Assembly: GCF_900108585.1 (NCBI RefSeq)
Contig: NZ_UESZ01000001.1
Span: forward strand, 3,658,001-3,722,000
DNA from: Branchiibius hedensis
Lineage (GTDB): Bacteria; Actinomycetota; Actinomycetes; Actinomycetales; Dermatophilaceae
Length of the DNA: 64,000 nucleotides
Reading direction: 5' to 3'
How positions within the stretch are numbered: the stretch's first letter is position 1; the number at the start of each line of letters is the position of its first letter. Under the pieces are notes generated by a model. The model did not search any database. It saw only the letters and a program-made list of their open reading frames with translations, and was not told the DNA's origin. Shown in pieces: positions 1-64,000 of this stretch. The translations under genes and the position numbers were made by a program.

Positions 1-906
1 CCGGAAACGGTGTCGGGTGTCGGGCTGCAGACGGGTCTTCGGCAGGATTTCCACCTCGTGCGACCGGTCGGCCGACCATCCGGTGACGCGGGCCCACCCG
101 GGGGAATTGCCCAGGAAGTAGCGGGTGTCCAACTCCACGACGCCCACGGTTCCCGGTCCGGCCAGGCGCACCTCGACCCAGTCGTTGCCATCGTCGCGCC
201 GCCGCGAGGTCTCCCATCCCTCACCCATCAGCCGCGCGTTGCCGGGCATGATCAGGTTGGTCGGTGAGGAATAGAACATGTTGGAGCAGCCGGAGATCCC
301 GGCGCCGCAGTCCAGCGCCGCCAGGTTGACGTTCACCCGGCCGATGAACTGCGGATCGGCGACGACTTCGCCGTGCACGCGCAGCCGGGCGATCCCACCG
401 TCGGGGTGCATGCACAACCGCACGTGGGTGACCAGCCGGTCACAGTCCACGTCGAAGGAGTTCAGGTCATCGCCCTTGACGGCCGAGCGTGGCACCAGGT
501 CGAACCAGTCGGTGCCTTCGAGTTCCTCGACCGAGGGGTACCCGTCGATGACCGCGCCCTGCACGGACACCTCCGGTGGGTAGTTGCCCTTGAAGTAGGC
601 GGTGTCGACGATGATGCCGCGCACGACACCGGGAGCGCCCAATCGCACGATGGCCCAGTCGAATCCGGGCTCGCGTCGACGGCGGGTCTCCCACCCGTCG
701 TACACCTGGCCCTTGTGGCCGAAGGTGTAGGTGGAGTACGTCGGCTCCTCGGGCTTGATGAGGTTCTCCTTCTCGGCGAACAACTCATCGTTGGCGGCGA
801 CAACCCCCGAACCCATTGCGCGCGAGGCCAGATCGGGCAGGACCACGAAGTCGGGCAGGTCCGCCTCGGTGGCCAGACGCCGACTGCGGCGATTGGGTGG
901 GGTCAT
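1..906 (-). CDS. alc: Allantoicase, C-terminus cut by window edge
   Basis: Allantoicase hydrolyses allantoate to ureidoglycolate and urea in the cytoplasm. The reverse-strand frame from the ATG at 906 stays open to position 1 (302 residues visible). Two copies of the allantoicase repeat are recognisable: GWETRRRREPGFDWAIVRLG near residues 70-90 and GWETSRRRDDGNDWVEVRL near residues 225-245, each followed by a V-D-T-x-Y/R-F-x-G-N-x-P segment. The family is usually about 330-350 residues, so only a short C-terminal piece should be missing. The start ATG overlaps the allantoinase stop (ATGA at 903-906) and has GAGGAG just upstream, so the two genes are translationally coupled. Confidence 0.93.
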   Translation of the reverse strand, partial: MTPPNRRSRRLATEADLPDFVVLPDLASRAMGSGVVAANDELFAEKENLIKPEEPTYSTYTFGHKGQVYDGWETRRRREPGFDWAIVRLGAPGVVRGIIVDTAYFKGNYPPEVSVQGAVIDGYPSVEELEGTDWFDLVPRSAVKGDDLNSFDVDCDRLVTHVRLCMHPDGGIARLRVHGEVVADPQFIGRVNVNLAALDCGAGISGCSNMFYSSPTNLIMPGNARLMGEGWETSRRRDDGNDWVEVRLAGPGTVGVVELDTRYFLGNSPGWARVTGWSADRSHEVEILPKTRLQPDTRHRFR

Positions 907-2270
907 CGTTCTCCTCGGATCAGGAACTGCCCGTCGGGGCGTTCAATGGTCGCCGGTACGCCGCGCAGCCAGACCCGGCGGGCGACTCCGGACAGCGAAA
1001 CGCCTTCGTAGGCAGTCAGTTTGTTCTTGTGCTGCAGCTCGGCGGCGTGCACGGTGAACGCCTGCGACGGCGCCCACGCGACCAGATCCGCATCGCGGCC
1101 CACCTCGATCGCTCCTTTGCCGGTGAGACCCATCAGCGCTGCGGGCGAGGTGCTCATCCAGCGCACCACGTCGGCGAGGGTGAAACCGCGCCGCTGGGCC
1201 TCCGTCCAGACCGCACCCAGGGCCAACTGGACCGAGGCCACTCCGCCCCACGCAGCGCCCAGGTCGCCGGACTCGATCAGTTTCAGATCGACCGTGCACG
1301 GGGAGTGGTCGCTCACGACGATGTCGATCGTGCCGTCCGCCAACGCTTCCCACAGGGCATCGCGGTTGGCCTCGCTGCGGATCGGCGGGCAGCACTTGTG
1401 CGCCGTCGATCCGTCCCGGATGGTTTCGGCGGCGAAGGTCAGGTAGTGCGGGCAGGTCTCGACGGTGATCGGCAGACCCTCGGCCCTGGCGGCCCGGATC
1501 TCCGGCAACGCCGCGGCGCTGGACAGGTGCAGGATGTGTGCACGGCCGCCGGTGGCCCGCACTGCCTCGATGACCGTGCGGATCGCGGTGACCTCACTGG
1601 CATCCGGGCGGGACGCGGTGAAGTCGGTGTAGTGCGGACCGTGTGCGACAGGGGCCTTCGCCAACTCGTCGCCGTCTTCGGCGTGCACGATCAGCAACGC
1701 CCCGAGCTCGGCGGTGCGCGCCAGGTAGGTGTTGAGCTCCGCGGTCGACAATGGCGGGAACTCCGGTACACCCGAGTCCACGAGGAAGCACTTGAAACCG
1801 AAAACCCCTGCGCTGTCGAGCTTTTCCAGATCGTCCAGGTTGCCCGGGATCGCTCCGCCCCAGAAGCCGACGTCGACGTAGCACTGCCCGGCCGCTGCAT
1901 CCTGCTTGGTGCGCAGCGCATCAACGGTGACCGTGGAGGGCAGGCTGTTCAGCGGCATGTCGATGATGCTGGTCGTGCCACCCGACAGCGCCGCCCGGGT
2001 GGCCGTCGTGAAGCCCTCCCAGTCGGTGCGGCCTGGCTCGTTGACGTGCACGTGCGTGTCCACGCCACCGGGGATGAGGACCTCGTCGGGCTCGAGTTCG
2101 ACGAATTCGGTTGCGTCCCAGTCGGCGTCGAAGGGTCCGAGTCGTGCGATGCGACCGTCTTGCACGGCCACGCTCACCGGCCCGGTCCGCACGTCGTCGC
2201 CGGCGCCGAGCACGCTGTCGTGCGCCCGCAGGACGAGATCGAAGGTCACCACGTCAGTATCCCCGTTCAT
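903..2270 (-). CDS. allB: Allantoinase
   Basis: Cyclic amidohydrolase that opens allantoin to allantoate. The 455-residue protein has the family's usual length and landmarks in order: the metal-binding DTHVHVNEPGRTDWEGF near residue 70, a GGTTSIIDMPLNS segment, the KCFLVDSGV lysine segment (the lysine normally carboxylated to bridge two metals), VHAEDGDE, HILHLSSA and the late metal/catalytic Asp in VSDHSPC. It overlaps its upstream neighbour by 4 bp (ATGA, 2267-2270) and is followed by allantoicase, so the three genes form one operon expressed away from the IclR regulator. Confidence 0.96.
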   Translation of the reverse strand: MNGDTDVVTFDLVLRAHDSVLGAGDDVRTGPVSVAVQDGRIARLGPFDADWDATEFVELEPDEVLIPGGVDTHVHVNEPGRTDWEGFTTATRAALSGGTTSIIDMPLNSLPSTVTVDALRTKQDAAAGQCYVDVGFWGGAIPGNLDDLEKLDSAGVFGFKCFLVDSGVPEFPPLSTAELNTYLARTAELGALLIVHAEDGDELAKAPVAHGPHYTDFTASRPDASEVTAIRTVIEAVRATGGRAHILHLSSAAALPEIRAARAEGLPITVETCPHYLTFAAETIRDGSTAHKCCPPIRSEANRDALWEALADGTIDIVVSDHSPCTVDLKLIESGDLGAAWGGVASVQLALGAVWTEAQRRGFTLADVVRWMSTSPAALMGLTGKGAIEVGRDADLVAWAPSQAFTVHAAELQHKNKLTAYEGVSLSGVARRVWLRGVPATIERPDGQFLIRGER

Positions 2271-3517
2271 CGGGTCAGTCCGGTCAAAGCGGCCTCATCG
2301 AGGCCCGTTTTGGAGGTCACGTCGTCCTGGCTGAACGCGCCGCAGGCGATGCCGCGCAGCAGCGCGCTGGACAACATCCGGGCGGTCGCGGGTTCATCCA
2401 TCACGTCACCTTCGATGCGTTGCACGTACGCCGCGAGCCGGGCACATGCGGGATCGAAGGCCCGCCGGAAGAACAGGTAGGTCGCGGCGTAGCGGGAGAC
2501 CAGGTGCCCGGGTGCCATGTCCCAGCCCTGGTAGATGCCCCGCATCAGCGAGCGCTGCACCAGTCCCGCGTGCAGTCGCCAGGTTGCGAACGCCTGCTCG
2601 GCAGTGCCGAACGCCACCACGTTGGTGGAGCCGTCGGAGAGGCGAACTCCGGTCTGCGCGGCGGCGACCTGCATGACGTTCTTGGCGTGGTCGGCGACCG
2701 GGTGATCCAGCGATTGGTACGCGGCGGCGATGCCGAGTCCGGCCGAGTAGTCGAAGGTCCCGTAGTGCAGCGAGGTCACCCGGCCGCGCCCGGCGTGCAC
2801 CATCGCCGCGACGGCTGCGGTGCCATCCGGGGCCATGATCGCCTGCGCGGTCTCCACCTGGACCTCGAAACCGATGCTGCCGGCCGGCGCACCGAGCGCC
2901 TCCTCGAGGGCGTCCAGGGCGTCGGCCATGGCGGACACCTGTGGCACGGAGGTGACCTTCGGCAACGTGAGCGTGAGACCGGTGGGGACCTGGCCGTTGT
3001 CGACGACTCCGGCCAGGAAGCCGACCAGCGTGGCGATGCCGCGGTCACGGGTGGGTGCTTCGAAGGACTTGAACCGGATACCCCACCAGGGTGGGCGGAT
3101 CCCCTCCGCCCGTTGATCGGCGTACGCCGAGAGGCAGCGTTCGAGGTCAGCGTCCTCGACCGCGTCGGGCCGGCGCCCGTAGCCGTCCTCGAAGTCGATG
3201 CGCAGGTCCTCGATCGGTTCGCGCTGCAGTTTCGCGGCGATCAGTGGGTAGATCGGCTCGATGTCCGCCACGGGTTCGCCGAGGGCGGCGGCCAGGTGTG
3301 CAGCGTCGGGTGCGTAGTCGGCCAGCAGGCGTAGCGCCTCGTCACCCCAGGCCCGGGGCAGGTCGGAGCTGACGCGGTCCGCAGGTACGTACACGGTGTG
3401 GATCGGCTGCCGGTCGGTGCGATCGCCGGGGTAGCGGGCGGCCAGGTCGGCGTCAGCCTCGTGCAGGGTCGCATCCAGTTGGCGCTGCAGAGCGGTGATC
3501 GTGGCGGACGGGTCCAT
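2267..3517 (-). CDS. DUF6986-type aldolase/citrate-lyase-like protein of the allantoin operon
   Basis: First gene of the allantoin operon, 416 residues. I place the start at the ATG at 3517, which has AGGAGG 4 nt upstream; a longer in-frame reading to 3583 would run through the operator. The sequence resembles the HpcH/HpaI aldolase-citrate lyase-malate synthase TIM barrel: IDFEDGYG near residue 105, LTLPKV near 175, FEVQVETAQ with a candidate metal-ligand Glu near 215, and GTFDYS near 255. The exact reaction is unknown. Because allantoin degradation releases glyoxylate by way of ureidoglycolate, a glyoxylate-condensing or C2-handling role is a reasonable inference but is not shown by the sequence. 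Confidence 0.8.
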   Translation of the reverse strand: MDPSATITALQRQLDATLHEADADLAARYPGDRTDRQPIHTVYVPADRVSSDLPRAWGDEALRLLADYAPDAAHLAAALGEPVADIEPIYPLIAAKLQREPIEDLRIDFEDGYGRRPDAVEDADLERCLSAYADQRAEGIRPPWWGIRFKSFEAPTRDRGIATLVGFLAGVVDNGQVPTGLTLTLPKVTSVPQVSAMADALDALEEALGAPAGSIGFEVQVETAQAIMAPDGTAAVAAMVHAGRGRVTSLHYGTFDYSAGLGIAAAYQSLDHPVADHAKNVMQVAAAQTGVRLSDGSTNVVAFGTAEQAFATWRLHAGLVQRSLMRGIYQGWDMAPGHLVSRYAATYLFFRRAFDPACARLAAYVQRIEGDVMDEPATARMLSSALLRGIACGAFSQDDVTSKTGLDEAALTGLTR

Positions 3518-3533
3518 GAGGCCTCCTGGATAG

Positions 3534-3550
3534 TTTCCGAAATACGGAAA
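3534..3550. promoter_or_regulatory. Palindromic operator between allantoin operon and iclR gene
   Basis: TTTCCGAAATACGGAAA is a perfect 6-5-6 inverted repeat. It sits 17 bp before the aldolase start and about 95 bp before the divergent IclR-family gene. Similar copies occur at 4460-4476, 4481-4497, 6333-6349 and 8536-8552, all upstream of purine genes. I infer it is the operator of the IclR-family protein encoded next door. Confidence 0.7.
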
Positions 3551-3642
3551 TTGATTTCCACTCGACGGTACTATGGCTGTCAATGCCGCTGGGCGCTCTA
3601 CGCTAGGCCCACGATCGGCGCGAGCGATCAGGACAAGGACAG

Positions 3643-4404
3643 ATGGCGCAGAGCAAACCGGGTGGCGTGCAGTCGGTGACCCGCGCCCTGGACATCCTCG
3701 AGGCTATCGATGCAGCGGGCGGCGAGCAGGCATTGATCGAGATCGCTGCGGCCAGCGGGCTGCCGACGCCGACCATCCATCGGCTGGTGCGCACCCTGGT
3801 CGACCGGGGCTACCTGCGGCAGCTGCCCGACCGGCGCTACGCCCTGGGCTCGCGGCTGATCCCGCTGGGCAGTTCCGCGCTGACCGCGTTCGGATCGCGC
3901 AGTACGCCCGAATTGCGCCGGTTGGTCGGCGAACTCGGCGAAACCGCCAACCTGGCCACCCTCGACGGTGATCAGGTGGTCTACGTCGGCCAGGTGCCCT
4001 CGCCGCACGCGATGCGGATGTTCACCGACCTCGGACGGCACGTGCACGCCCACCCGCGGGCGACCGGCAAAGCGTTGCTGTCGCAGCTGTCCGATGACCA
4101 GGTGCGCGCTGTTCTGCGGCGCGCCGGGATGCCGGCCTTCACCTCGCGCACGATCACCTCGCCGGAGGAACTGCTCGCCCAGCTCGCCGTGGTGCGCGAG
4201 CGGGGCTGGGCGGTCGACGAGGGTGAACTCGAGGACGGAGTCGTCTGCCTCGCCGTCCCCGTGCCCAGTACGACCGCCCTGCTCGCAGTCTCCATCTCGG
4301 GCCCGGCGGTCCGGGTGGATGAGCGGGTGCGGGCACGCGCCGTACCTCTGTTGGCCCAGGTCGCCGCCGATCTGGCCACTCAGCTCGACGTCGCCTCCGC
4401 CTGA
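3643..4404 (+). CDS. allR: IclR-family transcriptional regulator (AllR-like)
   Basis: 253-residue regulator, the usual IclR length. Residues about 8-70 form the winged helix-turn-helix (SVTRALDILEAI through GYLRQLPDRRYALGSRL); the rest is the IclR effector domain, with GKALLSQL near 145 and a REGWAVDEGELEDGVVCLAVPV segment near 185-205. It lies between the allantoin operon and the uraD-uraH-uricase operon, which suggests it controls both, probably releasing DNA on binding allantoin, allantoate or glyoxylate as known AllR proteins do (family knowledge; the ligand is inferred). The ATG at 3643 is preceded by AAGGAC. Confidence 0.88.
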   Translation: MAQSKPGGVQSVTRALDILEAIDAAGGEQALIEIAAASGLPTPTIHRLVRTLVDRGYLRQLPDRRYALGSRLIPLGSSALTAFGSRSTPELRRLVGELGETANLATLDGDQVVYVGQVPSPHAMRMFTDLGRHVHAHPRATGKALLSQLSDDQVRAVLRRAGMPAFTSRTITSPEELLAQLAVVRERGWAVDEGELEDGVVCLAVPVPSTTALLAVSISGPAVRVDERVRARAVPLLAQVAADLATQLDVASA

Positions 4405-4433
4405 CCTTCGGCGACAGAGTTGTCGCCAACCTC

Positions 4434-4463
4434 TTGACAGTGACGCGCATCACTCTTTAGTTT
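4434..4463 (+). promoter_or_regulatory. Promoter of uraD-uraH-uricase operon
   Basis: A perfect -35 box TTGACA (4434-4439) is followed at a 16-18 bp spacing by a TTTAGT/TAGTTT -10 region (4456-4463). A GTGA-N6-TCAC palindrome fills the spacer and the two IclR-type operators begin at the -10 box, so transcription start and operators coincide, an arrangement expected for repression. Confidence 0.6.
4440..4453. promoter_or_regulatory. Crp/GlxR-like palindrome in the uraD promoter
   Basis: GTGA-CGCGCA-TCAC has both inner half-sites of the Crp-type consensus TGTGA-N6-TCACA, but the outermost bases are A and T rather than T and A. It lies in the -35/-10 spacer. Full 10/10 matches occur at 6384-6399 and 8587-8602. 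GlxR is the usual Crp-type protein of actinobacteria; its role here is inferred. Confidence 0.4.
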
Positions 4464-4497
4464 CTTCATACGGAATAATAATTTCGCAGAACGGAAT
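4460..4497. promoter_or_regulatory. Tandem IclR-type operators upstream of uraD
   Basis: Two degenerate copies of the 3534-3550 palindrome: 4460-4476 (left half GTTTCT, right half CGGAAT) and 4481-4497 (left half ATTTCG, right half CGGAAT). Each has an N5 spacer and the centres are 21 bp apart, two helical turns, so two dimers could bind on the same DNA face. The second ends 3 bp before the uraD start codon. Confidence 0.6.
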
Positions 4498-4500
4498 CCG

Positions 4501-5004
4501 ATGAGCGAGTCCCTCGAGCTCGGCGCATTCAATGCGCTGCCTGCCGCCGAAGCCAGCGCCTGGCTGGAGCACCTGTGCTCCTCGCCGCGATGGGCGGCCG
4601 AGGTGGCAGCCGGGCGCCCGTACGCCGATCGGGCGGCGGTGCTGGAAGCCTCCGATGCCGTGTTCGCGGGGTTGGGTCCTGCCGACCTGGATGCCGCGCT
4701 CGCCGGTCATCCGCGGATCGGCGCAACGGTGTCCGCGCAGGGGCACAGCGCCGACCTGTCCCGCGCCGAGCAGTCCTCGATGGGCTCGGCCGACGACCAG
4801 GTGAAGGCGGCGTTGCGCGAGGGGAACATCGCCTACGAGCGGCGGTTCGACCGGGTCTTCCTGATCCGCGCCGCCGGTCGCTCACCGCACGAGATGCTCG
4901 CCGAACTCCAGCGACGGCTCGATAACGACGACGACACAGAGATCGCCGAAGTGCGCGAGCAACTGCGCCAGATCACCCGCCTGCGACTCCAAGGAGCACT
5001 ATGA
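4501..5004 (+). CDS. uraD: 2-oxo-4-hydroxy-4-carboxy-5-ureidoimidazoline (OHCU) decarboxylase
   Basis: Converts OHCU to (S)-allantoin, the last step of urate breakdown. The 167-residue protein is full length for the family. The catalytic His is in GHPRIG (His70), and the companion Ser and Glu are in LSRAEQ (Ser87, Glu90). The late segment IAYERRFDRVFLIRAAGRS carries the conserved Arg/Phe binding region. Only a weak GGAA lies before the ATG at 4501. The stop overlaps the uraH start (ATGA at 5001). A second, altered OHCU decarboxylase domain is fused to the permease encoded at 6509-8440. Confidence 0.95.
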   Translation: MSESLELGAFNALPAAEASAWLEHLCSSPRWAAEVAAGRPYADRAAVLEASDAVFAGLGPADLDAALAGHPRIGATVSAQGHSADLSRAEQSSMGSADDQVKAALREGNIAYERRFDRVFLIRAAGRSPHEMLAELQRRLDNDDDTEIAEVREQLRQITRLRLQGAL

Positions 5005-5324
5005 GCAGCCTTTCCACCCACGTCCTCGATGCGGTCAGCGGCAGCCCTGCCCCCGCCATCGCGGTCACCGTGACCGGACCCGCTGGCGCAGCGGTCGGCG
5101 CGGGCGTCACCAACGAGGACGGCCGGATCGCCGACCTCGCACCCAGCGGTCTGCCGCAGGGGATCTACACCATCAGCTTCGCCACCGGTGAGTACTTCGA
5201 CCGGATCGGCGTCGCGGCCTTCTATCCGAAGGTCGACATCACATTCACGGTCACCGACGACCGTCATTACCACGTGCCAGTCCTACTGAGCCCGTTCGCC
5301 TTTTCCACCTACCGAGGGAGCTGA
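5001..5324 (+). CDS. uraH: 5-hydroxyisourate hydrolase (transthyretin-like)
   Basis: Hydrolyses 5-hydroxyisourate, the uricase product, to OHCU. At 107 residues it is a standard transthyretin-related protein: the N-terminal LSTHVLDAVSGSPA (active-site His), the internal TNEDGRI segment (active-site Arg) and the diagnostic C-terminal YRGS following LLSPFAFST. It is coupled by overlap to uraD, and uricase starts 5 bp after its stop, so the three enzymes of the urate-to-allantoin route are made together. Confidence 0.97.
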   Translation: MSSLSTHVLDAVSGSPAPAIAVTVTGPAGAAVGAGVTNEDGRIADLAPSGLPQGIYTISFATGEYFDRIGVAAFYPKVDITFTVTDDRHYHVPVLLSPFAFSTYRGS

Positions 5325-5329
5325 CAACG

Positions 5330-6256
5330 ATGTCCTACGTCCTGGGATACAACCAATACGGCAAGGCCGAAGTACACGTCGTGCGCGTTTTCCGCGACGA
5401 CCCCGCCGCGCCGCACGACCTGGTCGACTACAACGTCAGCGTCGCGCTGACCGGTGACTTCGACGAGGCCCACCAGACCGGCGACCAGGCCAAGGTGCTG
5501 ACCACCGATGCCTGCAAGAACACGGTCAACGCCTTCGCCAAGGAGGCCGGGGACGCGGTCCGCCACCCGGAATCGTTCGCGCTGGCCCTGGCCAACCACT
5601 TCGTCGACGACGTACCGCAGGTCGAAAGTGCCCGGATCAACGTCGAGGCCTTTCCGTGGGTGCGCTCGCACGACAACCCGCACGCCTTCGTCAAGAACGG
5701 TGACTACGTGCGGACCGTGACCGTGACCCGGCGCGGGTCTGCTCCGGCGACCGTGGTCAGCGGCCTGAAGGACCTCACCGTCCTGAAGACCACCGACTCG
5801 GAGTTCCACGGGTTCTACCAGGAGAAGTACACGACGCTGCAGCCGACCAACGACCGCGTCATGGCGACCGCGATCAAGGCGCAGTGGGCGCACTCCAGCA
5901 ACGACAAGGACTGGGGCGCTTCGTTCGACGCGGTCTTCGATGCAGTGACCCTGGCCTTCGCGAACGCCTACAGCTACGCGCTGCAGCACACCATCTGGGA
6001 GATGGGCCAGGCTGCGCTCGATGCTGACGCCACGATCGCCGAGATCCGGATGAGCTGCCCCAACAAGCACCACTTCGTGCTCGACCTGTCCTCCTTCGAC
6101 CTGGAGAACAACAACGAGGTCTTCCACGCCGACGACCGGCCCTACGGGCTGATCGAGGCCACGATCAAGCGGACCGCGGACGTGGACGCCTCCGCGGCGT
6201 ACGACCCGGGCCAGGCCTGGTCCGAGGCCGTCGCCAAGGTGCCGGCTGACGCCTGA
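5330..6256 (+). CDS. uox: Urate oxidase (uricase)
   Basis: Cofactor-free oxidation of urate to 5-hydroxyisourate. The protein has 308 residues, typical for uricase, and starts with LGYNQYGKAEVHVVRV. It carries the first T-fold with the catalytic Lys region near residue 7 and TDACKNTVNAFAKE (catalytic Thr) near 60, FVKNGDYVRTVTV in the middle, LKTTDSEFHGFYQEKYTTL near 150 and the late NKHHFVLDLSSF and NEVFHADDRPYGLIEAT segments. AGGGAG precedes the ATG. A strong hairpin terminator follows at 6272-6306, which closes this operon. Confidence 0.97.
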   Translation: MSYVLGYNQYGKAEVHVVRVFRDDPAAPHDLVDYNVSVALTGDFDEAHQTGDQAKVLTTDACKNTVNAFAKEAGDAVRHPESFALALANHFVDDVPQVESARINVEAFPWVRSHDNPHAFVKNGDYVRTVTVTRRGSAPATVVSGLKDLTVLKTTDSEFHGFYQEKYTTLQPTNDRVMATAIKAQWAHSSNDKDWGASFDAVFDAVTLAFANAYSYALQHTIWEMGQAALDADATIAEIRMSCPNKHHFVLDLSSFDLENNNEVFHADDRPYGLIEATIKRTADVDASAAYDPGQAWSEAVAKVPADA

Positions 6257-6271
6257 TCCAGCGATCGACGT

Positions 6272-6306
6272 ACGGCGCCGTCCCCCTTCCCGGGTGACGG
6301 CGCCGT
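6272..6306 (+). terminator. Terminator after uricase
   Basis: Perfect 11-bp stem ACGGCGCCGTC/GACGGCGCCGT (6272-6282 with 6296-6306) with an additional CCC/GGG inside the loop, followed by the T-containing TCGTTGTG. It begins 15 bp after the uricase stop, so the permease gene needs its own promoter. Confidence 0.75.
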
Positions 6307-6332
6307 TCGTTGTGCGGCCCCGCAACCGCAAA

Positions 6333-6349
6333 TCTCCACTCAGCGGAAT
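6333..6349. promoter_or_regulatory. Half-conserved IclR-type operator upstream of the permease gene
   Basis: The right half CGGAAT (6344-6349) is perfect; the left half TCTCCA matches NTTCCG only in its core. It lies about 20 bp before the -35 box of the permease promoter. It is the weakest member of the palindrome family that starts at 3534. Confidence 0.35.
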
Positions 6350-6367
6350 TTAGTTTTCGTTTTTTGC

Positions 6368-6399
6368 TTGACGCGGCCGATTTTGTGACTAGGCTCACA
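6368..6399 (+). promoter_or_regulatory. Permease promoter with overlapping Crp/GlxR-type site
   Basis: TTGACG (6368-6373), 16 bp, then TAGGCT (6390-6395) form a plausible promoter with a transcription start near 6402. The perfect palindrome TGTGACTAGGCTCACA (6384-6399) covers the -10 box. It matches the Crp/GlxR consensus TGTGA-N6-TCACA at all ten positions. Binding there would be expected to block this promoter, unless the true promoter lies further downstream. Confidence 0.5.
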
Positions 6400-6418
6400 G
6401 AGTCCCCGCGGGTGTTTG

Positions 6419-6461
6419 GCATGGATAACCAGCCGCGGATACTCGGTCAGCAAAACCATGT
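6419..6461 (+). ncRNA. Candidate xanthine/urate leader RNA, copy 1 (permease)
   Basis: A short stem (6419-6424 with 6456-6461, core CATGG/CCATG plus a G-U pair) encloses an asymmetric internal loop with AUAACC on the 5' side and GUCAGCAAAA or similar on the 3' side, then a 3-bp inner stem (6433-6435 with 6444-6446). The same stem and loop nucleotides recur at 8620-8661 before xdhA while the apical part differs. A small hairpin with a highly conserved internal bulge in front of xanthine permease and dehydrogenase genes is how the NMT1 (xanthine/uric acid) riboswitch has been described; membership in that class is inferred and I have not matched its consensus. Confidence 0.5.
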
Positions 6462-6492
6462 CTGCCGGTGGCATCCGCGCCGCCGGCTCTCG

Positions 6493-6508
6493 AGCGGAAA
6501 GGTCCGCT
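6493..6508 (+). promoter_or_regulatory. Hairpin presenting the permease ribosome-binding site
   Basis: AGCGGA (6493-6498) pairs perfectly with TCCGCT (6503-6508). The four-base loop AAGG is the best Shine-Dalgarno match, and the start codon follows directly at 6509. An upstream ATCCGC could pair with GCGGA(A) and open it. This is a plausible translational switch for the leader RNA at 6419-6461. Confidence 0.45.
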
Positions 6509-8440
6509 ATGACCACAGTGGCCGCGCCTCCACGCAAAGCCGTGCACCCCGTTGACGAGGTGCTCCCCGCACCGAAGCTGGCGATCTACGGCTTGCAACA
6601 CCTGCTGGCGTTCTACGCCGGCGCCGTCATCGTCCCGATCCTGCTGGCCAGCGGCATCGGTCTGGACACCAAGCAACTGATCCACCTGATCAACGCGGAC
6701 CTGTTCACCTGCGGTATCGCCTCGATCATCCAGTCGATCGGCTTCTGGAAGGTCGGTGTCCGGCTGCCGTTGCTGCAGGGCGTCACCTTCACCGCCGTCG
6801 CGCCGATGATCACGATCGGTCTGGCGGCCGGTGGCGGTACCGACGGTCTGCTCACCATCTACGGCTCGGTCATCGTCGCCGGTCTGGTCACCTTCCTGGT
6901 GGCGCCGTACTTCGGCAAACTGGTGCGGTACTTCCCACCGGTCGTGACCGGCACCGTCATCACCGTGATCGGTCTATCGCTGCTTCCGGTCGCTGCGGGC
7001 GACGCGGTCATGGACGCCAACGGCAAGGCGGACCCGACCAACGGGCGCAACCTGTGCTACGCGATCGGCACCATCCTGGTCATCGTCGCGCTGCAACGGG
7101 TCTTCCGCGGCTTCATCGCCACCATCGCGGTGCTGATCGGCCTGGTCGGTGGCACCGTGATCGCCTGGATGCTCGGCGACGCTGCCTTCAGCGAGGTCAG
7201 CAGTTCCTCGTGGGTGGGCGTGACGACTCCGTTCTACTTCGGCATCCCGAAGTTCAGTCTGGTCGCGATCATCTCGATGATCATCGTCATGATGATCACC
7301 GCGGTGGAGACCACCGGTGACGTCTTCGCGACCGCCGAAATCGTCGAGAAGCGAGTCGATTCCACCGATGTGACCCGTGCGCTGCGCGCCGACGGTGTGG
7401 CCACCTTCATCGGCGGCATCCTGAACTCCTTCCCCTACACCTGCTTCGCCGAGAACGTCGGCCTGGTGCGACTGACCCGGGTCAAGAGCAGGTACGTCGT
7501 GGCGACCGCTGGTCTGTTCATGATCATCCTCGGCCTCCTGCCGAAGGCGGGCGCTCTGGTGGCGGGCATCCCCAAGCCGGTGCTGGGTGGTGCCGGTCTG
7601 GCGATGTTCGCGACTGTGGCGGTCGTGGGTATCCAGACCCTGTCGAAGGTCGACTTCAACGACCACCGCAACGTGATCATCGTGGCGACCAGCCTGGCGC
7701 TGGCCATGATGGTGACCGCGCAGCCCGACATCGCCAAAGCGCTGCCGGACAAGCTGCAGGTGCTGCTGGGCAGCGGCATCACGATCGGTAGCATCGCGGC
7801 CTTCGTGCTCTACATGATCTTCTACCACGTGGGCAGTGATCGAGGGCCGGCTGTCGCGGGTTCGCCGGGCAATCTGATCCGCCTCGAGCAGGTCAACCAG
7901 ATGTCCGAGGACGAGTTCGCCCAGACCTTCGGCAGTCTCTTCCAGGGCCCGGACTGGGTGGTGCACCGCGCGTACGCGCAGCGGCCGTTCAGTGACACCG
8001 CCGATCTGCGGCGCTCGTTCCAGGAGGCGCTGTTCGCAGCGACCCCGCAGGAGCAAGCGGAACTGATCGCCGGCTATCCGCGCCTCGGCTCCGATGAGGT
8101 CATCGAGGGCACGACGGGTGCTGCTTCGCAGGAGGAGCAGTCCCTGCGCGGCCTGACCCACCTCAACGGCGCCGACCAGGAGCGGCTGGACGCGTTGACC
8201 TCGGCCTACCGGGAGCGGTTCGGCTTCCCGTTGGTGGTGTCGCTGCGCGATGAGGGCAGCTTCGACCAGATCATCGAGCACGGTGAACGCCGACTGCACA
8301 ACTCGGTGGTCCAGGAGCACAACAGCGCGATGGTCGAGATCGCTAAGATCGCCGGGTACCGCTTCGACGATCTGGTGGCCGAAGCCAACCCGCTGCAGGC
8401 GGCCGCACTGAGCCACCTGAACACCCCGCGCGACCGGTAG
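6509..8440 (+). CDS. NCS2 urate/xanthine permease fused to an OHCU-decarboxylase-like domain
   Basis: A 643-residue fusion. Residues about 20-450 are a nucleobase-ascorbate (NCS2) transporter with LPLLQGVTFTAVAPM near 90 and the family signature ENVGLVRLTRVKSR near 315, in many membrane segments. Residues about 470-640 match OHCU decarboxylase: ASQEEQ (Ser540, Glu543) and AYRERFGFPLVVSLR. The catalytic His of the HP motif is replaced by Tyr523 (GYPRLG), so this domain may be inactive or changed, whereas the stand-alone UraD keeps its His. I choose the ATG at 6509, with AAAGG upstream, over in-frame codons from 6416 because those would lie inside the leader RNA. It imports urate or xanthine and perhaps channels it. 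Confidence 0.92.
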   Translation: MTTVAAPPRKAVHPVDEVLPAPKLAIYGLQHLLAFYAGAVIVPILLASGIGLDTKQLIHLINADLFTCGIASIIQSIGFWKVGVRLPLLQGVTFTAVAPMITIGLAAGGGTDGLLTIYGSVIVAGLVTFLVAPYFGKLVRYFPPVVTGTVITVIGLSLLPVAAGDAVMDANGKADPTNGRNLCYAIGTILVIVALQRVFRGFIATIAVLIGLVGGTVIAWMLGDAAFSEVSSSSWVGVTTPFYFGIPKFSLVAIISMIIVMMITAVETTGDVFATAEIVEKRVDSTDVTRALRADGVATFIGGILNSFPYTCFAENVGLVRLTRVKSRYVVATAGLFMIILGLLPKAGALVAGIPKPVLGGAGLAMFATVAVVGIQTLSKVDFNDHRNVIIVATSLALAMMVTAQPDIAKALPDKLQVLLGSGITIGSIAAFVLYMIFYHVGSDRGPAVAGSPGNLIRLEQVNQMSEDEFAQTFGSLFQGPDWVVHRAYAQRPFSDTADLRRSFQEALFAATPQEQAELIAGYPRLGSDEVIEGTTGAASQEEQSLRGLTHLNGADQERLDALTSAYRERFGFPLVVSLRDEGSFDQIIEHGERRLHNSVVQEHNSAMVEIAKIAGYRFDDLVAEANPLQAAALSHLNTPRDR

Positions 8441-8460
8441 CCGGGGGCGGACTTCCCGGG

Positions 8461-8511
8461 TTTGGATGCGGTGTGCTGGATTGCTGTCGCAACACACGCA
8501 CCGCATCCAAA
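8461..8511 (+). terminator. Terminator after the permease gene
   Basis: TTTGGATGCGGTG (8461-8473) pairs perfectly with CACCGCATCCAAA (8499-8511), a 13-bp stem, with a further TGTG/CACA pairing inside. It begins 20 bp after the permease stop. There is no long T-run, so termination strength is uncertain. Confidence 0.6.
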
Positions 8512-8535
8512 TCCGCTCGGGAGCCTCGGCGGGGG

Positions 8536-8562
8536 AATCCGTATGGTGGAATTTGTATTCCA
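8536..8562. promoter_or_regulatory. Operator region upstream of xdhA
   Basis: Two overlapping palindromes. AATCCG-TATGG-TGGAAT (8536-8552) is a 10-of-12 match to the IclR-type motif seen at 3534. TGGAATTTGTATTCCA (8547-8562) is a perfect 6-4-6 inverted repeat that reuses its right half. They lie just upstream of a weak TAAGGT -10 box (8582-8587). Confidence 0.5.
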
Positions 8563-8586
8563 AAGTAGTCGCACCATGCGGTAAGG

Positions 8587-8602
8587 TGTGATCCGCCTCA
8601 CA
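8587..8602. promoter_or_regulatory. Crp/GlxR-type site upstream of xdhA
   Basis: TGTGATCCGCCTCACA matches TGTGA-N6-TCACA at all ten conserved positions. It ends 17 bp before the leader RNA at 8620, nearly the same distance as at the permease gene (6399 to 6419), which supports a shared control design. Confidence 0.5.
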
Positions 8603-8619
8603 AGGTCGTTGCTCGTTCG

Positions 8620-8661
8620 ACATGGATAACCGGGCGACTTCCTCGATCAGACCAACCATGT
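8620..8661 (+). ncRNA. Candidate xanthine/urate leader RNA, copy 2 (xdhA)
   Basis: ACATGG (8620-8625) pairs with CCATGT (8656-8661). The internal loop holds AUAACC (8626-8631) and AUCAGACCAA (8646-8655), and a CGA/TCG inner stem (8635-8637 with 8643-8645) has a different sequence from copy 1. The 21 bases ending in CCATGTC agree with copy 1 at 17 positions. Downstream, GTCCCCG and GCTGC (8660-8671) can pair with GCAGC and CGGGGAC around 8696-8711, a structure that would compete with the closing stem and could be the switching platform. Confidence 0.5.
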
Positions 8662-8737
8662 CCCCGGCTGCTGTGGTCCCCTAGGAAGTGGATCCGCAGC
8701 GCGGCGGGGACGGACGCGAGATTCGAAGGAGGCCGCG

Positions 8738-10192
8738 ATGCGAGCCACGGTCAACGGGAGCACCGCCTCACTGGATGAGGTGACCGCCCACACCAACGCG
8801 CTGGATTGGTTGCGCGACCAGGGCTTGACCGGCGCCAAGGAGGGCTGCGCCGAAGGGGAGTGCGGCGCCTGCTCGGTGCTGGTGGCTCGTCCGGACGCCG
8901 ATGGCAGCACCACCTGGACCGCGATCAACGCGTGCCTGATCCCGGCGCTGTCCCTCGAAGAGCAGACGGTCATCACGGCCGAGGGCCTCGGCGAACCCGG
9001 TGACCTGCACCCGGTCCAGCAGGAGATGGCGGTCCGCGGTGGATCGCAGTGTGGCTACTGCACCCCGGGTTTCGTGTGCAGCATGGCCGCGGAGTACTAC
9101 CGCAAGGACCGTGTCCCGGCATCCGATGCCGGTAGTGAAGCCGATGAGCACGGTGCGCATGAGTGCGGCCCGAACGGCTTCGACCTGCACGCCCTCAGTG
9201 GCAACCTGTGTCGCTGCACCGGCTATCGCCCGATCCGCGACGCGGCGTACGCCCTGGGCATTCCCGAGGACACCGACGAACTCGTGCAGCAGCACTCGCA
9301 ACCCGCCCCTGCGCCGGCGCACACCGACGTGACGGTTGCCGGTGCCCGGTATGTGCGACCGCAATCGCTGGCCGAGGCGATCGACCTTCTTGCCTCCGAC
9401 GACCAGGCGCAGTTGGTGGCCGGGTCCACCGACTGGGGGGTCGCCGCCAACCTGATGATGTCCCGGGCGACAACGCTCGTCGCGATCGACCGACTCGCGG
9501 AACTGCGTGACCTGACCGAGGATGAGACCGGCTTCACCATCGGCGCTGCGTTGACGCTCTCCGAGATCGAGCGGCGGCTGGCGGGCCGGATCCCGTTGCT
9601 GGACAAGCTGTTCCCGCAGTTCGCCTCCCGACTGATCCGCAACGGTGGCACCTTCGGGGGCAACCTCGGCACCGGCTCCCCGATCGGGGACAGCCCGCCC
9701 GCACTGCTCGCGTTGGAGGCATCGCTGCTCCTGGCCGGACCCGACGGCGAGCGCAGCGTGCCGCTGGCTGAGTACTTCACCGGCTACCGCCAGTCCGTGC
9801 GGGAGAAGGCCGAGATCATCAAGGCGGTCGTCATTCCCAAGCCACTGGCCGCACACACCGCCTTCCACAAGATCGCCAAGCGCCGGTTCGACGACATCTC
9901 GAGTGTCGCCGTCGGGCTGGCGATCGACCTGAGCGACGGAGTGGTCAGCAGGGCCCGGATCGGGCTAGGTGGTGTCGCGGCAACACCGTTGCGAGCAACC
10001 GCTGCGGAAGCCGTGCTGGAGGGCCGTCCGTGGACGGCCGGGACCGTGCGGGAAGCAGCTGCCGCGTTGGCTGATGCAGGTACGCCGATGAGCGACCACC
10101 GCGCGAGCAGCGCCTACCGCACGGCGATGCTGCGTACTGCGTTGCACAAGTTCTACGTGGAAACCACGTCCGTGCAGGAGGTCTCGGCATGA
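8738..10192 (+). CDS. xdhA: Xanthine dehydrogenase small subunit (2Fe-2S and FAD)
   Basis: Carries the iron-sulphur and flavin parts of xanthine dehydrogenase, passing electrons from the molybdenum subunit to FAD and NAD. In 484 residues the order is: plant-type 2Fe-2S cluster (Cys37, Cys42, Cys45 in GCAEGECGAC, with NACL following), the second cluster in QCGYCTPGF and LCRCTGYRP, a linker near 190, then a CO-dehydrogenase-type FAD domain with GGTFGGNLGTGSPIGDS near 305. The FeS and FAD parts are joined in one chain as in bacterial XdhA. GAAGGAGG precedes the ATG and the stop overlaps xdhB. Confidence 0.96.
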   Translation: MRATVNGSTASLDEVTAHTNALDWLRDQGLTGAKEGCAEGECGACSVLVARPDADGSTTWTAINACLIPALSLEEQTVITAEGLGEPGDLHPVQQEMAVRGGSQCGYCTPGFVCSMAAEYYRKDRVPASDAGSEADEHGAHECGPNGFDLHALSGNLCRCTGYRPIRDAAYALGIPEDTDELVQQHSQPAPAPAHTDVTVAGARYVRPQSLAEAIDLLASDDQAQLVAGSTDWGVAANLMMSRATTLVAIDRLAELRDLTEDETGFTIGAALTLSEIERRLAGRIPLLDKLFPQFASRLIRNGGTFGGNLGTGSPIGDSPPALLALEASLLLAGPDGERSVPLAEYFTGYRQSVREKAEIIKAVVIPKPLAAHTAFHKIAKRRFDDISSVAVGLAIDLSDGVVSRARIGLGGVAATPLRATAAEAVLEGRPWTAGTVREAAAALADAGTPMSDHRASSAYRTAMLRTALHKFYVETTSVQEVSA

Positions 10193-12651
10193 GTTCGTTG
10201 TCCCAGCGGCCGACCAATCCCATTGTGGGAGAGTCAATTCCGCACGAAGCAGCGAGTCTGCACGTGACGGGGAAGGCCCTCTACACCGACGACCTGGTCA
10301 TCCGGACCAAGGATGTGCTGCACGCCTGGCCGGTACAGTCCACCCACGCGCACGCCCGGGTGACAGCCGTGCGACTGGACGAGGCGCTCGCAGTGCCGGG
10401 CGTCGTACGGGTCCTCACGGCCGACGACGTACCCGGCGTGAACGATGCAGGTGTCAAGCACGACGAGCCGCTCTTCCCCAGTGAAGTGATGTTCCACGGG
10501 CACGCCATCTGCTGGGTTCTCGCGGACACGCTGGACGCGGCCCGGGTGGCCGCCGGCAAGGTCGAAGTCGACTACGAGCCGCTACCGGCGATCATGACCG
10601 TCACCGAGGCGATCGCTGCGGAGAGCTTCCAAGGCGCGCGACCGCACATGGAGCGGGGCGACGTCACAGCCGGATTCGCCGAGGCCGCGCACGTTTTCAG
10701 CGGTGAGTTCGAGTTCAAGGGCCAGGAGCACTTCTACCTGGAGACCCATGCCGCGCTCGCCCAGGTGGACGAGAACGGTCAGATCTTCATCCAGTCCAGC
10801 ACCCAGCACCCCAGTGAGACCCAGGAGATCGTCGCGCACGTGCTCGGTCTGGCCTCGCACGAGGTCACGGTGCAGTGTCTGCGGATGGGTGGCGGGTTCG
10901 GCGGCAAGGAAATGCAACCGCACGGATTCGCGGCGATCGCTGCCCTGGGCTCGATCCTGACCGGGCGGCCAGTCCGGCTGCGGCTCAACCGAACTCTGGA
11001 CATGACGATGTCCGGCAAGCGGCACGGATTCCACTCCGAGTGGAAGGTCGGCTTCGACGACGACGGTCACCTCCTGGCTCTCGAGGCCACGATCACCTCC
11101 GATGCCGGATGGAGCCTTGACCTGTCCGAGCCGGTGCTGGCTCGGGCGGTGTGCCACATCGAGAACGCCTACTGGATTCCCAACGTCTGTGTCGACGGCC
11201 GGATCGCCCGCACGAACAAGACCTCGCAGACCGCGTTCCGTGGCTTCGGTGGGCCGCAGGGGATGCTGGTGATCGAAGACATCCTGGGTCGGTGCGCACC
11301 GCTGCTAGGGATCGACCCGGCCGCGCTGCGCGCACGCAACCTCTACGGGCCAGGGCAGACCACGCCGTACGGGCAGGAAGTCACTCAGTGGGACCGGCTC
11401 GGCCGGGCCTGGCAACAGGCCTGCAACCAGGCCGGATTCGCCGAGCGCCAGCAGGAGATCGAGAAGTTCAATGCCGCGCACGATCACACGAAGCGAGCCA
11501 TCGCGGCGACTCCGGTGAAGTTCGGCATCTCCTTCAACCTGACCGCGTTCAACCAGGGCGGCGCGCTCGTCCTGGTCTACAAAGACGGCTCGGTGCTGAT
11601 CAACCACGGCGGCACCGAGATGGGTCAGGGACTGCACACGAAGATGCTGCAGGTCGCCGCCACGGCTCTGGGGGTACCGTTGTCCACGGTTCGCCTGGCA
11701 CCGACCCGGACCGACAAGGTGCCGAACACCTCGGCCACCGCGGCCAGTTCGGGCGCGGACCTCAACGGAGGTGCGGTCAAGAACGCCTGTGAGCAGATCA
11801 TCGAGCGACTCCGTCCGGTGGCGGCCCAGCACTTCGGCGTCAACCCCGCGGACGTGCGCTTCGACCACGGAGTCGTCAGCGCGATCGGCAGCACCGCGGA
11901 GCCATTGCCGTGGGCCGAGCTGACCAAACGCGCCTATTTCCAACGGGTTCAGCTCTCGGCGGCGGGCTACTACCGCACCGAGGGTCTGCACTGGGACTCC
12001 TCGACGATGACCGGATCGCCGTTCAAGTACTTCGCCAACGGCGTCGCCGTCTGCGAGGTGGAGGTGGACGGTTTCACCGGTGCCTACCAAACGCGTCGGG
12101 TCGACATCGTGCACGACGTCGGCGACAGCCTCTCGCCGTTGGTCGACATCGGCCAGATCGAGGGCGGTTTCGTGCAGGGCGCCGGTTGGATGACCCTGGA
12201 GGAGTTGGTCTGGGACGAGTCGGATGGCCCGCGCCGCGGGCGTCTGGCGACGCAGGCGGCGAGTACCTACAAGCTGCCGAGCTTCTCGGAGATGCCGCAG
12301 GAGTTCCACGTGTCACTGCTCGAGCAGGCGCACGAGGAAGGCGCTGTCTACGGGTCCAAAGCGGTGGGTGAACCGCCGCTGATGCTGGCTTTCGCCGTCC
12401 GGGAGGCGTTGCGACAGGCGGCCGCTGCCTTCGGGCCGGCGGGCGCGAGCGTGGATCTTGCGTTGCCGGCCACTCCCGAGGCTGTCTACTGGGCTCTGGA
12501 AGCGGCGCGGTCAGGTGAAGCCGACGGCAACGTACGCCGCGACTCGGCTGCCGTTGAGCCCGAACGGATTCCGGGTGGTCACCCGATGCGCCCGGAATCC
12601 GAACGAGTAGCTGCGGCAGAGCAGCCCCAGCCAGCGGGTAGTCGGCCGTGA
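10189..12651 (+). CDS. xdhB: Xanthine dehydrogenase molybdopterin-binding subunit
   Basis: Catalytic subunit that hydroxylates hypoxanthine and xanthine at a molybdenum cofactor. The 820 residues include the MGGGFGGKE motif near 235, the substrate-binding Arg in AFRGFGGPQG near 350, GTEMGQGLHTKM near 480 and the catalytic Glu in VGEPPLML near 725. It is coupled to xdhA by ATGA and to xdhC by GTGA. The C-terminal 60 residues or so (after WALEAARSGEADG) are polar and low in similarity, so they may be a lineage-specific tail. Confidence 0.96.
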   Translation: MSSLSQRPTNPIVGESIPHEAASLHVTGKALYTDDLVIRTKDVLHAWPVQSTHAHARVTAVRLDEALAVPGVVRVLTADDVPGVNDAGVKHDEPLFPSEVMFHGHAICWVLADTLDAARVAAGKVEVDYEPLPAIMTVTEAIAAESFQGARPHMERGDVTAGFAEAAHVFSGEFEFKGQEHFYLETHAALAQVDENGQIFIQSSTQHPSETQEIVAHVLGLASHEVTVQCLRMGGGFGGKEMQPHGFAAIAALGSILTGRPVRLRLNRTLDMTMSGKRHGFHSEWKVGFDDDGHLLALEATITSDAGWSLDLSEPVLARAVCHIENAYWIPNVCVDGRIARTNKTSQTAFRGFGGPQGMLVIEDILGRCAPLLGIDPAALRARNLYGPGQTTPYGQEVTQWDRLGRAWQQACNQAGFAERQQEIEKFNAAHDHTKRAIAATPVKFGISFNLTAFNQGGALVLVYKDGSVLINHGGTEMGQGLHTKMLQVAATALGVPLSTVRLAPTRTDKVPNTSATAASSGADLNGGAVKNACEQIIERLRPVAAQHFGVNPADVRFDHGVVSAIGSTAEPLPWAELTKRAYFQRVQLSAAGYYRTEGLHWDSSTMTGSPFKYFANGVAVCEVEVDGFTGAYQTRRVDIVHDVGDSLSPLVDIGQIEGGFVQGAGWMTLEELVWDESDGPRRGRLATQAASTYKLPSFSEMPQEFHVSLLEQAHEEGAVYGSKAVGEPPLMLAFAVREALRQAAAAFGPAGASVDLALPATPEAVYWALEAARSGEADGNVRRDSAAVEPERIPGGHPMRPESERVAAAEQPQPAGSRP

Positions 12652-13451
12652 GTTGGGTCTCGGACGTCGCTGCCGCGCGGGCCCGACGAGAGCCTGCCGT
12701 CCTGGTGACGGTGACGGCCTCACGCGGGCACGTCCCCCGCGACGCGGGGGCCAAGATGCTCGTGACGGCGACGCGGGAGAGCGGCAGTGTGGGTGGCGGC
12801 AATCTCGAGCAGTCGGCCATCGAGAAGGCACGGGAGTTGATTGCCTCCGGTGAGTCCGCGCCGACGGCTTTGGAATTCGCCCTCAACGAGCACGCCCCGG
12901 TCGAGCACGGCACCCAGTGCTGCGGCGGGGAGGTCACGTTGCTGCTGGAGCCGATCCTGCCGGTGCCGGCGATTGCGATCTTCGGCGCCGGCCACGTGGG
13001 GCTGGAGCTTTCCCGGATCCTGGTGCGGCACGATCTCGACCTGCATCTGATCGACTCACGGGCAGGAGAACTCGCTGCCGATCGGTTGACCTGTCTGGAG
13101 GATCCGGTCGGCACACTCACCGTGCATCACGCGCCGGTGCCGGAACTCGTCCTCGGGCAGATCCCGCGGGGAACTCACGTGTTGATCATCACGCACGACC
13201 ACGCCGAAGACATGGCGCTGTGCGATGCCGCCCTGCGCTGTGGTCATCTGGGCAGCGTCGGCCTCATCGGATCGCGGTCCAAGTGGCGGCGCTTCGAGAA
13301 AAGGCTTCTGGCTGAGGGGCATTCACCGCAGGCGGTGGCCGCCATCAGTTGCCCGATCGGGCTGCCGTCGATCACCGGCAAGGAGCCCGCGGTGATCGCG
13401 CTGAGTGTGGCTGCGCAGTTGGCGTCCCAGTTCGCGGTGGTGCCGGCGTGA
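12648..13451 (+). CDS. xdhC: Xanthine dehydrogenase accessory protein XdhC
   Basis: Needed for sulphuration and insertion of the molybdenum cofactor into XdhB. The 267 residues show the N-terminal XdhC/CoxI domain with GSVGGGNLEQ near 45 and EHGTQCCGGEV near 85, then a Rossmann-type C-terminal domain with IAIFGAGHVGLELSRIL near 110, HDHAEDMALCDAAL near 185 and GLIGSRSKWRRF near 205. The GTG start overlaps the xdhB stop and its own stop overlaps the guanine deaminase start. Confidence 0.94.
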   Translation: MSWVSDVAAARARREPAVLVTVTASRGHVPRDAGAKMLVTATRESGSVGGGNLEQSAIEKARELIASGESAPTALEFALNEHAPVEHGTQCCGGEVTLLLEPILPVPAIAIFGAGHVGLELSRILVRHDLDLHLIDSRAGELAADRLTCLEDPVGTLTVHHAPVPELVLGQIPRGTHVLIITHDHAEDMALCDAALRCGHLGSVGLIGSRSKWRRFEKRLLAEGHSPQAVAAISCPIGLPSITGKEPAVIALSVAAQLASQFAVVPA

Positions 13452-14743
13452 GCGTGATCTTCCGGGCCCGCGTGCTGGACACGCCGGATGACCCGTTCGC
13501 CGGAGGTTCGCTGCGCTCCGGTGATGACGTCGGACTGTTGGTGGACAACGGAATCATCACCGCCCGTGGCGAATTCGCCGCTGTCCGGATCGACGCACCC
13601 GATGCCCAGGTGGTCGACCTGCGCGACGGTGTGCTCATCCCCGGACTGGTCGACACGCATGTCCACTTCCCACAGGTGCACGTCATCGGTGGCCTGGGTA
13701 TGCCCCTGTTGGACTGGTTGGAGCGCTGCGCGTTGCCCGAGGAGGCGCGCCTGGCCGACCGGGCGTACGCCGAGCAGATCGCCCGGGAGTTCCTGTCCGG
13801 GGTGCTGGCCGCGGGTACGACCTCGGCCATGGTGTTCGGGGCACACTTCGCCACGGCGATGGACGCGTTCTTCGGCGAGGCAGCGCGCGTCGGTATGCGG
13901 GCCACCGCGGGTCTGGTCGTCAGCGATCGGATCCTGCGCTCGGATCTGCTGACCAGCCCGACGCGGGCCTACGAGGAGAGCCGGGCCCTGATCGACACCT
14001 GGCACGGCCGCGGTCGGTTGCGGTACGCCGTCACACCACGGTTCGCGCTCTCGGCGTCGGGTCCGATGCTGGAGTCCTGCCAGCAACTGGTGAAGGACAC
14101 CCCGGATCTGTTCGTCACCTCGCACGTCAACGAGAACAACCGGGAGATCGCAGAGGTGGCAGCGTTGTTCCCGGACTCCCGGGACTACGTCGACTGCTAC
14201 GACCAATACGGACTACTCGGCCGGCGGACGATTCTGGCGCACAACGTGCACCCGAAGCCGGCGGAGCTGGCTGCACTTGCGTCCGCCTCTGCATCGGTAT
14301 CGCACTGCCCGACCAGCAACGCTTCTCTCGGCAGCGGCTTCTTCCCGTTGCGTGAGCACCTCGACGCCGGTGTGCGAGTGGCGCTGGGCAGCGACGTCGG
14401 GGGTGGCACCGGGTTCAGTCTGTTCAAAGAGGGGCTGCAGGCCTACTTCGTGCAGCAACTCCTGGGCGACAAGGGCGTACAGCTGACGCCCGCTCACCTG
14501 CTCTACCTGGCCACCGCAGCGGGAGCACAGGCGCTCGACCTGGCCGAGACGGTCGGTGACCTGTCCGTCGGAAAGTCCTTCGACGCCGTACTTGTCCAGC
14601 CGGCAACGGGATCCACGCTCGACGTGTGCCTGAAGAACGCAGCCGACCCCAGCGATGCGCTGGCCAAGATGTTCGTCCTCGGCACGGCGTACGACGTGGC
14701 GAAGGTCTGGATCGGCGGCGACGCCGTGCATTCGCGCGACTGA
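13448..14743 (+). CDS. guaD: Guanine deaminase
   Basis: Zinc amidohydrolase that turns guanine into xanthine, feeding xanthine dehydrogenase. The 431-residue protein starts at the GTG at 13448, which overlaps the xdhC stop; the open frame continues upstream only into xdhC. Zinc and active-site motifs appear in order: DTHVHFPQ near 72-79, VTPRFALS near 200, SHVNEN near 225, AHNVHP near 260 and GSDVGGGTGFSLF near 315-327. Last gene of the xdh operon; a GC-rich hairpin follows. Confidence 0.95.
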   Translation: MSVIFRARVLDTPDDPFAGGSLRSGDDVGLLVDNGIITARGEFAAVRIDAPDAQVVDLRDGVLIPGLVDTHVHFPQVHVIGGLGMPLLDWLERCALPEEARLADRAYAEQIAREFLSGVLAAGTTSAMVFGAHFATAMDAFFGEAARVGMRATAGLVVSDRILRSDLLTSPTRAYEESRALIDTWHGRGRLRYAVTPRFALSASGPMLESCQQLVKDTPDLFVTSHVNENNREIAEVAALFPDSRDYVDCYDQYGLLGRRTILAHNVHPKPAELAALASASASVSHCPTSNASLGSGFFPLREHLDAGVRVALGSDVGGGTGFSLFKEGLQAYFVQQLLGDKGVQLTPAHLLYLATAAGAQALDLAETVGDLSVGKSFDAVLVQPATGSTLDVCLKNAADPSDALAKMFVLGTAYDVAKVWIGGDAVHSRD

Positions 14744-14744
14744 G

Positions 14745-14777
14745 TCCCCGGGTTGCGGGCCCCGGAGGCAGCGGGGA
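14745..14777. terminator. Hairpin between convergent guaD and BASS genes
   Basis: TCCCCG (14745-14750) can pair with CGGGGA (14772-14777), with further GC pairing inside. It falls in the 47-bp gap between two convergent genes, so it may serve both. No T-run is seen. Confidence 0.4.
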
Positions 14778-14790
14778 TCTCGAGCTGAAC

Positions 14791-15816
14791 TCAGCCCGCC
14801 TGGGTGGCACCGACGCGGTCGGGCTCGGTGGCCGCGAGTTCAGCCTCCGGCAGCGGGCGCCGTCGGAAGAAGGCCGCGGTGACGGCACCGGAGACGTTGT
14901 GCCACACCGAGAAGATGGCCGGCGGGAGCGCCGCCGCCGGCATCGAGGCGAAGTGCCCGGCGGCCAGCGACGCGGCCAGGCCGGAGTTCTGCATGCCGAC
15001 CTCGAAGGCCAGCGCCCGGCGGGCGCGGTGGTCGAGCCGGGCCGCTTTGCCGGACAGGTAGCCCAGGAAGAGTCCGAAACCGTTGTGCAGGACGACGGCC
15101 ACGAACACCAGCAGTCCGGAGGTCCGGAAGGCGGCGGCGCTGTGGCCCATCACGATCGCGACGATCAGTGAGATCGCCGCGACCGAGACCCAGGGGAAGA
15201 CGCCCGCAATGCGATCGACCCACCGCCCGGCCACCAGACGGATCACGACGCCGAGGATCACCGGGATCAGCACGGTCTTGACGATGTCGAGGAACATCGA
15301 CCCGGCCGCCACGTGCAGGTAGGAGCCGGCCAGCCACAGGGTGAGCAGCGGGGTCAAGACCGGGGCGACCAGGGTCGACAAGGTGGCCACGGAGACCGAC
15401 AGGGCGACGTCACCCTTCGCGAGGTACGTCATCACGTTCGAGGCCGTGCCGCTCGGGGCGCAGCCGACCAGGATGACGCCGACCGCGAGCGCCGGATTCA
15501 GGCCGAGGGCGTGCGCGATCGCCCAGCCGGCGAGCGGCATGATCACGTAGTGCGCCACCAGGCCGAGCAGCACCACCCACGGCCGTTTGGCGATCCGCGC
15601 GAAGTCCGGCGGGGTGAGCGTGACCCCCATGCAGAGCATCACGATCCCCAGCAGGTACGGCACCTGCGGGGTGAACGGGGTGAAGGTGTCCGGGAAGAGA
15701 TAGCCGGCGGCGCCCGCGGCGAGCACCAGCAGCGGGAAGATCGTGACGGCGATGAGCGCGCTGCGGTCCTGGCGATTCTGCGCGGTGTTATTTGAAAGAC
15801 TATCTATCTGTGACAC
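14791..15816 (-). CDS. Bile acid:sodium symporter (BASS) family transporter
   Basis: 341-residue integral membrane protein with about ten hydrophobic segments. The family signature is visible in VGVILVGCAPSGTASNVMTYLAKGDVALSVSVATLSTL (residues about 110-150) and VGMQNSGLAASLA near 270. Members move bile acids, pantoate, pyruvate or other organic anions with sodium; the substrate here is unknown. The GTG start at 15816 has a TACCAT box 7 nt upstream and no clear Shine-Dalgarno, so the message is probably leaderless. Its place beside the purine operon may be chance. Confidence 0.9.
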   Translation of the reverse strand: MSQIDSLSNNTAQNRQDRSALIAVTIFPLLVLAAGAAGYLFPDTFTPFTPQVPYLLGIVMLCMGVTLTPPDFARIAKRPWVVLLGLVAHYVIMPLAGWAIAHALGLNPALAVGVILVGCAPSGTASNVMTYLAKGDVALSVSVATLSTLVAPVLTPLLTLWLAGSYLHVAAGSMFLDIVKTVLIPVILGVVIRLVAGRWVDRIAGVFPWVSVAAISLIVAIVMGHSAAAFRTSGLLVFVAVVLHNGFGLFLGYLSGKAARLDHRARRALAFEVGMQNSGLAASLAAGHFASMPAAALPPAIFSVWHNVSGAVTAAFFRRRPLPEAELAATEPDRVGATQAG

Positions 15817-15893
15817 GCACCGGATGGTACGCCAAATCGACCGTTATGTGGGACGCCGGTCTCGCGATGTGATCTCGGGCGGCGGGCCCGCAG

Positions 15894-16577
15894 TCACGGG
15901 TGGTCGATGATCCGTCCGTCGACGACGGTGACGAGCCGGTCCAGGGCCGCCCGATGCTGGAGGTCGTGGGTGACCAGCAAGGTCGCGGTGTCGCGCTCGT
16001 GCGTGAGTTGCTGGATCAGCGTCATGACGGCGGCGCCCCGTTCCTGGTCGAGCGCACTGGTGGGTTCGTCGACCAGCAGCACTTCAGGTTGATTGACGAG
16101 CGCCCGGGCGATCGCGACCCGCTGCCGCTGACCGCCGGACAGTTGCGCCGGTCGCTTGCCGGCGTGCTCGGCCAGGCCGACGCTGTCCAGCAACTCGTCG
16201 GCGCGCTCGGCGAGCAGTTTGCGCTGCTGGTGGCTGGGGCGATGACCCAGTTCGCCCATCACCTCCAACTGCTCCCGCGCGGTCAACGACGGCAGCAGGT
16301 TGGACTGTTGGAAGACGATGCCGATGCGGTGGCGGCGCACGGTGGTCGCCTGGGAGCGGGTCAAGGACGTCACGTCGGTGTCGCCGATGAGGACCCGCCC
16401 GGAGTCCGGCCGGATGAGGGTGGCGGCGACGGCCAGCAGACTGGACTTACCCGAGCCCGACGGGCCGGTGATCCCGGTGACCACCCCGGCGTCTCCGCGC
16501 AGGCTGACGTGGTCGACCGCGGTGATCCGCTGGTCACCGTCGGGGAAGGTGAGAGTGACGTCGTCGAGGGTGATCAT
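15894..16577 (-). CDS. ABC transporter ATP-binding protein (MacB/LolD type)
   Basis: 227-residue ATPase with Walker A TGPSGSGKSSLL near 35-46, Q-loop VFQQSNLLPSLTARE near 85, signature LSGGQRQRVAIARAL near 135, Walker B VLLVDEPTSALD near 160 and the switch His in LVTHD near 195. This pattern is the MacB/LolD/FtsE class that pairs with FtsX-like permeases. It overlaps the permease gene by ATGA (16574-16577). With the divergent two-component genes it resembles bacterial antibiotic- or peptide-detoxification modules. Confidence 0.93.
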   Translation of the reverse strand: MITLDDVTLTFPDGDQRITAVDHVSLRGDAGVVTGITGPSGSGKSSLLAVAATLIRPDSGRVLIGDTDVTSLTRSQATTVRRHRIGIVFQQSNLLPSLTAREQLEVMGELGHRPSHQQRKLLAERADELLDSVGLAEHAGKRPAQLSGGQRQRVAIARALVNQPEVLLVDEPTSALDQERGAAVMTLIQQLTHERDTATLLVTHDLQHRAALDRLVTVVDGRIIDHP

Positions 16578-17650
16578 CGGTTACTTCCCAACGCAGTGAG
16601 GGGGTCGGCTTTGGTGATGGTGCGCAGTGCGACGGCGGCGCCGGCGAGGCCGAGGACCACCATCGCGAGGGCCGGCACCAGGGTGGTGAAGACGTTGACC
16701 ATGAACGGCAGCTTGCCGCTGACCAGGAGTCCGAGCCCGACCACCACGAGTAGCCCGGCACCGACCCCTGCGGCCAGTACGACGAGTGCCTGGCCGAGTG
16801 CGTCCCGCATCAGGGTGTTGGTGCTCGCGCCCAGTGCTTTGAGCACCGCAACGTCGCTGGCGCGCTGCATGGTCCACACCGTGAAGAAGGCGCCGACGAC
16901 CAGTGCGGAGATACCGAAGAGCATCGCCACCATCAGGGCCAGCGAGCCGATCTCCGAGCGGAACGTCTCCAGGTGCGGCAACGCGGACAGCGGTGGTTGC
17001 GCGACGGTGTGAGTGCTCGTGGCCACGGCCGTCCAGTCCGGATCTCCTTGCACGGCAAGCAGAGTCGCCAGCCCGTCACCACCAGTCTTCTTGTCCAGCG
17101 ACCCCCAGGCGTCAGGAGTCATCGCGATCACCGGGGTGTGGCTGTACCAGGCATCGCCGCCGATCCGACTGACCCGGTAGGTCGATCCACCCAGCGAGAT
17201 GGTGTCCCCGGTTCTCGCGTGGAGAGCATCGGCGGCGCCCGCAGACAGCCCGATCTCGTCGTCCTTCGTTGGCGCGAGGTCCGTCACGGTGCTGGCCGGG
17301 GCACCCGCCGGGACGCTGAAAATCGCCACCCCGGCCCCCGTCGATCCGTGGGTCGCGCGGGTCTGCGCGATGCCGATCGGTGTCACCGCGTGCACGCCAG
17401 CAGCGGAGCGCCACTGCTCCTGGACGGACGGTGAGATGGCCGACTCACTGAAGGTCGCCGTACCCGAGGGTTGTTCCTGCAACACGATCCGGTCACCCGG
17501 CAGACCCAACAGAGCCGAGACGTTCTGGGCGGCCAGGCCGCCGGTCAGTCCGGTCAGGAAGCCGACGAGCACGGTGATCAGTGCCACCACCGACCCGATG
17601 AGGACGAAACGTCCGCGTGCGAAACGAAGTTCGCGCCACGCGACAAACAT
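16574..17650 (-). CDS. ABC transporter permease, FtsX-like
   Basis: 358 residues. One membrane segment near 15-40, an extracytoplasmic domain of about 190 residues, then three C-terminal segments (about 235-260, 285-310, 325-345) with the FtsX-domain text VWTMQRASDVAVLKALGAS near 260-278. This is the MacB/DevC half-permease layout. Partner of the ATPase encoded immediately after it. Its substrate is unknown; efflux of an antimicrobial peptide or lipid is the usual role. Confidence 0.9.
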   Translation of the reverse strand: MFVAWRELRFARGRFVLIGSVVALITVLVGFLTGLTGGLAAQNVSALLGLPGDRIVLQEQPSGTATFSESAISPSVQEQWRSAAGVHAVTPIGIAQTRATHGSTGAGVAIFSVPAGAPASTVTDLAPTKDDEIGLSAGAADALHARTGDTISLGGSTYRVSRIGGDAWYSHTPVIAMTPDAWGSLDKKTGGDGLATLLAVQGDPDWTAVATSTHTVAQPPLSALPHLETFRSEIGSLALMVAMLFGISALVVGAFFTVWTMQRASDVAVLKALGASTNTLMRDALGQALVVLAAGVGAGLLVVVGLGLLVSGKLPFMVNVFTTLVPALAMVVLGLAGAAVALRTITKADPLTALGSNR

Positions 17651-17747
17651 GAGGTGATCCCTTCAGGCTGCCGGACGGTCCACCAGCCACCCTCCAAGAG
17701 TGTCGGTTCTTGCGTCCGCGAACATCGCTCTTCGGTTGGGTTGTGGA

Positions 17748-17761
17748 ATCGAACTTTCGAT
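17748..17761. promoter_or_regulatory. Inverted repeat between ABC exporter and histidine kinase genes
   Basis: ATCGAA-CT-TTCGAT is a perfect 6-2-6 inverted repeat in the 149-bp divergent gap, 26 bp before the TAGGCT box of the kinase gene. It could be the response-regulator site; there is no second copy to support this. Confidence 0.25.
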
Positions 17762-17799
17762 GGATGGCGTCCCGATGGAACGCGCCTAGGCTGAGGACG

Positions 17800-18954
17800 A
17801 TGGCAGATCACCAGCTCACTCCGGTCTTCACCGGTTTGCGGTTCGGCCTGCACGTCCTGACCGCCGCGCTGTTGGCGGTGGTCGTGGTGCGAATCGTGGC
17901 GCAGCCGCCGGGCCACCCGGCGCTGGCGATGGGGCTGTGGCTGCTCTTCGCGCTGATCTATCTCGCGGGTGCGCAGGTGGCCAGGCTGCGTAGCGCGGCG
18001 CTGACCTATTGCTGGCTTGCCGCCTTGACGGTGTGCTGGCTCGGCCAGCTCGTCCTGGTGCCGGAAGCTGCCTACCTCGCCTTCCCGATGTTTTTCCTCT
18101 ATCTGCATCTGTTGCCTGGTATCGCAGCGCCGCTCGCGGTGCTGGTTGCCACCGCCGCTGCTGTGCTGGGTATCGGCTGGCATTCAGGATTTACACCCGG
18201 GGGAGTCATCGGACCGGTCATCGGAGCCGGTGTCGCTCTGCTCATCGGCCTGGGCTACCAGGCCCTGCAACGCGAAGCCGTCGACCGCGAACGGCTGCTG
18301 GCCGAGTTGGTTGCGGCGCAGAACCAGTTGGCCGCCAGCGAGCGCGAGCAGGGCATGCTGGCCGAGCGTGCGCGGCTGGCTCGCGAGATCCACGACACGG
18401 TCGCGCAAGACCTGTCGAGTATCGGGATGCTCCTGCACGCCGCGGAGCGAGTGGACCCCGACCATCCAGGAGCCGAATACATCCGCACCGCAAGGGAAAC
18501 CGCGGGTACGGCGCTCGCCGAGACCCGCGGTATCGTCCGCGAACTGACCCCGCAGGCCCTCGACGATGGCCTGCCCAGTGCGTTGCGCCGCATCGCCGAG
18601 TCGACGCCCGGTGTGTCCGTCACGGTTGATGCGCCGGAGATCGTCGACCTGCCGATGGATCTGCAGACGACCGTCCTGCGCATCGTCCAGGGCGCGATGG
18701 CCAACGTCGTCCAGCACGCGGGCGCGGCCCACGCTCGCGTCCGCCTCGGGCTGAGCGAGCAGGAACTCGCGCTCGAGATCAGCGACGACGGAACCGGATT
18801 CGACCCGGCTGCTCGCAAGGCAGGAAGCAGCGACTCCTTTGGGCTGCACGCGATCCAGGAGCGGGTCGACCAGTGGGGTGGCACGCTCAACGTCACCTCG
18901 GCTCCGGGCCGGGGGACCACGGTGACGGCGCGGATTCCACGGGCCGCAGCATGA
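17800..18954 (+). CDS. Sensor histidine kinase, NarL-partner (HisKA_3) type
   Basis: 384 residues. Residues about 8-150 hold five or six membrane segments with almost no outside loops, followed by a coiled coil (QREAVDRERLLAELVAAQNQLAASE) and the HisKA_3 phosphoacceptor LAREIHDTVAQDLSSIGMLL (His near 195). The HATPase_c domain has the N-box MANVVQHAGAAHARV, the G1 box EISDDGTGFD and GLHAIQERV. I start it at the ATG at 17800 because a TAGGCT box ends 7 nt before it, indicating a leaderless message. It probably senses envelope stress through the membrane part, the usual mode in this class, and controls the divergent ABC exporter. Confidence 0.92.
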   Translation: MADHQLTPVFTGLRFGLHVLTAALLAVVVVRIVAQPPGHPALAMGLWLLFALIYLAGAQVARLRSAALTYCWLAALTVCWLGQLVLVPEAAYLAFPMFFLYLHLLPGIAAPLAVLVATAAAVLGIGWHSGFTPGGVIGPVIGAGVALLIGLGYQALQREAVDRERLLAELVAAQNQLAASEREQGMLAERARLAREIHDTVAQDLSSIGMLLHAAERVDPDHPGAEYIRTARETAGTALAETRGIVRELTPQALDDGLPSALRRIAESTPGVSVTVDAPEIVDLPMDLQTTVLRIVQGAMANVVQHAGAAHARVRLGLSEQELALEISDDGTGFDPAARKAGSSDSFGLHAIQERVDQWGGTLNVTSAPGRGTTVTARIPRAAA

Positions 18955-19571
18955 TTCGGATCCTGATCGCCGACGACCATCCGGTGGTGCGTACTGGCTT
19001 GCGCGCGATGCTGGCGGGCGAACCAGACCTGGAGGTCGTCGGTGAGGCGGGCACGCCGCAGGAAGCGGTGTTCCTGGCGCAGCAGTTGTCCCCGGAGCTG
19101 GTGTTGATGGATCTGCGGTTCGGCGAAGAAGCCACTGGCGCCGACGCGACCCGGCAGATCCGAGCACAGGAGGCGGCGCCGTACGTGCTGGTGCTGACCA
19201 ACTACGACACCGACGGGGACATTCTCGGTGCCGTTGAGGCGGGCGCGAGTGGCTACCTGCTCAAGGATGCGCCGCCGCAGGAGTTGCTCGCGGCGATCCG
19301 GGCGGCGGCCAGTGGTGAGAGCGCACTTGCCCCGGCGGTCGCGGCGCGGTTGCTGTCGCGGCTACGGTCGCCGGCGGTGAGCTTGTCGGCCAGGGAGATC
19401 GACGTCCTGGGCAAGGTGGCCGACGGTGCGTCAAACGGCGAGATCGCCGCGGCGCTGTTCATCTCCGAGGCGACGGTCAAATCCCATCTGGTGCATGTCT
19501 TTTCGAAGCTCGATGTGACGTCGCGGACCGCTGCCGTCGCTCGCGCCCGGTCCCTCGGCATCCTTCCGTAA
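18951..19571 (+). CDS. NarL/LuxR-type response regulator
   Basis: 206 residues. The receiver domain has IADDHPVVRTG (Asp pair near 8-9), the phosphorylated Asp in LVLMDLRFG near 55, and the conserved Lys in GYLLKDAPPQEL near 105. The LuxR HTH follows: LSAREIDVLGKVADGASNGEIAAALFISEATVKSHLVHVFSKL. The ATG overlaps the kinase stop (ATGA at 18951), so the pair is co-translated. Confidence 0.95.
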   Translation: MIRILIADDHPVVRTGLRAMLAGEPDLEVVGEAGTPQEAVFLAQQLSPELVLMDLRFGEEATGADATRQIRAQEAAPYVLVLTNYDTDGDILGAVEAGASGYLLKDAPPQELLAAIRAAASGESALAPAVAARLLSRLRSPAVSLSAREIDVLGKVADGASNGEIAAALFISEATVKSHLVHVFSKLDVTSRTAAVARARSLGILP

Positions 19572-19576
19572 CGCCT

Positions 19577-20190
19577 TCAGTGGAAGGCGAGTTTCAGCGC
19601 CAAGACGCCCATGGTGGCCGCGATGGTGCCGTCGATCACCGGCCAGGTGAACGGGCGACGGAAGAGCGGGCGCAGCAACCGAGCGCCGCCGCCCAGTGCC
19701 GCGAACCACACCGCGCTGGCGGTGATCGCGCCGGCGGCGACCCACCAGCGGCCGCCCGGGTGGGCGTTGGCCAGCGATCCGATCAGCAACATCGTGTCGA
19801 GGTAGACGTGCGGGTTCAGCCAGGTGAACGCGGCGGTGGTCAGCAGCACCGTGCGCAGTGCGGCGGGGGCGACCGCCGTCGCCTCCAGGCTGGCCGGTGC
19901 GCGTACGCCGTGTAGGCACCGCCGGGCGGACAGCACTGCGTAGCCGATCAGCCAGGTGACCCCGAGCCACTGCAGCACCGTGAGCAGCCAGGGCGCGCGG
20001 GCCGTCAGTGCGCCGAGTCCGGCGACCCCGGCGACGATGAGCGCGGCGTCCGACGCGATACAGAGGATGACCGCCGGCACCACAATGCGAGCGGGCTGGC
20101 TGAGCCCGAGGCGCAGACGTAGGCGTTCTGCGCGCCGATCGCCACGATGAGGCTGAGGCCGGTCACCAGCCCGATCAGATAGGAACTCAC
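19577..20190 (-). pseudogene. argO: LysE/ArgO-family exporter gene broken by a 1-bp frameshift
   Basis: Read from the GTG at 20190, the first 30 codons give the classic LysE/ArgO start SSYLIGLVTGLSLIVAIGAQNAYV. The frame then runs into unrelated text (CASGSASPLALWCRR). Shifting by one base at about 20116 restores the family sequence LRLGLSQPARIVVPAVILC and continues open to the stop at 19577 (IASDAALIVAGVAGLG, FTWLNPHVYLDTMLLIGS). Adding one C after TACGTC would make a normal protein of about 204 residues. Either the arginine/lysine exporter is recently inactivated or the base is a sequencing error. The divergent LysR gene is its expected regulator. Confidence 0.82.
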
Positions 20191-20231
20191 CGCTCCAGCG
20201 TGGGCGCTGCCCGTAATGAAGTCCAGCGAAT

Positions 20232-20254
20232 GATTCTTCAGAAACATTAGAATC
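20232..20254. promoter_or_regulatory. LysR-type operator between argO and lysG/argP-like gene
   Basis: GATTCT (20232-20237) and AGAATC (20249-20254) form a T-N11-A box typical of LysR-type regulators. It overlaps the TAGAAT -10 box (20248-20253) of the regulator gene, so autoregulation is likely. Confidence 0.55.
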
Positions 20255-20259
20255 GCTTC

Positions 20260-21138
20260 ATGACCCCCGATGCCGTCCAGGTGCAGACCTTCGTCGCCGT
20301 GGTCGATCACGGAAGTTTCGATGCGGCGGCGCGGGTACTCAACGTCACGCCGTCGGCGGTATCTCAACGTATTCGTGGTCTGGAGAACGCCCTGGGGCAG
20401 ACGTTGGTCGAGCGGGCCCTGCCGGCTCGAGCGACCGCCGCAGGCGAACGCTTGCTGCGCTACGCACGCCAGGTGCAGGTGCTTCACGATGACCTCGAGG
20501 GCGATCTGGACGCCGCGTCCGTCGGGATTCGCGTCGTGAGCATCTCGGTCAACGCGGATTCACTGGCGACCTGGTTCCTTCCCGCGTTCGACCGGGTAAC
20601 TCGCGAGCACGCGATCACGCTCGAGCTGCATCGTGAGGATGAGCAATCCAAGGCAGCGATGCTGCGGGCGGGGCGCGTGATGGCCGCCGTGACCGCCGAT
20701 CGTCGCCCCGTGGTCGGCTGCCGAAGTACCCGGCTGGGAGTGATGCGGTACCGCGCAGTGGCCAGCCCGGCGTACGTCGATGATTGGCTCTCCGGGCGCC
20801 CGCACCTCGCGCAGGGCGCCCCGATCGTGACCTTCGATCGGTCAGATGACCTGCAGCACAACTACTTCCGTACTAGTACCGGCAATGCTCTGGGTGCTCC
20901 ACGGCACTACATCCCGTCGACGACGGAGCACCGCACGGCGGTCCTGCTGGGACTTGGCTGGGGCATGATCCCGGAGATCTTCTGCTCGTCGTTGCTGGCG
21001 GAGGGTGCGTTGGTGGACCTGACGCCCGGTCGCACCCTCGACGTCCCGTTGCACTGGCAACGCTGGAAGGTTGCCTCGACGCTGCTGGACACCGTGACCG
21101 AGTTGGTGGCCGGTGCAGCGCGGTCGGCGCTGGCCTGA
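20260..21138 (+). CDS. LysR-family regulator, ArgP/LysG type
   Basis: 292 residues. The N-terminal HTH spans about residues 5-65 (VQTFVAVVDHGSFDAAARVLNVTPSAVSQRIRGLE), which matches the ArgP/LysG subgroup closely, followed by the effector domain (VSISVNADSLATWFLPAFDRV). In that subgroup the protein activates the divergent lysine/arginine exporter gene when basic amino acids accumulate; here that exporter is frameshifted. The ATG at 20260 lies 6 nt after TAGAAT with no Shine-Dalgarno, suggesting a leaderless message. Confidence 0.9.
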   Translation: MTPDAVQVQTFVAVVDHGSFDAAARVLNVTPSAVSQRIRGLENALGQTLVERALPARATAAGERLLRYARQVQVLHDDLEGDLDAASVGIRVVSISVNADSLATWFLPAFDRVTREHAITLELHREDEQSKAAMLRAGRVMAAVTADRRPVVGCRSTRLGVMRYRAVASPAYVDDWLSGRPHLAQGAPIVTFDRSDDLQHNYFRTSTGNALGAPRHYIPSTTEHRTAVLLGLGWGMIPEIFCSSLLAEGALVDLTPGRTLDVPLHWQRWKVASTLLDTVTELVAGAARSALA

Positions 21139-21229
21139 TCCTGGGAGTTCGCTGAGATCTCGGCGCTCGTGTATTCCTCTCGCGCAACGGATCTCGTCAT
21201 AGATGCAGGTCCCATCCAAGGAGGTCACC

Positions 21230-22003
21230 ATGAGCACCACATCCGCCGCCGTCGGCGACTTCAAACTCGGCAAACTTCCGGCGCGTCCTGACGCCGTCAG
21301 CTTCAAACTGTCGAAGTACCTCGAACCCCGGCGCCTGCCGACCCCACCGGCTCATTTCGGCCACGACACGGGCGTGGCGCCGTGGCAGATGTTGGGCAAC
21401 GACCGGGTAGGGGACTGCGTCATCGCCGGTGGCCTGCACGAGACGATGCTCTGGACCAAGAACGGATCCCAGGAGGTCGCAGTGAGCACTGACGCCGCGA
21501 TCAACAACTACTCAGCGATCACCGGGTACGTCCCGGGGCAGCCGGACACTGACCGCGGCACGGACATGGCGGTGGCGGCGTCGTACCGCCGACACACCGG
21601 TCTCGTGGACGCCAGCGGCCACCGGCACAAGATCGCGGCGTACCTGGCGTTGACACCAGGGGACGTGCAGGAGCACCTGCTCGCGATCTACCTGTTCGGT
21701 GCGATCGGGGTGGGCGTGCGTTTCCCGGAGTCGGCGATGCAACAGTTCCGTGACCACCAGCCCTGGGACGTCGTGCCCGGGTCGCGGATCGAAGGTGGTC
21801 ACTACATCCCGGCCGTGGCACGACGCAACGGTCGCTTCATCATCGTGACCTGGGGTCGGGAGCAGCCGATGACCGATGCGTTCCTGCAGGAGTACAACGA
21901 CGAGAGCTACGCCTACGTCTCGAAAGAGTATCTACGGCAGGGTCATTCGCCGGAAGGCTTCAACATGGCTGAGCTGAAGGCTGATCTCGCCGCGCTTGGC
22001 TGA
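21230..22003 (+). CDS. Conserved protein of unknown function with NDxxGDC motif
   Basis: 257 residues, starting at the ATG at 21230 with AAGGAGG 5 nt upstream. No signal peptide or membrane segment. The stretch GNDRVGDCVIAGGLHETMLW near residues 60-80 places a Cys at the start of a helix, and EGGHYIPAVARRNGRFIIVTWGREQPMT near 190-220 supplies a His followed by a conserved Trp-containing strand. Such Cys/His spacing resembles papain- or C39-like folds, so a cysteine peptidase or amidase activity is possible; no substrate can be named. It appears single, with its own promoter region. Confidence 0.75.
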   Translation: MSTTSAAVGDFKLGKLPARPDAVSFKLSKYLEPRRLPTPPAHFGHDTGVAPWQMLGNDRVGDCVIAGGLHETMLWTKNGSQEVAVSTDAAINNYSAITGYVPGQPDTDRGTDMAVAASYRRHTGLVDASGHRHKIAAYLALTPGDVQEHLLAIYLFGAIGVGVRFPESAMQQFRDHQPWDVVPGSRIEGGHYIPAVARRNGRFIIVTWGREQPMTDAFLQEYNDESYAYVSKEYLRQGHSPEGFNMAELKADLAALG

Positions 22004-22063
22004 TTTCCAGGGTCGCCACTGACGGGTGGTGCCAGCTACCCCTGGCAGGAGTAGAAGGGGGCA

Positions 22064-23518
22064 ATGGCACAAACGCAGGGGGACCAGGAACTCGGCACGA
22101 TCACCACGGACATACCGGCTCGATTGGACCGGCTGCCGTGGGCCCGATGGCATTGGATCATCGTCATCGGATTGGGCACCGTATGGGTGCTCGACGGGCT
22201 CGAAGTCACCATCGTCGGCAACCTGTCCGACGTCCTCAAGGACTCGACGCACGGGCTCGGGCTGAGCAGTTCGCAGATCGGTCTGGCCGGTGCGGTGTAC
22301 GTCGCCGGATCGTGCATCGGCGCGCTCTTCTTCGGTCAGCTCACCGACCGGTTCGGCCGCAAGAAGCTGTTCATCATCACGCTCCTGGTCTACCTGGTGG
22401 GCACCGTGCTCACCGCTGCGTCGATGAACCCGGCGTGGTACTTCGCCTGCCGCTTCATCACCGGGTTGGGTATCGGAGGGGAGTACGCCGCGGTGAACTC
22501 CGCGATCGACGAACTCATCCCGGCGGCCTTCCGGGGACGGATCGACATCACCATCAACGGGTCGTATTGGCTTGGGGCGGCGGCTGGTTCGCTTCTGACG
22601 ATCCCATTGCTGGACCCGCAGTTGGTGAACCCGGAATTCGGCTGGCGGTTCTGCTTCGCACTCGGCGCGATCCTCGGGGTCGGGGTGCTCTTCGTGCGGC
22701 GCAACGTGCCCGAGTCGCCACGCTGGTTGTTCATCCACGGTCGCGAGGACGAGGCCGAGGAGATCGTCGGCGGGATCGAGAAGCGGGTCGAGCACGAGGA
22801 TCACGTGTCGTTGCCGGACGTCGACAAGACGCTCAAAATCCGGCAGCGGCACACCATCGGGCTGACGACCATCGCTCGGACCGTCTTCACCGAGTACCCC
22901 CGCCGCACCATCTTGTGCCTGGGCATGTTCATCGGTCAGGCGTTCCTCTACAACGCGTTCTTCTTCACCTTCGGCGACACGCTCCAAACCTTCCTCGGAG
23001 TCGGTCAAACCGGTTGGTACCTGGCGGCGTTCGCGATCAGTAACTTCGCCGGCGCATTGATCCTCGGTCCACTCTTCGACAAGGTGGGGCGCAAGATCAT
23101 GATCTCCGCGACGTACATCGTCTCGGGCGTCATCCTGGCGATCGCCGGTCTCCTGCTCGGCAATCTCACCGCAGTCACGCTGACGATCTTCGGCATGGTC
23201 GCCTTCTTCGTAGCCTCGGCGGGTGCCAGCTCGGCGTACTTGACGGCGTCGGAGATCTTCCCGATGGAGACGCGGGCGCTGTGCATCGCGTTCTTCTATG
23301 CGATCGGTACGGCGGCCGGCGGCATCAGCGGTCCGCTGCTCTTCGGCAAACTGATCGACAACGCGTCGGCGGCCAAGGACATCACGGGTATCGCCCCCGG
23401 TTACTACCTGGGCGCGGCCTTGATGGTGGTCGGCGGGATCCTGGCGCTCTTCTTGTCGGTGGATGCGGCGCAGAAGTCGTTGGAGGACATTGCCGCCCCG
23501 ATCAGCGAGGTGGAGTGA
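22064..23518 (+). CDS. MFS transporter, sugar-porter/aromatic-acid type
   Basis: 484 residues, twelve predicted membrane segments. Family motifs are clear: FFGQLTDRFGRKKLFI near residue 90, RFITGLGIGGEYAAVNSAIDEL near 130-150, VPESPRWLFIHGR near 215, LFDKVGRKIMI near 340 and ASEIFPMETRALCIAF near 395. Members of this group move sugars, aromatic acids or other small acids with protons. GAAGGGGG precedes the ATG. The last 17 bp overlap the end of the convergent marR gene, so antisense effects are possible and the MarR protein is its likely regulator. Confidence 0.9.
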   Translation: MAQTQGDQELGTITTDIPARLDRLPWARWHWIIVIGLGTVWVLDGLEVTIVGNLSDVLKDSTHGLGLSSSQIGLAGAVYVAGSCIGALFFGQLTDRFGRKKLFIITLLVYLVGTVLTAASMNPAWYFACRFITGLGIGGEYAAVNSAIDELIPAAFRGRIDITINGSYWLGAAAGSLLTIPLLDPQLVNPEFGWRFCFALGAILGVGVLFVRRNVPESPRWLFIHGREDEAEEIVGGIEKRVEHEDHVSLPDVDKTLKIRQRHTIGLTTIARTVFTEYPRRTILCLGMFIGQAFLYNAFFFTFGDTLQTFLGVGQTGWYLAAFAISNFAGALILGPLFDKVGRKIMISATYIVSGVILAIAGLLLGNLTAVTLTIFGMVAFFVASAGASSAYLTASEIFPMETRALCIAFFYAIGTAAGGISGPLLFGKLIDNASAAKDITGIAPGYYLGAALMVVGGILALFLSVDAAQKSLEDIAAPISEVE

Positions 23519-23981
23519 GCGCGGCCTGCTCGTCGTCGGTGAGGGGCAGCGGGTCATCGGCGGCCGCGATCAGGCCGTGGAGGGTTTCGGCGAGGGCGGG
23601 CAGCTCCGCCTGCTGAAGGCCGAGGCGCCGAATCATGATGCTGGGGACGTGTATTGCTCGCTCTCGCAGGGCGATTCCGCGCTCGGTGAGGTCGATGTCC
23701 AAGGTGCGCTCGTTGCCCGGTTGGCGCTGCCGGGTCACGTACCCCTCCCGCTCCAGCCGTTTGATCAGCGGAGTGATCGTGCCCGGATCCAGTCGCAGGG
23801 CATCGCTGAGCTGCCGGTTGGACTGCGGATGGTGCTCCCACAGCGCGAGCATCACCAGGTACTGCGGATGGGTCAGACCGAGCGGCTCCAGCACCGGGCG
23901 ATAGGCACCGATGATGCCGCGGGCAGCGAGGGCCAAGCCGTAACAGACCTGGTTCTCCAGGGCGAGCGGGTCGTCGGTCAC
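23502..23981 (-). CDS. MarR-family transcriptional regulator
   Basis: 159 residues with the MarR winged helix at about 35-100: LTHPQYLVMLALWEHHPQSNRQLSDALRLDPGTITPLIKRLEREGYVTRQRQPGNERTLDIDLTERG. The first 25 residues (ALENQVCYGLALAARGIIGAYRPVLEPLG) and the Cys near residue 13 resemble the OhrR subgroup, where that Cys senses organic peroxides; this is an inference, because no ohr gene is in the window. The GTG at 23981 lies 6 nt after TAGACT, pointing to a leaderless message. Confidence 0.9.
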   Translation of the reverse strand: MTDDPLALENQVCYGLALAARGIIGAYRPVLEPLGLTHPQYLVMLALWEHHPQSNRQLSDALRLDPGTITPLIKRLEREGYVTRQRQPGNERTLDIDLTERGIALRERAIHVPSIMIRRLGLQQAELPALAETLHGLIAAADDPLPLTDDEQAALTPPR

Positions 23982-24000
23982 GCGATGAGTCTAGCGATAG

Positions 24001-24021
24001 TTGGTGCACCAACAATTGGTG
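24001..24021. promoter_or_regulatory. MarR operator in the divergent gap
   Basis: TTGGTGCACCAA (24001-24012) is a perfect 12-bp palindrome, followed by a third half-site TTGGTG at 24016-24021. It lies between the -10 boxes of marR (23988-23993) and the small plus-strand gene (24022-24027), so one protein could shut both promoters. Confidence 0.65.
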
Positions 24022-24034
24022 TAAACTCCTACCC

Positions 24035-24241
24035 ATGAGCGAGGCGCGACCGACACCGATCCCGACCGACAAGGCCGGGTTGTCGTTGGGCTATCGGTTC
24101 GTCTGGCGCTTGCAGTACACGTTGCTCGCCTGGGGTGGTCCGGCGCAGATGCCGTTGCACCGCGATCCGCGGGAGCGCATGCGCCGGGAACGTACGGCGC
24201 GGGTCCAGGCTGCACGCACCGGCCAGCCCCAGGCGGGCTGA
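24035..24241 (+). CDS. Small basic protein, 68 residues, function unknown
   Basis: The frame from ATG 24035 encodes 68 residues: a short polar start, one moderately hydrophobic stretch (FVWRLQYTLLAWGGPAQ) and an Arg-rich end (RDPRERMRRERTARVQAARTG). Evidence that it is real: a TAAACT box ends 7 nt before the ATG, and the gene diverges from marR across a shared operator. No function is known to me. It could be a MarR-controlled small membrane-associated protein. Confidence 0.6.
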   Translation: MSEARPTPIPTDKAGLSLGYRFVWRLQYTLLAWGGPAQMPLHRDPRERMRRERTARVQAARTGQPQAG

Positions 24242-24399
24242 GTCAGTCAGCGCGTAGCCGGATCCGGAAGGCCGTCTCAAGCGACCATGTCGCACTCGTG
24301 GCGATCTCGTCACATATCGAGGTGCTCCGTCGCGGGGACGCAGCGATTCGTGGCGGTTTCGTCGATTGTTCGACGACAGTCGGGGCCGCTGGTGATGCT

Positions 24400-24414
24400 G
24401 CGGTGGCGGAGGGA
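24400..24414. repeat. 15-bp direct repeat of the tRNA-Ser 3' end in a gene-free stretch
   Basis: GCGGTGGCGGAGGGA at 24400-24414 repeats exactly the acceptor/T-stem end of tRNA-Ser at 24515-24529. The gap 24242-24460 has no credible gene; its only open frame shadows the tRNA. The repeat could be the scar of an integrated element, but at 115 bp apart and 15 bp long chance or local duplication is possible. Confidence 0.35.
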
Positions 24415-24460
24415 ACCGTCGGTCGCTGCGCTCCCTCCTCCCAAATCCCCGACTCCAATA

Positions 24461-24513
24461 AAACGAAGTAGGCAGGCACCCTCGCTTCGCTTGGGAGCCT
24501 GCCTACTTCGTTT
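24461..24513 (-). terminator. Terminator of tRNA-Ser(CGA)
   Basis: AAACGAAGTAGGCAGGC (24461-24477) pairs without mismatch with GCCTGCCTACTTCGTTT (24497-24513), a 17-bp stem around a 19-nt loop. On the minus strand it follows directly on the tRNA CCA and is followed by TTTTATTGG, a T-rich tail. Confidence 0.8.
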
Positions 24514-24602
24514 GGCGGTGGCGGAGGGATTTGAACCCTCGGTGGACTTTCACCCACAAACGCTTTCGAGGCGTTCTCCTTAGGCCGCTCGGACACGCCA
24601 CC
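24513..24602 (-). tRNA. tRNA-Ser, anticodon CGA
   Basis: Reverse strand gives acceptor GGTGGCG...CGCCACC with discriminator G and an encoded CCA (24513-24515). The anticodon arm reads CGCCTCGAAAGCG with CGA in the loop, there is a long variable arm (about TTTGTGGGTGAAAGTCCACC), and the T arm is GAGGGTTCAAATCCCTC. This is a class II tRNA of 87 nt plus CCA that reads UCG. Confidence 0.95.
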
Positions 24603-24686
24603 GCCGACGAGGGTACCCGACCGGCGCCGTGCCGCCCAAAACGTGGGTCGAGTGTCCTGGTGCTCTCGGGCCCGAGTTGGACTCGC

Positions 24687-25232
24687 CTACTCGTACTGTG
24701 CGCAGTCGGCCGGCAAGGTCTGGGTGGGGGTCGGCGTACCTTCGCTGACCGACGGCGCGTCGCCACCCAACACCACGTCCACCGAGGTGCCCGTGCGTCC
24801 GTCCTGCTGCAGCGTCGCCCCGGGGAAGAGCGGCAACACGTACTGCTTGGCGTACGCCGCGCCCGCAGCCCCGAATCGCAACTCACCCACGCCGTCGAGC
24901 TGCTCGCCGTACGGGTCATTACTCACCGCACCCACCGTGAAGTCCCGGGAGCGCAGTGCTGCGGCGGTCCGCTTCGCCACACCCTGATCCTTCGAGGCGT
25001 TGTAGACGTTCAGCGTGAAGAGCGACTGCGGCGCGGGGGGCGGGGTTGTCCGCACACAACTGGCCGGCGGGGCCGGCGGCTTACTACCGGGGGCCAGCCC
25101 CGTGACGTACGCCGCGGCGTACGTCACCGCAACGCCCACCAGGATCAGGGCACCGACGATGGCAATGAGCGTACGGCGCTCGCGGCGTCGGCGAGCGCGC
25201 TCCAGACCCGTGGTCGGTCGGTTGGCGGGCAT
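24687..25232 (-). CDS. Membrane-anchored LytR_C-domain protein
   Basis: 181 residues from the ATG at 25232 (GGGGA upstream). A basic N-terminus (GLERARRRRERR) precedes one membrane segment (LIAIVGALILVGVAVTYAAAYVTG, about 22-45), a Pro-rich linker and a LytR_C domain (FTLNVYNASKDQGVAKRTAAALRSRDFTVGAVSND, about 75-110), ending with a Thr/Pro-rich tail. LytR_C domains occur at the C-termini of LytR-CpsA-Psr cell-wall ligases; on its own the domain's role is unknown. The lipoprotein encoded at 27382-28170 carries two copies of the same domain. Confidence 0.85.
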   Translation of the reverse strand: MPANRPTTGLERARRRRERRTLIAIVGALILVGVAVTYAAAYVTGLAPGSKPPAPPASCVRTTPPPAPQSLFTLNVYNASKDQGVAKRTAAALRSRDFTVGAVSNDPYGEQLDGVGELRFGAAGAAYAKQYVLPLFPGATLQQDGRTGTSVDVVLGGDAPSVSEGTPTPTQTLPADCAQYE

Positions 25233-25247
25233 CAACGATCCCCGGCG

Positions 25248-25541
25248 TCAGAGGACGAGCACCCGGGCGTGCAGCACGGGTCGCTGGTGCAGCGCCGCCC
25301 GCAGCGCCCGGTGCAGTCCGTCTTCGAGGTAGAGGTCACCGTTCCACTGCACGACGTGGGCGAAGATGTCGCCGTAGAAGGTGGAGTCCTCGGACAGCAG
25401 CGCGCCGAGGTCAAGGGTTCGCTTGGTGGTGATCAACTCATCGAGGCGGACCATGCGAGGCGTGATGTCCCGCCAGTCCCGCGGGGTCACGAGGTCGTGC
25501 GGTGGGTAGGGGCGGCCCTCCCCGACAGCCTTGAAGATCAC
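25248..25541 (-). CDS. Conserved 97-residue actinobacterial protein (sometimes called VapB-like)
   Basis: 97 residues with the strongly conserved actinobacterial text VRLDELITTKRTLDLGALLSEDSTFYGDIFAHVVQWNGDLYLEDGLHRALRAAL. Automated pipelines sometimes call such proteins VapB antitoxins, but no toxin gene is adjacent and the sequence lacks a clear ribbon-helix-helix, so I treat the function as unknown. The GTG at 25541 follows TACAAT by 6 nt, consistent with a leaderless message. It lies 15 bp upstream of the LytR_C gene on the same strand, so the two are probably one operon. Confidence 0.8.
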   Translation of the reverse strand: MIFKAVGEGRPYPPHDLVTPRDWRDITPRMVRLDELITTKRTLDLGALLSEDSTFYGDIFAHVVQWNGDLYLEDGLHRALRAALHQRPVLHARVLVL

Positions 25542-25612
25542 TGCCAGATTGTACGAACCTCACCCGGCGTTGTCCGGGGTGACACGCAGACGCGATCGCT
25601 AGTCTCGTCAGC

Positions 25613-27376
25613 GTGACCAACGATTCAACTCCTGACACGGGCCCGGACGCTGCAGAACCAGCCGCTCAGCCGGAGGTTGCACAGCCGGCCGCTCAGCCGG
25701 AGGCTGCAGAGACGGCCGCTTCGCCCGAGGCTCCAGCTGCTCCTGCGGCGACGTCGGACGCACCTGCCGCGGCCGAGGCAACCAGCGCGCCGGAGACGCC
25801 CACGCAGCAGCCGGAGTGGATCGCTACCGTCGCTGCTGGCTACAAGACTGATGGAGCGGCCCTCGGGCTCGGTCCGGCCCTGTTCGACGGGACGATCTAT
25901 CCCGAGGCCATCGTGCGGATTCCGCTGTCCACACTGAACCGGCACGGTCTGGTGGCCGGTGCGACGGGCACCGGCAAGACCAAGACGCTTCAGGTGATGG
26001 CCGAGCAGTTGTCCCTGCACGGCGTACCCACCTTCATCGCCGACATCAAAGGGGACGTTTCGGGCGTCGCCAGCCCCGGCGAGTCGAACGAGAAGATTTT
26101 GGCTCGCACCGCTGCGCTCGGGCAGAAATGGACGCCCACGGCGTACCCGACCGAATTCTTCTCCCTCGGCGGTCAGGGCAAGGGCATCCCGATGCGGGCT
26201 ACGGTCAGCGACTTCGGGCCGACGTTGCTGTCAAAGGTTTTGGGGCTCAACGCGACTCAGGAGTCAAGCCTCGGGCTCATTTTCCACTTCGCGGACAGCA
26301 AGGGCTGGCTGCTGCTGGACATCAAGGACCTGACGGCGGTGATCCAGTACCTGCTGTCAGATGAGGGCAAGGCGGAACTCAAGGGGCTCGGTGGTCTGTC
26401 GTCGGCGACGGCCGGGGTGATCCTGCGCAATCTGATCGCCTTCACCGACCAGGGCGCCGACGTGTTCTTCGGTGAGCCGCAGTTCCAGACCGCGGACCTG
26501 CTGAGGCTGTCGCCGGACGGGCGTGGGCTCATCAACGTGCTGGAGTTGCCAGCGGTTGGCGACAAACCGGCGCTCTTCTCGACCTTCCTGATGTGGCTGC
26601 TGGCCGATCTGTTCCAGGAACTGCCCGAGGTGGGTGACGTCGACAAGCCGAAACTGGTGTTCTTCTTCGACGAAGCGCACCTGCTCTTCAACGACGCGTC
26701 CAAGGCGTTCCTCGCCTCGATCGAGCAGACTGTGAAGCTGATCCGGTCCAAGGGTGTCGGCATTTTCTTCGTGACGCAGGTGCCCAAGGATGTTCCGGCA
26801 AATGTGTTGGCGCAGTTGGGTAGTCGGGTGCAACACGCGATGCGTGCCTTCACTCCGGACGATGCGAAGGCGCTCAAGGCGACCGTCAGCACGTTCCCGC
26901 ACAGCGATTACGACCTGGGGAAGCTGCTGACCGAGCTGGGCACCGGTGAGGCCGTCGTGACCGTGTTGTCGGAGAAGGGTGCGCCGACCCCGGTCGCGTG
27001 GACCCGGATGATCGCGCCGCAGTCGTTGATGGCGCCCTCACCGGACAGCACCATCGATGCAGTCGTCTCGGCCTCCCAGCTGGCACCCAAGTACCGCGAC
27101 GCGGTAGACCGGGAATCGGCGTACGAGATCCTGTCGGGGCGCGCGGCCGCTGGAGGTCAAGCTGCCCCGGTTCCGGATCAGTCCGTGACCCCCACCGCCC
27201 CGGCGCAGCCGGCGGCGCCCCGACAGCCGGCGCCCAAGAAGGAGCCGAAACCGGAGCCGTCGGCGCTGGACCAGGTGTTGAACTCCGCGCCGATGAAGTC
27301 AGCGATGCGTTCCGCGGGCACCGTCATCGGCCGCGAACTGTCGCGGACCATCTTCGGGACGTTGTTGCGGAAGTAG
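25613..27376 (+). CDS. HerA-like ATPase (DUF853 family)
   Basis: 587 residues. The first 60 or so are an Ala/Pro/Glu-rich, disordered tail. The ATPase core has Walker A ATGTGKTKTLQVMAE near 120, an arginine- and Gln-containing middle and Walker B PKLVFFFDEAHLLF near 345-358, followed by GIFFVTQVPKDVP (sensor). A second Pro/Ala-rich linker near 515-550 leads to a C-terminal helix ending SRTIFGTLLRK. Members resemble the HerA/FtsK DNA-pumping ATPases, but their role is not established. The GTG at 25613 follows TAGTCT by 7 nt (leaderless). Confidence 0.9.
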   Translation: MTNDSTPDTGPDAAEPAAQPEVAQPAAQPEAAETAASPEAPAAPAATSDAPAAAEATSAPETPTQQPEWIATVAAGYKTDGAALGLGPALFDGTIYPEAIVRIPLSTLNRHGLVAGATGTGKTKTLQVMAEQLSLHGVPTFIADIKGDVSGVASPGESNEKILARTAALGQKWTPTAYPTEFFSLGGQGKGIPMRATVSDFGPTLLSKVLGLNATQESSLGLIFHFADSKGWLLLDIKDLTAVIQYLLSDEGKAELKGLGGLSSATAGVILRNLIAFTDQGADVFFGEPQFQTADLLRLSPDGRGLINVLELPAVGDKPALFSTFLMWLLADLFQELPEVGDVDKPKLVFFFDEAHLLFNDASKAFLASIEQTVKLIRSKGVGIFFVTQVPKDVPANVLAQLGSRVQHAMRAFTPDDAKALKATVSTFPHSDYDLGKLLTELGTGEAVVTVLSEKGAPTPVAWTRMIAPQSLMAPSPDSTIDAVVSASQLAPKYRDAVDRESAYEILSGRAAAGGQAAPVPDQSVTPTAPAQPAAPRQPAPKKEPKPEPSALDQVLNSAPMKSAMRSAGTVIGRELSRTIFGTLLRK

Positions 27377-27381
27377 TCCGC

Positions 27382-28170
27382 TCAGCAGGAGGAGTTGCTC
27401 GGGCTGGGGGCCGGGGTTGCTTGGGCAACCGGCACCAGACCGGTCCATTTGGCGGCTAGGTCAAGGTCGACGACGGTTCCTGAACGGTCGTCCTCCACCA
27501 TCCGTGATCCCTTGATCTGCAAAGCAACTCGGCGGGCGTAGGGCTCGCCCTCCTTGCCGTAGAGGATGACGGCTGTGTCCGTCGGCCAGAAGCGACCGGC
27601 CGGGTCGTTGCCGGTGTCGAGCACTTTGAATCCGCGCGCCTTGAGTTGGTTCGCGACGTCGCTGGCCAGTCCTGTGACGGCCGTCGTGTTGTAGACGTTC
27701 AACTGAACCTTGGCGGCGGGCGGCGGGGGAACGGGGATCAGCGCGAACTTCGCCCCGAGGACCAGATCCACCGACGGATCCACCCGGTTGTCCTCGACCA
27801 GTTGTGGATTCTTGACCTGCTGGGCGAGCGTGAGTGCCACCTGCTTGCCGACCGATCCGTAGATGATCATGGCGTACGGCGCAGGCGTCGCGTCCCCGGT
27901 GTAGTTGCCCGCGCTCAGCACCCGGAACTGGCGGGCCCGCAGCTCGATCGCGATGTCCTGGGCCAGGCCGCCGGTGTCGCTGGCATTGAAGACGCGAACG
28001 GGGATGGTGTTCGCGGCGATGGCTGCGGTCGGTTTCGGCAGCGGTGTGCAGGAGTTGGTCGCCTTCGTGGAGGCCTTGGGTTCATCGGAAGACCCGCACG
28101 CCGTCACGGCGGAGCATCCGAGCAGCGCAACGAGCACGGCCGACGCCGCCCCTGTGCCTCTCAACCGCAT
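27382..28170 (-). CDS. Lipoprotein with two LytR_C domains
   Basis: 262 residues with a lipoprotein signal peptide: MRLRGTGAASAVLVALLGCSAVTAC, lipobox AVTAC with the lipidated Cys at 25. Two LytR_C repeats follow: IPVRVFNASDTGGLAQDIAIELRARQFRVLSAGN near 60-92 and VQLNVYNTTAVTGLASDVANQLKARGFKVLDTGND near 155-190. Cys42 in TNSC and a final Cys could form a disulphide. It is exported and probably sits on the outer membrane face near the cell wall. It ends 6 bp from the HerA-like gene end (convergent). GGAGG precedes the ATG. Confidence 0.88.
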   Translation of the reverse strand: MRLRGTGAASAVLVALLGCSAVTACGSSDEPKASTKATNSCTPLPKPTAAIAANTIPVRVFNASDTGGLAQDIAIELRARQFRVLSAGNYTGDATPAPYAMIIYGSVGKQVALTLAQQVKNPQLVEDNRVDPSVDLVLGAKFALIPVPPPPAAKVQLNVYNTTAVTGLASDVANQLKARGFKVLDTGNDPAGRFWPTDTAVILYGKEGEPYARRVALQIKGSRMVEDDRSGTVVDLDLAAKWTGLVPVAQATPAPSPSNSSC

Positions 28171-28286
28171 ACCGGACCTCCGCGCTCATCGTAGATAGGC
28201 CACCTGACGAATCCATGCCACATCCATATGGCGAAAGGATGAACGTGACGCAGTCGTTATTCGCGTCGTCCTGGGGTGGCTGCCGC

Positions 28287-29546
28287 TCAGTGATCGCCGA
28301 GACGGGCGTCTATCCGGCTCGGCGCGAACACCTGGTCGGCGATCGCCGCGGCCAGACCGCTGAGCCCAGCGCTCGGGCCGAGAGTGGAGGGGACGATGTC
28401 CAGTTGGCGCGTCGCCAGCGGCAAGGACCGCGCGTAGATCTGTTCCCTGATTCCCGCGAACAGGTGCGACGCGGCATCTGCAAGCTCGCCGCCGATGACC
28501 AATCGACCGGGGTTGAGCAGGCTCACGACATCCGAAAGCGCCACCCCCAGGATGCGTCCGGCCCGTCGTGACAGCCGCATTGCCTCCTGGTCGCCGGAAT
28601 GGATCAGCGACACTGCCTCTGCGACGGTATCGATCTGGCGTCCGGCGGCACGCAGGTCGCGGATGAGTGCCCACCCCCCGGCGTACGCCTCGATGCATCC
28701 GAAGTTCCCGCAACGACACAGTGGCGGGTCTTCGCCACTATCGGCCAGCTGAATATGACCGATGTCGCCTGCGGCACCGTCCGCGCCCCGGTAGATCTCG
28801 CCGCCGATGACGATCCCAGCCCCGACGCCGGTAGCCAACTTGACCATGACCAGAGCCTGGTCCTGTCGGAATCTCACCCGTTGCTCGCCCAGGGCCATCG
28901 CGTTGACGTCGTTCTCCACCACGACGGGCGCCTCGTATGCATCAGCGAACCAGTCCGCCAGTGGGTAGCTGTCCCATCCGGACATGATCGGCGGGCGCAC
29001 CAGGGTGCGCGCCTCGAAATCGACGGGTCCGGGCAGGGCGAGCCCGATCCCACGCACCGCGGAGGCGTTGTGGCCCGTGGCCTGTAGAGCAGCGGTAAAG
29101 CGCCGGGAGACCTGGCTCAACCATTGGGTGGGACTCAGTTCGGTGACCGCCGCATTGACGTGTTCGCGCCATAACTCGGTGCCCTCAAGGTCGGTGGCAG
29201 CTACCTGTACGCCGGTAGCGCCAGCATGGGCGATGAGGAACACGCCACCAGCTCGGTTGAACGAAAACCGCTCTGCTGGTCGGCCGCGGCCGTGCGCAAC
29301 AGCTTCCTTGGTGGTGATCAGGCCGGCGCCCTCGAGGGCATCGATCCGGGACGTCACCGTGGAGCGGGCCAGGCCCGTACTGCGCAGGATGTCGGCGCGG
29401 GTAAGGCTGCCGAAGTGCCTGATCAACGCCAACACGTGACCTGCGGAGCCCATGTCGATCACGCGAGCTGATGCGGCAGATCGTGGCGGCGTGCTGCTCC
29501 CTCCGGCGTCCGGCAGTCCGCTCGTCACAGGGCTTTGATCAGCCAC
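28287..29546 (-). CDS. ROK-family transcriptional repressor of the sugar operon
   Basis: 419 residues from a GTG at 29546, which has GGGAGG 7 nt upstream; longer in-frame starts would eat into the divergent promoter region. The winged HTH is at about 30-80 (VLALIRHFGSLTRADILRSTGLARSTVTSRIDALEGAGLI). The ROK fold follows with GIGLALPGPVD near 180, VENDVNAMALGEQ near 220, TGVGAGIVIGGEIYRGADGAAGDIGH near 245-270 and the zinc motif CRCGNFGCIE near 285. Such proteins repress sugar uptake genes until a sugar or sugar phosphate binds; here that is surely the divergent ABC operon. Confidence 0.9.
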   Translation of the reverse strand: MADQSPVTSGLPDAGGSSTPPRSAASARVIDMGSAGHVLALIRHFGSLTRADILRSTGLARSTVTSRIDALEGAGLITTKEAVAHGRGRPAERFSFNRAGGVFLIAHAGATGVQVAATDLEGTELWREHVNAAVTELSPTQWLSQVSRRFTAALQATGHNASAVRGIGLALPGPVDFEARTLVRPPIMSGWDSYPLADWFADAYEAPVVVENDVNAMALGEQRVRFRQDQALVMVKLATGVGAGIVIGGEIYRGADGAAGDIGHIQLADSGEDPPLCRCGNFGCIEAYAGGWALIRDLRAAGRQIDTVAEAVSLIHSGDQEAMRLSRRAGRILGVALSDVVSLLNPGRLVIGGELADAASHLFAGIREQIYARSLPLATRQLDIVPSTLGPSAGLSGLAAAIADQVFAPSRIDARLGDH

Positions 29547-29629
29547 GAGTTCACCCTCCCAAAGTCCATGGTCCGAACTACGGGGACACGCTTTCACAAA
29601 TTTCTGCATGATGCTAGACGTAATTTTGC

Positions 29630-29668
29630 TTGACATCAGTCATAAATAGGACTGTAATCGGTGTCACA
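29630..29668 (+). promoter_or_regulatory. Promoter of the sugar ABC operon with a Crp/GlxR-like site
   Basis: TTGACA (29630-29635), exactly 17 bp, then TGTAAT (29653-29658). TGTAATCGGTGTCACA (29653-29668) matches TGTGA-N6-TCACA at nine of ten positions and overlaps the -10 box and start point, which would suit catabolite control. Confidence 0.7.
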
Positions 29669-29712
29669 TCGAGACCGGCATAGGGCCGGCTCCGCTCAGC
29701 GAAGAGGCACCC

Positions 29713-30753
29713 ATGAATCACACGTTGCTTGGCCGGTCCGTTCTCGCCGCGGGCAGCACCGTCGCGCTCTTGACGGTCGCCGCTTGTGGCAGCACCAGCA
29801 GCACCGGCTCCTCCGGCGGTGGGTCGGCGACGGACTCGCTCAAGATCGGCGCGGTCATCAAGGGGCTGGACAACCCGTTCTTCCAGGCCATGGAGTCGGG
29901 GATCCAAGAGGGCAGCAAGACCGAGAACGCGTCGGTGAGCGTGCAGGCGGCTGCGTCCATCAGTGACACCACCGGACAGGCAGACAAGCTCAGCAGCATG
30001 GCCGGCCAGGACTACAACTGCTTCATCATCAACCCCATCACTGGCACGAACCTGGTGCAGGGGTTGGCACAGTTGTCGACCAAGAAGGTGCCGTTGATCA
30101 ACATCGACAGCCCGATCGATGCAGCTGCGGCCAAGGCAGCCGGGGCGAACATCGCGACGTACATCGGAACCGATAACACGGCGGCCGGCGAAATGGGTGG
30201 TGCGGAGATGGCCAAGTTGTTGCCCTCCGGCGGGGATGTCGCCCTCATCGGCGGCACCAGCGGCGACGTCACGTCGGCGGCGCGCCTTGATGGGTTCAAG
30301 AAGGGGATCCCCGCGAACATCAACGTCGTTCAGACCGTTGCCGCCGACTGGGACCGCCAGACCGCCTTGACCAAGGCGACCGATCTCATCACGGCACAGC
30401 CCAACCTCAAGGCCTTCTTCGTGGCCAACGACGACATGGGGCTGGGCGTCGCGAAGGCCATCGCCAATGCGAACAAGAAGGGTCAGATCAAGGTCATCTC
30501 CGTCGACGGCATCAAGGACGGCCTTGAGGGCGTGAAGTCGGGCGACATCTCCGCTGTCGTTGCGCAGTACCCCTTCGTGATCGGGCAGATGGGCGCTGAA
30601 GCCTGCAAGGCGGCCCACGAGGGAAAGACTCTGCCGACCAAGGTGACCGCACCCGTGCAGGTCGTCACCTCAGCCAATGTGGACAAAGCTCTGTCGTCCG
30701 CGCCCAAGCCAGCCGAGTCCTACGCGGACCCGATCGCTGACCTGTTGAAGTGA
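29713..30753 (+). CDS. Sugar ABC transporter substrate-binding lipoprotein
   Basis: 346 residues. A lipoprotein signal with lipobox TVAAC puts the lipidated Cys near residue 25 (AACGSTSSTG). The mature part is a ribose/galactose-type periplasmic-binding fold: LKIGAVIKGLDNPFFQAMESGIQEG near 43-68, NIDSPID near 135, DWDRQTALTKATDLITAQPNLKAFFVANDDMGLGVAKAI near 215-250 and ISVDGIKDGL near 263. These proteins bind a pentose, hexose or related polyol outside the membrane and deliver it to the permease; the ligand is unknown. Confidence 0.93.
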   Translation: MNHTLLGRSVLAAGSTVALLTVAACGSTSSTGSSGGGSATDSLKIGAVIKGLDNPFFQAMESGIQEGSKTENASVSVQAAASISDTTGQADKLSSMAGQDYNCFIINPITGTNLVQGLAQLSTKKVPLINIDSPIDAAAAKAAGANIATYIGTDNTAAGEMGGAEMAKLLPSGGDVALIGGTSGDVTSAARLDGFKKGIPANINVVQTVAADWDRQTALTKATDLITAQPNLKAFFVANDDMGLGVAKAIANANKKGQIKVISVDGIKDGLEGVKSGDISAVVAQYPFVIGQMGAEACKAAHEGKTLPTKVTAPVQVVTSANVDKALSSAPKPAESYADPIADLLK

Positions 30754-30760
30754 GCACGCA

Positions 30761-31813
30761 ATGACTTCATCCCCATCGACCCTCCACCCTGAGAAGGCAG
30801 TCATGCAGCAGCCGTCGTTGCCCACCGACCGAGCCGGTGCCGAGTTGGCGCTGGGTGGACCTTCCCTCGGAACGCGGGTCTCCGAAGCGTTGCGTGATCC
30901 CGGTCGGTGGGCCGACTGGGCTGCGCTCATCGGTCTCGTCGTCCTTGTCATCGTCTTCCAGTCGCTGAATTCGACCTTCCTGAGCAGCACCAACATCCAA
31001 GCGATGCTGGTCGCCTCCGCGATCCTGATCGTGCTGTCCGTTGGGCAGACGTTCGTGATCGCCACCGCCGGTATCGACCTGTCGATCGCCTCGACGATGA
31101 CGCTTGCCGCGGTCGTTTTCGGGTTCGCATTCGTTCACGGTTGGGGTCTTGTCGCAGCGATCCTGCTGGCCATTTGCGCAGGGGCGTTCGTCGGCATTCT
31201 CAACGGCACCTTGATCTCCCGTGGAAAGATCACGGACTTCATCGTGACGCTGGGTACCTTGTCGGCCGCGTCCGGGCTCGCTCTGGTGATCGCGAACGGT
31301 AAACCGGTGACCATCATCAGCGAGCCGTTGCTCCGACTATCCACCGGGACCGTCGGCATCTTCGGGTACAGCTTCCTGATCGCCCTGGCGATCGCGGTGG
31401 TCGCCCACGTAGTCCTCTTCCACACCCGGTTCGGCACCTACGTGCTCGCCACCGGTGGCAATAGCGAGGCGGCCAACGCCTCAGGCATCAACACCAAGCG
31501 AATCAAGACCGCGGTCTATGCCATCAGTGGGCTACTCGCCGGAGTTGGGGCGATCCTGCTCGTCGCACGAGTGGGCGCCGCTGAGCCGGCAGCGAACACA
31601 TCCTTCCTGCTCAACTCCGTTGCAGCGGTGGTCCTCGGTGGGGTCAGCCTGTTCGGTGGCCGCGCAACGATTGCCGGTCCGGTCATCGGTGCTCTCCTGC
31701 TGACCGCCCTGGTCAATGGTTTGACCCTGCTTGGTGTTTCGCAGTTCTACCAGCCACTCGCGGTCGGCATCGTCGTGGTGCTCGCCGCATTCCTGACGAG
31801 GTTCCAGAAATGA
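30761..31813 (+). CDS. Sugar ABC transporter permease (RbsC type)
   Basis: 350 residues with a polar N-terminus of about 45 and eight to ten membrane segments. RbsC-family text includes GQTFVIATAGIDLSIASTMTLAAVVFG near 100-125, GILNGTLISRGKITDFIVTLGTLSAASGLAL near 145-175, ATGGNSEAANASGINTKRIKTAVYAISGLLAG near 230-260 and VAAVVLGGVSLFGGRATI near 285-305. The ATG at 30761 is 7 bp after the binding-protein stop; the stop overlaps the ATPase start. Confidence 0.94.
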   Translation: MTSSPSTLHPEKAVMQQPSLPTDRAGAELALGGPSLGTRVSEALRDPGRWADWAALIGLVVLVIVFQSLNSTFLSSTNIQAMLVASAILIVLSVGQTFVIATAGIDLSIASTMTLAAVVFGFAFVHGWGLVAAILLAICAGAFVGILNGTLISRGKITDFIVTLGTLSAASGLALVIANGKPVTIISEPLLRLSTGTVGIFGYSFLIALAIAVVAHVVLFHTRFGTYVLATGGNSEAANASGINTKRIKTAVYAISGLLAGVGAILLVARVGAAEPAANTSFLLNSVAAVVLGGVSLFGGRATIAGPVIGALLLTALVNGLTLLGVSQFYQPLAVGIVVVLAAFLTRFQK

Positions 31814-32637
31814 GTAACGCGACTGCGGAGACGGCTCCGCTGATGTTCCAAGCCCCATCCGACGCGCTGCTTCGGGTCGAGGATGTTGCCCTTTCGTTCG
31901 GCCAGGTACGTGCCCTGAAGACCGTCACGATGCACGCTCGGCGGGGTGAGGTGACTGCCATCGTCGGAGACAACGGTGCCGGCAAGTCAACCCTCGTGCG
32001 CTGCATCAGCGGGGTGCACCGTCCGGACTCGGGCGTCATCGAGTTCGACGGAGCACCTGTCAACTTCCGCAGCCCTGAGGACGCGCGCGAGGAGGGCATC
32101 GAAACGGTCCACCAGAACCTGGCGCTGGTCGAAGACCTCACCGTCTGGCAGAACCTCTTCCTGAACCGGGAGTTGATGCGTGGATTCGGGCCGGTCAAAT
32201 TCCTTGACCGACGGGCCATGAAGCGTGAGGCAGCAACCATGGTCAGTTCCTTGGCGGTGAACGTACCGCCGGTTGCATCGAGGGTCCGCCGCCTGTCCGG
32301 CGGTCAGCGTCAGGCTGTATCTATCTGCCGTGCAGCGGGTTTCACCTCCAAGCTGATCATCATGGATGAGCCCACTGCGGCCCTGGGGGTGCAAGAGACC
32401 GCGCGCGTCGAGGAGCTCATCCAACGCCTGCGGGACGAAGGGCACGCAATCATCCTGATCAGCCACAACTTCGATCAGGTGTTGCGGCTCAGTGATGCGG
32501 TCTGGGTCATGCGCGCTGGCCGATGTGTCGCTGGGAGACGCACAGCCGAAATCGACGGCGACGAGATTGTCGGGTTGGTGACGGGCGCACGACCCGGTGA
32601 CCTGCCGGCGGAGAAACTACAAGGAGATCTGACATGA
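31810..32637 (+). CDS. Sugar ABC transporter ATP-binding protein, single-domain
   Basis: 275 residues with one nucleotide-binding domain, unlike the two-domain RbsA/XylG type. Walker A is VGDNGAGKSTLVR near 55-67, Q-loop VHQNLALVEDLTVWQNLF near 98-116, signature LSGGQRQAVSICRAAG near 157-172, Walker B LIIMDEPTAALG near 178-189, and the switch His is in LISHNF near 217. The C-motif has Ser-Gly-Gly intact. The single-domain form is known from some FrcA/monosaccharide systems and would work as a homodimer. Confidence 0.92.
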   Translation: MSNATAETAPLMFQAPSDALLRVEDVALSFGQVRALKTVTMHARRGEVTAIVGDNGAGKSTLVRCISGVHRPDSGVIEFDGAPVNFRSPEDAREEGIETVHQNLALVEDLTVWQNLFLNRELMRGFGPVKFLDRRAMKREAATMVSSLAVNVPPVASRVRRLSGGQRQAVSICRAAGFTSKLIIMDEPTAALGVQETARVEELIQRLRDEGHAIILISHNFDQVLRLSDAVWVMRAGRCVAGRRTAEIDGDEIVGLVTGARPGDLPAEKLQGDLT

Positions 32638-33509
32638 GTGTCGCGACCAACAGCTTCGGTGTTCACGCCCTCGTATGGCGGGGTGGGACGACGCCGGACG
32701 ACGTGACAGCGATCGCCGAGCAAACGGCCGCCGCTGGATACGACCTGGTCGAGTTCTCCCTGCATGACTCGGTCAACATGGATGTTGATCATGCGCGGAA
32801 AGCACTGCAGAGCAATGGGCTACGAGTCACTTGCTCACGTGGGCTCGCCCTCGACGCCGACGTGTCGAGCGAAGACCCAGCGGTCGTGTCACGCGGTGCT
32901 CAACTGTTGGCGGACTCCTTGGAGCTCACCGCGGCGATCGGTGGCGAACTGCTGACTGGCGCCCTCTACAGCGCCTTCGGTAAGGCGCCAGCGCCGCTGT
33001 CCCGCAAGGGCCGGGAGAACGTCGTCAGTGTCCTGCAGGACCTGTCGAAGGAGGCGGAACAGACCGGGGTGACCCTTGGTCTGGAAATCTGCAACCGATA
33101 CGAGACCAATGTGGTCAACACGACCCGCGACGCCCTCCGACTTGCCGACGACATCGGGTCTGACAATGTCGTAATCCATCTCGACACCTATCACATGAAC
33201 ATCGAGGAGTCCGATTTCGTGACGCCCGTGCTCGACGCTGCTGATCGACTGGGCTACGTCCACATCGGCGAAAACCACCGTGGTTACATGGGATCCGGGC
33301 ACCTGGACTTCACCAGCTTCTTCGGCGCCCTCGCCCGGATCGGGTATTCCGGGACACTGACCTTCGAGTCGTTCTCGTCTGCTGTTCTCGCAAGCGGTCT
33401 TTCCAACGACTTGGCGATCTGGCGCAACTTGTGGGACGACGGAGACGATCTGGCGCGGCACGCACTGGGCTATATGCGCCAGGGGATGCACGCGGCGTAC
33501 ACCCGATGA
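32634..33509 (+). CDS. Sugar phosphate isomerase/epimerase-like TIM-barrel protein
   Basis: 291 residues of the AP-endonuclease-2/xylose-isomerase-like barrel. Metal-ligand segments typical of D-tagatose/psicose 3-epimerases are visible: LEICNRYETNVVNTTRDAL near 148 (Glu), HLDTYHMNIEES near 180 (Asp/His), YVHIGENHRGYMGSG near 205-219 and LTFESFSS near 240 (Glu). It therefore probably epimerises a keto-sugar brought in by the transporter. ATGA overlap with the ATPase gene; next gene is a kinase, so epimerisation then phosphorylation is the likely order. Confidence 0.85.
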   Translation: MSVATNSFGVHALVWRGGTTPDDVTAIAEQTAAAGYDLVEFSLHDSVNMDVDHARKALQSNGLRVTCSRGLALDADVSSEDPAVVSRGAQLLADSLELTAAIGGELLTGALYSAFGKAPAPLSRKGRENVVSVLQDLSKEAEQTGVTLGLEICNRYETNVVNTTRDALRLADDIGSDNVVIHLDTYHMNIEESDFVTPVLDAADRLGYVHIGENHRGYMGSGHLDFTSFFGALARIGYSGTLTFESFSSAVLASGLSNDLAIWRNLWDDGDDLARHALGYMRQGMHAAYTR

Positions 33510-34174
33510 CTTCCTCTGGCGACACGTCGCTGACGGTCGCCGACGAGATTCTCGCGGCGGTCACCGACCTGGTCGGTGACCGCCGCGTGGTCCTCGGAGT
33601 GGCTGGGACGCCGGGTGCGGGGAAGACGACGTTCGCTCAACTTCTCGTGCAGCGGCTATGTGACCTGCGCGGCCCGGGGTGGGCAGCGCATCTGCCCATG
33701 GATGGGTTTCACATCGGTGATCGACAGTTGGCGCGCCTCGGTTTTCTGGACCGCAAGGGGGCGCCGGACACCTTTGATGCCGACGGCTACGCCGCGACCC
33801 TTGGCCGAGTGCGTACGGCGACCGGTCCGGTCTTCGTGCCCGGGTTCGACCGGGCGCTGGAGCAGCCGATCGCCGCGGACATGGTGGTCCCGGCCGAAGC
33901 GCGGCTGGTCGTGACCGAGGGCAACTACCTGTTGTTGCAGGAGGGTCGTTGGGTCGCCGCTCGCGCGCAGTTGGATGAGGTTTGGTACGTCGCTGGAGAC
34001 GATCGCGTCCGGCTCGAACGGCTGGTGTCCCGGCACGTTGAGTTCGGCAAAACGCCTGCGCAAGCACGGGAATGGGTTGCCAACGTCGATCAACCCAATG
34101 CGCAGCGAATTGCCGCCGCTGCGGAGCGGGCTGATCGGGTAGTCCGCAACGACGGCGCCGGATTCGGCTGGTGA
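33506..34174 (+). CDS. P-loop kinase (uridine kinase/pantothenate kinase fold), probable sugar kinase
   Basis: 222 residues from the ATG at 33506, which overlaps the epimerase stop. The Walker A is GVAGTPGAGKTTFAQLL near 30-46, then LPMDGFHIGDRQLARLGFLDRKGAPDTFDADGY near 67-100, VPGFDRALEQP near 113, VVTEGNYLLLQEGRW near 136 and RVRLERLVSRHVEFGKTPAQAREWV near 165-190. The fold is that of uridine/phosphoribulokinase-like enzymes. Placement after an epimerase suggests it phosphorylates the same sugar; in other lineages members act on fructose or nucleosides. Confidence 0.85.
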   Translation: MTSSGDTSLTVADEILAAVTDLVGDRRVVLGVAGTPGAGKTTFAQLLVQRLCDLRGPGWAAHLPMDGFHIGDRQLARLGFLDRKGAPDTFDADGYAATLGRVRTATGPVFVPGFDRALEQPIAADMVVPAEARLVVTEGNYLLLQEGRWVAARAQLDEVWYVAGDDRVRLERLVSRHVEFGKTPAQAREWVANVDQPNAQRIAAAAERADRVVRNDGAGFGW

Positions 34175-34202
34175 GCGAACGCCGTACGTTGTGCTGGGCT
34201 GC

Positions 34203-34976
34203 TCAGACGAAGATCATGCCGCCATCCACAAGAATTGACTGACCGGTGATGTAGTCCGAGTCGGGCCCGGCCAGGAACGAGACGAGTTTCGCGACGTCGT
34301 CTCCGGTCGAGACCCGACCGAGGGTGATGCCGGCGGCCATCGCCTTCATGGACTCGCCCTTACCCACCTGGTTGATCTCACCCAGGTCGTGATCGATTTC
34401 CTCCCACATAGTGGTGTCGACGATCCCGGGGCAGTAGGCGTTGACGGTGATCTTGTGCGGTGCCCACTCCTGTGCGGCGGCCTGAGTCAGAGCGCGCAAC
34501 GCGAACTTCGAGGAGCAGTAGACCCCGAGCAGCGGAAAGCCCTTGTGGGCGGCGATGGATGCGGCGCCGATGATTTTGCCGCCCGAACCTTGCTCGATCA
34601 TCTGCCGCGCCGCCTCGGTGTAACACAGGAACGCTCCGCGAGCATTGACCGCCAGCACCTTGTCGAACTCCTCGGGCGTGACATCGAGCAGCGCTTTGGT
34701 CTGCGCGATGCCGGCGTTCGCGACCATGACATCCAGCGAACCCAACTGTGCGGCAGTGTCGCTCACGAGAGATCGCACTGAGTCGTGCTCGGAGACGTCC
34801 CCGGTCAGCGCGATCGACCGCACGCCGGTCGATTCGATCTTGGCGCGGGTCGCTTCGAGTTCCTCACTCATGGAAGCGAGGTCGGAGACGGCAACATCGT
34901 GGCCGTCCTCGGCCAGGCGGAAGGCGATGGCTTGACCGATTCCTCGTGCGGCACCGGTGACGTGAGCGACAGTCAT
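34203..34976 (-). CDS. Short-chain dehydrogenase, acetoin/diacetyl reductase-like
   Basis: 257 residues with the classical SDR layout: cofactor loop TGAARGIGQAIA near 7-18, a DVS segment near 60, NAG near 87, the catalytic Ser in IGAASIAAHKG near 138 and the YCSSK pair (Tyr and Lys) near 152-156. The segment PGIVDTTMWEEIDHDLGEINQ near 184-204 is typical of meso-2,3-butanediol dehydrogenase/acetoin reductase, and NAD is the likely cofactor (Asp after the second strand). It is convergent with the kinase gene and may oxidise the sugar alcohol of that operon. GAGGAG precedes the ATG. Confidence 0.88.
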   Translation of the reverse strand: MTVAHVTGAARGIGQAIAFRLAEDGHDVAVSDLASMSEELEATRAKIESTGVRSIALTGDVSEHDSVRSLVSDTAAQLGSLDVMVANAGIAQTKALLDVTPEEFDKVLAVNARGAFLCYTEAARQMIEQGSGGKIIGAASIAAHKGFPLLGVYCSSKFALRALTQAAAQEWAPHKITVNAYCPGIVDTTMWEEIDHDLGEINQVGKGESMKAMAAGITLGRVSTGDDVAKLVSFLAGPDSDYITGQSILVDGGMIFV

Positions 34977-35108
34977 GACGAACTCCTCATTGAGTGATCT
35001 GGGAGTTTCACGCTAGGAGCGGTGACGACGCGGCAGAAGAGTTGCAGTTCGTTGCATGGGCGCAGGATGGAGGAACCGTCGCTCCTCCCGAATCCACAGC
35101 GCCCGAGA

Positions 35109-35156
35109 AACGCTCAGAGGACCAGACGGAAAGACGTGTCTGGTCCTCTGAGCGTT
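35109..35156 (-). terminator. Terminator of tRNA-Ser(GGA)
   Basis: AACGCTCAGAGGACCAGAC (35109-35127) pairs without mismatch with GTCTGGTCCTCTGAGCGTT (35138-35156), a 19-bp stem and 10-nt loop. Its minus-strand 5' arm begins at the last base of the tRNA CCA, as at the other serine tRNA. The tail is TTCTCGGGC, so only weakly T-rich. Confidence 0.75.
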
Positions 35157-35243
35157 GGCGGAGGATGGGGGATTCGAACCCCCGAGAGCTTTCACTCAAC
35201 ACGCTTTCCAAGCGTGCGCACTAGGCCACTATGCGAATCCTCC
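35156..35243 (-). tRNA. tRNA-Ser, anticodon GGA
   Basis: Reverse strand gives acceptor GGAGGAT...ATCCTCC with discriminator G and encoded CCA (35156-35158). The anticodon loop is in CGCTTGGAAAGCG (GGA), there is a long variable arm (about TGTTGAGTGAAAGCTC), and the T arm is GGGGGTTCGAATCCCCC. Reads UCC and UCU. Confidence 0.95.
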
Positions 35244-35329
35244 AGGCGACGCACGATGCTACCCGTCGCGGGGCGATGCGCCGAATCGGCGGTGGAGTTG
35301 GAACCGCGTCACCCCGAGCATTACTCTGC

Positions 35330-35425
35330 AAGTGGTCCCTCACGCGGTGGTACCTCACTGAACTCCCCCAGGGCAGGAATGCAGCAAGGGCAGGTGAGCT
35401 CTTCCAGGTGCGTGAGGGATCTTCA
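35330..35425 (+). ncRNA. ffs: Signal recognition particle RNA, small bacterial type
   Basis: About 96 nt. The ends pair (TCCCTCACGC at 35336-35345 with GCGTGAGGGA at 35410-35419). The tip carries the Ffh-binding signature CCCCCAGGGCAGGAATGCAGCAAGGG (key bases at 35365-35390), with a GGAA tetraloop closed by GCA/TGC instead of the common GCC/GGC, a compensated change. Small SRP RNA just upstream of dnaX is a common actinobacterial arrangement. The transcript is expected to end before the leaderless dnaX start at 35471. Confidence 0.9.
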
Positions 35426-35470
35426 CGTCCGCGCTCCCAGCCTGTCGGTGACCGCTACTAGATTGGCGGG

Positions 35471-37681
35471 GTGAGCATCGCCCTGTACCGCCGCTACCGT
35501 CCCGAGACCTTCGCGGACGTGATCGGCCAGGAGCACGTCACGGTGCCGCTGATGCGTGCTCTCGAGACCGGCCGGGTCAACCACGCCTACCTCTTCAGCG
35601 GTCCGCGCGGCTGCGGCAAGACCACCAGCGCCCGGATCCTGGCCCGCTGCCTGAACTGCGAACAGGGCCCGACGCCGACGCCCTGCGGTGTCTGCGAATC
35701 GTGTGTGGCTCTGGCCCGCGGAGGTCCGGGCACAGTCGATGTCATCGAGATCGACGCAGCCAGCCATGGTGGCGTCGATGATGCCCGTGACCTGCGCGAA
35801 CGTGCCGCCTTCGGGCCCGCGCAGAGCCGCTACAAGGTCTACATCATCGACGAAGCGCACATGGTGACCTCCGCGGGTTTCAACGCGCTGCTCAAGGTCG
35901 TCGAGGAGCCGCCGGAGCACGTGAAGTTCGTCTTCGCGACGACCGAGCCGGAAAAGGTCATCGGCACCATCCGGTCCCGGACCCACCACTACCCCTTCCG
36001 ACTCGTGCCGCCCGCGCGGCTGGCCGAGTACCTCGCCGCTCTCTGCGAAGCCGAGGGCATCGCGGTCGAGCCCGGCGTGCTGTCCTTCGTGACCCGCGCC
36101 GGCGGCGGCTCGGTACGTGACTCCCTGTCCGTGCTCGACCAGTTGATCGCCGGGTCCGGTCCCGAGGGGCTGACGTACGCCGGGGCGGCGAGCCTGCTGG
36201 GTTTCACCGACTCCGAACTGCTTGATGCGACCATCGACGCGTTCATCGCCGGCGACGGGGGAGCGGTCTTCGGCCAGGTCGACAAGGTCATCGAGTCCGG
36301 GCACGACCCTCGCCGCTTCGTCGAAGACCTGCTCGAGCGCCTGCGCGACCTGATCGTGGTCGCGGCTGCTCCGCAGGACGCCGCGCAGGTGTTGCGCGAA
36401 GTGCCCGAGGACCAGTTGGCGCGGATGCGGGAGCAGGCAGCGGCGTACGGCGCGGCCTCCCTCTCGCGGGCCGCGGACGTGGTCAACACCGGGCTGACCG
36501 AAATGACCGGCGCCACCAGTCCTCGTCTGCAGCTGGAGTTGATCTGCGCTCGCGTCCTGCTGCCGGCCGTGTCCGGGGAGCAGGGGTACGCCGCGCGTCT
36601 GGATCGCGTCGAGCGTCGCCTCGACATGGCCGGAGCCACCGCCGCTTCGACCCCGGCGAATACGCCAGCAGCGACCGTCCCAGCCGGCCCAGCACCGACA
36701 CCGGCGCCGACACAAGCACCCGCACCGACAGCCGCGACGGCCGCGCCGGTCACGCAGCCACCGGCCGAGTCCGCACGAGCAGCCGCACCCCCTCGGCCTG
36801 CGGTGGCGCCCGAACCGGCCGCGCCCGCCGCCAAGGCCCCGGAACCGGCTGTCGCACAGGCCGCGGATCCGGGAGCGGTGACCGTGGACATGGTGCGCCG
36901 CGCCTGGCCCGATGTCGTGGAGCGAGTCAAGGGAATGCGCCGCGTGACCTGGTCGATGGTGACCCAGCACGCGCGGGTCAGTGAATTCGACGGCCGCACG
37001 GTCGTCCTCGGAATCAGCAACCAGGGCCTGGCGAGCGGCTTCGACGGCGGTTCGCACGCGGCGCTGATCCAGCAGGCGATCCGCGACGAACTCGGCGCCG
37101 ACGTCCGCGTGACCGCGCGCTTCGAAACCGCCGGCCACGCGGCGCCCGGCACCACCGCGCCCGACGACACCGGGACCCTCGACCCGGCTTCGCGCACGGA
37201 CACCAGCCCGCCCCCACAAGACCGGGACACTCGGCCCGCTCAACCAGCACCCTCGACCTCACCCGCCCCGCCCGCGAGGGACGCTCGACCCGCCCAGCCG
37301 CAGTCGCCCGAATGGTCGGCCAATACCGCCGCCGCCCCTGACTGGGCGCAGGACACGGCCGGCGAAGCCGATCTGGTTCCGGCCAGCGACGTCCCCGCCA
37401 CTAACGTTGGCACTGGCCCGTGGGCTCCCGGCGGGACAGACGCCGACGCTCGTCGGGCCAGTGCCGCCAGCGGCGCTGACAAGGCCCGCTCTGCAGCTCG
37501 CGAAGCGATGGCCCGCCAGCGAGACCGCGGCGCGAAGGACGGCGAGCCGGTCCCCGATCCCGATCCGATCGAATCCCTCGACGACGAAAACATCGACGTA
37601 CAAGGTGAACTGGGGATTCCGGTCGTGCAGAGCCTGCTGGGTGCCAAGATCATCGACGAACAGGTCGATGGGCGACCGTAA
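35471..37681 (+). CDS. dnaX: DNA polymerase III subunit gamma/tau
   Basis: Clamp-loader ATPase. The 736 residues begin with the AAA+ module: LYRRYRPETFADVIGQEHVTVPL, Walker A FSGPRGCGKTTSARILARCLNC near 42-63, a zinc module with Cys in ARCLNCEQGPTPTPCGVCESC, Walker B VYIIDEAHMVTSAGFNALLKVVEEPPEHVKF near 125-155 and the sensor RSRTHHYPFRL. Domain III ends near 370. A Pro/Ala-rich linker (about 390-475), a tau-like DNA-binding region (VDMVRRAWPDVVERVKGMRR near 475) and a second disordered segment lead to a conserved end. GTG at 35471 follows TAGATT by 6 nt. Confidence 0.96.
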   Translation: MSIALYRRYRPETFADVIGQEHVTVPLMRALETGRVNHAYLFSGPRGCGKTTSARILARCLNCEQGPTPTPCGVCESCVALARGGPGTVDVIEIDAASHGGVDDARDLRERAAFGPAQSRYKVYIIDEAHMVTSAGFNALLKVVEEPPEHVKFVFATTEPEKVIGTIRSRTHHYPFRLVPPARLAEYLAALCEAEGIAVEPGVLSFVTRAGGGSVRDSLSVLDQLIAGSGPEGLTYAGAASLLGFTDSELLDATIDAFIAGDGGAVFGQVDKVIESGHDPRRFVEDLLERLRDLIVVAAAPQDAAQVLREVPEDQLARMREQAAAYGAASLSRAADVVNTGLTEMTGATSPRLQLELICARVLLPAVSGEQGYAARLDRVERRLDMAGATAASTPANTPAATVPAGPAPTPAPTQAPAPTAATAAPVTQPPAESARAAAPPRPAVAPEPAAPAAKAPEPAVAQAADPGAVTVDMVRRAWPDVVERVKGMRRVTWSMVTQHARVSEFDGRTVVLGISNQGLASGFDGGSHAALIQQAIRDELGADVRVTARFETAGHAAPGTTAPDDTGTLDPASRTDTSPPPQDRDTRPAQPAPSTSPAPPARDARPAQPQSPEWSANTAAAPDWAQDTAGEADLVPASDVPATNVGTGPWAPGGTDADARRASAASGADKARSAAREAMARQRDRGAKDGEPVPDPDPIESLDDENIDVQGELGIPVVQSLLGAKIIDEQVDGRP

Positions 37682-38349
37682 TGCTCTACCTCACCTCCCG
37701 GGCGGTTGTTGCGCCGCTGATCAAAGCCATCTGGCGACCCACGGTCGAAGGCCGCGAGAACGTCCCGACGAGCGGCGGGGTCATCCTGGCCAGCAATCAC
37801 CTGTCGTTCATCGACTCGGTCGTGATCCCGCTCGCCGCGCCCCGCCAGGTGCATTTCCTCGCCAAGGACGCCTATTTCACCGGCACCGGCGTCAAAGGGA
37901 CCGCGTCACGCGTCTTCTTCACCAGCATGGGCATGGTCCCGGTCAATCGTGACGACTCGCGCGCTGCGATCGAGTCGCTGGAAGTGGGCCTGAAGATCCT
38001 GCAGGACGGCGATGCGTTCGGCATCTACCCCGAAGGCACCCGGTCCCGCGACGGCCGGCTGTACCGCGGCCACACCGGAGTCGCATATCTGGCGATCACC
38101 GCGCAGGTCCCGATCGTGCCGGTCGGCCTGATCGGAACCCCGCAGGTCCAGCCCGTCGGCTCCAACCGACTGCACCGAGCCCCGGTGACGGTCCGGTTCG
38201 GTGCCCCGCAGACGCCGCACACGACGTACGCCGATCTGCCGGCTGGCAAGGCCCGGCGCCTGGCGACGGACGACGTGATGGACGCCATCGCGGCGCTGAC
38301 CAGCCAGGAACGGGTCGCGGAGTACAACGAGCACCCGGTCGAAACCTGA
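37681..38349 (+). CDS. plsC: 1-acylglycerol-3-phosphate O-acyltransferase
   Basis: 222 residues; transfers an acyl chain to lysophosphatidate at the membrane. The acyltransferase boxes are clear: NHLSFIDSV near 40 (box I, with Asn-His-x4-Asp), [15 protein letters not shown] near 80, [15 protein letters not shown] near 118 (box III) and [12 protein letters not shown] near 145 (box IV). The ATG uses the last A of the dnaX stop (TAATG at 37679-37683). It occupies the slot between dnaX and recR where ebfC/ybaB often lies. Confidence 0.9.
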
Positions 38350-38368
38350 GCGCATTACGCTGGCGGGT

Positions 38369-38965
38369 GTGTATGAAGGCGTTCTGCAGGACTTGATCGA
38401 CGAACTCGGCCGGTTGCCCGGCGTCGGCCCGAAGTCCGCGGGACGCATCGCCTTCCACCTGCTGCAGGCCGAACCGGCCGATGTGCAGCGGCTGATCGAC
38501 GTGCTCGGCACCGTCAAAGAGGTGCGGTTCTGCGAGCGCTGCTTCAACATCGCCGAGGGCCCGCTGTGCCGGATCTGCATCGACCCGCGCCGCGACGACA
38601 CGCTGCTGTGCGTGGTGGAGGAGCCCAAGGACATCGTGGCGATCGAGCGCACCGGTGAGTTCAAGGGGCGGTATCACGTGCTCGGCGGCGCGATCAATCC
38701 GATCGACGGCATCGGCCCGAACGATCTGCATCTGACGGAGCTGATGCGCCGGCTGGGCAGCGAACCCGTCGCGGAACTCATCATCGCCACCAACCCGACG
38801 ATCACGGGAGAGGCCACCGCGACGTACCTGATGCGCCAGGTGCAGGGGATGGGTCTGACGGTCAGCCGCCCGGCCTCGGGGCTGCCGGTGGGCAGCGATC
38901 TGGAATTTGCCGACGAGGTGACCCTGGGACGGGCATTCGAAGGCCGCCGCGCGATCCAGGTGTAA
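38369..38965 (+). CDS. recR: Recombination mediator RecR
   Basis: 198 residues, full length. Helix-hairpin-helix [20 protein letters not shown] near 12-31, the four-Cys zinc finger [16 protein letters not shown] near 57-72, Toprim domain with [12 protein letters not shown] near 85 and [13 protein letters not shown] near 137. It works with RecF/RecO in loading RecA at gaps. The GTG start at 38369 follows TACGCT by 7 nt, so transcription can start here independently of dnaX. Confidence 0.96.
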
Positions 38966-38968
38966 GAC

Positions 38969-39001
38969 TTCCGCCCGGTCCCGTCATCTGGTCCGGCGGA
39001 A
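38969..39001 (+). terminator. Hairpin after recR
   Basis: TTCCGCC(C)GG at 38969-38978 pairs with CCGGCGGAA at 38993-39001 with one bulged C and a 14-nt loop. It begins 4 bp after the recR stop. No T-run. Confidence 0.4.
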
Positions 39002-39080
39002 AAGGCACTGGTCAGAGGGCCGTAAAATCTTCGGTGCACGGGGTGTCCGTGCGTGTCCTGATCCGAAAGTGCCCCATCTC

Positions 39081-41404
<2,324 letters not shown>

Positions 41405-41437
41405 GCGGGCGGGTCGTTCCCTGCCCAACTATGAAGC

Positions 41438-41473
41438 GGTAGCCACGCCGATCGTCGGATCGGCGTGACTACC
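41438..41473. terminator. Terminator between asd and the DUF2269 gene
   Basis: GGTAGCCACGCCGATC (41438-41453) pairs with GATCGGCGTGACTACC (41458-41473) with one mismatch around a GTCG loop, a 16-bp stem in the gap between convergent genes. It can serve both strands. No T-run on the plus side. Confidence 0.6.
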
Positions 41474-41500
41474 GGTTCAAAGGTCGGTGGTGGTGGTTGT

Positions 41501-41977
41501 TCAGTGACCTGGTTGCCAGACCATCAGTGCGACCACCACGGCCATCAAGATTCCGACCACGCCGCCACTGGCAGCCACTCGGGCGACTGCTGAGGAAGGC
41601 GTGGTTTCGGTGCCGGCAGCAGATTCGCCACCGGTCAGAGCGAAGGTGTCGCTGGCTTTGTCGAGCGCCGGAACGACCACTGCGATCGAGACCGCTGCAG
41701 CAATCAGCCACAGCAGCAAGGAGATCCAGATCCACGGCTCACTGAACGACGCAACCTTCTTGCCGGTGTACGGCGACGTCGACGACATCAGGCCGAAGCC
41801 GAAGATCACGGTCAGGATCGACGCACCGGCGTAGATCTTGGTCATGCGCGAGGACGCGGCGATCGCTTCCGGGTCGGAGCGGCGCAACCCTCGGGACGCG
41901 GTGGTGACCGCGTGGACGAGCGGGCCGATCGCGAAGATGGCCGTCAGCAGGTGCAGGAAGAGCATGACCTTGAACAT
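41501..41977 (-). CDS. DUF2269-like membrane protein
   Basis: 158 residues with four hydrophobic segments (about 2-22, 50-68, 84-104, 132-153) and a short loop rich in Gly/Thr before the last. The first segment MLFLHLLTAIFAIGPLVHAV and KIYAGASILTVIFGFGLM match a family of small membrane proteins often labelled DUF2269, of unknown function. The ATG at 41977 follows TAGGGT by 6 nt, so it is probably a leaderless single gene. Confidence 0.8.
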   Translation of the reverse strand: MFKVMLFLHLLTAIFAIGPLVHAVTTASRGLRRSDPEAIAASSRMTKIYAGASILTVIFGFGLMSSTSPYTGKKVASFSEPWIWISLLLWLIAAAVSIAVVVPALDKASDTFALTGGESAAGTETTPSSAVARVAASGGVVGILMAVVVALMVWQPGH

Positions 41978-41997
41978 GCTCCAACCCTACGAGGTCA

Positions 41998-43173
<1,176 letters not shown>

Positions 43174-43203
43174 GCTCACATCCTGCCACCGTAGGCTGGG
43201 TGG

Positions 43204-44226
43204 ATGACCGGTTGGTACGACGCGTCCGCGACCCTGCGGGCGTTCGCTGCCGCGACGCCGGACTACCCCACCAGTGCGCTCTACCGTGCGCTGTGCCGGG
43301 GGATTGCGCAGGGCTCGTACGCCGAGCGCGAAGCCTTCGAGTCCCTCGCCGCCCGTGGCTGGCCGGTAGAGGACCCAGTCGATGTGGACGAGTTGTTCCG
43401 CGCGGTTCATTACACACTGCTGCAACGGCGGGGTCGTGACGAACTCGCGCATTACTACGCCTCCGTCGGCGGCCGACTCGGCCCGGACGCGCGCGCCCAA
43501 CAGCTCTTCATCGAGTTCGTGCGCGATCACCGGACGCTCCTGCTGGACACCCGGCTGTTGCCGCGCGAGGCCAACGACCCGGAGCCGGGCTGGCGGATGC
43601 TCAACGTGCTCGCCGCCTACGCCGAGCGGGCACCGATGGATCTGGACCTGCTGAACGTGCACGCTCGCGCCGGGGTGGAAGTGGTCACCGACCTGGTGGG
43701 GCAGCCGGCTGGCGGATCACTGCTCTCACCGCACCGTGTCGTACGCCGCCGATGCTTCGATCCGGCGCCGCAGCGGCTCGCCGATCCCCGGCTGCGGGAC
43801 TGGCTGATCGCGCACTGTCCGCCGGACGACGCCGAACGCTGGGATCGGATCCACGAGTCCGTCGACCGGGCGATGGCGTTGGAAGTCGTTGTGGGACAGG
43901 CCGATGCGGTCGGAGTCGTGCAACGCTTACGACCGATGGACGGAGCAGTCCCGGTCGTCTTCGGTTCGGACCTGGGCCCTCAGCTGCCGTCGCTCGAGGT
44001 CGCGATCCGATCCCGCACAGGTCGCTCGATCTGGCTGGTGGACGACCACGCGCCGTACCTGTCCCAGATATCGTCCGACGCCAAGATCGCTCGGTTGGAC
44101 GGTCAGGCGCGGGTCACCCTGTTGCGGGAGTACCTCGATGGGCAGGTCATCGGCTCGCTGTGGGGCGCGGACTGGATCGTGGGCGGCTGGATGGCGTTGC
44201 GCGGGTCGGAAGACGGTGTCGCGTGA
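43204..44226 (+). CDS. DUF2332-family protein
   Basis: 340 residues, mainly soluble. The layout (SALYRALCRGIAQG near 25, ELFRAVHYTLLQRRGRDELAHYYASVGG near 65-92, CFDPAPQRLADPRLRDWLIAHCPPDDAERWDRIHESVDRAMALEVVVGQADAVGVVQRL near 185-243, VPVVFGSDLG near 250) fits DUF2332 proteins of actinobacteria, whose function is unknown. The ATG at 43204 follows TAGGCT by 6 nt, so the message is probably leaderless and begins the glycosyltransferase operon. The stop overlaps the next gene by GTGA. Confidence 0.75.
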   Translation: MTGWYDASATLRAFAAATPDYPTSALYRALCRGIAQGSYAEREAFESLAARGWPVEDPVDVDELFRAVHYTLLQRRGRDELAHYYASVGGRLGPDARAQQLFIEFVRDHRTLLLDTRLLPREANDPEPGWRMLNVLAAYAERAPMDLDLLNVHARAGVEVVTDLVGQPAGGSLLSPHRVVRRRCFDPAPQRLADPRLRDWLIAHCPPDDAERWDRIHESVDRAMALEVVVGQADAVGVVQRLRPMDGAVPVVFGSDLGPQLPSLEVAIRSRTGRSIWLVDDHAPYLSQISSDAKIARLDGQARVTLLREYLDGQVIGSLWGADWIVGGWMALRGSEDGVA

Positions 44227-45131
44227 CGGACCGACCGCGGCCGGCGTTGGAGGAGCACCGCACCGCCAGTGACGCCGACAGCCTGCGGACCCTGGCTGGC
44301 CTGCTGACCGATCCGGACCCGGTGCGGATCGTGGACATCGGCGCCAATCCGATCGACGACCGGCCGCAGTACGCGACCCTGCTGGCCACCGGACTCGGGC
44401 GCGTGGTCGGCTTCGAACCGCAACGCGATGCCCTGGCGCGGCTGCACGAATTGGCCGGGCCCCAGGAGACCTATCTGCCGTACGCCGTGGGCGACGGCGC
44501 CAGTCACGAGCTGCGGATCTGCGCCTCCGACGGCTTCAGCAGTCTCTTCGAACCCGATCCCCGCCAACTGGACCTGCTCACCGACTTCCCCCGCCTGGCG
44601 CAGGTGGTCGACCGGCAGCCGGTCCCGACCGCGCGACTGGACGACATCGCCGAGATCGACGGGGTGGACCTGCTCAAGATGGACCTGCAGGGCGGAGAGC
44701 TGGCGGTGCTTGACGGGGGCCAGGAACGCCTGCGCGACTGCGTGGCGGTGCAGACAGAGGTCGGGTTCCACCGTCTCTACGAGGGTGCCCCGACGTTCGG
44801 CGACGTTGATCGCGTGCTGCGCGGATTGGGCATGCGACCCGCTGCCTTCGTCAGTGTTCGGACCTGGCCGCTGGCCCCGACCCAGTGGGCTGACCCCTGG
44901 GAGGCGGACGCACGGCAACTGGTCGAGGCGGACCTGCTCTACGTCCGAGACCTCACCACGATGCCTGAGTGGAGCGTGCACCAGCTGAATTCCCTTGCCC
45001 TCATTGCCCATGGCGTCTACCGGTCGGTCGGCCTGGCGCTGCGCTGCCTGGACCAACTCACCCGTGCGGGTGATATGCCAAAGGATGCGCTGGCGGCTTA
45101 TCGATCCCTGATCGGGTCTTTGGCTGGGTAA
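44223..45131 (+). CDS. FkbM-family methyltransferase
   Basis: 302 residues from a GTG at 44223 that overlaps the DUF2332 stop. SAM-binding motif I VRIVDIGANPIDDRPQYATLLATGLGRVVGFEP near 33-65 and the FkbM text VPTARLDDIAEIDGVDLLKMDLQGGELAVLDGG near 135-168 are clear, with TEVGFHRLYEGAPTFGDVDRVLRGLG after it. These enzymes O-methylate sugars or polyketides. The last 90 residues or so extend beyond the usual domain. Placement before several glycosyltransferases suggests it caps a sugar with a methyl group. Confidence 0.88.
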   Translation: MTDRPRPALEEHRTASDADSLRTLAGLLTDPDPVRIVDIGANPIDDRPQYATLLATGLGRVVGFEPQRDALARLHELAGPQETYLPYAVGDGASHELRICASDGFSSLFEPDPRQLDLLTDFPRLAQVVDRQPVPTARLDDIAEIDGVDLLKMDLQGGELAVLDGGQERLRDCVAVQTEVGFHRLYEGAPTFGDVDRVLRGLGMRPAAFVSVRTWPLAPTQWADPWEADARQLVEADLLYVRDLTTMPEWSVHQLNSLALIAHGVYRSVGLALRCLDQLTRAGDMPKDALAAYRSLIGSLAG

Positions 45132-45181
45132 CTTGCCAGAGGGCCGACGGTCGGCTTGTTATCGACGGGTCGGAGGTGTGA

Positions 45182-46270
45182 GTGCGCATCCTGCTGATCG
45201 GTCACACGCGCTTCGCGCTCGGTGCTCCGTTCGCTGGCGGGTTGGAGAGTGCGACCTGGCACCTGGCCGACCAGTTGGCGGCGGACGGACACGACGTCAC
45301 GGTCTTTGCTGCACCGGGTACCCGCTGTGGGCCGTCGGTCACGGTCATCAATCCCGTTGCCCCGCAGCCGGAATCGCGCTCGGTGGAATCGATGGGCAGC
45401 GGCGACCATGTTGTCGTTCATCATGCGTACCTGCAGTTGATGCTGCGGTTACAACGCTCCGAACCGTTCGACATCGTGCACAACCACAGCCTGCATTACC
45501 TGCCGATCGCGCTGAGCGGGCTGCTCGACGTACCCATGCTGACCACGTTGCACACCCCACCGATCGCGTGGATGGAGTCCGCCTTCCAACTGGCCCCCAC
45601 GATGGGCCAACACGCCTGCGCAGTAAGTGGTTTCACGGCAAGTTCTTGGCAGCACGCCGTCAGCGCCGACGTGGTTCACAACGGCGTCGACACCAACGTG
45701 TGGCGACCGGGTCCCGGCGGTGACGACCTGGTGTGGTCCGGGCGGATGGTCCCGGAGAAGGCGCCACATCTGGCCGTGGAGATCGCTCGTCGTGCGGGTC
45801 GGGCGCTGCACCTCGCCGGTCCGATCAGTGACCGGCGCTACTTCACCGAGCAGGTGATGCCGCTCCTGGGCGGCCCGATCCGGTACGCGGGTCATCTCGC
45901 CGAGGAGGAGCTTGCTGAGTTGGTCGGTCGCTGCGCCGCCGCGCTCGTGACCCCGGTGTGGGACGAGCCGTTCGGGCTGGTGGCGGCCGAAGCCATGGCG
46001 TGCGGCACCCCGGTGGTGGCGTTCGCTCGAGGCGGGCTGCCCGAGATCCTCGGATCCGAGGGCGGCATCGCGGTTCCCGCTGAGGACCTCTCAGCGGCAG
46101 CCAGGGCGGTGTCCGAGGCGCGGACCCTGTCCCGGATCCGAATCCGGCACCGGGCCGAGCGCTACTTCTCCGTGCAGCGGATGAGTACCGACTATCTGCG
46201 TATCTATCGGCGGATTCTGTTGGGAGGCAGTGACTTTGCGTCTGCTGGAGCGCACACCTATTCGGCCTGA
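45182..46270 (+). CDS. Glycosyltransferase, GT4-like (GT-B)
   Basis: 362 residues. N-terminal acceptor half: MRILLIGHTRFALGAPFAGGLESATWHLADQLAADGHDVTVFAAPG, then ISFDIVHNHSLHYL-like text near 100. C-terminal donor half with VWSGRMVPEKAPHLAVEIA near 185 and the EX7E motif in EPFGLVAAEAMACGTPVVAFARGGLPEIL near 260-288. It uses a nucleotide-sugar donor of unknown identity, probably retaining. The stop lies inside the next gene (41-bp overlap), so the genes are expressed together. Confidence 0.92.
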   Translation: MRILLIGHTRFALGAPFAGGLESATWHLADQLAADGHDVTVFAAPGTRCGPSVTVINPVAPQPESRSVESMGSGDHVVVHHAYLQLMLRLQRSEPFDIVHNHSLHYLPIALSGLLDVPMLTTLHTPPIAWMESAFQLAPTMGQHACAVSGFTASSWQHAVSADVVHNGVDTNVWRPGPGGDDLVWSGRMVPEKAPHLAVEIARRAGRALHLAGPISDRRYFTEQVMPLLGGPIRYAGHLAEEELAELVGRCAAALVTPVWDEPFGLVAAEAMACGTPVVAFARGGLPEILGSEGGIAVPAEDLSAAARAVSEARTLSRIRIRHRAERYFSVQRMSTDYLRIYRRILLGGSDFASAGAHTYSA

Positions 46271-47357
46271 TCGCGGCCAGCTCCCGCGCGTCGTGATGAT
46301 CCCGGGAGAGCATCGGTACGTCCGTTTTGCCATCACCGATCGCGCTGCGCGGCTGCGCGCCGATCGTGGTGGCGATGAAGACCAATGGTCACCCTCGCCC
46401 GCGTTGACCCCACAGTGGCTGCGCGCGCACCGGGATGAGTTCGATGTGGTCCACGTGCACTTCGGTTTCGAGGGTCGCTCCCCGCAGGAGCTTGCCGAGT
46501 GGGTGGCAACCCTGCGTGATTTGCAGGTCCCGCTGGTGCTCACCGTCCACGACCTCCAGCTGCCGCACGCGCAGGACCAACGTCGCTACCGGCAGCAGTT
46601 GGGCGCCATCCTCCCTGCCGCGGACGCCGTCCTGACCCTGACGCCCGGCGCGGCCCGACAGATCCGTTGGGAGTTCGGCCGCGAGGCCTGGGTGGTGCCG
46701 CATCCCCGGATGGTTCCGCTGGCCATGATCCAGGCAGCTGCTCGCACCGCCCCTGAACGCATCCGGGTAGGCATCCATCTGAAGAGCTTGCGCGCCAATG
46801 TCGCTCGCGCGTGCGTGCCAGCGGTGGCGGACGTCGTCGGGCGGCTGAGGGCGAGCGGACAGCCTGTGGAGCTGACCATTCACGCCCACCCGGAGCTGCG
46901 TGACGTGACGTTCCCGCGGTACGACGCGCCCACCCTGGAAATGCTGGATCGGGTCGCCGCCCACGATGGCGTCGGGGTCGTGTGGCACGAGCGGTTCACC
47001 GACCGCGAGCTGTGGGACTACCTGCGCGGTTTGCAGGTGTCGGTACTGCCCCACCGGTGGGGAACCCACTCCGGATGGTTGGAGGAATGTCGTGACCTCG
47101 GGGTGGTGCCGGTCGTCGGGGACGTCGGCTACCTGGCCGAACAGTCCGGAGCCCACACCTTCTGTTGGGACGGTGACGCCCCGGACCGCAATTCCCTGCA
47201 CCACGCCTTGTCCGCTGCTGTGGCTGAAGCCGCCCGCGGACGGAGTGTCACGGCGGCCACCACCTGGGCTGGGCACCGGGAGCGCACCGATCGGGGCAGC
47301 CAGCAGGTGCATCGCCGGATCTATCAGAGCCTGACCACGATCGCGGGACGAGGGTGA
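46230..47357 (+). CDS. Glycosyltransferase-like protein (GT-B fold)
   Basis: 375 residues from a GTG at 46230 with GGGAGG upstream, starting 41 bp before the previous stop. N-terminal half has FDVVHVHFGFEGRSPQELAEWVATLRDLQVPLVLTVHDLQLPHA near 70-115, C-terminal half has VSVLPHRWGTHSGWLEECRDLGVVPVVGDVGYLAEQ near 270-305, which takes the place of the usual donor-site EX7E. The clear Glu motif is weak (GWLEECRDLGVVPV), so the donor may be unusual. Function inferred from position and fold only. Confidence 0.75.
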   Translation: MTLRLLERTPIRPDRGQLPRVVMIPGEHRYVRFAITDRAARLRADRGGDEDQWSPSPALTPQWLRAHRDEFDVVHVHFGFEGRSPQELAEWVATLRDLQVPLVLTVHDLQLPHAQDQRRYRQQLGAILPAADAVLTLTPGAARQIRWEFGREAWVVPHPRMVPLAMIQAAARTAPERIRVGIHLKSLRANVARACVPAVADVVGRLRASGQPVELTIHAHPELRDVTFPRYDAPTLEMLDRVAAHDGVGVVWHERFTDRELWDYLRGLQVSVLPHRWGTHSGWLEECRDLGVVPVVGDVGYLAEQSGAHTFCWDGDAPDRNSLHHALSAAVAEAARGRSVTAATTWAGHRERTDRGSQQVHRRIYQSLTTIAGRG

Positions 47358-48256
47358 GCGCACTCGTGGCCCCCGATGCGCGGACTGCGCACTACGGCAC
47401 GTTCTACCGACTGACACCGCTGCCGGATAACTTTGTCGTGGTGCATGGCAACTGCCAGGCCGAGGCGATCAGGGTGTTGTTGGACGGCGCTCTTGCGGCG
47501 ACGGTGCGGGTCCCGCCGGTGCACGAACTCACCGCGGACGATCTGTCATATCTCGAACGCACCTACCGCGCGGCGCGGGCCCTGGTTGCTCAGCCCGTGC
47601 GGGACGGCTACCGGGGTCTGCCGATCGGCACAGCGCAGGTGCATGCCTTGTTGCCCACGGACGCTGCGCTGGTGATGTTCCCGGTGCTGCGATGGAGTGC
47701 TCTGCATCCCTATCACCTGCTCGCGCGATCCGCCGAGGTGAGCGATCCACCGTTGGTGCCCTACTACGACGTCCGGACGATCGCACGGGCCGCCGGATTG
47801 CCGCAGCCGCGGTTGACCGTGCGCGGCATCCGCCAGGTGGCCACCCGCAGTCGCGCGGAACTAGCTGTGCGCCAGGCGCGTTCGCGGACCATCCGCGCCG
47901 ATGACCTTTTCGCTGCGGCCGGGGCGGGGGCGACCAACACGATCAATCACCCCGGCAACAGCGTGCTCATGGGCGTCGCGCGCCGGATCCTGCACCGGCT
48001 GGGCGCCGCGGAGCAGGTCGCCGACCCCGGCCGGGAACTCCTGCGGTCGGTCTACGCACCCATGGAGGCCGAGACCCTTGACGCGTTGGCGCTGGCTGGT
48101 GCACCCCGGACGCACTGGATTGTGGGCGGCGAGCCGGTCGACGACGAAGAGGTGGCGCAGACGCATCTGAGCTGGCTGCGTTCCCAGCCGCAGGCCCTGG
48201 AGTTGGCAATCCGAGCCGCCGTCGGCTGGTCCGGACAGTACTCGGTGGCCTCGTGA
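47354..48256 (+). CDS. WcbI-like polysaccharide biosynthesis protein
   Basis: 300 residues. The start VVVHGNCQAEAIRVLLDGAL (about 27-46) and the later NTINHPGNSVLMGVARRIL near 195 are the two landmarks of the WcbI family, putative acyl/acetyltransferases of capsule clusters. A possible Cys-Asn/His pair lies in GNCQ and HPGN. It could O-acetylate the sugar chain built by neighbouring transferases. GTG start overlaps the previous stop; ATG-like overlap with the next gene. Confidence 0.8.
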   Translation: MSALVAPDARTAHYGTFYRLTPLPDNFVVVHGNCQAEAIRVLLDGALAATVRVPPVHELTADDLSYLERTYRAARALVAQPVRDGYRGLPIGTAQVHALLPTDAALVMFPVLRWSALHPYHLLARSAEVSDPPLVPYYDVRTIARAAGLPQPRLTVRGIRQVATRSRAELAVRQARSRTIRADDLFAAAGAGATNTINHPGNSVLMGVARRILHRLGAAEQVADPGRELLRSVYAPMEAETLDALALAGAPRTHWIVGGEPVDDEEVAQTHLSWLRSQPQALELAIRAAVGWSGQYSVAS

Positions 48257-49260
48257 ACGACCGACCGGTGCACGTGGTGATCGGTCCGGCCCGCCACGGC
48301 GTCGTGCGGCACGGCGCCGTGGTGGCAGGTGCCGGCACCGGGCGGCTACAGACCAGCGCCGAGCCCCTCGATCCGGGTGTGTTGAGCGGGCGCAGGGTGA
48401 TCGTGCAGTTCACCGACCGGATCTTCGGCACCGACGCTCTGCACGCCGCCGCAACGCTCGAGCGGATGCTGGCGCGGGCGGAGCGTCGCGTGGTGGTGCT
48501 GCACGATCTGCCCCAGGCCAGCGACGGTGCCGCTTGGCAGCGGCGCCGGGCCGGATACGCCCGCGTGGCAGCGCAAGCCGACGTCGTCGTGGTCAGCAGC
48601 GCGCACGAGGCGGGTTTGCTGACCGACGCAGCACCCGGCGTACGTCCCGTCGTCATCCCGCTGCCCATCGACCCATCGCCGTACGCCGATGGGTTGCCTC
48701 CCGTGCCAACCGCCGCCCCGGCGCCCGGCGAGGCGGTTGTCGGCGTGCTCGGGTATCTCTACCCGGGTAAGGGCCTGGAACAGGTCCTCGACGCGGTCGC
48801 GGGGCTACCGGTCAGGGTCGTCAACGTGGGAACTGCGGCCGCCGGGCACGAAGACCAGGTCGCGACCCTGCAGGCCCGGGCGCGAGCGCTCGGTGTGACC
48901 CTGAGCATCACCGGATGGTTGGACGATGCCGAGTTCGCCGGGGCCATCGCGGCGGTCGACGTGCCGGTCGCGGCGCATCAGCACATCTCGGCGTCCGGAT
49001 CCATCAACTCCTGGCTCGCGGCCGGCCGCCGACCGATCGTCATCACATCGCCGTACGTCGATGAGCTGGTCGATCGGATACCCGGGGCGCTGACCGTCGT
49101 TGCCGGATCACACCAGCTGAGGGGTGCCGTCGTGGCGGCCCTTGCCCAGCCGGAGCTGAGCCGGCTGGACGTGGCGCACATCGGGCCCTCGAGCGCTCAG
49201 GTGGCACGGCAACTCGAAGAACTGGCAAGAGAAGAACTGGCAGGAGAGGAAACGGCGTGA
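48253..49260 (+). CDS. Glycosyltransferase-like protein
   Basis: 335 residues, GT-B type. The N-terminal half has VVVLHDLPQASDGAAWQRRRAGYARVAAQADVVVVSSAHEAGLL near 80-125; the donor half has VVGVLGYLYPGKGLEQVLDAVAGL near 165 and ITGWLDDAEFAGAIAAVDVPVAAHQHISASGSINSWLAAGRRPIVI near 220-265. The usual EX7E is replaced by SGSINSWLAAGRRPIV, so donor contacts differ. A GTG start at 48253 overlaps the WcbI-like stop. Confidence 0.78.
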   Translation: MNDRPVHVVIGPARHGVVRHGAVVAGAGTGRLQTSAEPLDPGVLSGRRVIVQFTDRIFGTDALHAAATLERMLARAERRVVVLHDLPQASDGAAWQRRRAGYARVAAQADVVVVSSAHEAGLLTDAAPGVRPVVIPLPIDPSPYADGLPPVPTAAPAPGEAVVGVLGYLYPGKGLEQVLDAVAGLPVRVVNVGTAAAGHEDQVATLQARARALGVTLSITGWLDDAEFAGAIAAVDVPVAAHQHISASGSINSWLAAGRRPIVITSPYVDELVDRIPGALTVVAGSHQLRGAVVAALAQPELSRLDVAHIGPSSAQVARQLEELAREELAGEETA

Positions 49261-50477
49261 GCGGGCCTCTGGTGAGTGTGGTGGTGCCGTACTACGACGC
49301 GCCGGCGCGGCTCGAGCGGTTGTTGGAGGGCTTGCGTCAGCAAACCCTCGGCACCGACCGCTTCGAGGTGATCGTCGCCGACGACGGATCCCCGCACACA
49401 CCGCACATCGATTGGGGTGAGCTCGACGGTCAGGTGGTGCGCCAGGCCCGCCGCGGCTTCCGGGCGGCCGCGGCCCGCAACCTCGGACTGCGGGCGGCGA
49501 CCGGTGCGGTGGTCTGCTTCCTCGACGCGGATCTGGTGCCGGCGCCGGACTACCTGGAGCAGATGGCCGCCGCAACCCAGGAGCGCTGCGTCGTCGTGGG
49601 CGCTCGTCGGCACGTCGACCTGACGGACTGGTCGCCACGGCAGGTCCGGGCGTGGCTGCTCAGCGACGGTCCGGCGCCAGCGCGGTTGACCGATCCGGAC
49701 TGGCTGGAGTGGGGTTATCACGAGACCGACGACCTGAGGTCCGCCGATGACCTGTCGTTCCGTTTCGTCATCAGTGCCGTGATGAGTGCCGATCGTCAAT
49801 TCCTTTGCCGCGTCGGGGGTTTCGACGAGACCTTTGTGGCCTACGGGGGCGAGGACTGGGAGTTGGCACAGCGCTGTTGGTTGGCCGGCGCCACCCTGCG
49901 GCACCTTCCGGGTGCAGTGGCCTGGCACGACGGGCCCGACGCGGGCGGCCGAGGCAATGACCTGGTGGCATTGAAGAACTACGAAACCGCCCATCTCGCG
50001 ACGAGATTGACCCACCCGCTGATCCGCGGCAACGGTCTGGTGCATGCCATCCCGGACGTGGTGATCGAGGCGGACGTCGGTCAGTGGTCGTTGGGTCAGA
50101 TCTTGGTGGCCGTGCCCAGCTGGCTCGGCGCCAACGACGCCGGCGTGTGGTTCGACGACACCGCCGACGCGGCGTCGCTGCGAGCTCTGGGTGCTGATCC
50201 GCGGGTCCACGCCGGCCCGCCACCGCAGCACGTCACCGCCCGGTGCCGCTTCCGGGTGCGAGTCGATTCGCCGGTCCGGTTGCTGACCAGCTGGCGCGAC
50301 GCCATCGCCGCTAGCGGCCACCGGGAGACCGCGCCGGTCACGGTGGAGCACAGCCGCGACCGTGCATTGGCACTCCTGGGCCTCACCCCGCGACAGGTGC
50401 GGGCGCTGCCGCCGCAGGCCACCGAGCCCGTACCCGCACAGATCGTCGCCGAACGGGCGCGGGCGTCGGTGACATGA
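49257..50477 (+). CDS. Family 2 glycosyltransferase with C-terminal galactosyltransferase-like domain
   Basis: 406 residues. GT-A motifs in order: VSVVVPYYDAPARLERLLEGLRQQ near 6-29, VIVADDGSPH near 38 (nucleotide-binding), FLDADLVPAPDYLEQM near 90-105 (DxD as DAD) and GFDETFVAYGGEDWELAQRCWLAGATLRHLPGAVAWHD near 188-225, the GED segment and metal/acid region of Glyco_transf_7C. Probably inverting, cytoplasmic. The last 150 residues are not clearly assigned. GTG/GTGA overlaps on both sides. Confidence 0.9.
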   Translation: MSGPLVSVVVPYYDAPARLERLLEGLRQQTLGTDRFEVIVADDGSPHTPHIDWGELDGQVVRQARRGFRAAAARNLGLRAATGAVVCFLDADLVPAPDYLEQMAAATQERCVVVGARRHVDLTDWSPRQVRAWLLSDGPAPARLTDPDWLEWGYHETDDLRSADDLSFRFVISAVMSADRQFLCRVGGFDETFVAYGGEDWELAQRCWLAGATLRHLPGAVAWHDGPDAGGRGNDLVALKNYETAHLATRLTHPLIRGNGLVHAIPDVVIEADVGQWSLGQILVAVPSWLGANDAGVWFDDTADAASLRALGADPRVHAGPPPQHVTARCRFRVRVDSPVRLLTSWRDAIAASGHRETAPVTVEHSRDRALALLGLTPRQVRALPPQATEPVPAQIVAERARASVT

Positions 50478-51448
50478 TCGGCTTCTACGTTCACCACGTG
50501 GGCGGCGGGCACGTGACCCGGGCGCTCCAGATCGCCGGCGAACTGGACGTGCCCGTCACCGGATTGAGCACGCTGCCGCGGCCGCACGACTGGCCCGGTC
50601 AGTGGCTTCAACTGCCGCCCGATGATTCACCCGGGGATAACCCGGGGGACCCTGCCGCACAGGCCGACGCCGGAGGGGCGTTGCACTTCGCGCCGCTGCG
50701 CCCCGGCTTCCGGGACCGGCAACGCGCAATCGCCCAGTGGGTCAGCGCTGCGGCACCGCGTGCGGTCCTGGTGGACGTATCCGTCGAGGTGGCGGCCCTG
50801 TTCCGCTTGTTGGCCGTACCGGTCGTGGTCACCGCGATGCCAGGTGATCGAAACGACCGCGTCCACCGGCTGGGGTACGACCTGGCCAGCGCCGTCATCG
50901 CCCCTTGGCCGTCCGCGGCGCACCCGGGGTCTGCCGCGCGAGGTGAGCGCACGACGTACGTCGGGGGTATCTCCCGGTTTGCCGGTCGCTACCCGGACCC
51001 GGGTCTGCGTGAGCTCCGGCGCGGCGTGGTGCTGTGGGGTTCTGGAGGCGCGGATCTGTCTGTGTCGCAACGAAACGCGATGACCACGGCGATGCCCGGG
51101 TGGGACTGGGTCTTTGCGACGGAGCTGCCGGCGGAGCGGCTATGGCAGGAGTTGCAGCAGGCCCGGGTGGTCGTCTCCCACGCCGGGCAGGGTGCCATCG
51201 CCGACCTCGCTATCGCGGGCGCCCCGGCGGTGGTCGTGGCCGCCGATCGTCCGCACGGTGAGCAACGAGCCACTGCCCAGGAGTTACGGCGGTTGGGCCT
51301 GGCCATCGGGGTGCAGCGGTGGCCGCGCGATGAGGACTGGCCGGGCTTGTTGTCGGAGGCGGCCAACCTCGGCGGCCGGCGCTGGTCAGCCTGGCTCGGT
51401 AGCGGCGCTGCGGGGGCGGCACGGGTGCTGCGGGAGGTGGCGGCGTGA
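50474..51448 (+). CDS. Glycosyltransferase with GT28-like C-terminal half
   Basis: 324 residues. It begins YVHHVGGGHVTRALQIAGEL (MurG-like GGGH loop), has an N-terminal half with AVLVDVSVEVAALFRLLAVPVVVTAMPGDRNDR near 95-127, and a C-terminal half with RVVVSHAGQGAIADLAIAGAPAVVVAADRPHGEQRATAQEL near 225-265, the donor-binding text of GT28 (MurG/UGT-like) enzymes. The substrate is unknown. Overlaps neighbours by 4 bp at both ends. Confidence 0.85.
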   Translation: MIGFYVHHVGGGHVTRALQIAGELDVPVTGLSTLPRPHDWPGQWLQLPPDDSPGDNPGDPAAQADAGGALHFAPLRPGFRDRQRAIAQWVSAAAPRAVLVDVSVEVAALFRLLAVPVVVTAMPGDRNDRVHRLGYDLASAVIAPWPSAAHPGSAARGERTTYVGGISRFAGRYPDPGLRELRRGVVLWGSGGADLSVSQRNAMTTAMPGWDWVFATELPAERLWQELQQARVVVSHAGQGAIADLAIAGAPAVVVAADRPHGEQRATAQELRRLGLAIGVQRWPRDEDWPGLLSEAANLGGRRWSAWLGSGAAGAARVLREVAA

Positions 51449-52296
51449 TCGCCGTGCTGACGATCGTTCACGGCCGCCATGACCATCTGCGTAATCAGCG
51501 CCGGGGGTTGCTGACCAGTACCAGCGCCGCCGATCTGCACGTCGTGGTCGCCATGGGCGATCCGCAGGTACGCCGTGCGCTGACTGACGTCGAGGGCTAC
51601 GGCCCACCGATCCTGCTGGAGGAGTTGGTGACCGATCCGGGTCGACTGCCCCTGGCGGCGGCCAGGAATCGGGCGGCCGAGGTGGCGCTCGCCGCCGGCG
51701 CTGACGTTCTGGTGTTCCTTGACGTCGACTGTGTGCCGACACCGTCGCTGATCGGTCAGTATGCCGGGTCGGTCCGGGCGCGCGATGGCGCCGGCCGGTC
51801 GCCGGCGGTGTGGTGTGGCGCGACGGCTCGGCTGCCTCGACTGGACGGTCCGGGTGACTACCCGATCGCCGCGCCGGAGGTCCTGTCGGCGATGGCGGTT
51901 CCCGATGCCGGTCGGCCCGTGCTTGACCCGGGCCAGGCGCGGGTCGAGCCCGATCTGACCAGGTTCTGGTCGCTGAATTTTGCTCTGGGACAAAGTGATT
52001 GGTGTGCTACCGGTGGCTTCGACGAGGCGTACGTCGGATACGGGGGAGAGGACACCGACTTTGCGCAGCGCCTGGGGCGCGCCGGTGGGTCGATGGTGTG
52101 GCTGGGCGGAGCGATCGCACATCACCAGTGGCATGACAGCCAGTCGCCACCCGTCGGCCACCTGGTCGACATTGTGCGCAACGCCAACCTCTTCCATGAC
52201 CGATGGGGCTGGTGGCCGATGCATGGCTGGCTCGACGCCTTCGCGAGCCGTGGCCTCGCGGGCAGGGACGCCGACGGGCGTTGGCAGGTGGTTTAG
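51445..52296 (+). CDS. Family 2 glycosyltransferase, galactosyltransferase-like
   Basis: 283 residues. AVLTIVHGRHDHLRNQRRGLL near 3-23, VVVAMGDPQVRRALTD near 35, VFLDVDCVPTPSLIGQY near 90-106 (DVD metal motif) and GFDEAYVGYGGEDTDFAQRLGRAGGSMVWLGGAIAHHQWH near 190-230 with the GED region and a metal-binding His. NANLFHDRWGWWPMHGWLDAF near 252-272 is typical of this group. Overlaps the previous gene by GTGA. Confidence 0.88.
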   Translation: MIAVLTIVHGRHDHLRNQRRGLLTSTSAADLHVVVAMGDPQVRRALTDVEGYGPPILLEELVTDPGRLPLAAARNRAAEVALAAGADVLVFLDVDCVPTPSLIGQYAGSVRARDGAGRSPAVWCGATARLPRLDGPGDYPIAAPEVLSAMAVPDAGRPVLDPGQARVEPDLTRFWSLNFALGQSDWCATGGFDEAYVGYGGEDTDFAQRLGRAGGSMVWLGGAIAHHQWHDSQSPPVGHLVDIVRNANLFHDRWGWWPMHGWLDAFASRGLAGRDADGRWQVV

Positions 52297-52298
52297 AA

Positions 52299-52685
52299 GT
52301 GGTGCAACGAAGCGTCGCCGCGCGGGGCCGGCTCACGGTGGAGGACTGCTGGCAGCGGTACGCCGATCTGGACCAGTGGCAGACGTGGTCCCCGCAGATC
52401 CGCGAGGTGCGTGCCTCGTCGCGGCGGCTGGTTGAGGGTCTGCGCGGGACGGTGGTCGGGCCGGTCGGGATCCAGGTGGCGTTCGAGGTTCTGGCCGTGG
52501 ATACCGCTGCCAGACAATGGAAGTGGCGGGTCAACATGGGCGGGGCGAAGGTCACGATGACTCACCTGCTGGGCACGGACGGCGACCGAAGCGTCGCCAC
52601 GCTGATCGCGGACGGTCCCGCGATCGTCGTACTGCCGTATCTACCGGTTGCGGCCCTGGCGCTGAGCAGGCTCACGCGGGGGTGA
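52299..52685 (+). CDS. SRPBCC (polyketide cyclase/START-like) protein
   Basis: 128 residues from a GTG at 52299 with AGGTGG 7 nt upstream, 2 bp after the glycosyltransferase stop. Helix-grip text: CWQRYADLDQWQTWSPQIREVRASS near 16-40 and a strand-rich VAFEVLAVDTAARQWKWRVNMGGAKVTMTHLLG. The family binds hydrophobic ligands; this one might bind a lipid carrier or be a scavenger. Ends 5 bp before the convergent ligase gene. Confidence 0.75.
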   Translation: MVQRSVAARGRLTVEDCWQRYADLDQWQTWSPQIREVRASSRRLVEGLRGTVVGPVGIQVAFEVLAVDTAARQWKWRVNMGGAKVTMTHLLGTDGDRSVATLIADGPAIVVLPYLPVAALALSRLTRG

Positions 52686-52689
52686 CAGC

Positions 52690-54188
52690 TCAGCTGCTCC
52701 GGCTCGCCAGTTGCTCAGCCAGCGCCGTTCGGTCCGGCGCCCCTTTGGCCGTGTGCGGGATGCTGGTCACCAGGAAGATGTGCGCTGGCACGGCGAACGC
52801 GGCCAGGTGCGCGGCGCAGAAGCTTCGGATTTCGTCCACGTCGATCTCGGCGCCGTCGGCCGGCACGATGGCGGCCGCCACGGTCTCGCCGTAGAGCGGG
52901 TCAGGTTGCCCGAAGACCACTGCCTCTTCGATGGCGGAGTGCGACAGCAGCACCTGCTGCACCGCCGCGGGGGCGATCTTCTCACCGCCGCGGTTGATCA
53001 GGTCTTTGATCCGGCCGGTGATGAAGAGGTTGCCGTCCTTGTCCAGTCGGCCGACGTCACCGGTGTGGAACCAGCCGTCCTCGAAGCTCGATGACCCGAC
53101 CCCACCGAGGTAGCCGGGGGTCAGGGTCGCGCCCTTGAGTACTACCTCACCGTCGGTCTCCGGCGGCAGGTCGGATCCGTCGTCGGCGATCACGCGGACG
53201 GTCACGCCGACGGGCTTGCCCACCGACTGCGGGACCCGCGGTCCACGATCCGGCAGCGTCGTCGAGGCGGTCTGGTGCGCCGTCTCGGTCATGCCGTACG
53301 CGGAGACGACGGGCGCGCCGAAGGTGGTCTCCAGTTCGGTCGCCACAGGGGCAGCCAGCGGCGCGCTGCAGCTGCGGATGAAACGCAGGGGCACCACCGA
53401 AGCGCCCGGGAACTCCTCCTGCGCTCTCATCAACAGGATCTGGTGCATGGTCGGGACGGCCGTGAACCACGTCGCGCCGGCCTGCTGCATCTGCGGCCAG
53501 AACGTGCTCGCGGAGAAGCGGTACTTCGCGGGCAGCTGGACCAGGCCACCAGTGGCCAAGGTGGCCAACAAGGTGGTGAACAGCCCGTGGCCGTGGAAGA
53601 GCGGCATGACCGCGAGGGTCCGGTCGGTGGGGCCCAGCTCGAGGGTGGTCGCGATGCCGTCGATCGAGGCCTGCACGTTGGCTGCCGTCAGCGGCACGGC
53701 CTTGGCGCGCCCGGTGGTCCCGGACGTGAACATGATCAGTTGCGTGTCGTCGGGCAACGGCACGGACTCGTGCGCTGCGGCCGCGTCCACCGTGCCGGCG
53801 ATCGTGGGTTCACCGGATCCCGTCGCATCGATCACCAGCGGGGGAGGGTGTCGACCTCGGGGCCGTCGGACGTCGTGAGCCAGGCGACCGCTCCCGCGTC
53901 GTGCAGCCGGGCACGGATGTCATCGACCGCCAGACCGGGGTCGATGACGGCCACCACCGCGCCCGCGTTGGCGGCGCCCAGCAGACCCAGTACGAATTCG
54001 AGACGGTTGGCGATCCCCAGTCCGATGACGCTGCCCTCGGGCACGCCGCTGGTGATCAGCGCCGCACTGGTCGTGGCGATCTGACTCCTCAACTCGTCGT
54101 ACGACAGGGTCCGCGAGTCTGGTCCGGGCAGACCCAGCGCCGGTCCGACCGAGTCGGGTCGGGGCAATACTCGGATCCCTTGAGGCAT
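52690..54188 (-). pseudogene. Acyl-CoA ligase of the oxalate locus, split by a 1-bp frameshift
   Basis: From the ATG at 54188 the frame encodes the start of an AMP-forming acyl-CoA synthetase (SYDELRSQIATTSAALITSGVPEGSVIGLGIANRLEFVLGLLGAANAGAV) and stops at 53832. The next frame continues it from about 53845: LPDDTQLIMFTSGTTGRAKAVPLT (P-loop), SAYGMTETAHQ, DGWFHTGDVGRLDKDGNLFITGRIKDLI and a C-terminal GAPDRTALAEQL (catalytic Lys in AKGAPDR). Adding one C to the CCCCC run near 53850 rejoins them (about 499 residues). Downstream GTG overlaps the TGA, so two chains could be made. Relatives include oxalyl-CoA synthetases, fitting the locus. Confidence 0.82.
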
Positions 54189-54277
54189 CACGCCACTCCT
54201 TGCCTACTCCCGAACGGGTCGTTCGGCTTCACCATAACTGCCGCCAATTGATTGAGATTTGCGTGTGGCTGCCACGA

Positions 54278-54317
54278 CATCTCGTCCCCCGGTCAGGATC
54301 GACCGGGGGACGAGATG
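54278..54317. terminator. Terminator after the oxalate operon
   Basis: CATCTCGTCCCCCGGTC (54278-54294) pairs perfectly with GACCGGGGGACGAGATG (54301-54317) around AGGATC: a 17-bp stem, extended by GCCA/TGGC. It lies 18 bp beyond the end of the DUF1275 gene on the minus strand, separating it from the ligase gene, which then needs its own promoter. Confidence 0.75.
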
Positions 54318-54334
54318 TGGCGAAGGTACCGAGC

Positions 54335-55141
54335 TCAGGCGAAGCTGCCGCCGGGGCTGGGGTCGGCGTTCGTCCGCTGCGAGGCAGCCATGCCGGCCAG
54401 TCCGATCAGGACCACGATCGGCAGGAGGAGTTCCCAGCCGGACTTCGATCCGGACCCGCCGAGCCAATGCACCAGAAGGGATCCGACGAACCCGCCCGAT
54501 GCGAAACCGAAGAGGACGAAGAAGAAGATCCCCGACCACATGATGTTCGGCTCACCGTGGATGCCGTCCCGCTTGAACCTGGCCTGGATCAGGAAGTTGA
54601 AGGCCATCTGCACAACGAAGGTCACCGCGACGTTGCCGTAGAGCATCCCGTGCACCTTGTGGAATGCGTTGCCTTGGGCGCCGGCCACGAAGGAGATGCC
54701 GAGCGCGATGTAGTGCCCGTGCCAGGACGTCTGCTGACCGAACAGCCCGACGGTGTCGTGGTTGTTGGATGCATCCGAGACGATCACCACCAGGGCGAGG
54801 ATCAGCAGGATCACCGCCTCGGACAGCAGGACGGCGACCGAGAAGCTCCGGCCCCGGTCCTTGAACTTGGTCATCAGGATGCCGCAGATCAGCGATCCCA
54901 GTCCGAACGACAGGACCGAGCACCACGCGAACCAGAACTTCGGCCAGTTCCCGTCGGCCAGGAAGATGCCGCTGGAGGCCACGTTGCCCGACTGGACCGT
55001 GGCGAACGTGGAGGCGTTGAAAAGCGTCCAGGCGTTGCAGCTGCCGGCCACGAAGGCCATGGCTGCGCCCACCCAGGGCCATTCGGTGAACGGATGGGGA
55101 CCGGCCTCTGAGCGGTCCTCGACCTCTTCGACTGTCGACAT
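54335..55141 (-). CDS. DUF1275 (YoaK) family membrane protein
   Basis: 268 residues with six to seven membrane segments (for example VGAAMAFVAGSCNAWTLFNAS, VLSFGLGSLICGILM, VAVLLSEAVILLILALVVIV, GISFVAGAQGNAFHKVHG, IFFFVLFGFASGGFVGSLL, LLLPIVVLIGLAGMAA). The GNxA..G and TFATVQSGNV segments are hallmarks of DUF1275. Function unknown. It begins 14 bp after the CoA transferase stop, inside the oxalate operon that has no OxlT-type carrier, so an oxalate/formate transport role is a good guess but only inference. Confidence 0.88.
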   Translation of the reverse strand: MSTVEEVEDRSEAGPHPFTEWPWVGAAMAFVAGSCNAWTLFNASTFATVQSGNVASSGIFLADGNWPKFWFAWCSVLSFGLGSLICGILMTKFKDRGRSFSVAVLLSEAVILLILALVVIVSDASNNHDTVGLFGQQTSWHGHYIALGISFVAGAQGNAFHKVHGMLYGNVAVTFVVQMAFNFLIQARFKRDGIHGEPNIMWSGIFFFVLFGFASGGFVGSLLVHWLGGSGSKSGWELLLPIVVLIGLAGMAASQRTNADPSPGGSFA

Positions 55142-55155
55142 GATGGATCCCTTCG

Positions 55156-56352
55156 TTACGAATCGAACTCGGCTCGGATACTGTCGCCGTTCGCGTTGTA
55201 GACCGGCGCATCATGTTGGGCACCATAGGAATTCCAGGTGCTGTACTTCATCGGACTTCCCGGGACCTCCTGGCCGTCCACGACCTTGACCATTCCGCGC
55301 TCGATGATCTGCGGAAGCCGCCGCGTGTCGTCGACGTTCAGCACGATGCCGACGGGAACCCCGGCCGCCTCCAACTTCGCGCGCCACGTCTCCGCGACAT
55401 CGGTCGTGGTCACCGACTCGATCGCGGCCTTCACCTGGGCCCAGTTGGTCGCGCGGTCGGAGTTCTCGACGAAGCCCTCCTGGGTCGGCCACTCGGGGTG
55501 GCCCAGCGCCTCGGAGAAGAGCTGCCAGAGGTGGTTGTTGCCGACGCAGACAGCCAGCGGCTGGTCGGAGCACTCGAACGTGTCGAAGGGATACATGAAC
55601 GGGTGGCGGTTGCCGATCCGTTCCGGGCGCTCGTGCACGCCGAGCGCGTCCATCAGCCCATGCTCGAGCAATGCGAAGGTGGAGTCGAGCATGGCGATGT
55701 CGACGGTGCTGCCCTTGCCGGTGCGCTCGCGGGCGACCAGAGCGGTGACGATGCCGCAGTAACCGAAGATTCCTGCAGCGATGTCGGACAGCGACGTCCC
55801 CACGCGGGTCGCAGGGCCGTCCGGGAAGCCAGTCGAGGCCATCACTCCCGACAGCGCCTGGATGATGGTGTCGTACGCCGCCTGCTGGTGCATCGGGCCG
55901 TACTGACCGAAGCCCGAGATCGAGGCCACGATCAACCGGGGGTGCTCCTTGACCAGGTCAACGGGGTCGATGCCCAGTTTGGCCATCACCCCCGGGCGGA
56001 AGTTCTCGACGACCACGTCGGCCTGGCTGATGAGCTTCTTCAGAAAGGCGAAGTCGTCGGCGTCGGTGAAGTCCAGGGCGATGGACTCCTTGCCCACGTT
56101 GGCGAGCCGGAAGTACTCGCTCGAACCGTCCGGCAGGTAGGGACCCATCGCACGGGTGTCGTCGCCTTTGGGCGGTCGTTCGACGTGGATCACCCGGGCG
56201 CCACCGTCGGCCAGCATCCGGGCGCAGGTGGGTCCGGATAGCACCCGGGTCAGGTCGACCACGAGGATTCCGTCCAGCGGATAGGGCTTGCTGCGGTCGA
56301 GGTGGGCGTTCTTGAGTTCGAGATTCTCGTACTCGGGTTCGGCTGTTGACAT
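55156..56352 (-). CDS. frc: Formyl-CoA:oxalate CoA-transferase (class III)
   Basis: 398 residues from the ATG at 56352, with GGGAG 7 nt upstream; an earlier in-frame codon at 56385 has no support. Class III CoA-transferase text: LDGILVVDLTRVLSGPTCARMLADGGARVIHVERPPKGDDTR near 20-65, the catalytic Asp in QAAYDTIIQALSGVMASTG near 157-175 and GSTVDIAMLDSTFALLEH near 215. It moves CoA from formyl-CoA to oxalate, making oxalyl-CoA for the decarboxylase whose gene lies upstream. Confidence 0.92.
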   Translation of the reverse strand: MSTAEPEYENLELKNAHLDRSKPYPLDGILVVDLTRVLSGPTCARMLADGGARVIHVERPPKGDDTRAMGPYLPDGSSEYFRLANVGKESIALDFTDADDFAFLKKLISQADVVVENFRPGVMAKLGIDPVDLVKEHPRLIVASISGFGQYGPMHQQAAYDTIIQALSGVMASTGFPDGPATRVGTSLSDIAAGIFGYCGIVTALVARERTGKGSTVDIAMLDSTFALLEHGLMDALGVHERPERIGNRHPFMYPFDTFECSDQPLAVCVGNNHLWQLFSEALGHPEWPTQEGFVENSDRATNWAQVKAAIESVTTTDVAETWRAKLEAAGVPVGIVLNVDDTRRLPQIIERGMVKVVDGQEVPGSPMKYSTWNSYGAQHDAPVYNANGDSIRAEFDS

Positions 56353-56389
56353 GCGTAGCTCCCTTAGCTGTGCCGATATGGACAATTAC

Positions 56390-58111
56390 TCACTGGTGGG
56401 GCGGTGCCGCGATGGTGACCGAGGGGTTGAGGCTGGTCAGGTGACCGGACTCGGTGCCCACCGTCGGGTCGATGACCGCATTGATGACGGCCGGTGTGCC
56501 GGCCGCGAGCGCTGCGCGCACGGCGTCATCCAATTCCTGCGGCGTGGTCGCGTAATAGCCGGTCCCGTCGAACGCTTCGATCAGCTTCTCGTAGTGAGCA
56601 CTGGCATCGAGGACCGTCGGGCCCGGGTCGCTGGAGGCGTTGTTGACGTAGTCGCCTTTGTAGATGCCGCCGTTGTTGAAGATGATGGTGATGATCGGCA
56701 GCTTGTAGCGGCAGATCGTCTCCAACTCCATGCCGGAGAAGCCAAACGCCGAGTCGCCTTCGACGGCGATGACCGGTTGACCGGTCTCGACAGCCGCCGC
56801 GATGGCGTATCCCATGCCCACGCCCATGACCCCCCACGTGCCGGTGTCGAGCCGGTGCCGCGGCTTGTGCATGTCGACGATGTCGCGGGTCATGTCCAGC
56901 GTGTTGGCGCCCTCGTTGACCAGGTAGGTCTCCGGGAAGTCCTGGAAAACCTGTTTGAGCACCTTGAGCGCGCCGTAGAACCCCATCGGAGAGTGCGGTG
57001 CGTCGAGCCGGGTGGCCATCTTGGCCACGTTCGTGGCGGTCTTCTCCGCCAGCTGGTCCCGCCACTGTTGCGGCACGGTCCACGGTTCTTTGGCCAACCG
57101 GTCGTTCAGCAGCCCGACCACCGAAGCGATGTCACCCACGAGCGGCGCGGCGATGGGCTGGTTGGAGTCGATCTCCGTCGCGGAGATGTCCACCTGGACG
57201 AAGGTGGCGTCTGCGTTCCACTTGGGCGAATTGCCATGGGACAACAACCAATTCAGTCGCGCACCGAGCAGCACGACGACGTCGGCGTTGGTCATCGCCA
57301 GCGATCGGGCTGCTGCAGCGGATTGCGGATGTCCGTCCGGGATGAGGCCCTTGGCCATCGACATGGGCAGGAAGGGGATACCGGTGGACTCCACGAAGGT
57401 GGTGATGGCCTCATCGGCCTGCGCGTAGGCCGCGCCCTTGCCGATCACCAGCAACGGTTTCTCGGCGCTGCGCAGCACCTCGAGGGCCCGGTCCACGGCG
57501 GAGGGGGCCGGCAACTGGGCCGGCGCCGGGTCGACGAGAGTGATGATCGAGCGGGCGCCCTGGTCGGCGTCGAGTGCCGCGGACAGGACATCGGCGGGAA
57601 CGTCGAGGTAGACGCCACCCGGTCGACCGGACACCGCAGTTCTGATGGCCCGGGCCACACCGAGCCCGACGTCTTCCGGGCGGTCGATCCGATAGGCCGC
57701 CTTGACCAGCGGTTTGGCGGTGGCCAGTTGGTCCAGTTCCTCGTAGTCGCCGCGCTGCAGGTCGATGATGTGCCGATCGGAGGAACCGGAGATCTGGATC
57801 ATGGGAAAGCAGTTGACGGTGGCCGCAGCCAGGGACACCAGGCCGTTCAAGAAGCCCGGCGCCGACACCGTGAGGCAGACTCCCGGCTTCCCAGTCAGGA
57901 ATCCCGCAATGGCGGCGGCGTTTCCGGCCGACGCCTCATGCCGGAAACCGATGTAGCGCATCCCGCGGGATTGCGCCAACCGGGCGAAATCAGTTACCGG
58001 GATACCGACCAGCCCATAGATTGTTTCTATTCCATTGTTTTGCAATGCGTCGACCAGCAAGTTGGCGCCGTTTGTCGTCGGGGCGGCTGTCGAAGCGTCG
58101 GTGGCTGTCAT
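56390..58111 (-). CDS. oxc: Oxalyl-CoA decarboxylase
   Basis: 573 residues, thiamine diphosphate enzyme converting oxalyl-CoA to formyl-CoA and CO2. Landmarks: NNGIETIYGLVGIPVTDFARLAQ near 25-47, the catalytic Glu in GFRHEASAGNAAAIAGFLTGKPGVCLTVSAPGF near 55-86, and the ThDP-Mg motif GDSAFGFSGMELETICRYKLPIITIIFNNGGIY near 455-490. Gly-Ile-Pro after GLVG and the ADP-activation region match Oxalobacter OXC. First gene of the operon; AGAGGA precedes the ATG. Confidence 0.95.
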   Translation of the reverse strand: MTATDASTAAPTTNGANLLVDALQNNGIETIYGLVGIPVTDFARLAQSRGMRYIGFRHEASAGNAAAIAGFLTGKPGVCLTVSAPGFLNGLVSLAAATVNCFPMIQISGSSDRHIIDLQRGDYEELDQLATAKPLVKAAYRIDRPEDVGLGVARAIRTAVSGRPGGVYLDVPADVLSAALDADQGARSIITLVDPAPAQLPAPSAVDRALEVLRSAEKPLLVIGKGAAYAQADEAITTFVESTGIPFLPMSMAKGLIPDGHPQSAAAARSLAMTNADVVVLLGARLNWLLSHGNSPKWNADATFVQVDISATEIDSNQPIAAPLVGDIASVVGLLNDRLAKEPWTVPQQWRDQLAEKTATNVAKMATRLDAPHSPMGFYGALKVLKQVFQDFPETYLVNEGANTLDMTRDIVDMHKPRHRLDTGTWGVMGVGMGYAIAAAVETGQPVIAVEGDSAFGFSGMELETICRYKLPIITIIFNNGGIYKGDYVNNASSDPGPTVLDASAHYEKLIEAFDGTGYYATTPQELDDAVRAALAAGTPAVINAVIDPTVGTESGHLTSLNPSVTIAAPPHQ

Positions 58112-58471
58112 GCTGTCCTCTGATCGGGGGAAGTGCGACGTGATCCCGGCTGCCCGCTATCGCATCCGGAGATAGAGAGGCTATGAGATCGCGGCCTTGG
58201 GGGGCCGCTGCCGACATTCTTACACCTGATTGCGGCAATGGACGTGGCGCCGCAGCGGGGCCAAATTCTTGACGAGTCCTCTTGTGCCATGGTCCAAAAA
58301 CCCCTATTTGTCCAGGCAATCCCTGATCGGATACATGGTCGCGTTTCCTCGCGTGCTGGGCAATCCCAAGAACGAAGAAGCGTCGTCGCAAATGCGCAGT
58401 ACTCCTGCTTCGGGACTCTACGATCGAAGAGGGGTCGGGCATCGTCGGTCCCACTTCACGAAGGGGCGTCA
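58112..58471. other. Divergent intergenic region between oxc and the AraC regulator gene
   Basis: 360 bp with no convincing gene. It contains a hairpin GCGGCC-TTGGGG-GGCCGC (58191-58208) and a TTGACG (58268-58273) that could be a -35 box for the regulator. No Crp-type or IclR-type palindrome is seen. It must hold the oxc promoter and the AraC binding sites, which I cannot place. Confidence 0.4.
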
Positions 58472-59566
58472 ATGGACTCCGGCAGGCTCGTTGACTTGAT
58501 CCAGGCGCGCGGTGTGTCGGTGGCCTCGGGTGTGCAGGACGCGGAGGAACTCGTCGACATCCTCACGCCGCTGACCAGGCCCCATCGAGTCGTGCCGGTG
58601 CAGGCGACCGCCGTCCTCGATGCCCGGGTCGAGTCGGTCGTCGCCGCGAACATCAGTCTTTCGCACGTGAGCTACGGCGCCGACGTCATTGTGACGCCGG
58701 CCGACGTCGACGTTGAGACCTTTCTGTTCCCCGTCTCGTTGTCGGGCTCCGCACGGCTGACCTACGGCGACGACACCTTGATCGCGAAAAGCCAGACCGC
58801 CACTGTGATCGCGCCGTACCGGGTGTTCCGCTCTGAGATCCGGGCCGATCACGAGCAGATCATCGTGACCATCCCGCGGTCCCGGTTGGAGATCCTGGCC
58901 GCCCGCCTCCTGGGGCGTGGACGTGAAGAAGTAGAACCGGCGCTGGCCAACGTTCGCGTGCCGGCCTCCGTGATCGCCCAGGTGGAAACCGTCGTTCTCA
59001 TGGCGACCGAGGATCTCAACGCACAGTCGCGTGACGTGCTCCTGAGACTGGAAGATCTGCTGATCGAGTCGATCCTGCTGGCCCTGCCGGATTTCCGCCG
59101 ACAACTACCTTCGGCGGCCTTCGTCCCTTCGCGGAAAGTGGGCGCGGCGATGGCCTACATGGACGACCACCTGGCCGAGCCACTGACCATCTCCGAGGTA
59201 GCAACGCAGGTGGGCGTGACCGCGCGCGGTCTACAACTGGCGTTCCAACGTGAGCTGAACCAGACGCCCATGCGATGGCTGCGCGATCGGCGCCTGGATG
59301 CGGCGCACGGCCTGCTGAGCCGGGCGGTCCCCGGCCAAGAAGTCACGGTTACCAGTGTGGCCCGCGCCACCGGATTGCATCATCTGGGACATTTCGCCCG
59401 CGCATTCCGCGACCGGTTCGGTGAACAACCGTCATCCATCCTGACCGCCCAGACGGGCCGGCTCGCTGCGGCGATCGAGGAAGGGCCTGGCGGGCGCCCC
59501 GTGACCGTGCTTCCGAGGTATCGAGAGGGCCTGGTACCGGAACAGATCGCCGCCCCAGGTAGTTGA
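58472..59566 (+). CDS. AraC-family transcriptional regulator
   Basis: 364 residues. I choose the ATG at 58472, with AAGGGG 5 nt upstream; the frame extends further upstream without coding character. N-terminal AraC-binding-like domain (RLTYGDDTLIAKSQTATVIAPYRVFRSEIRADHEQIIVTIPRSRLE near 100-145), then the double HTH: AYMDDHLAEPLTISEVATQVGVTARGLQLAFQRELNQTPMRWLRDRRLDAA near 228-278 and VTSVARATGLHHLGHFARAFRDRFGEQPSSIL near 295-326. Divergent from oxc and so the likely activator of oxalate use. Confidence 0.92.
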   Translation: MDSGRLVDLIQARGVSVASGVQDAEELVDILTPLTRPHRVVPVQATAVLDARVESVVAANISLSHVSYGADVIVTPADVDVETFLFPVSLSGSARLTYGDDTLIAKSQTATVIAPYRVFRSEIRADHEQIIVTIPRSRLEILAARLLGRGREEVEPALANVRVPASVIAQVETVVLMATEDLNAQSRDVLLRLEDLLIESILLALPDFRRQLPSAAFVPSRKVGAAMAYMDDHLAEPLTISEVATQVGVTARGLQLAFQRELNQTPMRWLRDRRLDAAHGLLSRAVPGQEVTVTSVARATGLHHLGHFARAFRDRFGEQPSSILTAQTGRLAAAIEEGPGGRPVTVLPRYREGLVPEQIAAPGS

Positions 59567-59573
59567 AACTTCT

Positions 59574-60638
59574 ATGAAGGCTTTTGGATTCCTCAGTTTC
59601 GGCCACTACGGCCGGTTTCCCGGCTCACAGACCCGGGACGCGGCGGCCGCGCTCAAGCAGGCCGTCGAGCTCGGTGTCGGTGCCGACTCGATCGGCGTGA
59701 ACGGCGCCTATTTCCGCGTGCACCACTTCGAGCGTCAGGCTGCGGCGCCGATCCCGGTGCTGTCGGCGATCGCCGCGCGTACCTCCCGCATCGAGGTGGG
59801 CACCGGCGTGATCGACATGCGCTATGAGAACCCGCTCTACCTGGCTGAGGAGCTCGGTGCCCTGGACCTGCTCAGCGACCAGCGGATCGCCATCGGCATC
59901 TCCCGGGGTTCACCGGAGACCGCGGTGCGCGGCTACGAGGCGTTCGGCTACACCGGCGCCCAGGACCCGCGTGGCGGGGACATCGCGCGGGAGAAGTTCG
60001 CGACCTTCCTGGCCGCCATCCTAGGTGCCGGCATGGTGGACGCCGATCCGCAGCGGGCGCCGCAGGGCACCCGGCTGCCGGTCCAACCGCACGCACCGGG
60101 TCTGATCGACCGCATCTGGTGGGGTTCGGGCACTCGCGAAACCGCCGAGTGGGTGGGCAAGCTCGGGCTGAACCTGATGTCGTCCACGCTGCTGACCGAG
60201 GCCAACGGTGAGTCGTTCGCGGCGCTGCAGAAGGAGCAGATAGACCGTTTCCGGGCGGCGTACGCCGAGGCCGGGCACACCGGGGCACCGCGAGTTTCGG
60301 TGTCGCGCAGCGTGTTCCCGATCGTCAACGCACAGGACGCGGCGTACTTCGGTCAATCCAACGACGACGACCAGATCGGTGTCATCGACGGGTTCCGCTC
60401 CACGTTCGGCAAGACCTACGCGGCCGAGCCCGACGTGCTGATCGAGCAGCTGAAGCAGGATGAGGCCGTGATGGCCGCGGACACTCTGATGCTGACCATC
60501 CCCAACCAGTTGGGCGTGGACTACAACCTGCACGTGCTGGACAGCTTCGCCAAACACGTTGCGCCGCAATTGGGTTGGGAGTCCAATGCTGAGGGTCCGG
60601 TCACGGGTGAGCCGATCGTTGCTGCCACTGCCAGGTGA
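59574..60638 (+). CDS. LLM-class flavin-dependent oxidoreductase
   Basis: 354 residues, bacterial luciferase-like barrel. N-terminal MKAFGFLSFGHYGRFPGSQTRDAAAALKQAVELG, RIEVGTGVIDMRYENPLYLAEELGALDLLSDQRIAIGISRGSPETAVRGYEAFGY near 75-130, and LPVQPHAPGLIDRIWWGSGTRETAEWVGKLGLNLMSSTLL near 163-203. FMN or F420 is the likely cofactor. It starts 7 bp after the regulator's stop with no good Shine-Dalgarno, so translation may be coupled. Substrate unknown; it may belong to the AraC-controlled set. Confidence 0.88.
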   Translation: MKAFGFLSFGHYGRFPGSQTRDAAAALKQAVELGVGADSIGVNGAYFRVHHFERQAAAPIPVLSAIAARTSRIEVGTGVIDMRYENPLYLAEELGALDLLSDQRIAIGISRGSPETAVRGYEAFGYTGAQDPRGGDIAREKFATFLAAILGAGMVDADPQRAPQGTRLPVQPHAPGLIDRIWWGSGTRETAEWVGKLGLNLMSSTLLTEANGESFAALQKEQIDRFRAAYAEAGHTGAPRVSVSRSVFPIVNAQDAAYFGQSNDDDQIGVIDGFRSTFGKTYAAEPDVLIEQLKQDEAVMAADTLMLTIPNQLGVDYNLHVLDSFAKHVAPQLGWESNAEGPVTGEPIVAATAR

Positions 60639-60707
60639 GCACGGCTCATCGCACGCACCGCTTTTGGGGGGCTCACACGGGCGTCATGCGTCCATAGTGT
60701 CGAAAGC

Positions 60708-60977
60708 ATGACAACTGACAGCACATCCGAAGCAGAGATGAGCGCGGCCGTGGAGGCAGCGCAGAAGGTGGTCGACACGGTCACCTCCTGGGACTACAGC
60801 GCCACGGACGAGAAGGTCGAGGACAAGTTGCTGGAGGGTCTGCGTGCTGCTGGCGTGAGCATTCCGGACCGCGAGCGCGATCGCCTCCTCGAGGAGATCT
60901 CGGCGCTCAAACAGGACGAGTCCGCCGGGACACCACAGGTTCAAGAAGCCTGGCCCACCTCCGCGGAGGTGGTGTGA
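60708..60977 (+). CDS. Small acidic protein of unknown function
   Basis: 89 residues, rich in Glu/Asp with a Ala/Val helix in the middle (AEMSAAVEAAQKVVDTVTSWDYSATDEKVEDKLLEGLRAAGVSIPDRERDRLLEEIS). No signal or membrane segment. The ATG at 60708 follows TAGTGT by 7 nt, so the message is probably leaderless. It overlaps the next gene by GTGA, so the two are co-translated and may act together. I do not recognise a family. Confidence 0.7.
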   Translation: MTTDSTSEAEMSAAVEAAQKVVDTVTSWDYSATDEKVEDKLLEGLRAAGVSIPDRERDRLLEEISALKQDESAGTPQVQEAWPTSAEVV

Positions 60978-61462
60978 CGATGTCGCGCGAGGAGGACCTG
61001 AAGACCGTCTACGACCTGATCAAGGACGAGAAGGTCGCCATGGTGACGACCCGCAACGAGGGCACTGGTGCGCTCACCTCGAGGCCGATGACCACGCAAG
61101 AGACGCAGTTCGACGGCACGCTCTACTTCATCGTGACCGCCGAAGCGGGCACCGTCTCGGACTTGCAGTCAGCCGCTCCGGTCAACGTGTCGTATCGCGG
61201 CAGCAGCGCGTTCGTATCGCTGAGCGGCACCGGACGGGTGGGCTCGGACCCGGAGAAGGCCAAAGAGCTCTGGAATGACTCTGTCGCAGCGTGGTTCGAA
61301 GTCGGTCCCGAAGATCCCCAGGTGCAGGTGCTCACGGTAGACGTCGACGGCGCGGAGTACTGGAGCGTGGAGAACAAAGCCGCGCTCATGATCGATCTGG
61401 TCAAATCCCGGGTCACCGGTAACCGCCCGGACGTCGGCGAGAACGACACGGTCGACCTTTAG
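60974..61462 (+). CDS. Pyridoxamine 5'-phosphate oxidase-like protein (general stress protein 26 type)
   Basis: 162 residues with the split-barrel flavin fold: REEDLKTVYDLIKDEKVAMVTTRNEGTGALTSRPMTTQE near 5-42, LYFIVTAEAGTVSDLQSAAPVNVSYRGSSAFVSLSGTGRV near 52-92 and KELWNDSVAAWFEVGPEDPQVQVLTVDVDGAEYWSVE near 99-135. Members bind FMN or F420 and are linked to stress. GTG at 60974 (overlap, GGAGG upstream) is chosen; ATG at 60980 is possible. Ends 4 bp into the convergent RNA-ligase-like gene. Confidence 0.87.
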   Translation: MTMSREEDLKTVYDLIKDEKVAMVTTRNEGTGALTSRPMTTQETQFDGTLYFIVTAEAGTVSDLQSAAPVNVSYRGSSAFVSLSGTGRVGSDPEKAKELWNDSVAAWFEVGPEDPQVQVLTVDVDGAEYWSVENKAALMIDLVKSRVTGNRPDVGENDTVDL

Positions 61463-61935
61463 AGCATGCGAACGTGGCCGGTGGCGGGGTCCCAGTGCGT
61501 CACTGCCGTGACCATCAGGGCCGTGGGTACGCCGATCATCAGCTGCCGCGCGGCCCGCACCTGATCGTCGGTCAACCGGCCGGACACCGTGATGTGCGGT
61601 GTCCAGGCCGAGTCGTCGCGCGCCAACTGGCGCAGCTGCTGCACCCGCTGCTGCCAGAGGTCGGGTACGGCCACGGCGACGTATACGAGGTTGCTGCGGT
61701 CGAAGGTGCGCACCCCGGGCACGGGCAGGCGCAGGGGTAGCGCGCGAGCCAGCCGCTCGGCGTACGTCACGCAGGTGGCCGGTAGCTCGGGTGCCGAGCA
61801 CAGCGTGATGTGCGGACGGTTCGACGCGCCACGGTGGTCCCCACGGGAGGGCAGGCCGACATCCTGCAGCAGCCGCCATAGACGCCTGACGGCAGCGTCG
61901 CCTGCCTCGTCCAGAACGAAGTCCAGGGACTGCAT
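61459..61935 (-). CDS. 2'-5' RNA ligase superfamily protein
   Basis: 158 residues with both catalytic H-x-T/S-h motifs: RPHITLCSAPEL near 41 (HIT) and WTPHITVSGRLTDDQVRAARQLM near 111 (HIT). These bacterial ThpR-like enzymes hydrolyse cyclic phosphates or nucleotide diesters; the exact substrate is unclear. The ATG at 61935 follows TACCGT by 6 nt (leaderless). It overlaps the convergent PPOX-like gene by 4 bp. Confidence 0.88.
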   Translation of the reverse strand: MQSLDFVLDEAGDAAVRRLWRLLQDVGLPSRGDHRGASNRPHITLCSAPELPATCVTYAERLARALPLRLPVPGVRTFDRSNLVYVAVAVPDLWQQRVQQLRQLARDDSAWTPHITVSGRLTDDQVRAARQLMIGVPTALMVTAVTHWDPATGHVRML

Positions 61936-61987
61936 CCCGCCACGGTAGACGCCCGAAGGGCGGAGGCTGCCCGGCTACATTCGAAGG

Positions 61988-62956
61988 GTGCCCGAGGACC
62001 CCCAGCCTGCCAGCGACAGCCTCGTCACGGTCATCGTCGCCTTCACGGCGAATCTGCTCATCGCAGTGGCGAAGTCAGTGGTTGCGGCGATCACGGGATC
62101 GGCGTCGATGCTGGCGGAGGCGGCTCACTCGTGGGCGGACACCGGCAACGAGATCTTCCTGCTGATCGGTGAGCGCAAGTCGGCGCGGCCCCCCGACGAC
62201 ACCCACCAACTGGGCTACGGCCGGGTGGGCTACATCTGGTCGATGTTCGCCGCGTTCGGGCTGTTCAGCGTCGGGTCGGCGGTATCGATCTGGCACGGTA
62301 TCTCCGCGTTGCGCAGCCCCGGCGAGGCTGACACCGACTACGTCTGGGCGTACGTCGTGCTCGGCGTGTCCGCGCTGCTCGAGGGCGCATCCTTCCTGCA
62401 GGCGCTGCGGCAGACCCAGGAGGGAGCGCAGCGCAGTCGACTCCATCCGTTGCGGTACATCGCGTTGACCTCCAACCCGATCCTGCGCGCCGTCTTCGCG
62501 GAGGACGCCTCTGCGCTGATCGGCGTCGTGCTGGCCGCTTCCGGTATCGCGCTGCATCAGATCACCGGCAACGCCGCCTGGGACGCGATCGGCTCCATCG
62601 CGGTGGGCATCCTGCTGGGGCTCGTCGCGATCTTCCTGATCGGGCGCAACATGGACTTCCTGACCGGAGAGGGGGTTCCGGCGGCCATCCGCGATATGGC
62701 GTTGACGGCGCTGAACGATCATCGGTTCGTGGAGCGGGTCAGCTTCCTGCGGATGGAGTGGGTTGGTGCGTCGCGGATCTACCTCGTCGGCGCGGTCGAT
62801 CTCGTGGGGGATCAGGTCGAGCACGATGTCGCCACGAAGTTGGCGATGGTGGCTGATGAGCTGCAAGAGCATCCGATGATCGAGCGCGCGGTGCTGACCT
62901 TGAGCCGGCCCAATGATCCGACGACGCTCCTGCCCACTTCACCGTCGGGACCATGA
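61988..62956 (+). CDS. Cation diffusion facilitator (CDF) transporter
   Basis: 322 residues with about six membrane segments. The first metal-site helix is [24 protein letters not shown] near 37-60 (His and Asp), the second [40 protein letters not shown] near 170-210 (Asp pair). The cytoplasmic C-terminal ferredoxin-like domain follows from about 220. It exports a divalent metal, Zn or Mn by family habit, in exchange for protons. GTG start follows TACATT by 6 nt (leaderless). Confidence 0.92.
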
Positions 62957-64000
62957 CCGAGGTCATCGTCATCCTGGGGAACCAGTTGGTCCCGGATCAC
63001 CCCGCGCTACGCAAGTACCCCGGCGCCCGGATCGTGATGATCGAAGCCGACGACGTCTGCCGACAGCACCGCTACCACCAACACAAACTGATGCTGGTGC
63101 TGGCCGCGATGCGCAACTACGCCGCCGCGTCCCGCCGTGAGGTGACGTACGTCGAGTACCGGCCGGGCAGCGTGTTCCGGACCGAGCTGGGTCGTCAGTT
63201 GGACAAGTACGACGCGACCCGGCTGATCTGGATGCAGACCAGCGACCGCGGGCCCAACGCCGCTCTGGAGGAGATCGCGGCGGAGCACGGTTGCGAGCCG
63301 GTCACCCTCGAGAATCGGCAATTCCTCACCACTCCAGAGCAATTCGACGGATGGCTGGGGGAAAAGTCGGCCCCGCTGATGGAGAACTTCTACCGCTGGC
63401 AACGCAAGCGGCTGGACGTTCTGATGGACGGCTCCTCGCCAGAGGGCGGCCGGTGGAACTACGACGACGAGAACCGGCACCCGCTGCCCAAGCAACGTCC
63501 GGTGATCCCGCCGCTACCCGGCGTACGGGCGACGCATCACGTGACAGAGGTGGCTGCGCTGGTCGACGAACACTTCGCGGACCACCCTGGCCGCACGGAC
63601 AACTTCTGGTTGCCCACGACACGGAGCCAGGCGCTTGGCTGGTTGGACGCGTTCATCGACGAGCGGCTGGAGTCGTTCGGGCGGTACGAGGATGCGATGG
63701 CCGCTGACGAGCCGTTTCTCTTCCACTCGGTGCTCTCACCGCTGATCAACCTCGGGTTGTTGTTGCCTGACGAGTGCGTGGCGGCGGCGGTCGAGGCCTA
63801 CCACCGCGGTGATGCGCCGCTGAGCAGCGTTGAGGGGTTCGTGCGGCAGATCATCGGCTGGCGGGAGTTCATGTACGGGATCTACTGGTGTCGCCCGTCA
63901 GCGTTCGACGCCAACTTCTTCGGCTTACGAAAGCCGCTGGAAGACTGGTGGTTCACCAATCGCGATGTGCCACAGGACCTTCCGTTGCCGTTGCGGGTGT
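62953..64000 (+). CDS. Cryptochrome/photolyase-related protein (FeS-BCP/PhrB type), C-terminus cut
   Basis: 349 residues are visible before the window ends. Text matches the deoxyribodipyrimidine photolyase-related group (prokaryotic 6-4 photolyases): [14 protein letters not shown] near 5-18, [27 protein letters not shown] near 30-56, [18 protein letters not shown] near 138-155, [23 protein letters not shown] near 230-252, [18 protein letters not shown] near 260-277 and the FAD region [17 protein letters not shown] near 296. The iron-sulphur Cys residues lie beyond the edge. ATG overlaps the CDF stop (ATGA at 62953). Confidence 0.9.

Follow-up and report, generated by a model that had tools for sequence, protein, structure and literature searches.

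A conserved leader RNA of about 57-61 nt precedes the xanthine permease gene and xdhA of Branchiibius hedensis and recurs before genes of the same pathway in other actinobacteria. That this leader is a real H-type pseudoknot is virtually certain. The best explanation as a whole, to which we assign a probability of about 0.7, is a riboswitch at the very 5' end of the mRNA that holds a guanine-type purine in a pocket like that of the preQ1-I riboswitch. The Actinomycetes would thereby gain a candidate riboswitch class supported by covariation, and with it an RNA sensor for guanine and xanthine catabolism.

Two copies of the element and the genes behind them

The window is the whole stretch of B. 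hedensis DNA that was analyzed, 64,000 nucleotides in length. A sequence-only reading had singled out two segments in it, 6419-6461 and 8620-8661, as a paired leader element with shared 5' and 3' blocks. The shared blocks were confirmed: CATGGATAACC is present at 6420-6430 and 8621-8631, and CTCG-R-TCAG-N3-AACCATGTC at 6442-6462 and 8642-8662, with 17 of 21 positions identical. The combined pattern has exactly two matches in the whole 4.0 Mb genome and its reversed control has none, which rules out chance occurrence. Both segments are real, but the element begins upstream of them, with a strand at 6406-6414 in the first copy and at about 8602-8615 in the second.

As had been proposed, the segments precede a xanthine permease gene (start ATG 6509) and xdhA (start ATG 8738). 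The permease, of the NCS2/PbuX type, is encoded on the plus strand at 6509-8440 and is fused to an OHCU decarboxylase domain (TIGR03173, 510 bits, and TIGR03164, 108 bits, both above cut-off), which occupies the C-terminal residues 465-622. A second, separate OHCU decarboxylase-like gene is located at 4501-5004. The genes xdhA, xdhB and xdhC (8738-13451, plus strand) were identified with the TIGR02963, TIGR02965 and TIGR02964 profiles; the latter two matches were above cut-off, while xdhA had TIGR02963 as its best match with 430 bits, below the cut-off of 467. The xdh operon also contains guanine deaminase (13430-14743, plus strand; TIGR02967, 410 bits, above cut-off). Elsewhere in the window, a malyl-CoA lyase/malate-synthase-like protein (2267-3583, minus strand) adjoins allantoinase, which suggests glyoxylate disposal after ureide breakdown. 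A bacterial small SRP RNA is found at 35331-35427 (plus strand) and a tRNA gene at 35159-35243 (minus strand).

Structure of the element

The fold consists of two crossing helices. In S1, of 8-9 bp, the bases just before the loop L1 (consensus UUC) pair with the bases just after the loop L2 (consensus NNAAC), while S2, of 6-7 bp with the consensus GCAUGG/CCAUGC, is closed across the variable, C-rich loop L3, which ends in A. L2 is AUAAC, with ACAAC, AAAAC, CCAAC and AUGAC as further forms, and the distance from AUAAC to the downstream AACC is 18-31 nt in the relatives. Representative members are GACGGCUG-UUC-GCAUGG-AUAAC-CAGCCGUC (L095) and AGCCACCG-UUG-GCAUGG-AUAAC-CGGUGGCU (L064).

Both copies in the window lie on the plus strand and could be assigned to this scheme. 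In the permease copy, the S1 5' strand CCGCGGGUG (6406-6414) pairs with the 3' strand CAGCCGCGG (6430-6438), with a single G.G mismatch at 6412/6432. L1 is UUU (6415-6417), where G-UU precedes S2 in 53 of 53 non-redundant relatives. The S2 strands GGCAUGG (6418-6424) and CCAUGUC (6456-6462) include the covarying seventh pair and a G.U at 6419/6461. L2 is AUAAC (6425-6429), which follows the NNAAC of nearly all members, and L3 (6439-6455) ends in AA. In the xdhA copy, the S1 5' strand is interrupted, AAG(g)UCG(uug)CUCG at about 8602-8615, and pairs with CGGG-CGA-CUU at 8631-8640. It is followed by L1 UUC (8616-8618), the S2 5' strand GACAUGG (8619-8625), L2 AUAAC (8626-8630), L3 (8641-8655, again ending in AA) and the S2 3' strand CCAUGUC (8656-8662). 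This copy has an A-U pair at 8620/8661, where relatives have G-C. The last 3 nt of S2 overlap an alternative hairpin, GUCCCCG/CGGGGAC (8660-8666/8705-8711).

The closing stem of the sequence-only reading is thus S2. It does pair, over 7 bp in each copy, but the two stems are not identical, as the G.U and A-U pairs at the second position show. The single hairpin with an inner stem had to be abandoned: covariation supports the H-type pseudoknot, and the apical CCG/CGG and CGA/TCG pairs, which had been taken for compensated changes, are not kept in relatives. CCG and CGA pair upstream instead, as part of S1. The inner hairpin together with the shared TCAG block was rejected for the same reason, both being absent in most relatives.

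The pairing of S1 was evaluated in the 53 non-redundant members. The mean duplex energy was -20.6 kcal/mol with each member's own strands and -15.3 kcal/mol (sd 0.47) when strands were swapped between members; none of 500 swaps reached the own-strand value, the best giving -17.2 kcal/mol. Covariation was scored on rows trimmed to S1-L1-S2-L2-S1-AA-S2, leaving out the variable L3. S1 scored 0.326 in the 28 sequences with a 3-nt L1, compared to 0.156 (sd 0.016) for shuffled alignments, and 0.402 in the 20 sequences with a 4-nt L1, compared to 0.168 (sd 0.021), with 0 of 500 shuffles reaching the observed value in either set. The shuffles keep the relatedness of the sequences, and slid registers are the safer control; the best of these scored 0.113 and 0.112, so that S1 had at least twice the score of any slid register in both alignments.

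S2 is nearly invariant and yet covaries. The fourth base of the longer L1 forms a seventh S2 pair in 17 of 20 sequences (GC 7, UA 6, CG 2, GU 1, UG 1), and the sixth pair may be G-C, A-U or G.U. Moreover, the member before xdhC-guaD in L254 carries a natural double change from U-A to C-G (GCACGG/CCGUGU). Folding of single sequences gave z values of -1.0 to +0.15 and is uninformative here, because the method cannot predict pseudoknots.

Distribution in relatives

When 150 genomes of the family were searched with the pattern, the element turned up before xdhA in one more genus, and a covariance model built from four sequences extended it to other families of the order. One genome has two copies about 3 kb apart, one before guanine deaminase and the other before xdhA. 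The pattern GCATGGATAACC-N16..30-AACCATG was then scanned against one genome per species in 84,980 species. The scan returned 94 stretches, 80 of them with tabulated loci, and 66 of these 80 are upstream of xdhA, guanine deaminase or the permease. They come from Pedococcus, Phycicoccus, Brevibacterium, Arthrobacter, Agromyces, Georgenia, Occultella, Leucobacter, Flexivirga, Kineosphaera, Nocardioides, Microlunatus, Tsukamurella and other genera. The 14 loci without such a gene are scattered, chance-like and mostly outside the actinobacteria. Altogether, 76 distinct copies were collected (53 non-redundant), 69 before xdhA, five before guanine deaminase and two before the permease. All 76 precede purine catabolism genes and none precedes a queuosine gene.

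The AAC-C and AACC motifs belonged to the first search patterns, and their invariance is therefore partly a product of selection. NNAAC is kept in almost every member, also in those recovered without use of the motif pattern. Among 248 genomes of the order, 43 had an xdhA orthologue, and the regions upstream of these genes were inspected as a motif-independent check. The element was found in 24 of the 43 (our own count, G015 included); it was absent upstream of xdhA in a Streptomyces-like family with large genomes (f21) and in a further family (f105). A phylum-wide search with a model of S2 only was filtered strictly, and few candidates were kept. In a search centered on guaD, this gene mostly had no element of its own, because it is located inside the xdh operon; the exception is an xdhC-guaD operon without xdhAB (L254:3900-6300, genome G018), directly behind its own element. 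The covariation and conservation that the sequence-only reading had called for are therefore present, in a leader tied to xanthine and urate genes in actinobacteria.

Promoters and nearby DNA sites

The permease promoter has a -10 box TAGGCT (6390-6395) and a -35 box TTGACG (6368-6373) with a spacing of 16, and the xdhA promoter a -10 box TAAGGT (8582-8587), all on the plus strand. The TANNNT pattern of these boxes recurs in relatives: in 48 of the 53 members such a hexamer lies 14-32 nt, mostly 14-24 nt, upstream of the S1 5' strand end, and it is almost absent elsewhere in the 120 nt examined. Transcription should accordingly start at or just before S1, and the element should be the very 5' end of the mRNA, as judged from the -10 boxes. 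A start downstream of 6424 or 8625, which would leave the 5' strand of S2 out of the RNA, does not agree with their position.

Several palindromes were observed in the same regions. Perfect CRP/GlxR-like palindromes, TGTGACTAGGCTCACA (6384-6399) and TGTGATCCGCCTCACA (8587-8602), overlap both -10 boxes, and some relatives, for example L152, have TGTGA-N6-TCAC sites of a similar kind close to the promoter. Upstream of the promoters are TGGAATTTGTATTCCA (8547-8562) and a weaker GGAATTTAGTTTTC (6345-6358). GGAA-N6-TTCC palindromes recur in several relatives and may represent an operator of the IclR/AllR type; the window has an IclR-family gene at 3643-4404. Additionally, L004, L005, L012, L015 and relatives (the Phycicoccus/Pedococcus group) share a further conserved palindrome, TTCAACAGTTTGTTGA, some 20-40 nt before the -10 box; this palindrome is probably another DNA operator.

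Proposed ligand and mode of switching

A conserved, structured leader confined to the genes of one pathway is the general mark of a riboswitch, and the element is likely to be one. We infer its ligand, pocket, direction of switching and expression platform as follows. S1 and S2 would stack, bringing together at their junction L1 (UUC), L2 (NNAAC) and the A that ends L3. A guanine-type purine would be sandwiched there between two G-C pairs, the invariant top pair of S1 and the junction pair of S2. It would pair with the last C of L2, the proposed specificity base, and its other edge would be recognized by the opening U of L1 and the terminal A of L3, in the way that preQ1-I holds preQ1. By this analogy, the odds of a guanine-type purine in such a pocket are somewhat better than even. 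In the guanine-type guanine-I riboswitch, a C is the specificity base.

The candidates may be ordered as guanine, then xanthine or hypoxanthine. Guanine comes first because guanine deaminase, encoded by one of the controlled genes, acts on it, and xanthine second because it is the next intermediate; as a specific ligand, guanine is a guess that falls somewhat short of even odds.

Ligand binding would lock S2 and thereby set the fate of the CCAUGC strand, the possible switching strand, and of the leader behind it, and in this way would control the permease, xdhABC and guaD. Catabolic logic would favor switching ON, and the element would then be an RNA sensor that turns on the breakdown of guanine to urate. 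From the element to the start codon the leader spans 32-77 nt. The S2 3' strand is able to pair with the Shine-Dalgarno region in certain lineages, as in the Flexivirga permease (CAUGCUCC/GGAGCGUG), in Occultella (CCAUGC/GCGUGG) and in Actinotalea, and such pairing would make an ON switch. Over the whole set of members, sequestration of the Shine-Dalgarno sequence by CCAUGC was not above that in shuffled leaders (p=0.34); downstream pairing of any kind by the S2 3' strand showed a weak excess (p=0.012).

Alternative explanations

One alternative is that a real pseudoknot serves as the binding site of a protein, such as a regulator or RNA chaperone, or only stabilizes the 5' end of the mRNA, with no small ligand. 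The location at the mRNA 5' end and an expression platform that is not uniform would fit such a role. However, the short invariant junction loops (G-UU, NNAAC-C, A) beside a freely varying S1 and L3 resemble a small-molecule pocket, and the conservation is strictly tied to one pathway, which makes this explanation unlikely. It is far less probable that the conserved letters are a DNA operator bound by a repressor downstream of the promoter. GCATGG-n-CCATGC is a perfect inverted repeat near the promoter, and the upstream palindromes suggest that DNA-binding regulators also act here, but the distance between the two arms ranges over about 13 nt without helical periodicity, and the covariation of S1 is in the crossing register of a pseudoknot. 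The AUG-GAU-AAC found in nearly all copies could also be read as the start of a regulatory leader peptide. This is hardly credible, since the AUAAC-to-AACC distances are spread evenly over the three frames and near relatives differ by single-base indels, indicating that nothing downstream of AUG-GAU-AAC is read in frame.

Membership in a known class was evaluated with the Rfam 15 models. Neither element in the window nor that of L064 had a meaningful match at E<=10, and the elements in 18 loci had no match at gathering score. The sequence-only reading had offered either an actinobacterial branch of NMT1 or a new class. The NMT1/xanthine-I riboswitch serves the same pathway and is of similar length, but RF03054 had no match at E<=10 in either element and none genome-wide (control genomes were likewise without a match), and crossing helices supported by covariation replace the bulged hairpin. 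There is next to no chance of an NMT1 branch, and of the two options a new class is preferable; xanthine could still be sensed by a different fold. A true preQ1-I riboswitch that senses preQ1 or preQ0 would account for the fold type and the pocket bases, but RF00522 had no match at E<=10 in three elements, nor at gathering score in the 18 loci, and the genes all belong to purine catabolism and none to queuosine. We regard it as very improbable. No earlier description of the element was found in open-access papers; subscription papers and preprints were outside the scope of this search.

Comparison with known riboswitches

The pseudoknot riboswitch proposed here shares purine sensing with the guanine-I riboswitch and its xanthine, guanine and 2'-dG variants, which differ in being three-way junctions with a loop-loop contact and which gave no Rfam match. 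The NMT1/xanthine-I riboswitch (RF03054), which binds xanthine and urate, is, like the element, short and controls genes of purine transport and oxidation. It differs in being a hairpin with conserved internal junctions (P1-J1-P2a-J2-P2b) and other conserved bases, described in Proteobacteria only (PMC7373994, PMC8266621), and it is reported as an OFF switch (PMC7373994).

The closest likeness is to preQ1-I (RF00522) types II and III. Both are H-type pseudoknots with S1 closed by G-C, a U or UU right after the S1 5' strand, an L2 that ends in AC before the S1 3' strand, and an A at the end of L3 that adjoins the junction G-C of S2. In preQ1-I, AC directly precedes the S1 3' strand in types II and III, and UU follows the 5' strand in type III (PMC11625349). 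The ligand forms hydrogen bonds with three loop bases, U6 in L1, the terminal C15 of L2 and the terminal A29 of L3, and stacks on G5-C16 in S1 and on G11 in S2 (PMC8612554). Mapped by hand onto this description, without a 3D model, the conserved G-UU, AAC-C and A-C of the element fall at the topological positions of the preQ1-I pocket, the equivalents in the Tte aptamer being G5, U6, C15, C16, A29 and C30-G11 (PMC8612554, PMC11625349). The proportions differ: S1 has 8-9 bp rather than 5-6, S2 is longer, with 6-7 Watson-Crick pairs of near-invariant sequence, L2 is one base longer, and L3 is longer, variable and not A-rich, whereas that of preQ1-I is. Because these proportions, the covariance-model match and the gene context, guanine and xanthine catabolism rather than queuosine, all fail, the element is not filed as a member of preQ1-I.

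A new Actinomycetes class in which a preQ1-I pseudoknot pocket is used for an ordinary catabolic purine, guanine or xanthine, has a little less than an even chance. According to a 2024 review, all class I types bind the same ligand (PMC11625349), so that a preQ1-I-like pocket before guanine deaminase and xanthine dehydrogenase makes the reuse of this fold for natural purines directly testable. The element is short, and binding, structure and reporter tests should therefore be easy. If the proposal is true, it would mark the first case in nature of a preQ1-I relative, or of a convergent copy of that fold, with a switched ligand.

Follow-up and report, generated by a model that had tools for sequence, protein, structure and literature searches.

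In other oxc operons, the uptake of oxalate is ascribed to proteins of the OxlT or YfdV type. In Klebsiella, YfdV is encoded between oxc and yfdE, and the usual arrangement in Burkholderiaceae is antiporter-oxc-frc, as in the oxalate/formate antiporter-oxc-frc cluster given for B. phytofirmans in the relevant passage of PMC3886118. In the sections of PMC3720670 that concern these enzymes, YfdE and UctC convert acetyl-CoA and oxalate to oxalyl-CoA and acetate, and YfdE also works, more slowly, on formyl-CoA together with acetate or oxalate. The same sections present the Acetobacter aceti region uctB-oxc-uctC-duf1275; hence, the link between DUF1275 and oxc is partly known already. The DUF1275/YoaK family is registered as TC 9.B.143, where no transport function is given and whose relatives occur in many other gene contexts; TCDB links it to half-size MFS carriers, according to a passage of PMC7778945. 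The passages of PMC7778945 and PMC12316277 that treat DUF1275 members assign no function to them, and a statement that DUF1275 carries oxalate was not found in the open-licence papers searched.

The window studied here is the whole stretch of 64,000 nucleotides from Branchiibius hedensis. Its minus strand holds, in order, oxc, a class III CoA-transferase gene and, as third gene, a DUF1275 gene, followed by a strong hairpin. The features are presented in Table 1.

Table 1. Features of the oxc operon and its surroundings in the window.
Feature	Positions	Strand	Evidence
Ligase gene, C-terminal part (P0006), oxalate-CoA-ligase-like	52690..53835	minus	best PDB matches
AMP-binding ligase gene, N-terminal part, frame-broken	53832..54191	minus	PF00501 58 bits; in-frame stop
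Perfect 19-bp hairpin behind DUF1275, 4-base loop	54277..54318	minus	terminator-like, without T tract
DUF1275 membrane protein (P0001), candidate carrier	54335..55141	minus	PF06912 match, long-helix model
YfdE-like class III CoA-transferase (P0002), acetyl-CoA:oxalate type	55156..56352	minus	4hl6, GNxH, SLSD
oxc, oxalyl-CoA decarboxylase (P0003)	56390..58111	minus	TIGR03254 952 bits, cut-off 739.4 (passed)
AraC-type regulator, divergent from oxc	58238..59566	plus	HTH_18 and AraC_binding_2

The initial annotation had described the DUF1275 gene as part of an oxc-frc operon, lying ahead of its terminator. The operon with oxc is there, yet its transferase P0002 is not a true Frc, as it scores 207.8 against TIGR03253 with a cut-off of 504.2 and has E. 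coli YfdE (4hl6, 343 bits) as its best PDB match; oxc-yfdE-like operon is thus the proper description. The Frc/YfdW entries of the PDB reach 144-157 bits, one other entry named as a formyl-CoA transferase reaches 221, and no gene in the whole genome exceeds the TIGR03253 cut-off. P0002 is 48% identical to A. pomorum YfdE and carries both SLSD and the GNxH motif (as GNNH, at 282), the latter being found in 16 of 17 YfdE-class ORFs and in none of 92 Frc-class ORFs among the loci collected here. According to PMC3720670, in its section on the enzyme, GNxH replaces the glycine-rich loop in the YfdE acetyl-CoA:oxalate CoA-transferase. Given the score of 395.2 against NF008511 is below the curated cut-off of 522, P0002 is named only YfdE-like. 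Its start was placed at the ATG at 56352, which has AAGGGAG upstream, and the ORF extends back to a TTG at 56385.

What the initial annotation called a terminator is a strong, terminator-like hairpin (an 85-nt stretch has -48.3 kcal/mol and z -6.1, with 0 of 200 shuffles as stable). It has no T tract and was not picked up by a simple scan for terminators. Downstream of DUF1275, the oxalate-CoA-ligase-like gene (52690-54191) lies in two overlapping frames and is not intact; the break may stem from recent gene loss or from an error in sequencing. Its C-terminal part matches the oxalate-CoA ligases 5ie0, 6qjz and 8aff with 360, 351 and 284 bits, the next other enzyme being at 166. On the opposite side, the AraC-type regulator is, by its position, a possible regulator of the operon, and its true start may lie further inside the ORF. 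Behind it, on the plus strand, is a luciferase-like monooxygenase gene (59574-60638).

The DUF1275 gene is real and is located on the minus strand, a strand not given in the initial annotation. It starts with ATG, 14 bases after the transferase gene, is preceded by a Shine-Dalgarno-like GAAGGGA and encodes 268 amino acids. P0001 scores 79.8 bits against PF06912 (DUF1275), passing the gathering score of 25.4, and is hence a Pfam member of the family of TC 9.B.143; this is its sole Pfam family and the single DUF1275 copy in the 4.0-Mb genome. The protein is strongly divergent, with at most 22% identity. At E <= 1e-15, it has no relative besides itself in the 396 genomes of the host phylum, and no similarity to plasmid-borne proteins was obtained at E <= 1e-5. 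The family positions G33, G52, N53, Q156, T174 and G216 are retained. No NCBIfam model matched P0001, the OxlT model TIGR04259 included. The sole PDB profile match, a complex I subunit (E 0.0033), was treated as chance, and a named identity, OxlT-like or other, was rejected as unsupported by Pfam, NCBIfam and the PDB profile search.

The AlphaFold model of P0001, built from an 8-row alignment, has a mean pLDDT of 73 and a pTM of 0.72, and presents seven helices of at least 21 residues plus one of 14, which makes the seven membrane segments of the initial annotation plausible. The model of the P. solisilvae protein of L077 (pLDDT 80, pTM 0.76, also an 8-row alignment) likewise has about seven long helices. 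Foldseek yielded no match at E <= 0.001 for either model, the best E for P0001 being 0.065. VIA gave Z values up to 8.4 over 85 residues for P0001, which is within noise for helical bundles; ferroportin, NorA, VMAT and MCT are interspersed there with photosystem and GltPh. MFS carriers are frequent, within that noise.

In comparison with the described systems, OxlT and P0001 are both membrane proteins encoded with oxc, and the same job is proposed for them; however, the OxlT model spans 405 positions, the full MFS size. The window's DUF1275 gene also resembles yfdV of the E. coli-type yfd operon as a membrane gene between or beside oxc and yfdE, although the AEC family of YfdV is unrelated to DUF1275. 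The closest arrangements are A. aceti uctB-oxc-uctC-duf1275 and, on an A. pomorum plasmid (L045), frc-oxc-yfdE-yoaK, where yfdE and yoaK overlap by 4 bases: as in the window, DUF1275 directly follows a transferase of the YfdE/UctC type. The window differs from the A. pomorum plasmid in having no frc, in having the ligase gene downstream and in its DUF1275 protein, which shows no BLAST similarity to the plasmid one.

The absence of a carrier nearby, on which the initial annotation had relied, holds in the operon. Genome-wide, the search covered two carrier types, with no OxlT (TIGR04259) at E <= 1e-60 and no AEC carrier (PF03547) in the host genome; other MFS or ABC carriers may be encoded. Oxc over the cut-off is found in one of the 149 genomes of the host family, the host itself, and Oxc at E <= 1e-180 in 13 of the 396 genomes of the host phylum. 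The oxalate module of the host looks acquired.

The association proposed as a check, DUF1275 next to oxc in other genomes, was found, contrary to the refuting outcome named in the initial annotation; with the window itself, there are twelve distinct loci in four phyla (the window, L045, L077, L091, L175, L176, L177, L083, L144, L100, L106 and L121). Within the best 80 of 572 oxc loci by similarity to the window's Oxc, a set which is not random and in which 61 loci have full 6-kb flanks, six have DUF1275 within 6 kb of oxc, where about 0.35 are expected (Poisson P about 2e-6). The expectation is, if anything, too high, since the DUF1275 density behind it (25 in 79.1 Mb) comes from genomes chosen among these same loci. 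All six proteins are over the Pfam cut-off. The gene order is frc-oxc-yfdE-DUF1275 in L077 and L091, ligase-DUF1275-frc-oxc in L100, frc-oxc-ligase-DUF1275 in L106 and DUF1275-oxc-frc in L083; in L121, DUF1275, a phosphotransacetylase-family gene and yfdE are divergent from frc-oxc. The phosphotransacetylase-family gene (PF01515; L121 5183-6118) lies between yfdE and DUF1275 and could recycle the acetate side of the YfdE reaction.

Oxc is present in 70 of 180 Burkholderiaceae genomes. In four of the 70 (G541, G603, G696 and G566), a DUF1275 gene follows oxc at a distance of about 1.3 kb, on its strand and with yfdE between; the contigs of G603 and G696 break off less than 7 kb away on one side. 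Among the 13 oxc genomes of the host phylum sample, DUF1275 stands in the oxc gene row in two, the host and G222, which belong to the same class. The row of G222 (L144 3132-11767) reads, on one strand, oxc, frc, a DUF4331 gene, an AMP-ligase, an unknown ORF (P0009), DUF1275 and, 12 bases beyond, an NAD-dependent formate dehydrogenase (681 bits, cut-off 329). DUF1275 at 9-10 kb from oxc in G243, G522 and G530 was left uncounted, and in the other eight genomes it is farther off, on another contig, or absent. Oxc was found in just one of 199 Acidobacteriota genomes. Ten of 27 plasmid oxc records were examined, one of which has DUF1275. L117, with DUF1275 about 7.5 kb from oxc, was left out of the linked set. 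The continuation of L066, whose contig ends inside yfdE, in G550:C133 was dropped, given the DUF1275 there belongs to another clade.

A second oxalate-activating gene (yfdE or ligase) is present in six of six loci with DUF1275 against 36 of 74 without it (p 0.027; best 80 of 572), which is a hint only, because actinobacterial oxc loci often have a ligase and no DUF1275. Within the same best 80 of 572, a ligase-like ORF lies within 6 kb of oxc in 37. Many of the Streptomyces and Mycobacterium loci (within L055-L134) have an oxalate-CoA-ligase-like gene divergent from oxc. DUF1275 is absent within 6 kb in 74 of these best 80 of 572, and DUF1275, OxlT-like and AEC genes are all unseen within 6 kb in 68 (by a search with the single OxlT query L090, which misses distant OxlT); a visible carrier is therefore not obligatory at oxc.

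The presence of DUF1275 alternates with that of OxlT in Burkholderiaceae. A TIGR04259 search of 65 genomes covered 57 oxc places in this family, 15 of the 70 oxc-bearing genomes being left out (14 with a size of 1.7-2.2 Mb, plus G695, where oxc is partial). Of the 53 loci that lack DUF1275, 49 have OxlT within 15 kb of oxc; of the four that have DUF1275, none does (Fisher p 1.8e-4). With a limit of 3 kb, the values are 32 of 53 and none of four (p 0.03). Given the four DUF1275 loci belong to one clade and share a history, this alternation represents one or few events. At E <= 1e-60, OxlT is also missing from G543, G545, G546 and G566; G547 and G548 have oxc-yfdE, yet neither a nearby DUF1275 nor an OxlT at this threshold. 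At L090, yfdE and an OxlT-like gene are both present at the oxc locus, without DUF1275 there.

Among 45 DUF1275 sequences placed in a tree, the oxc-linked members occur at scattered positions: a proteobacterial clade, an acidobacterial pair, Binatota L100, Mycobacterium L083 and P0001, the latter on a very long branch. A single clade of linked DUF1275 is rejected with p-AU 0.025 for 11 linked loci, and with 0.0004 when G222 is counted too, its locus L144 having been relabelled as oxc-linked after the first tree, upon reading of the gene row. The link between DUF1275 and oxc arose more than once. Without P0001 and L083, one clade for the remaining linked set stays compatible (p 0.074); as this fails to reject it, the rest may be of one origin. 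The number of label changes on the tree is seven with 11 linked loci and eight with 12, of which the starred branches force just two.

DUF1275 is likely a member of the oxalate module, and its role there in a carrier-like slot is supported by the recurrence beside oxc and by the alternation with OxlT in one family. To this extent the transporter reading of the initial annotation stands; oxalate is a candidate substrate only, and the findings agree almost equally with an export of formate or acetate, or with general protection against acid. DUF1275 is hence a good candidate for the membrane passage of oxalate or of formate, its product. Tentatively, P0001 may well be the carrier of the oxalate operon, doing a job of the OxlT/YfdV type by taking oxalate in, probably in exchange for formate. 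DUF1275 would admit oxalate to the cell, probably against formate, and the half-MFS-sized protein would presumably act as a dimer. The YfdE-like transferase would then turn acetyl-CoA and oxalate into oxalyl-CoA and acetate, Oxc would convert oxalyl-CoA to formyl-CoA and CO2, and formyl-CoA would yield formate through the YfdE-type use of formyl-CoA. Given oxalate would enter and formate and CO2 would leave in net terms, the scheme suits an oxalate:formate exchanger.

Relatives of DUF1275 are found beside other genes as well. P. solisilvae has two paralogues of the oxalate-linked clade that are not at oxc, one of which (L196 3-5675) lies directly behind a three-gene row resembling an RND efflux operon, as named from the sequences. 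On three Acetobacter plasmids (L198, L199 and L200), more distant DUF1275/YoaK genes begin right where a Na+/H+ antiporter gene ends, at its stop codon. Another such gene, on a Kozakia plasmid (L197), has a chloride channel gene on one side and an RND operon on the other; four of 13 further plasmid YoaK records were examined. A passage of PMC12316277 gives YtcJ-like amidohydrolases as neighbours of other DUF1275 members.

A general role of the family under acid or ion stress may be considered, and it is possible, though somewhat doubtful, that DUF1275 exports the acidic products formate and acetate, or is a pH-homeostasis protein against the weak-acid load of oxalate use, with oxalate entering otherwise. 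The Acetobacter plasmid relatives behind Na+/H+ antiporter genes, the Kozakia relative flanked by a chloride channel gene and an RND operon, the P. solisilvae paralogue behind an RND operon, the adjoining formate dehydrogenase in G222, and the tie of E. coli oxalate-CoA enzymes to acid tolerance (in the corresponding section of PMC3720670) all point this way. Protection against acid or weak acids is a strong rival because most oxc loci have no DUF1275, many have no visible carrier, and relatives stand beside efflux pumps and Na+/H+ antiporters; alone, however, it does not account for the lack of OxlT at precisely those loci that have DUF1275.

Two further explanations concern a protein with no transport of its own. 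A membrane helper of the oxalate enzymes, such as a scaffold or sensor, or a protein handling CO2, would be consistent with the lack of a significant carrier-fold match for the P0001 and L077 models and with the silence on function in the passages of PMC7778945 and PMC12316277; we consider it improbable, as P0001 is small and multi-helix, has no soluble domains, and belongs to a family that TCDB places with MFS (PMC7778945, in the passage concerned). A passenger of an acquired, decaying module with no present function would agree with the rarity of Oxc in the host family, the broken ligase gene and the lack of a close P0001 relative elsewhere in the phylum, but the three operon genes are intact, closely spaced and provided with ribosome sites, and P0001 retains the family positions, which renders this explanation very unlikely.

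Extending the carrier reading to the family, we would propose, with rather low confidence, that DUF1275 includes small carriers of oxalate (or oxalate:formate) whose sequences are not related to that of OxlT. Such carriers would have entered oxc operons on more than one occasion, across four or more phyla, and would take the place of OxlT above all where oxalate is also activated by a transferase of the YfdE type or by an ATP-dependent oxalate-CoA ligase. If P0001 carries oxalate or formate, a large and widespread family without an assigned function in the passages above would gain a substrate, and oxc operons that lack OxlT would gain a candidate carrier. Two positions of P0001 are candidates for coupling and anion binding in such a carrier: N36, in the first motif, where 79% of the aligned relatives have D or E (a frequent, not a defining, residue), and the retained K162, where 57% of relatives have R or K.
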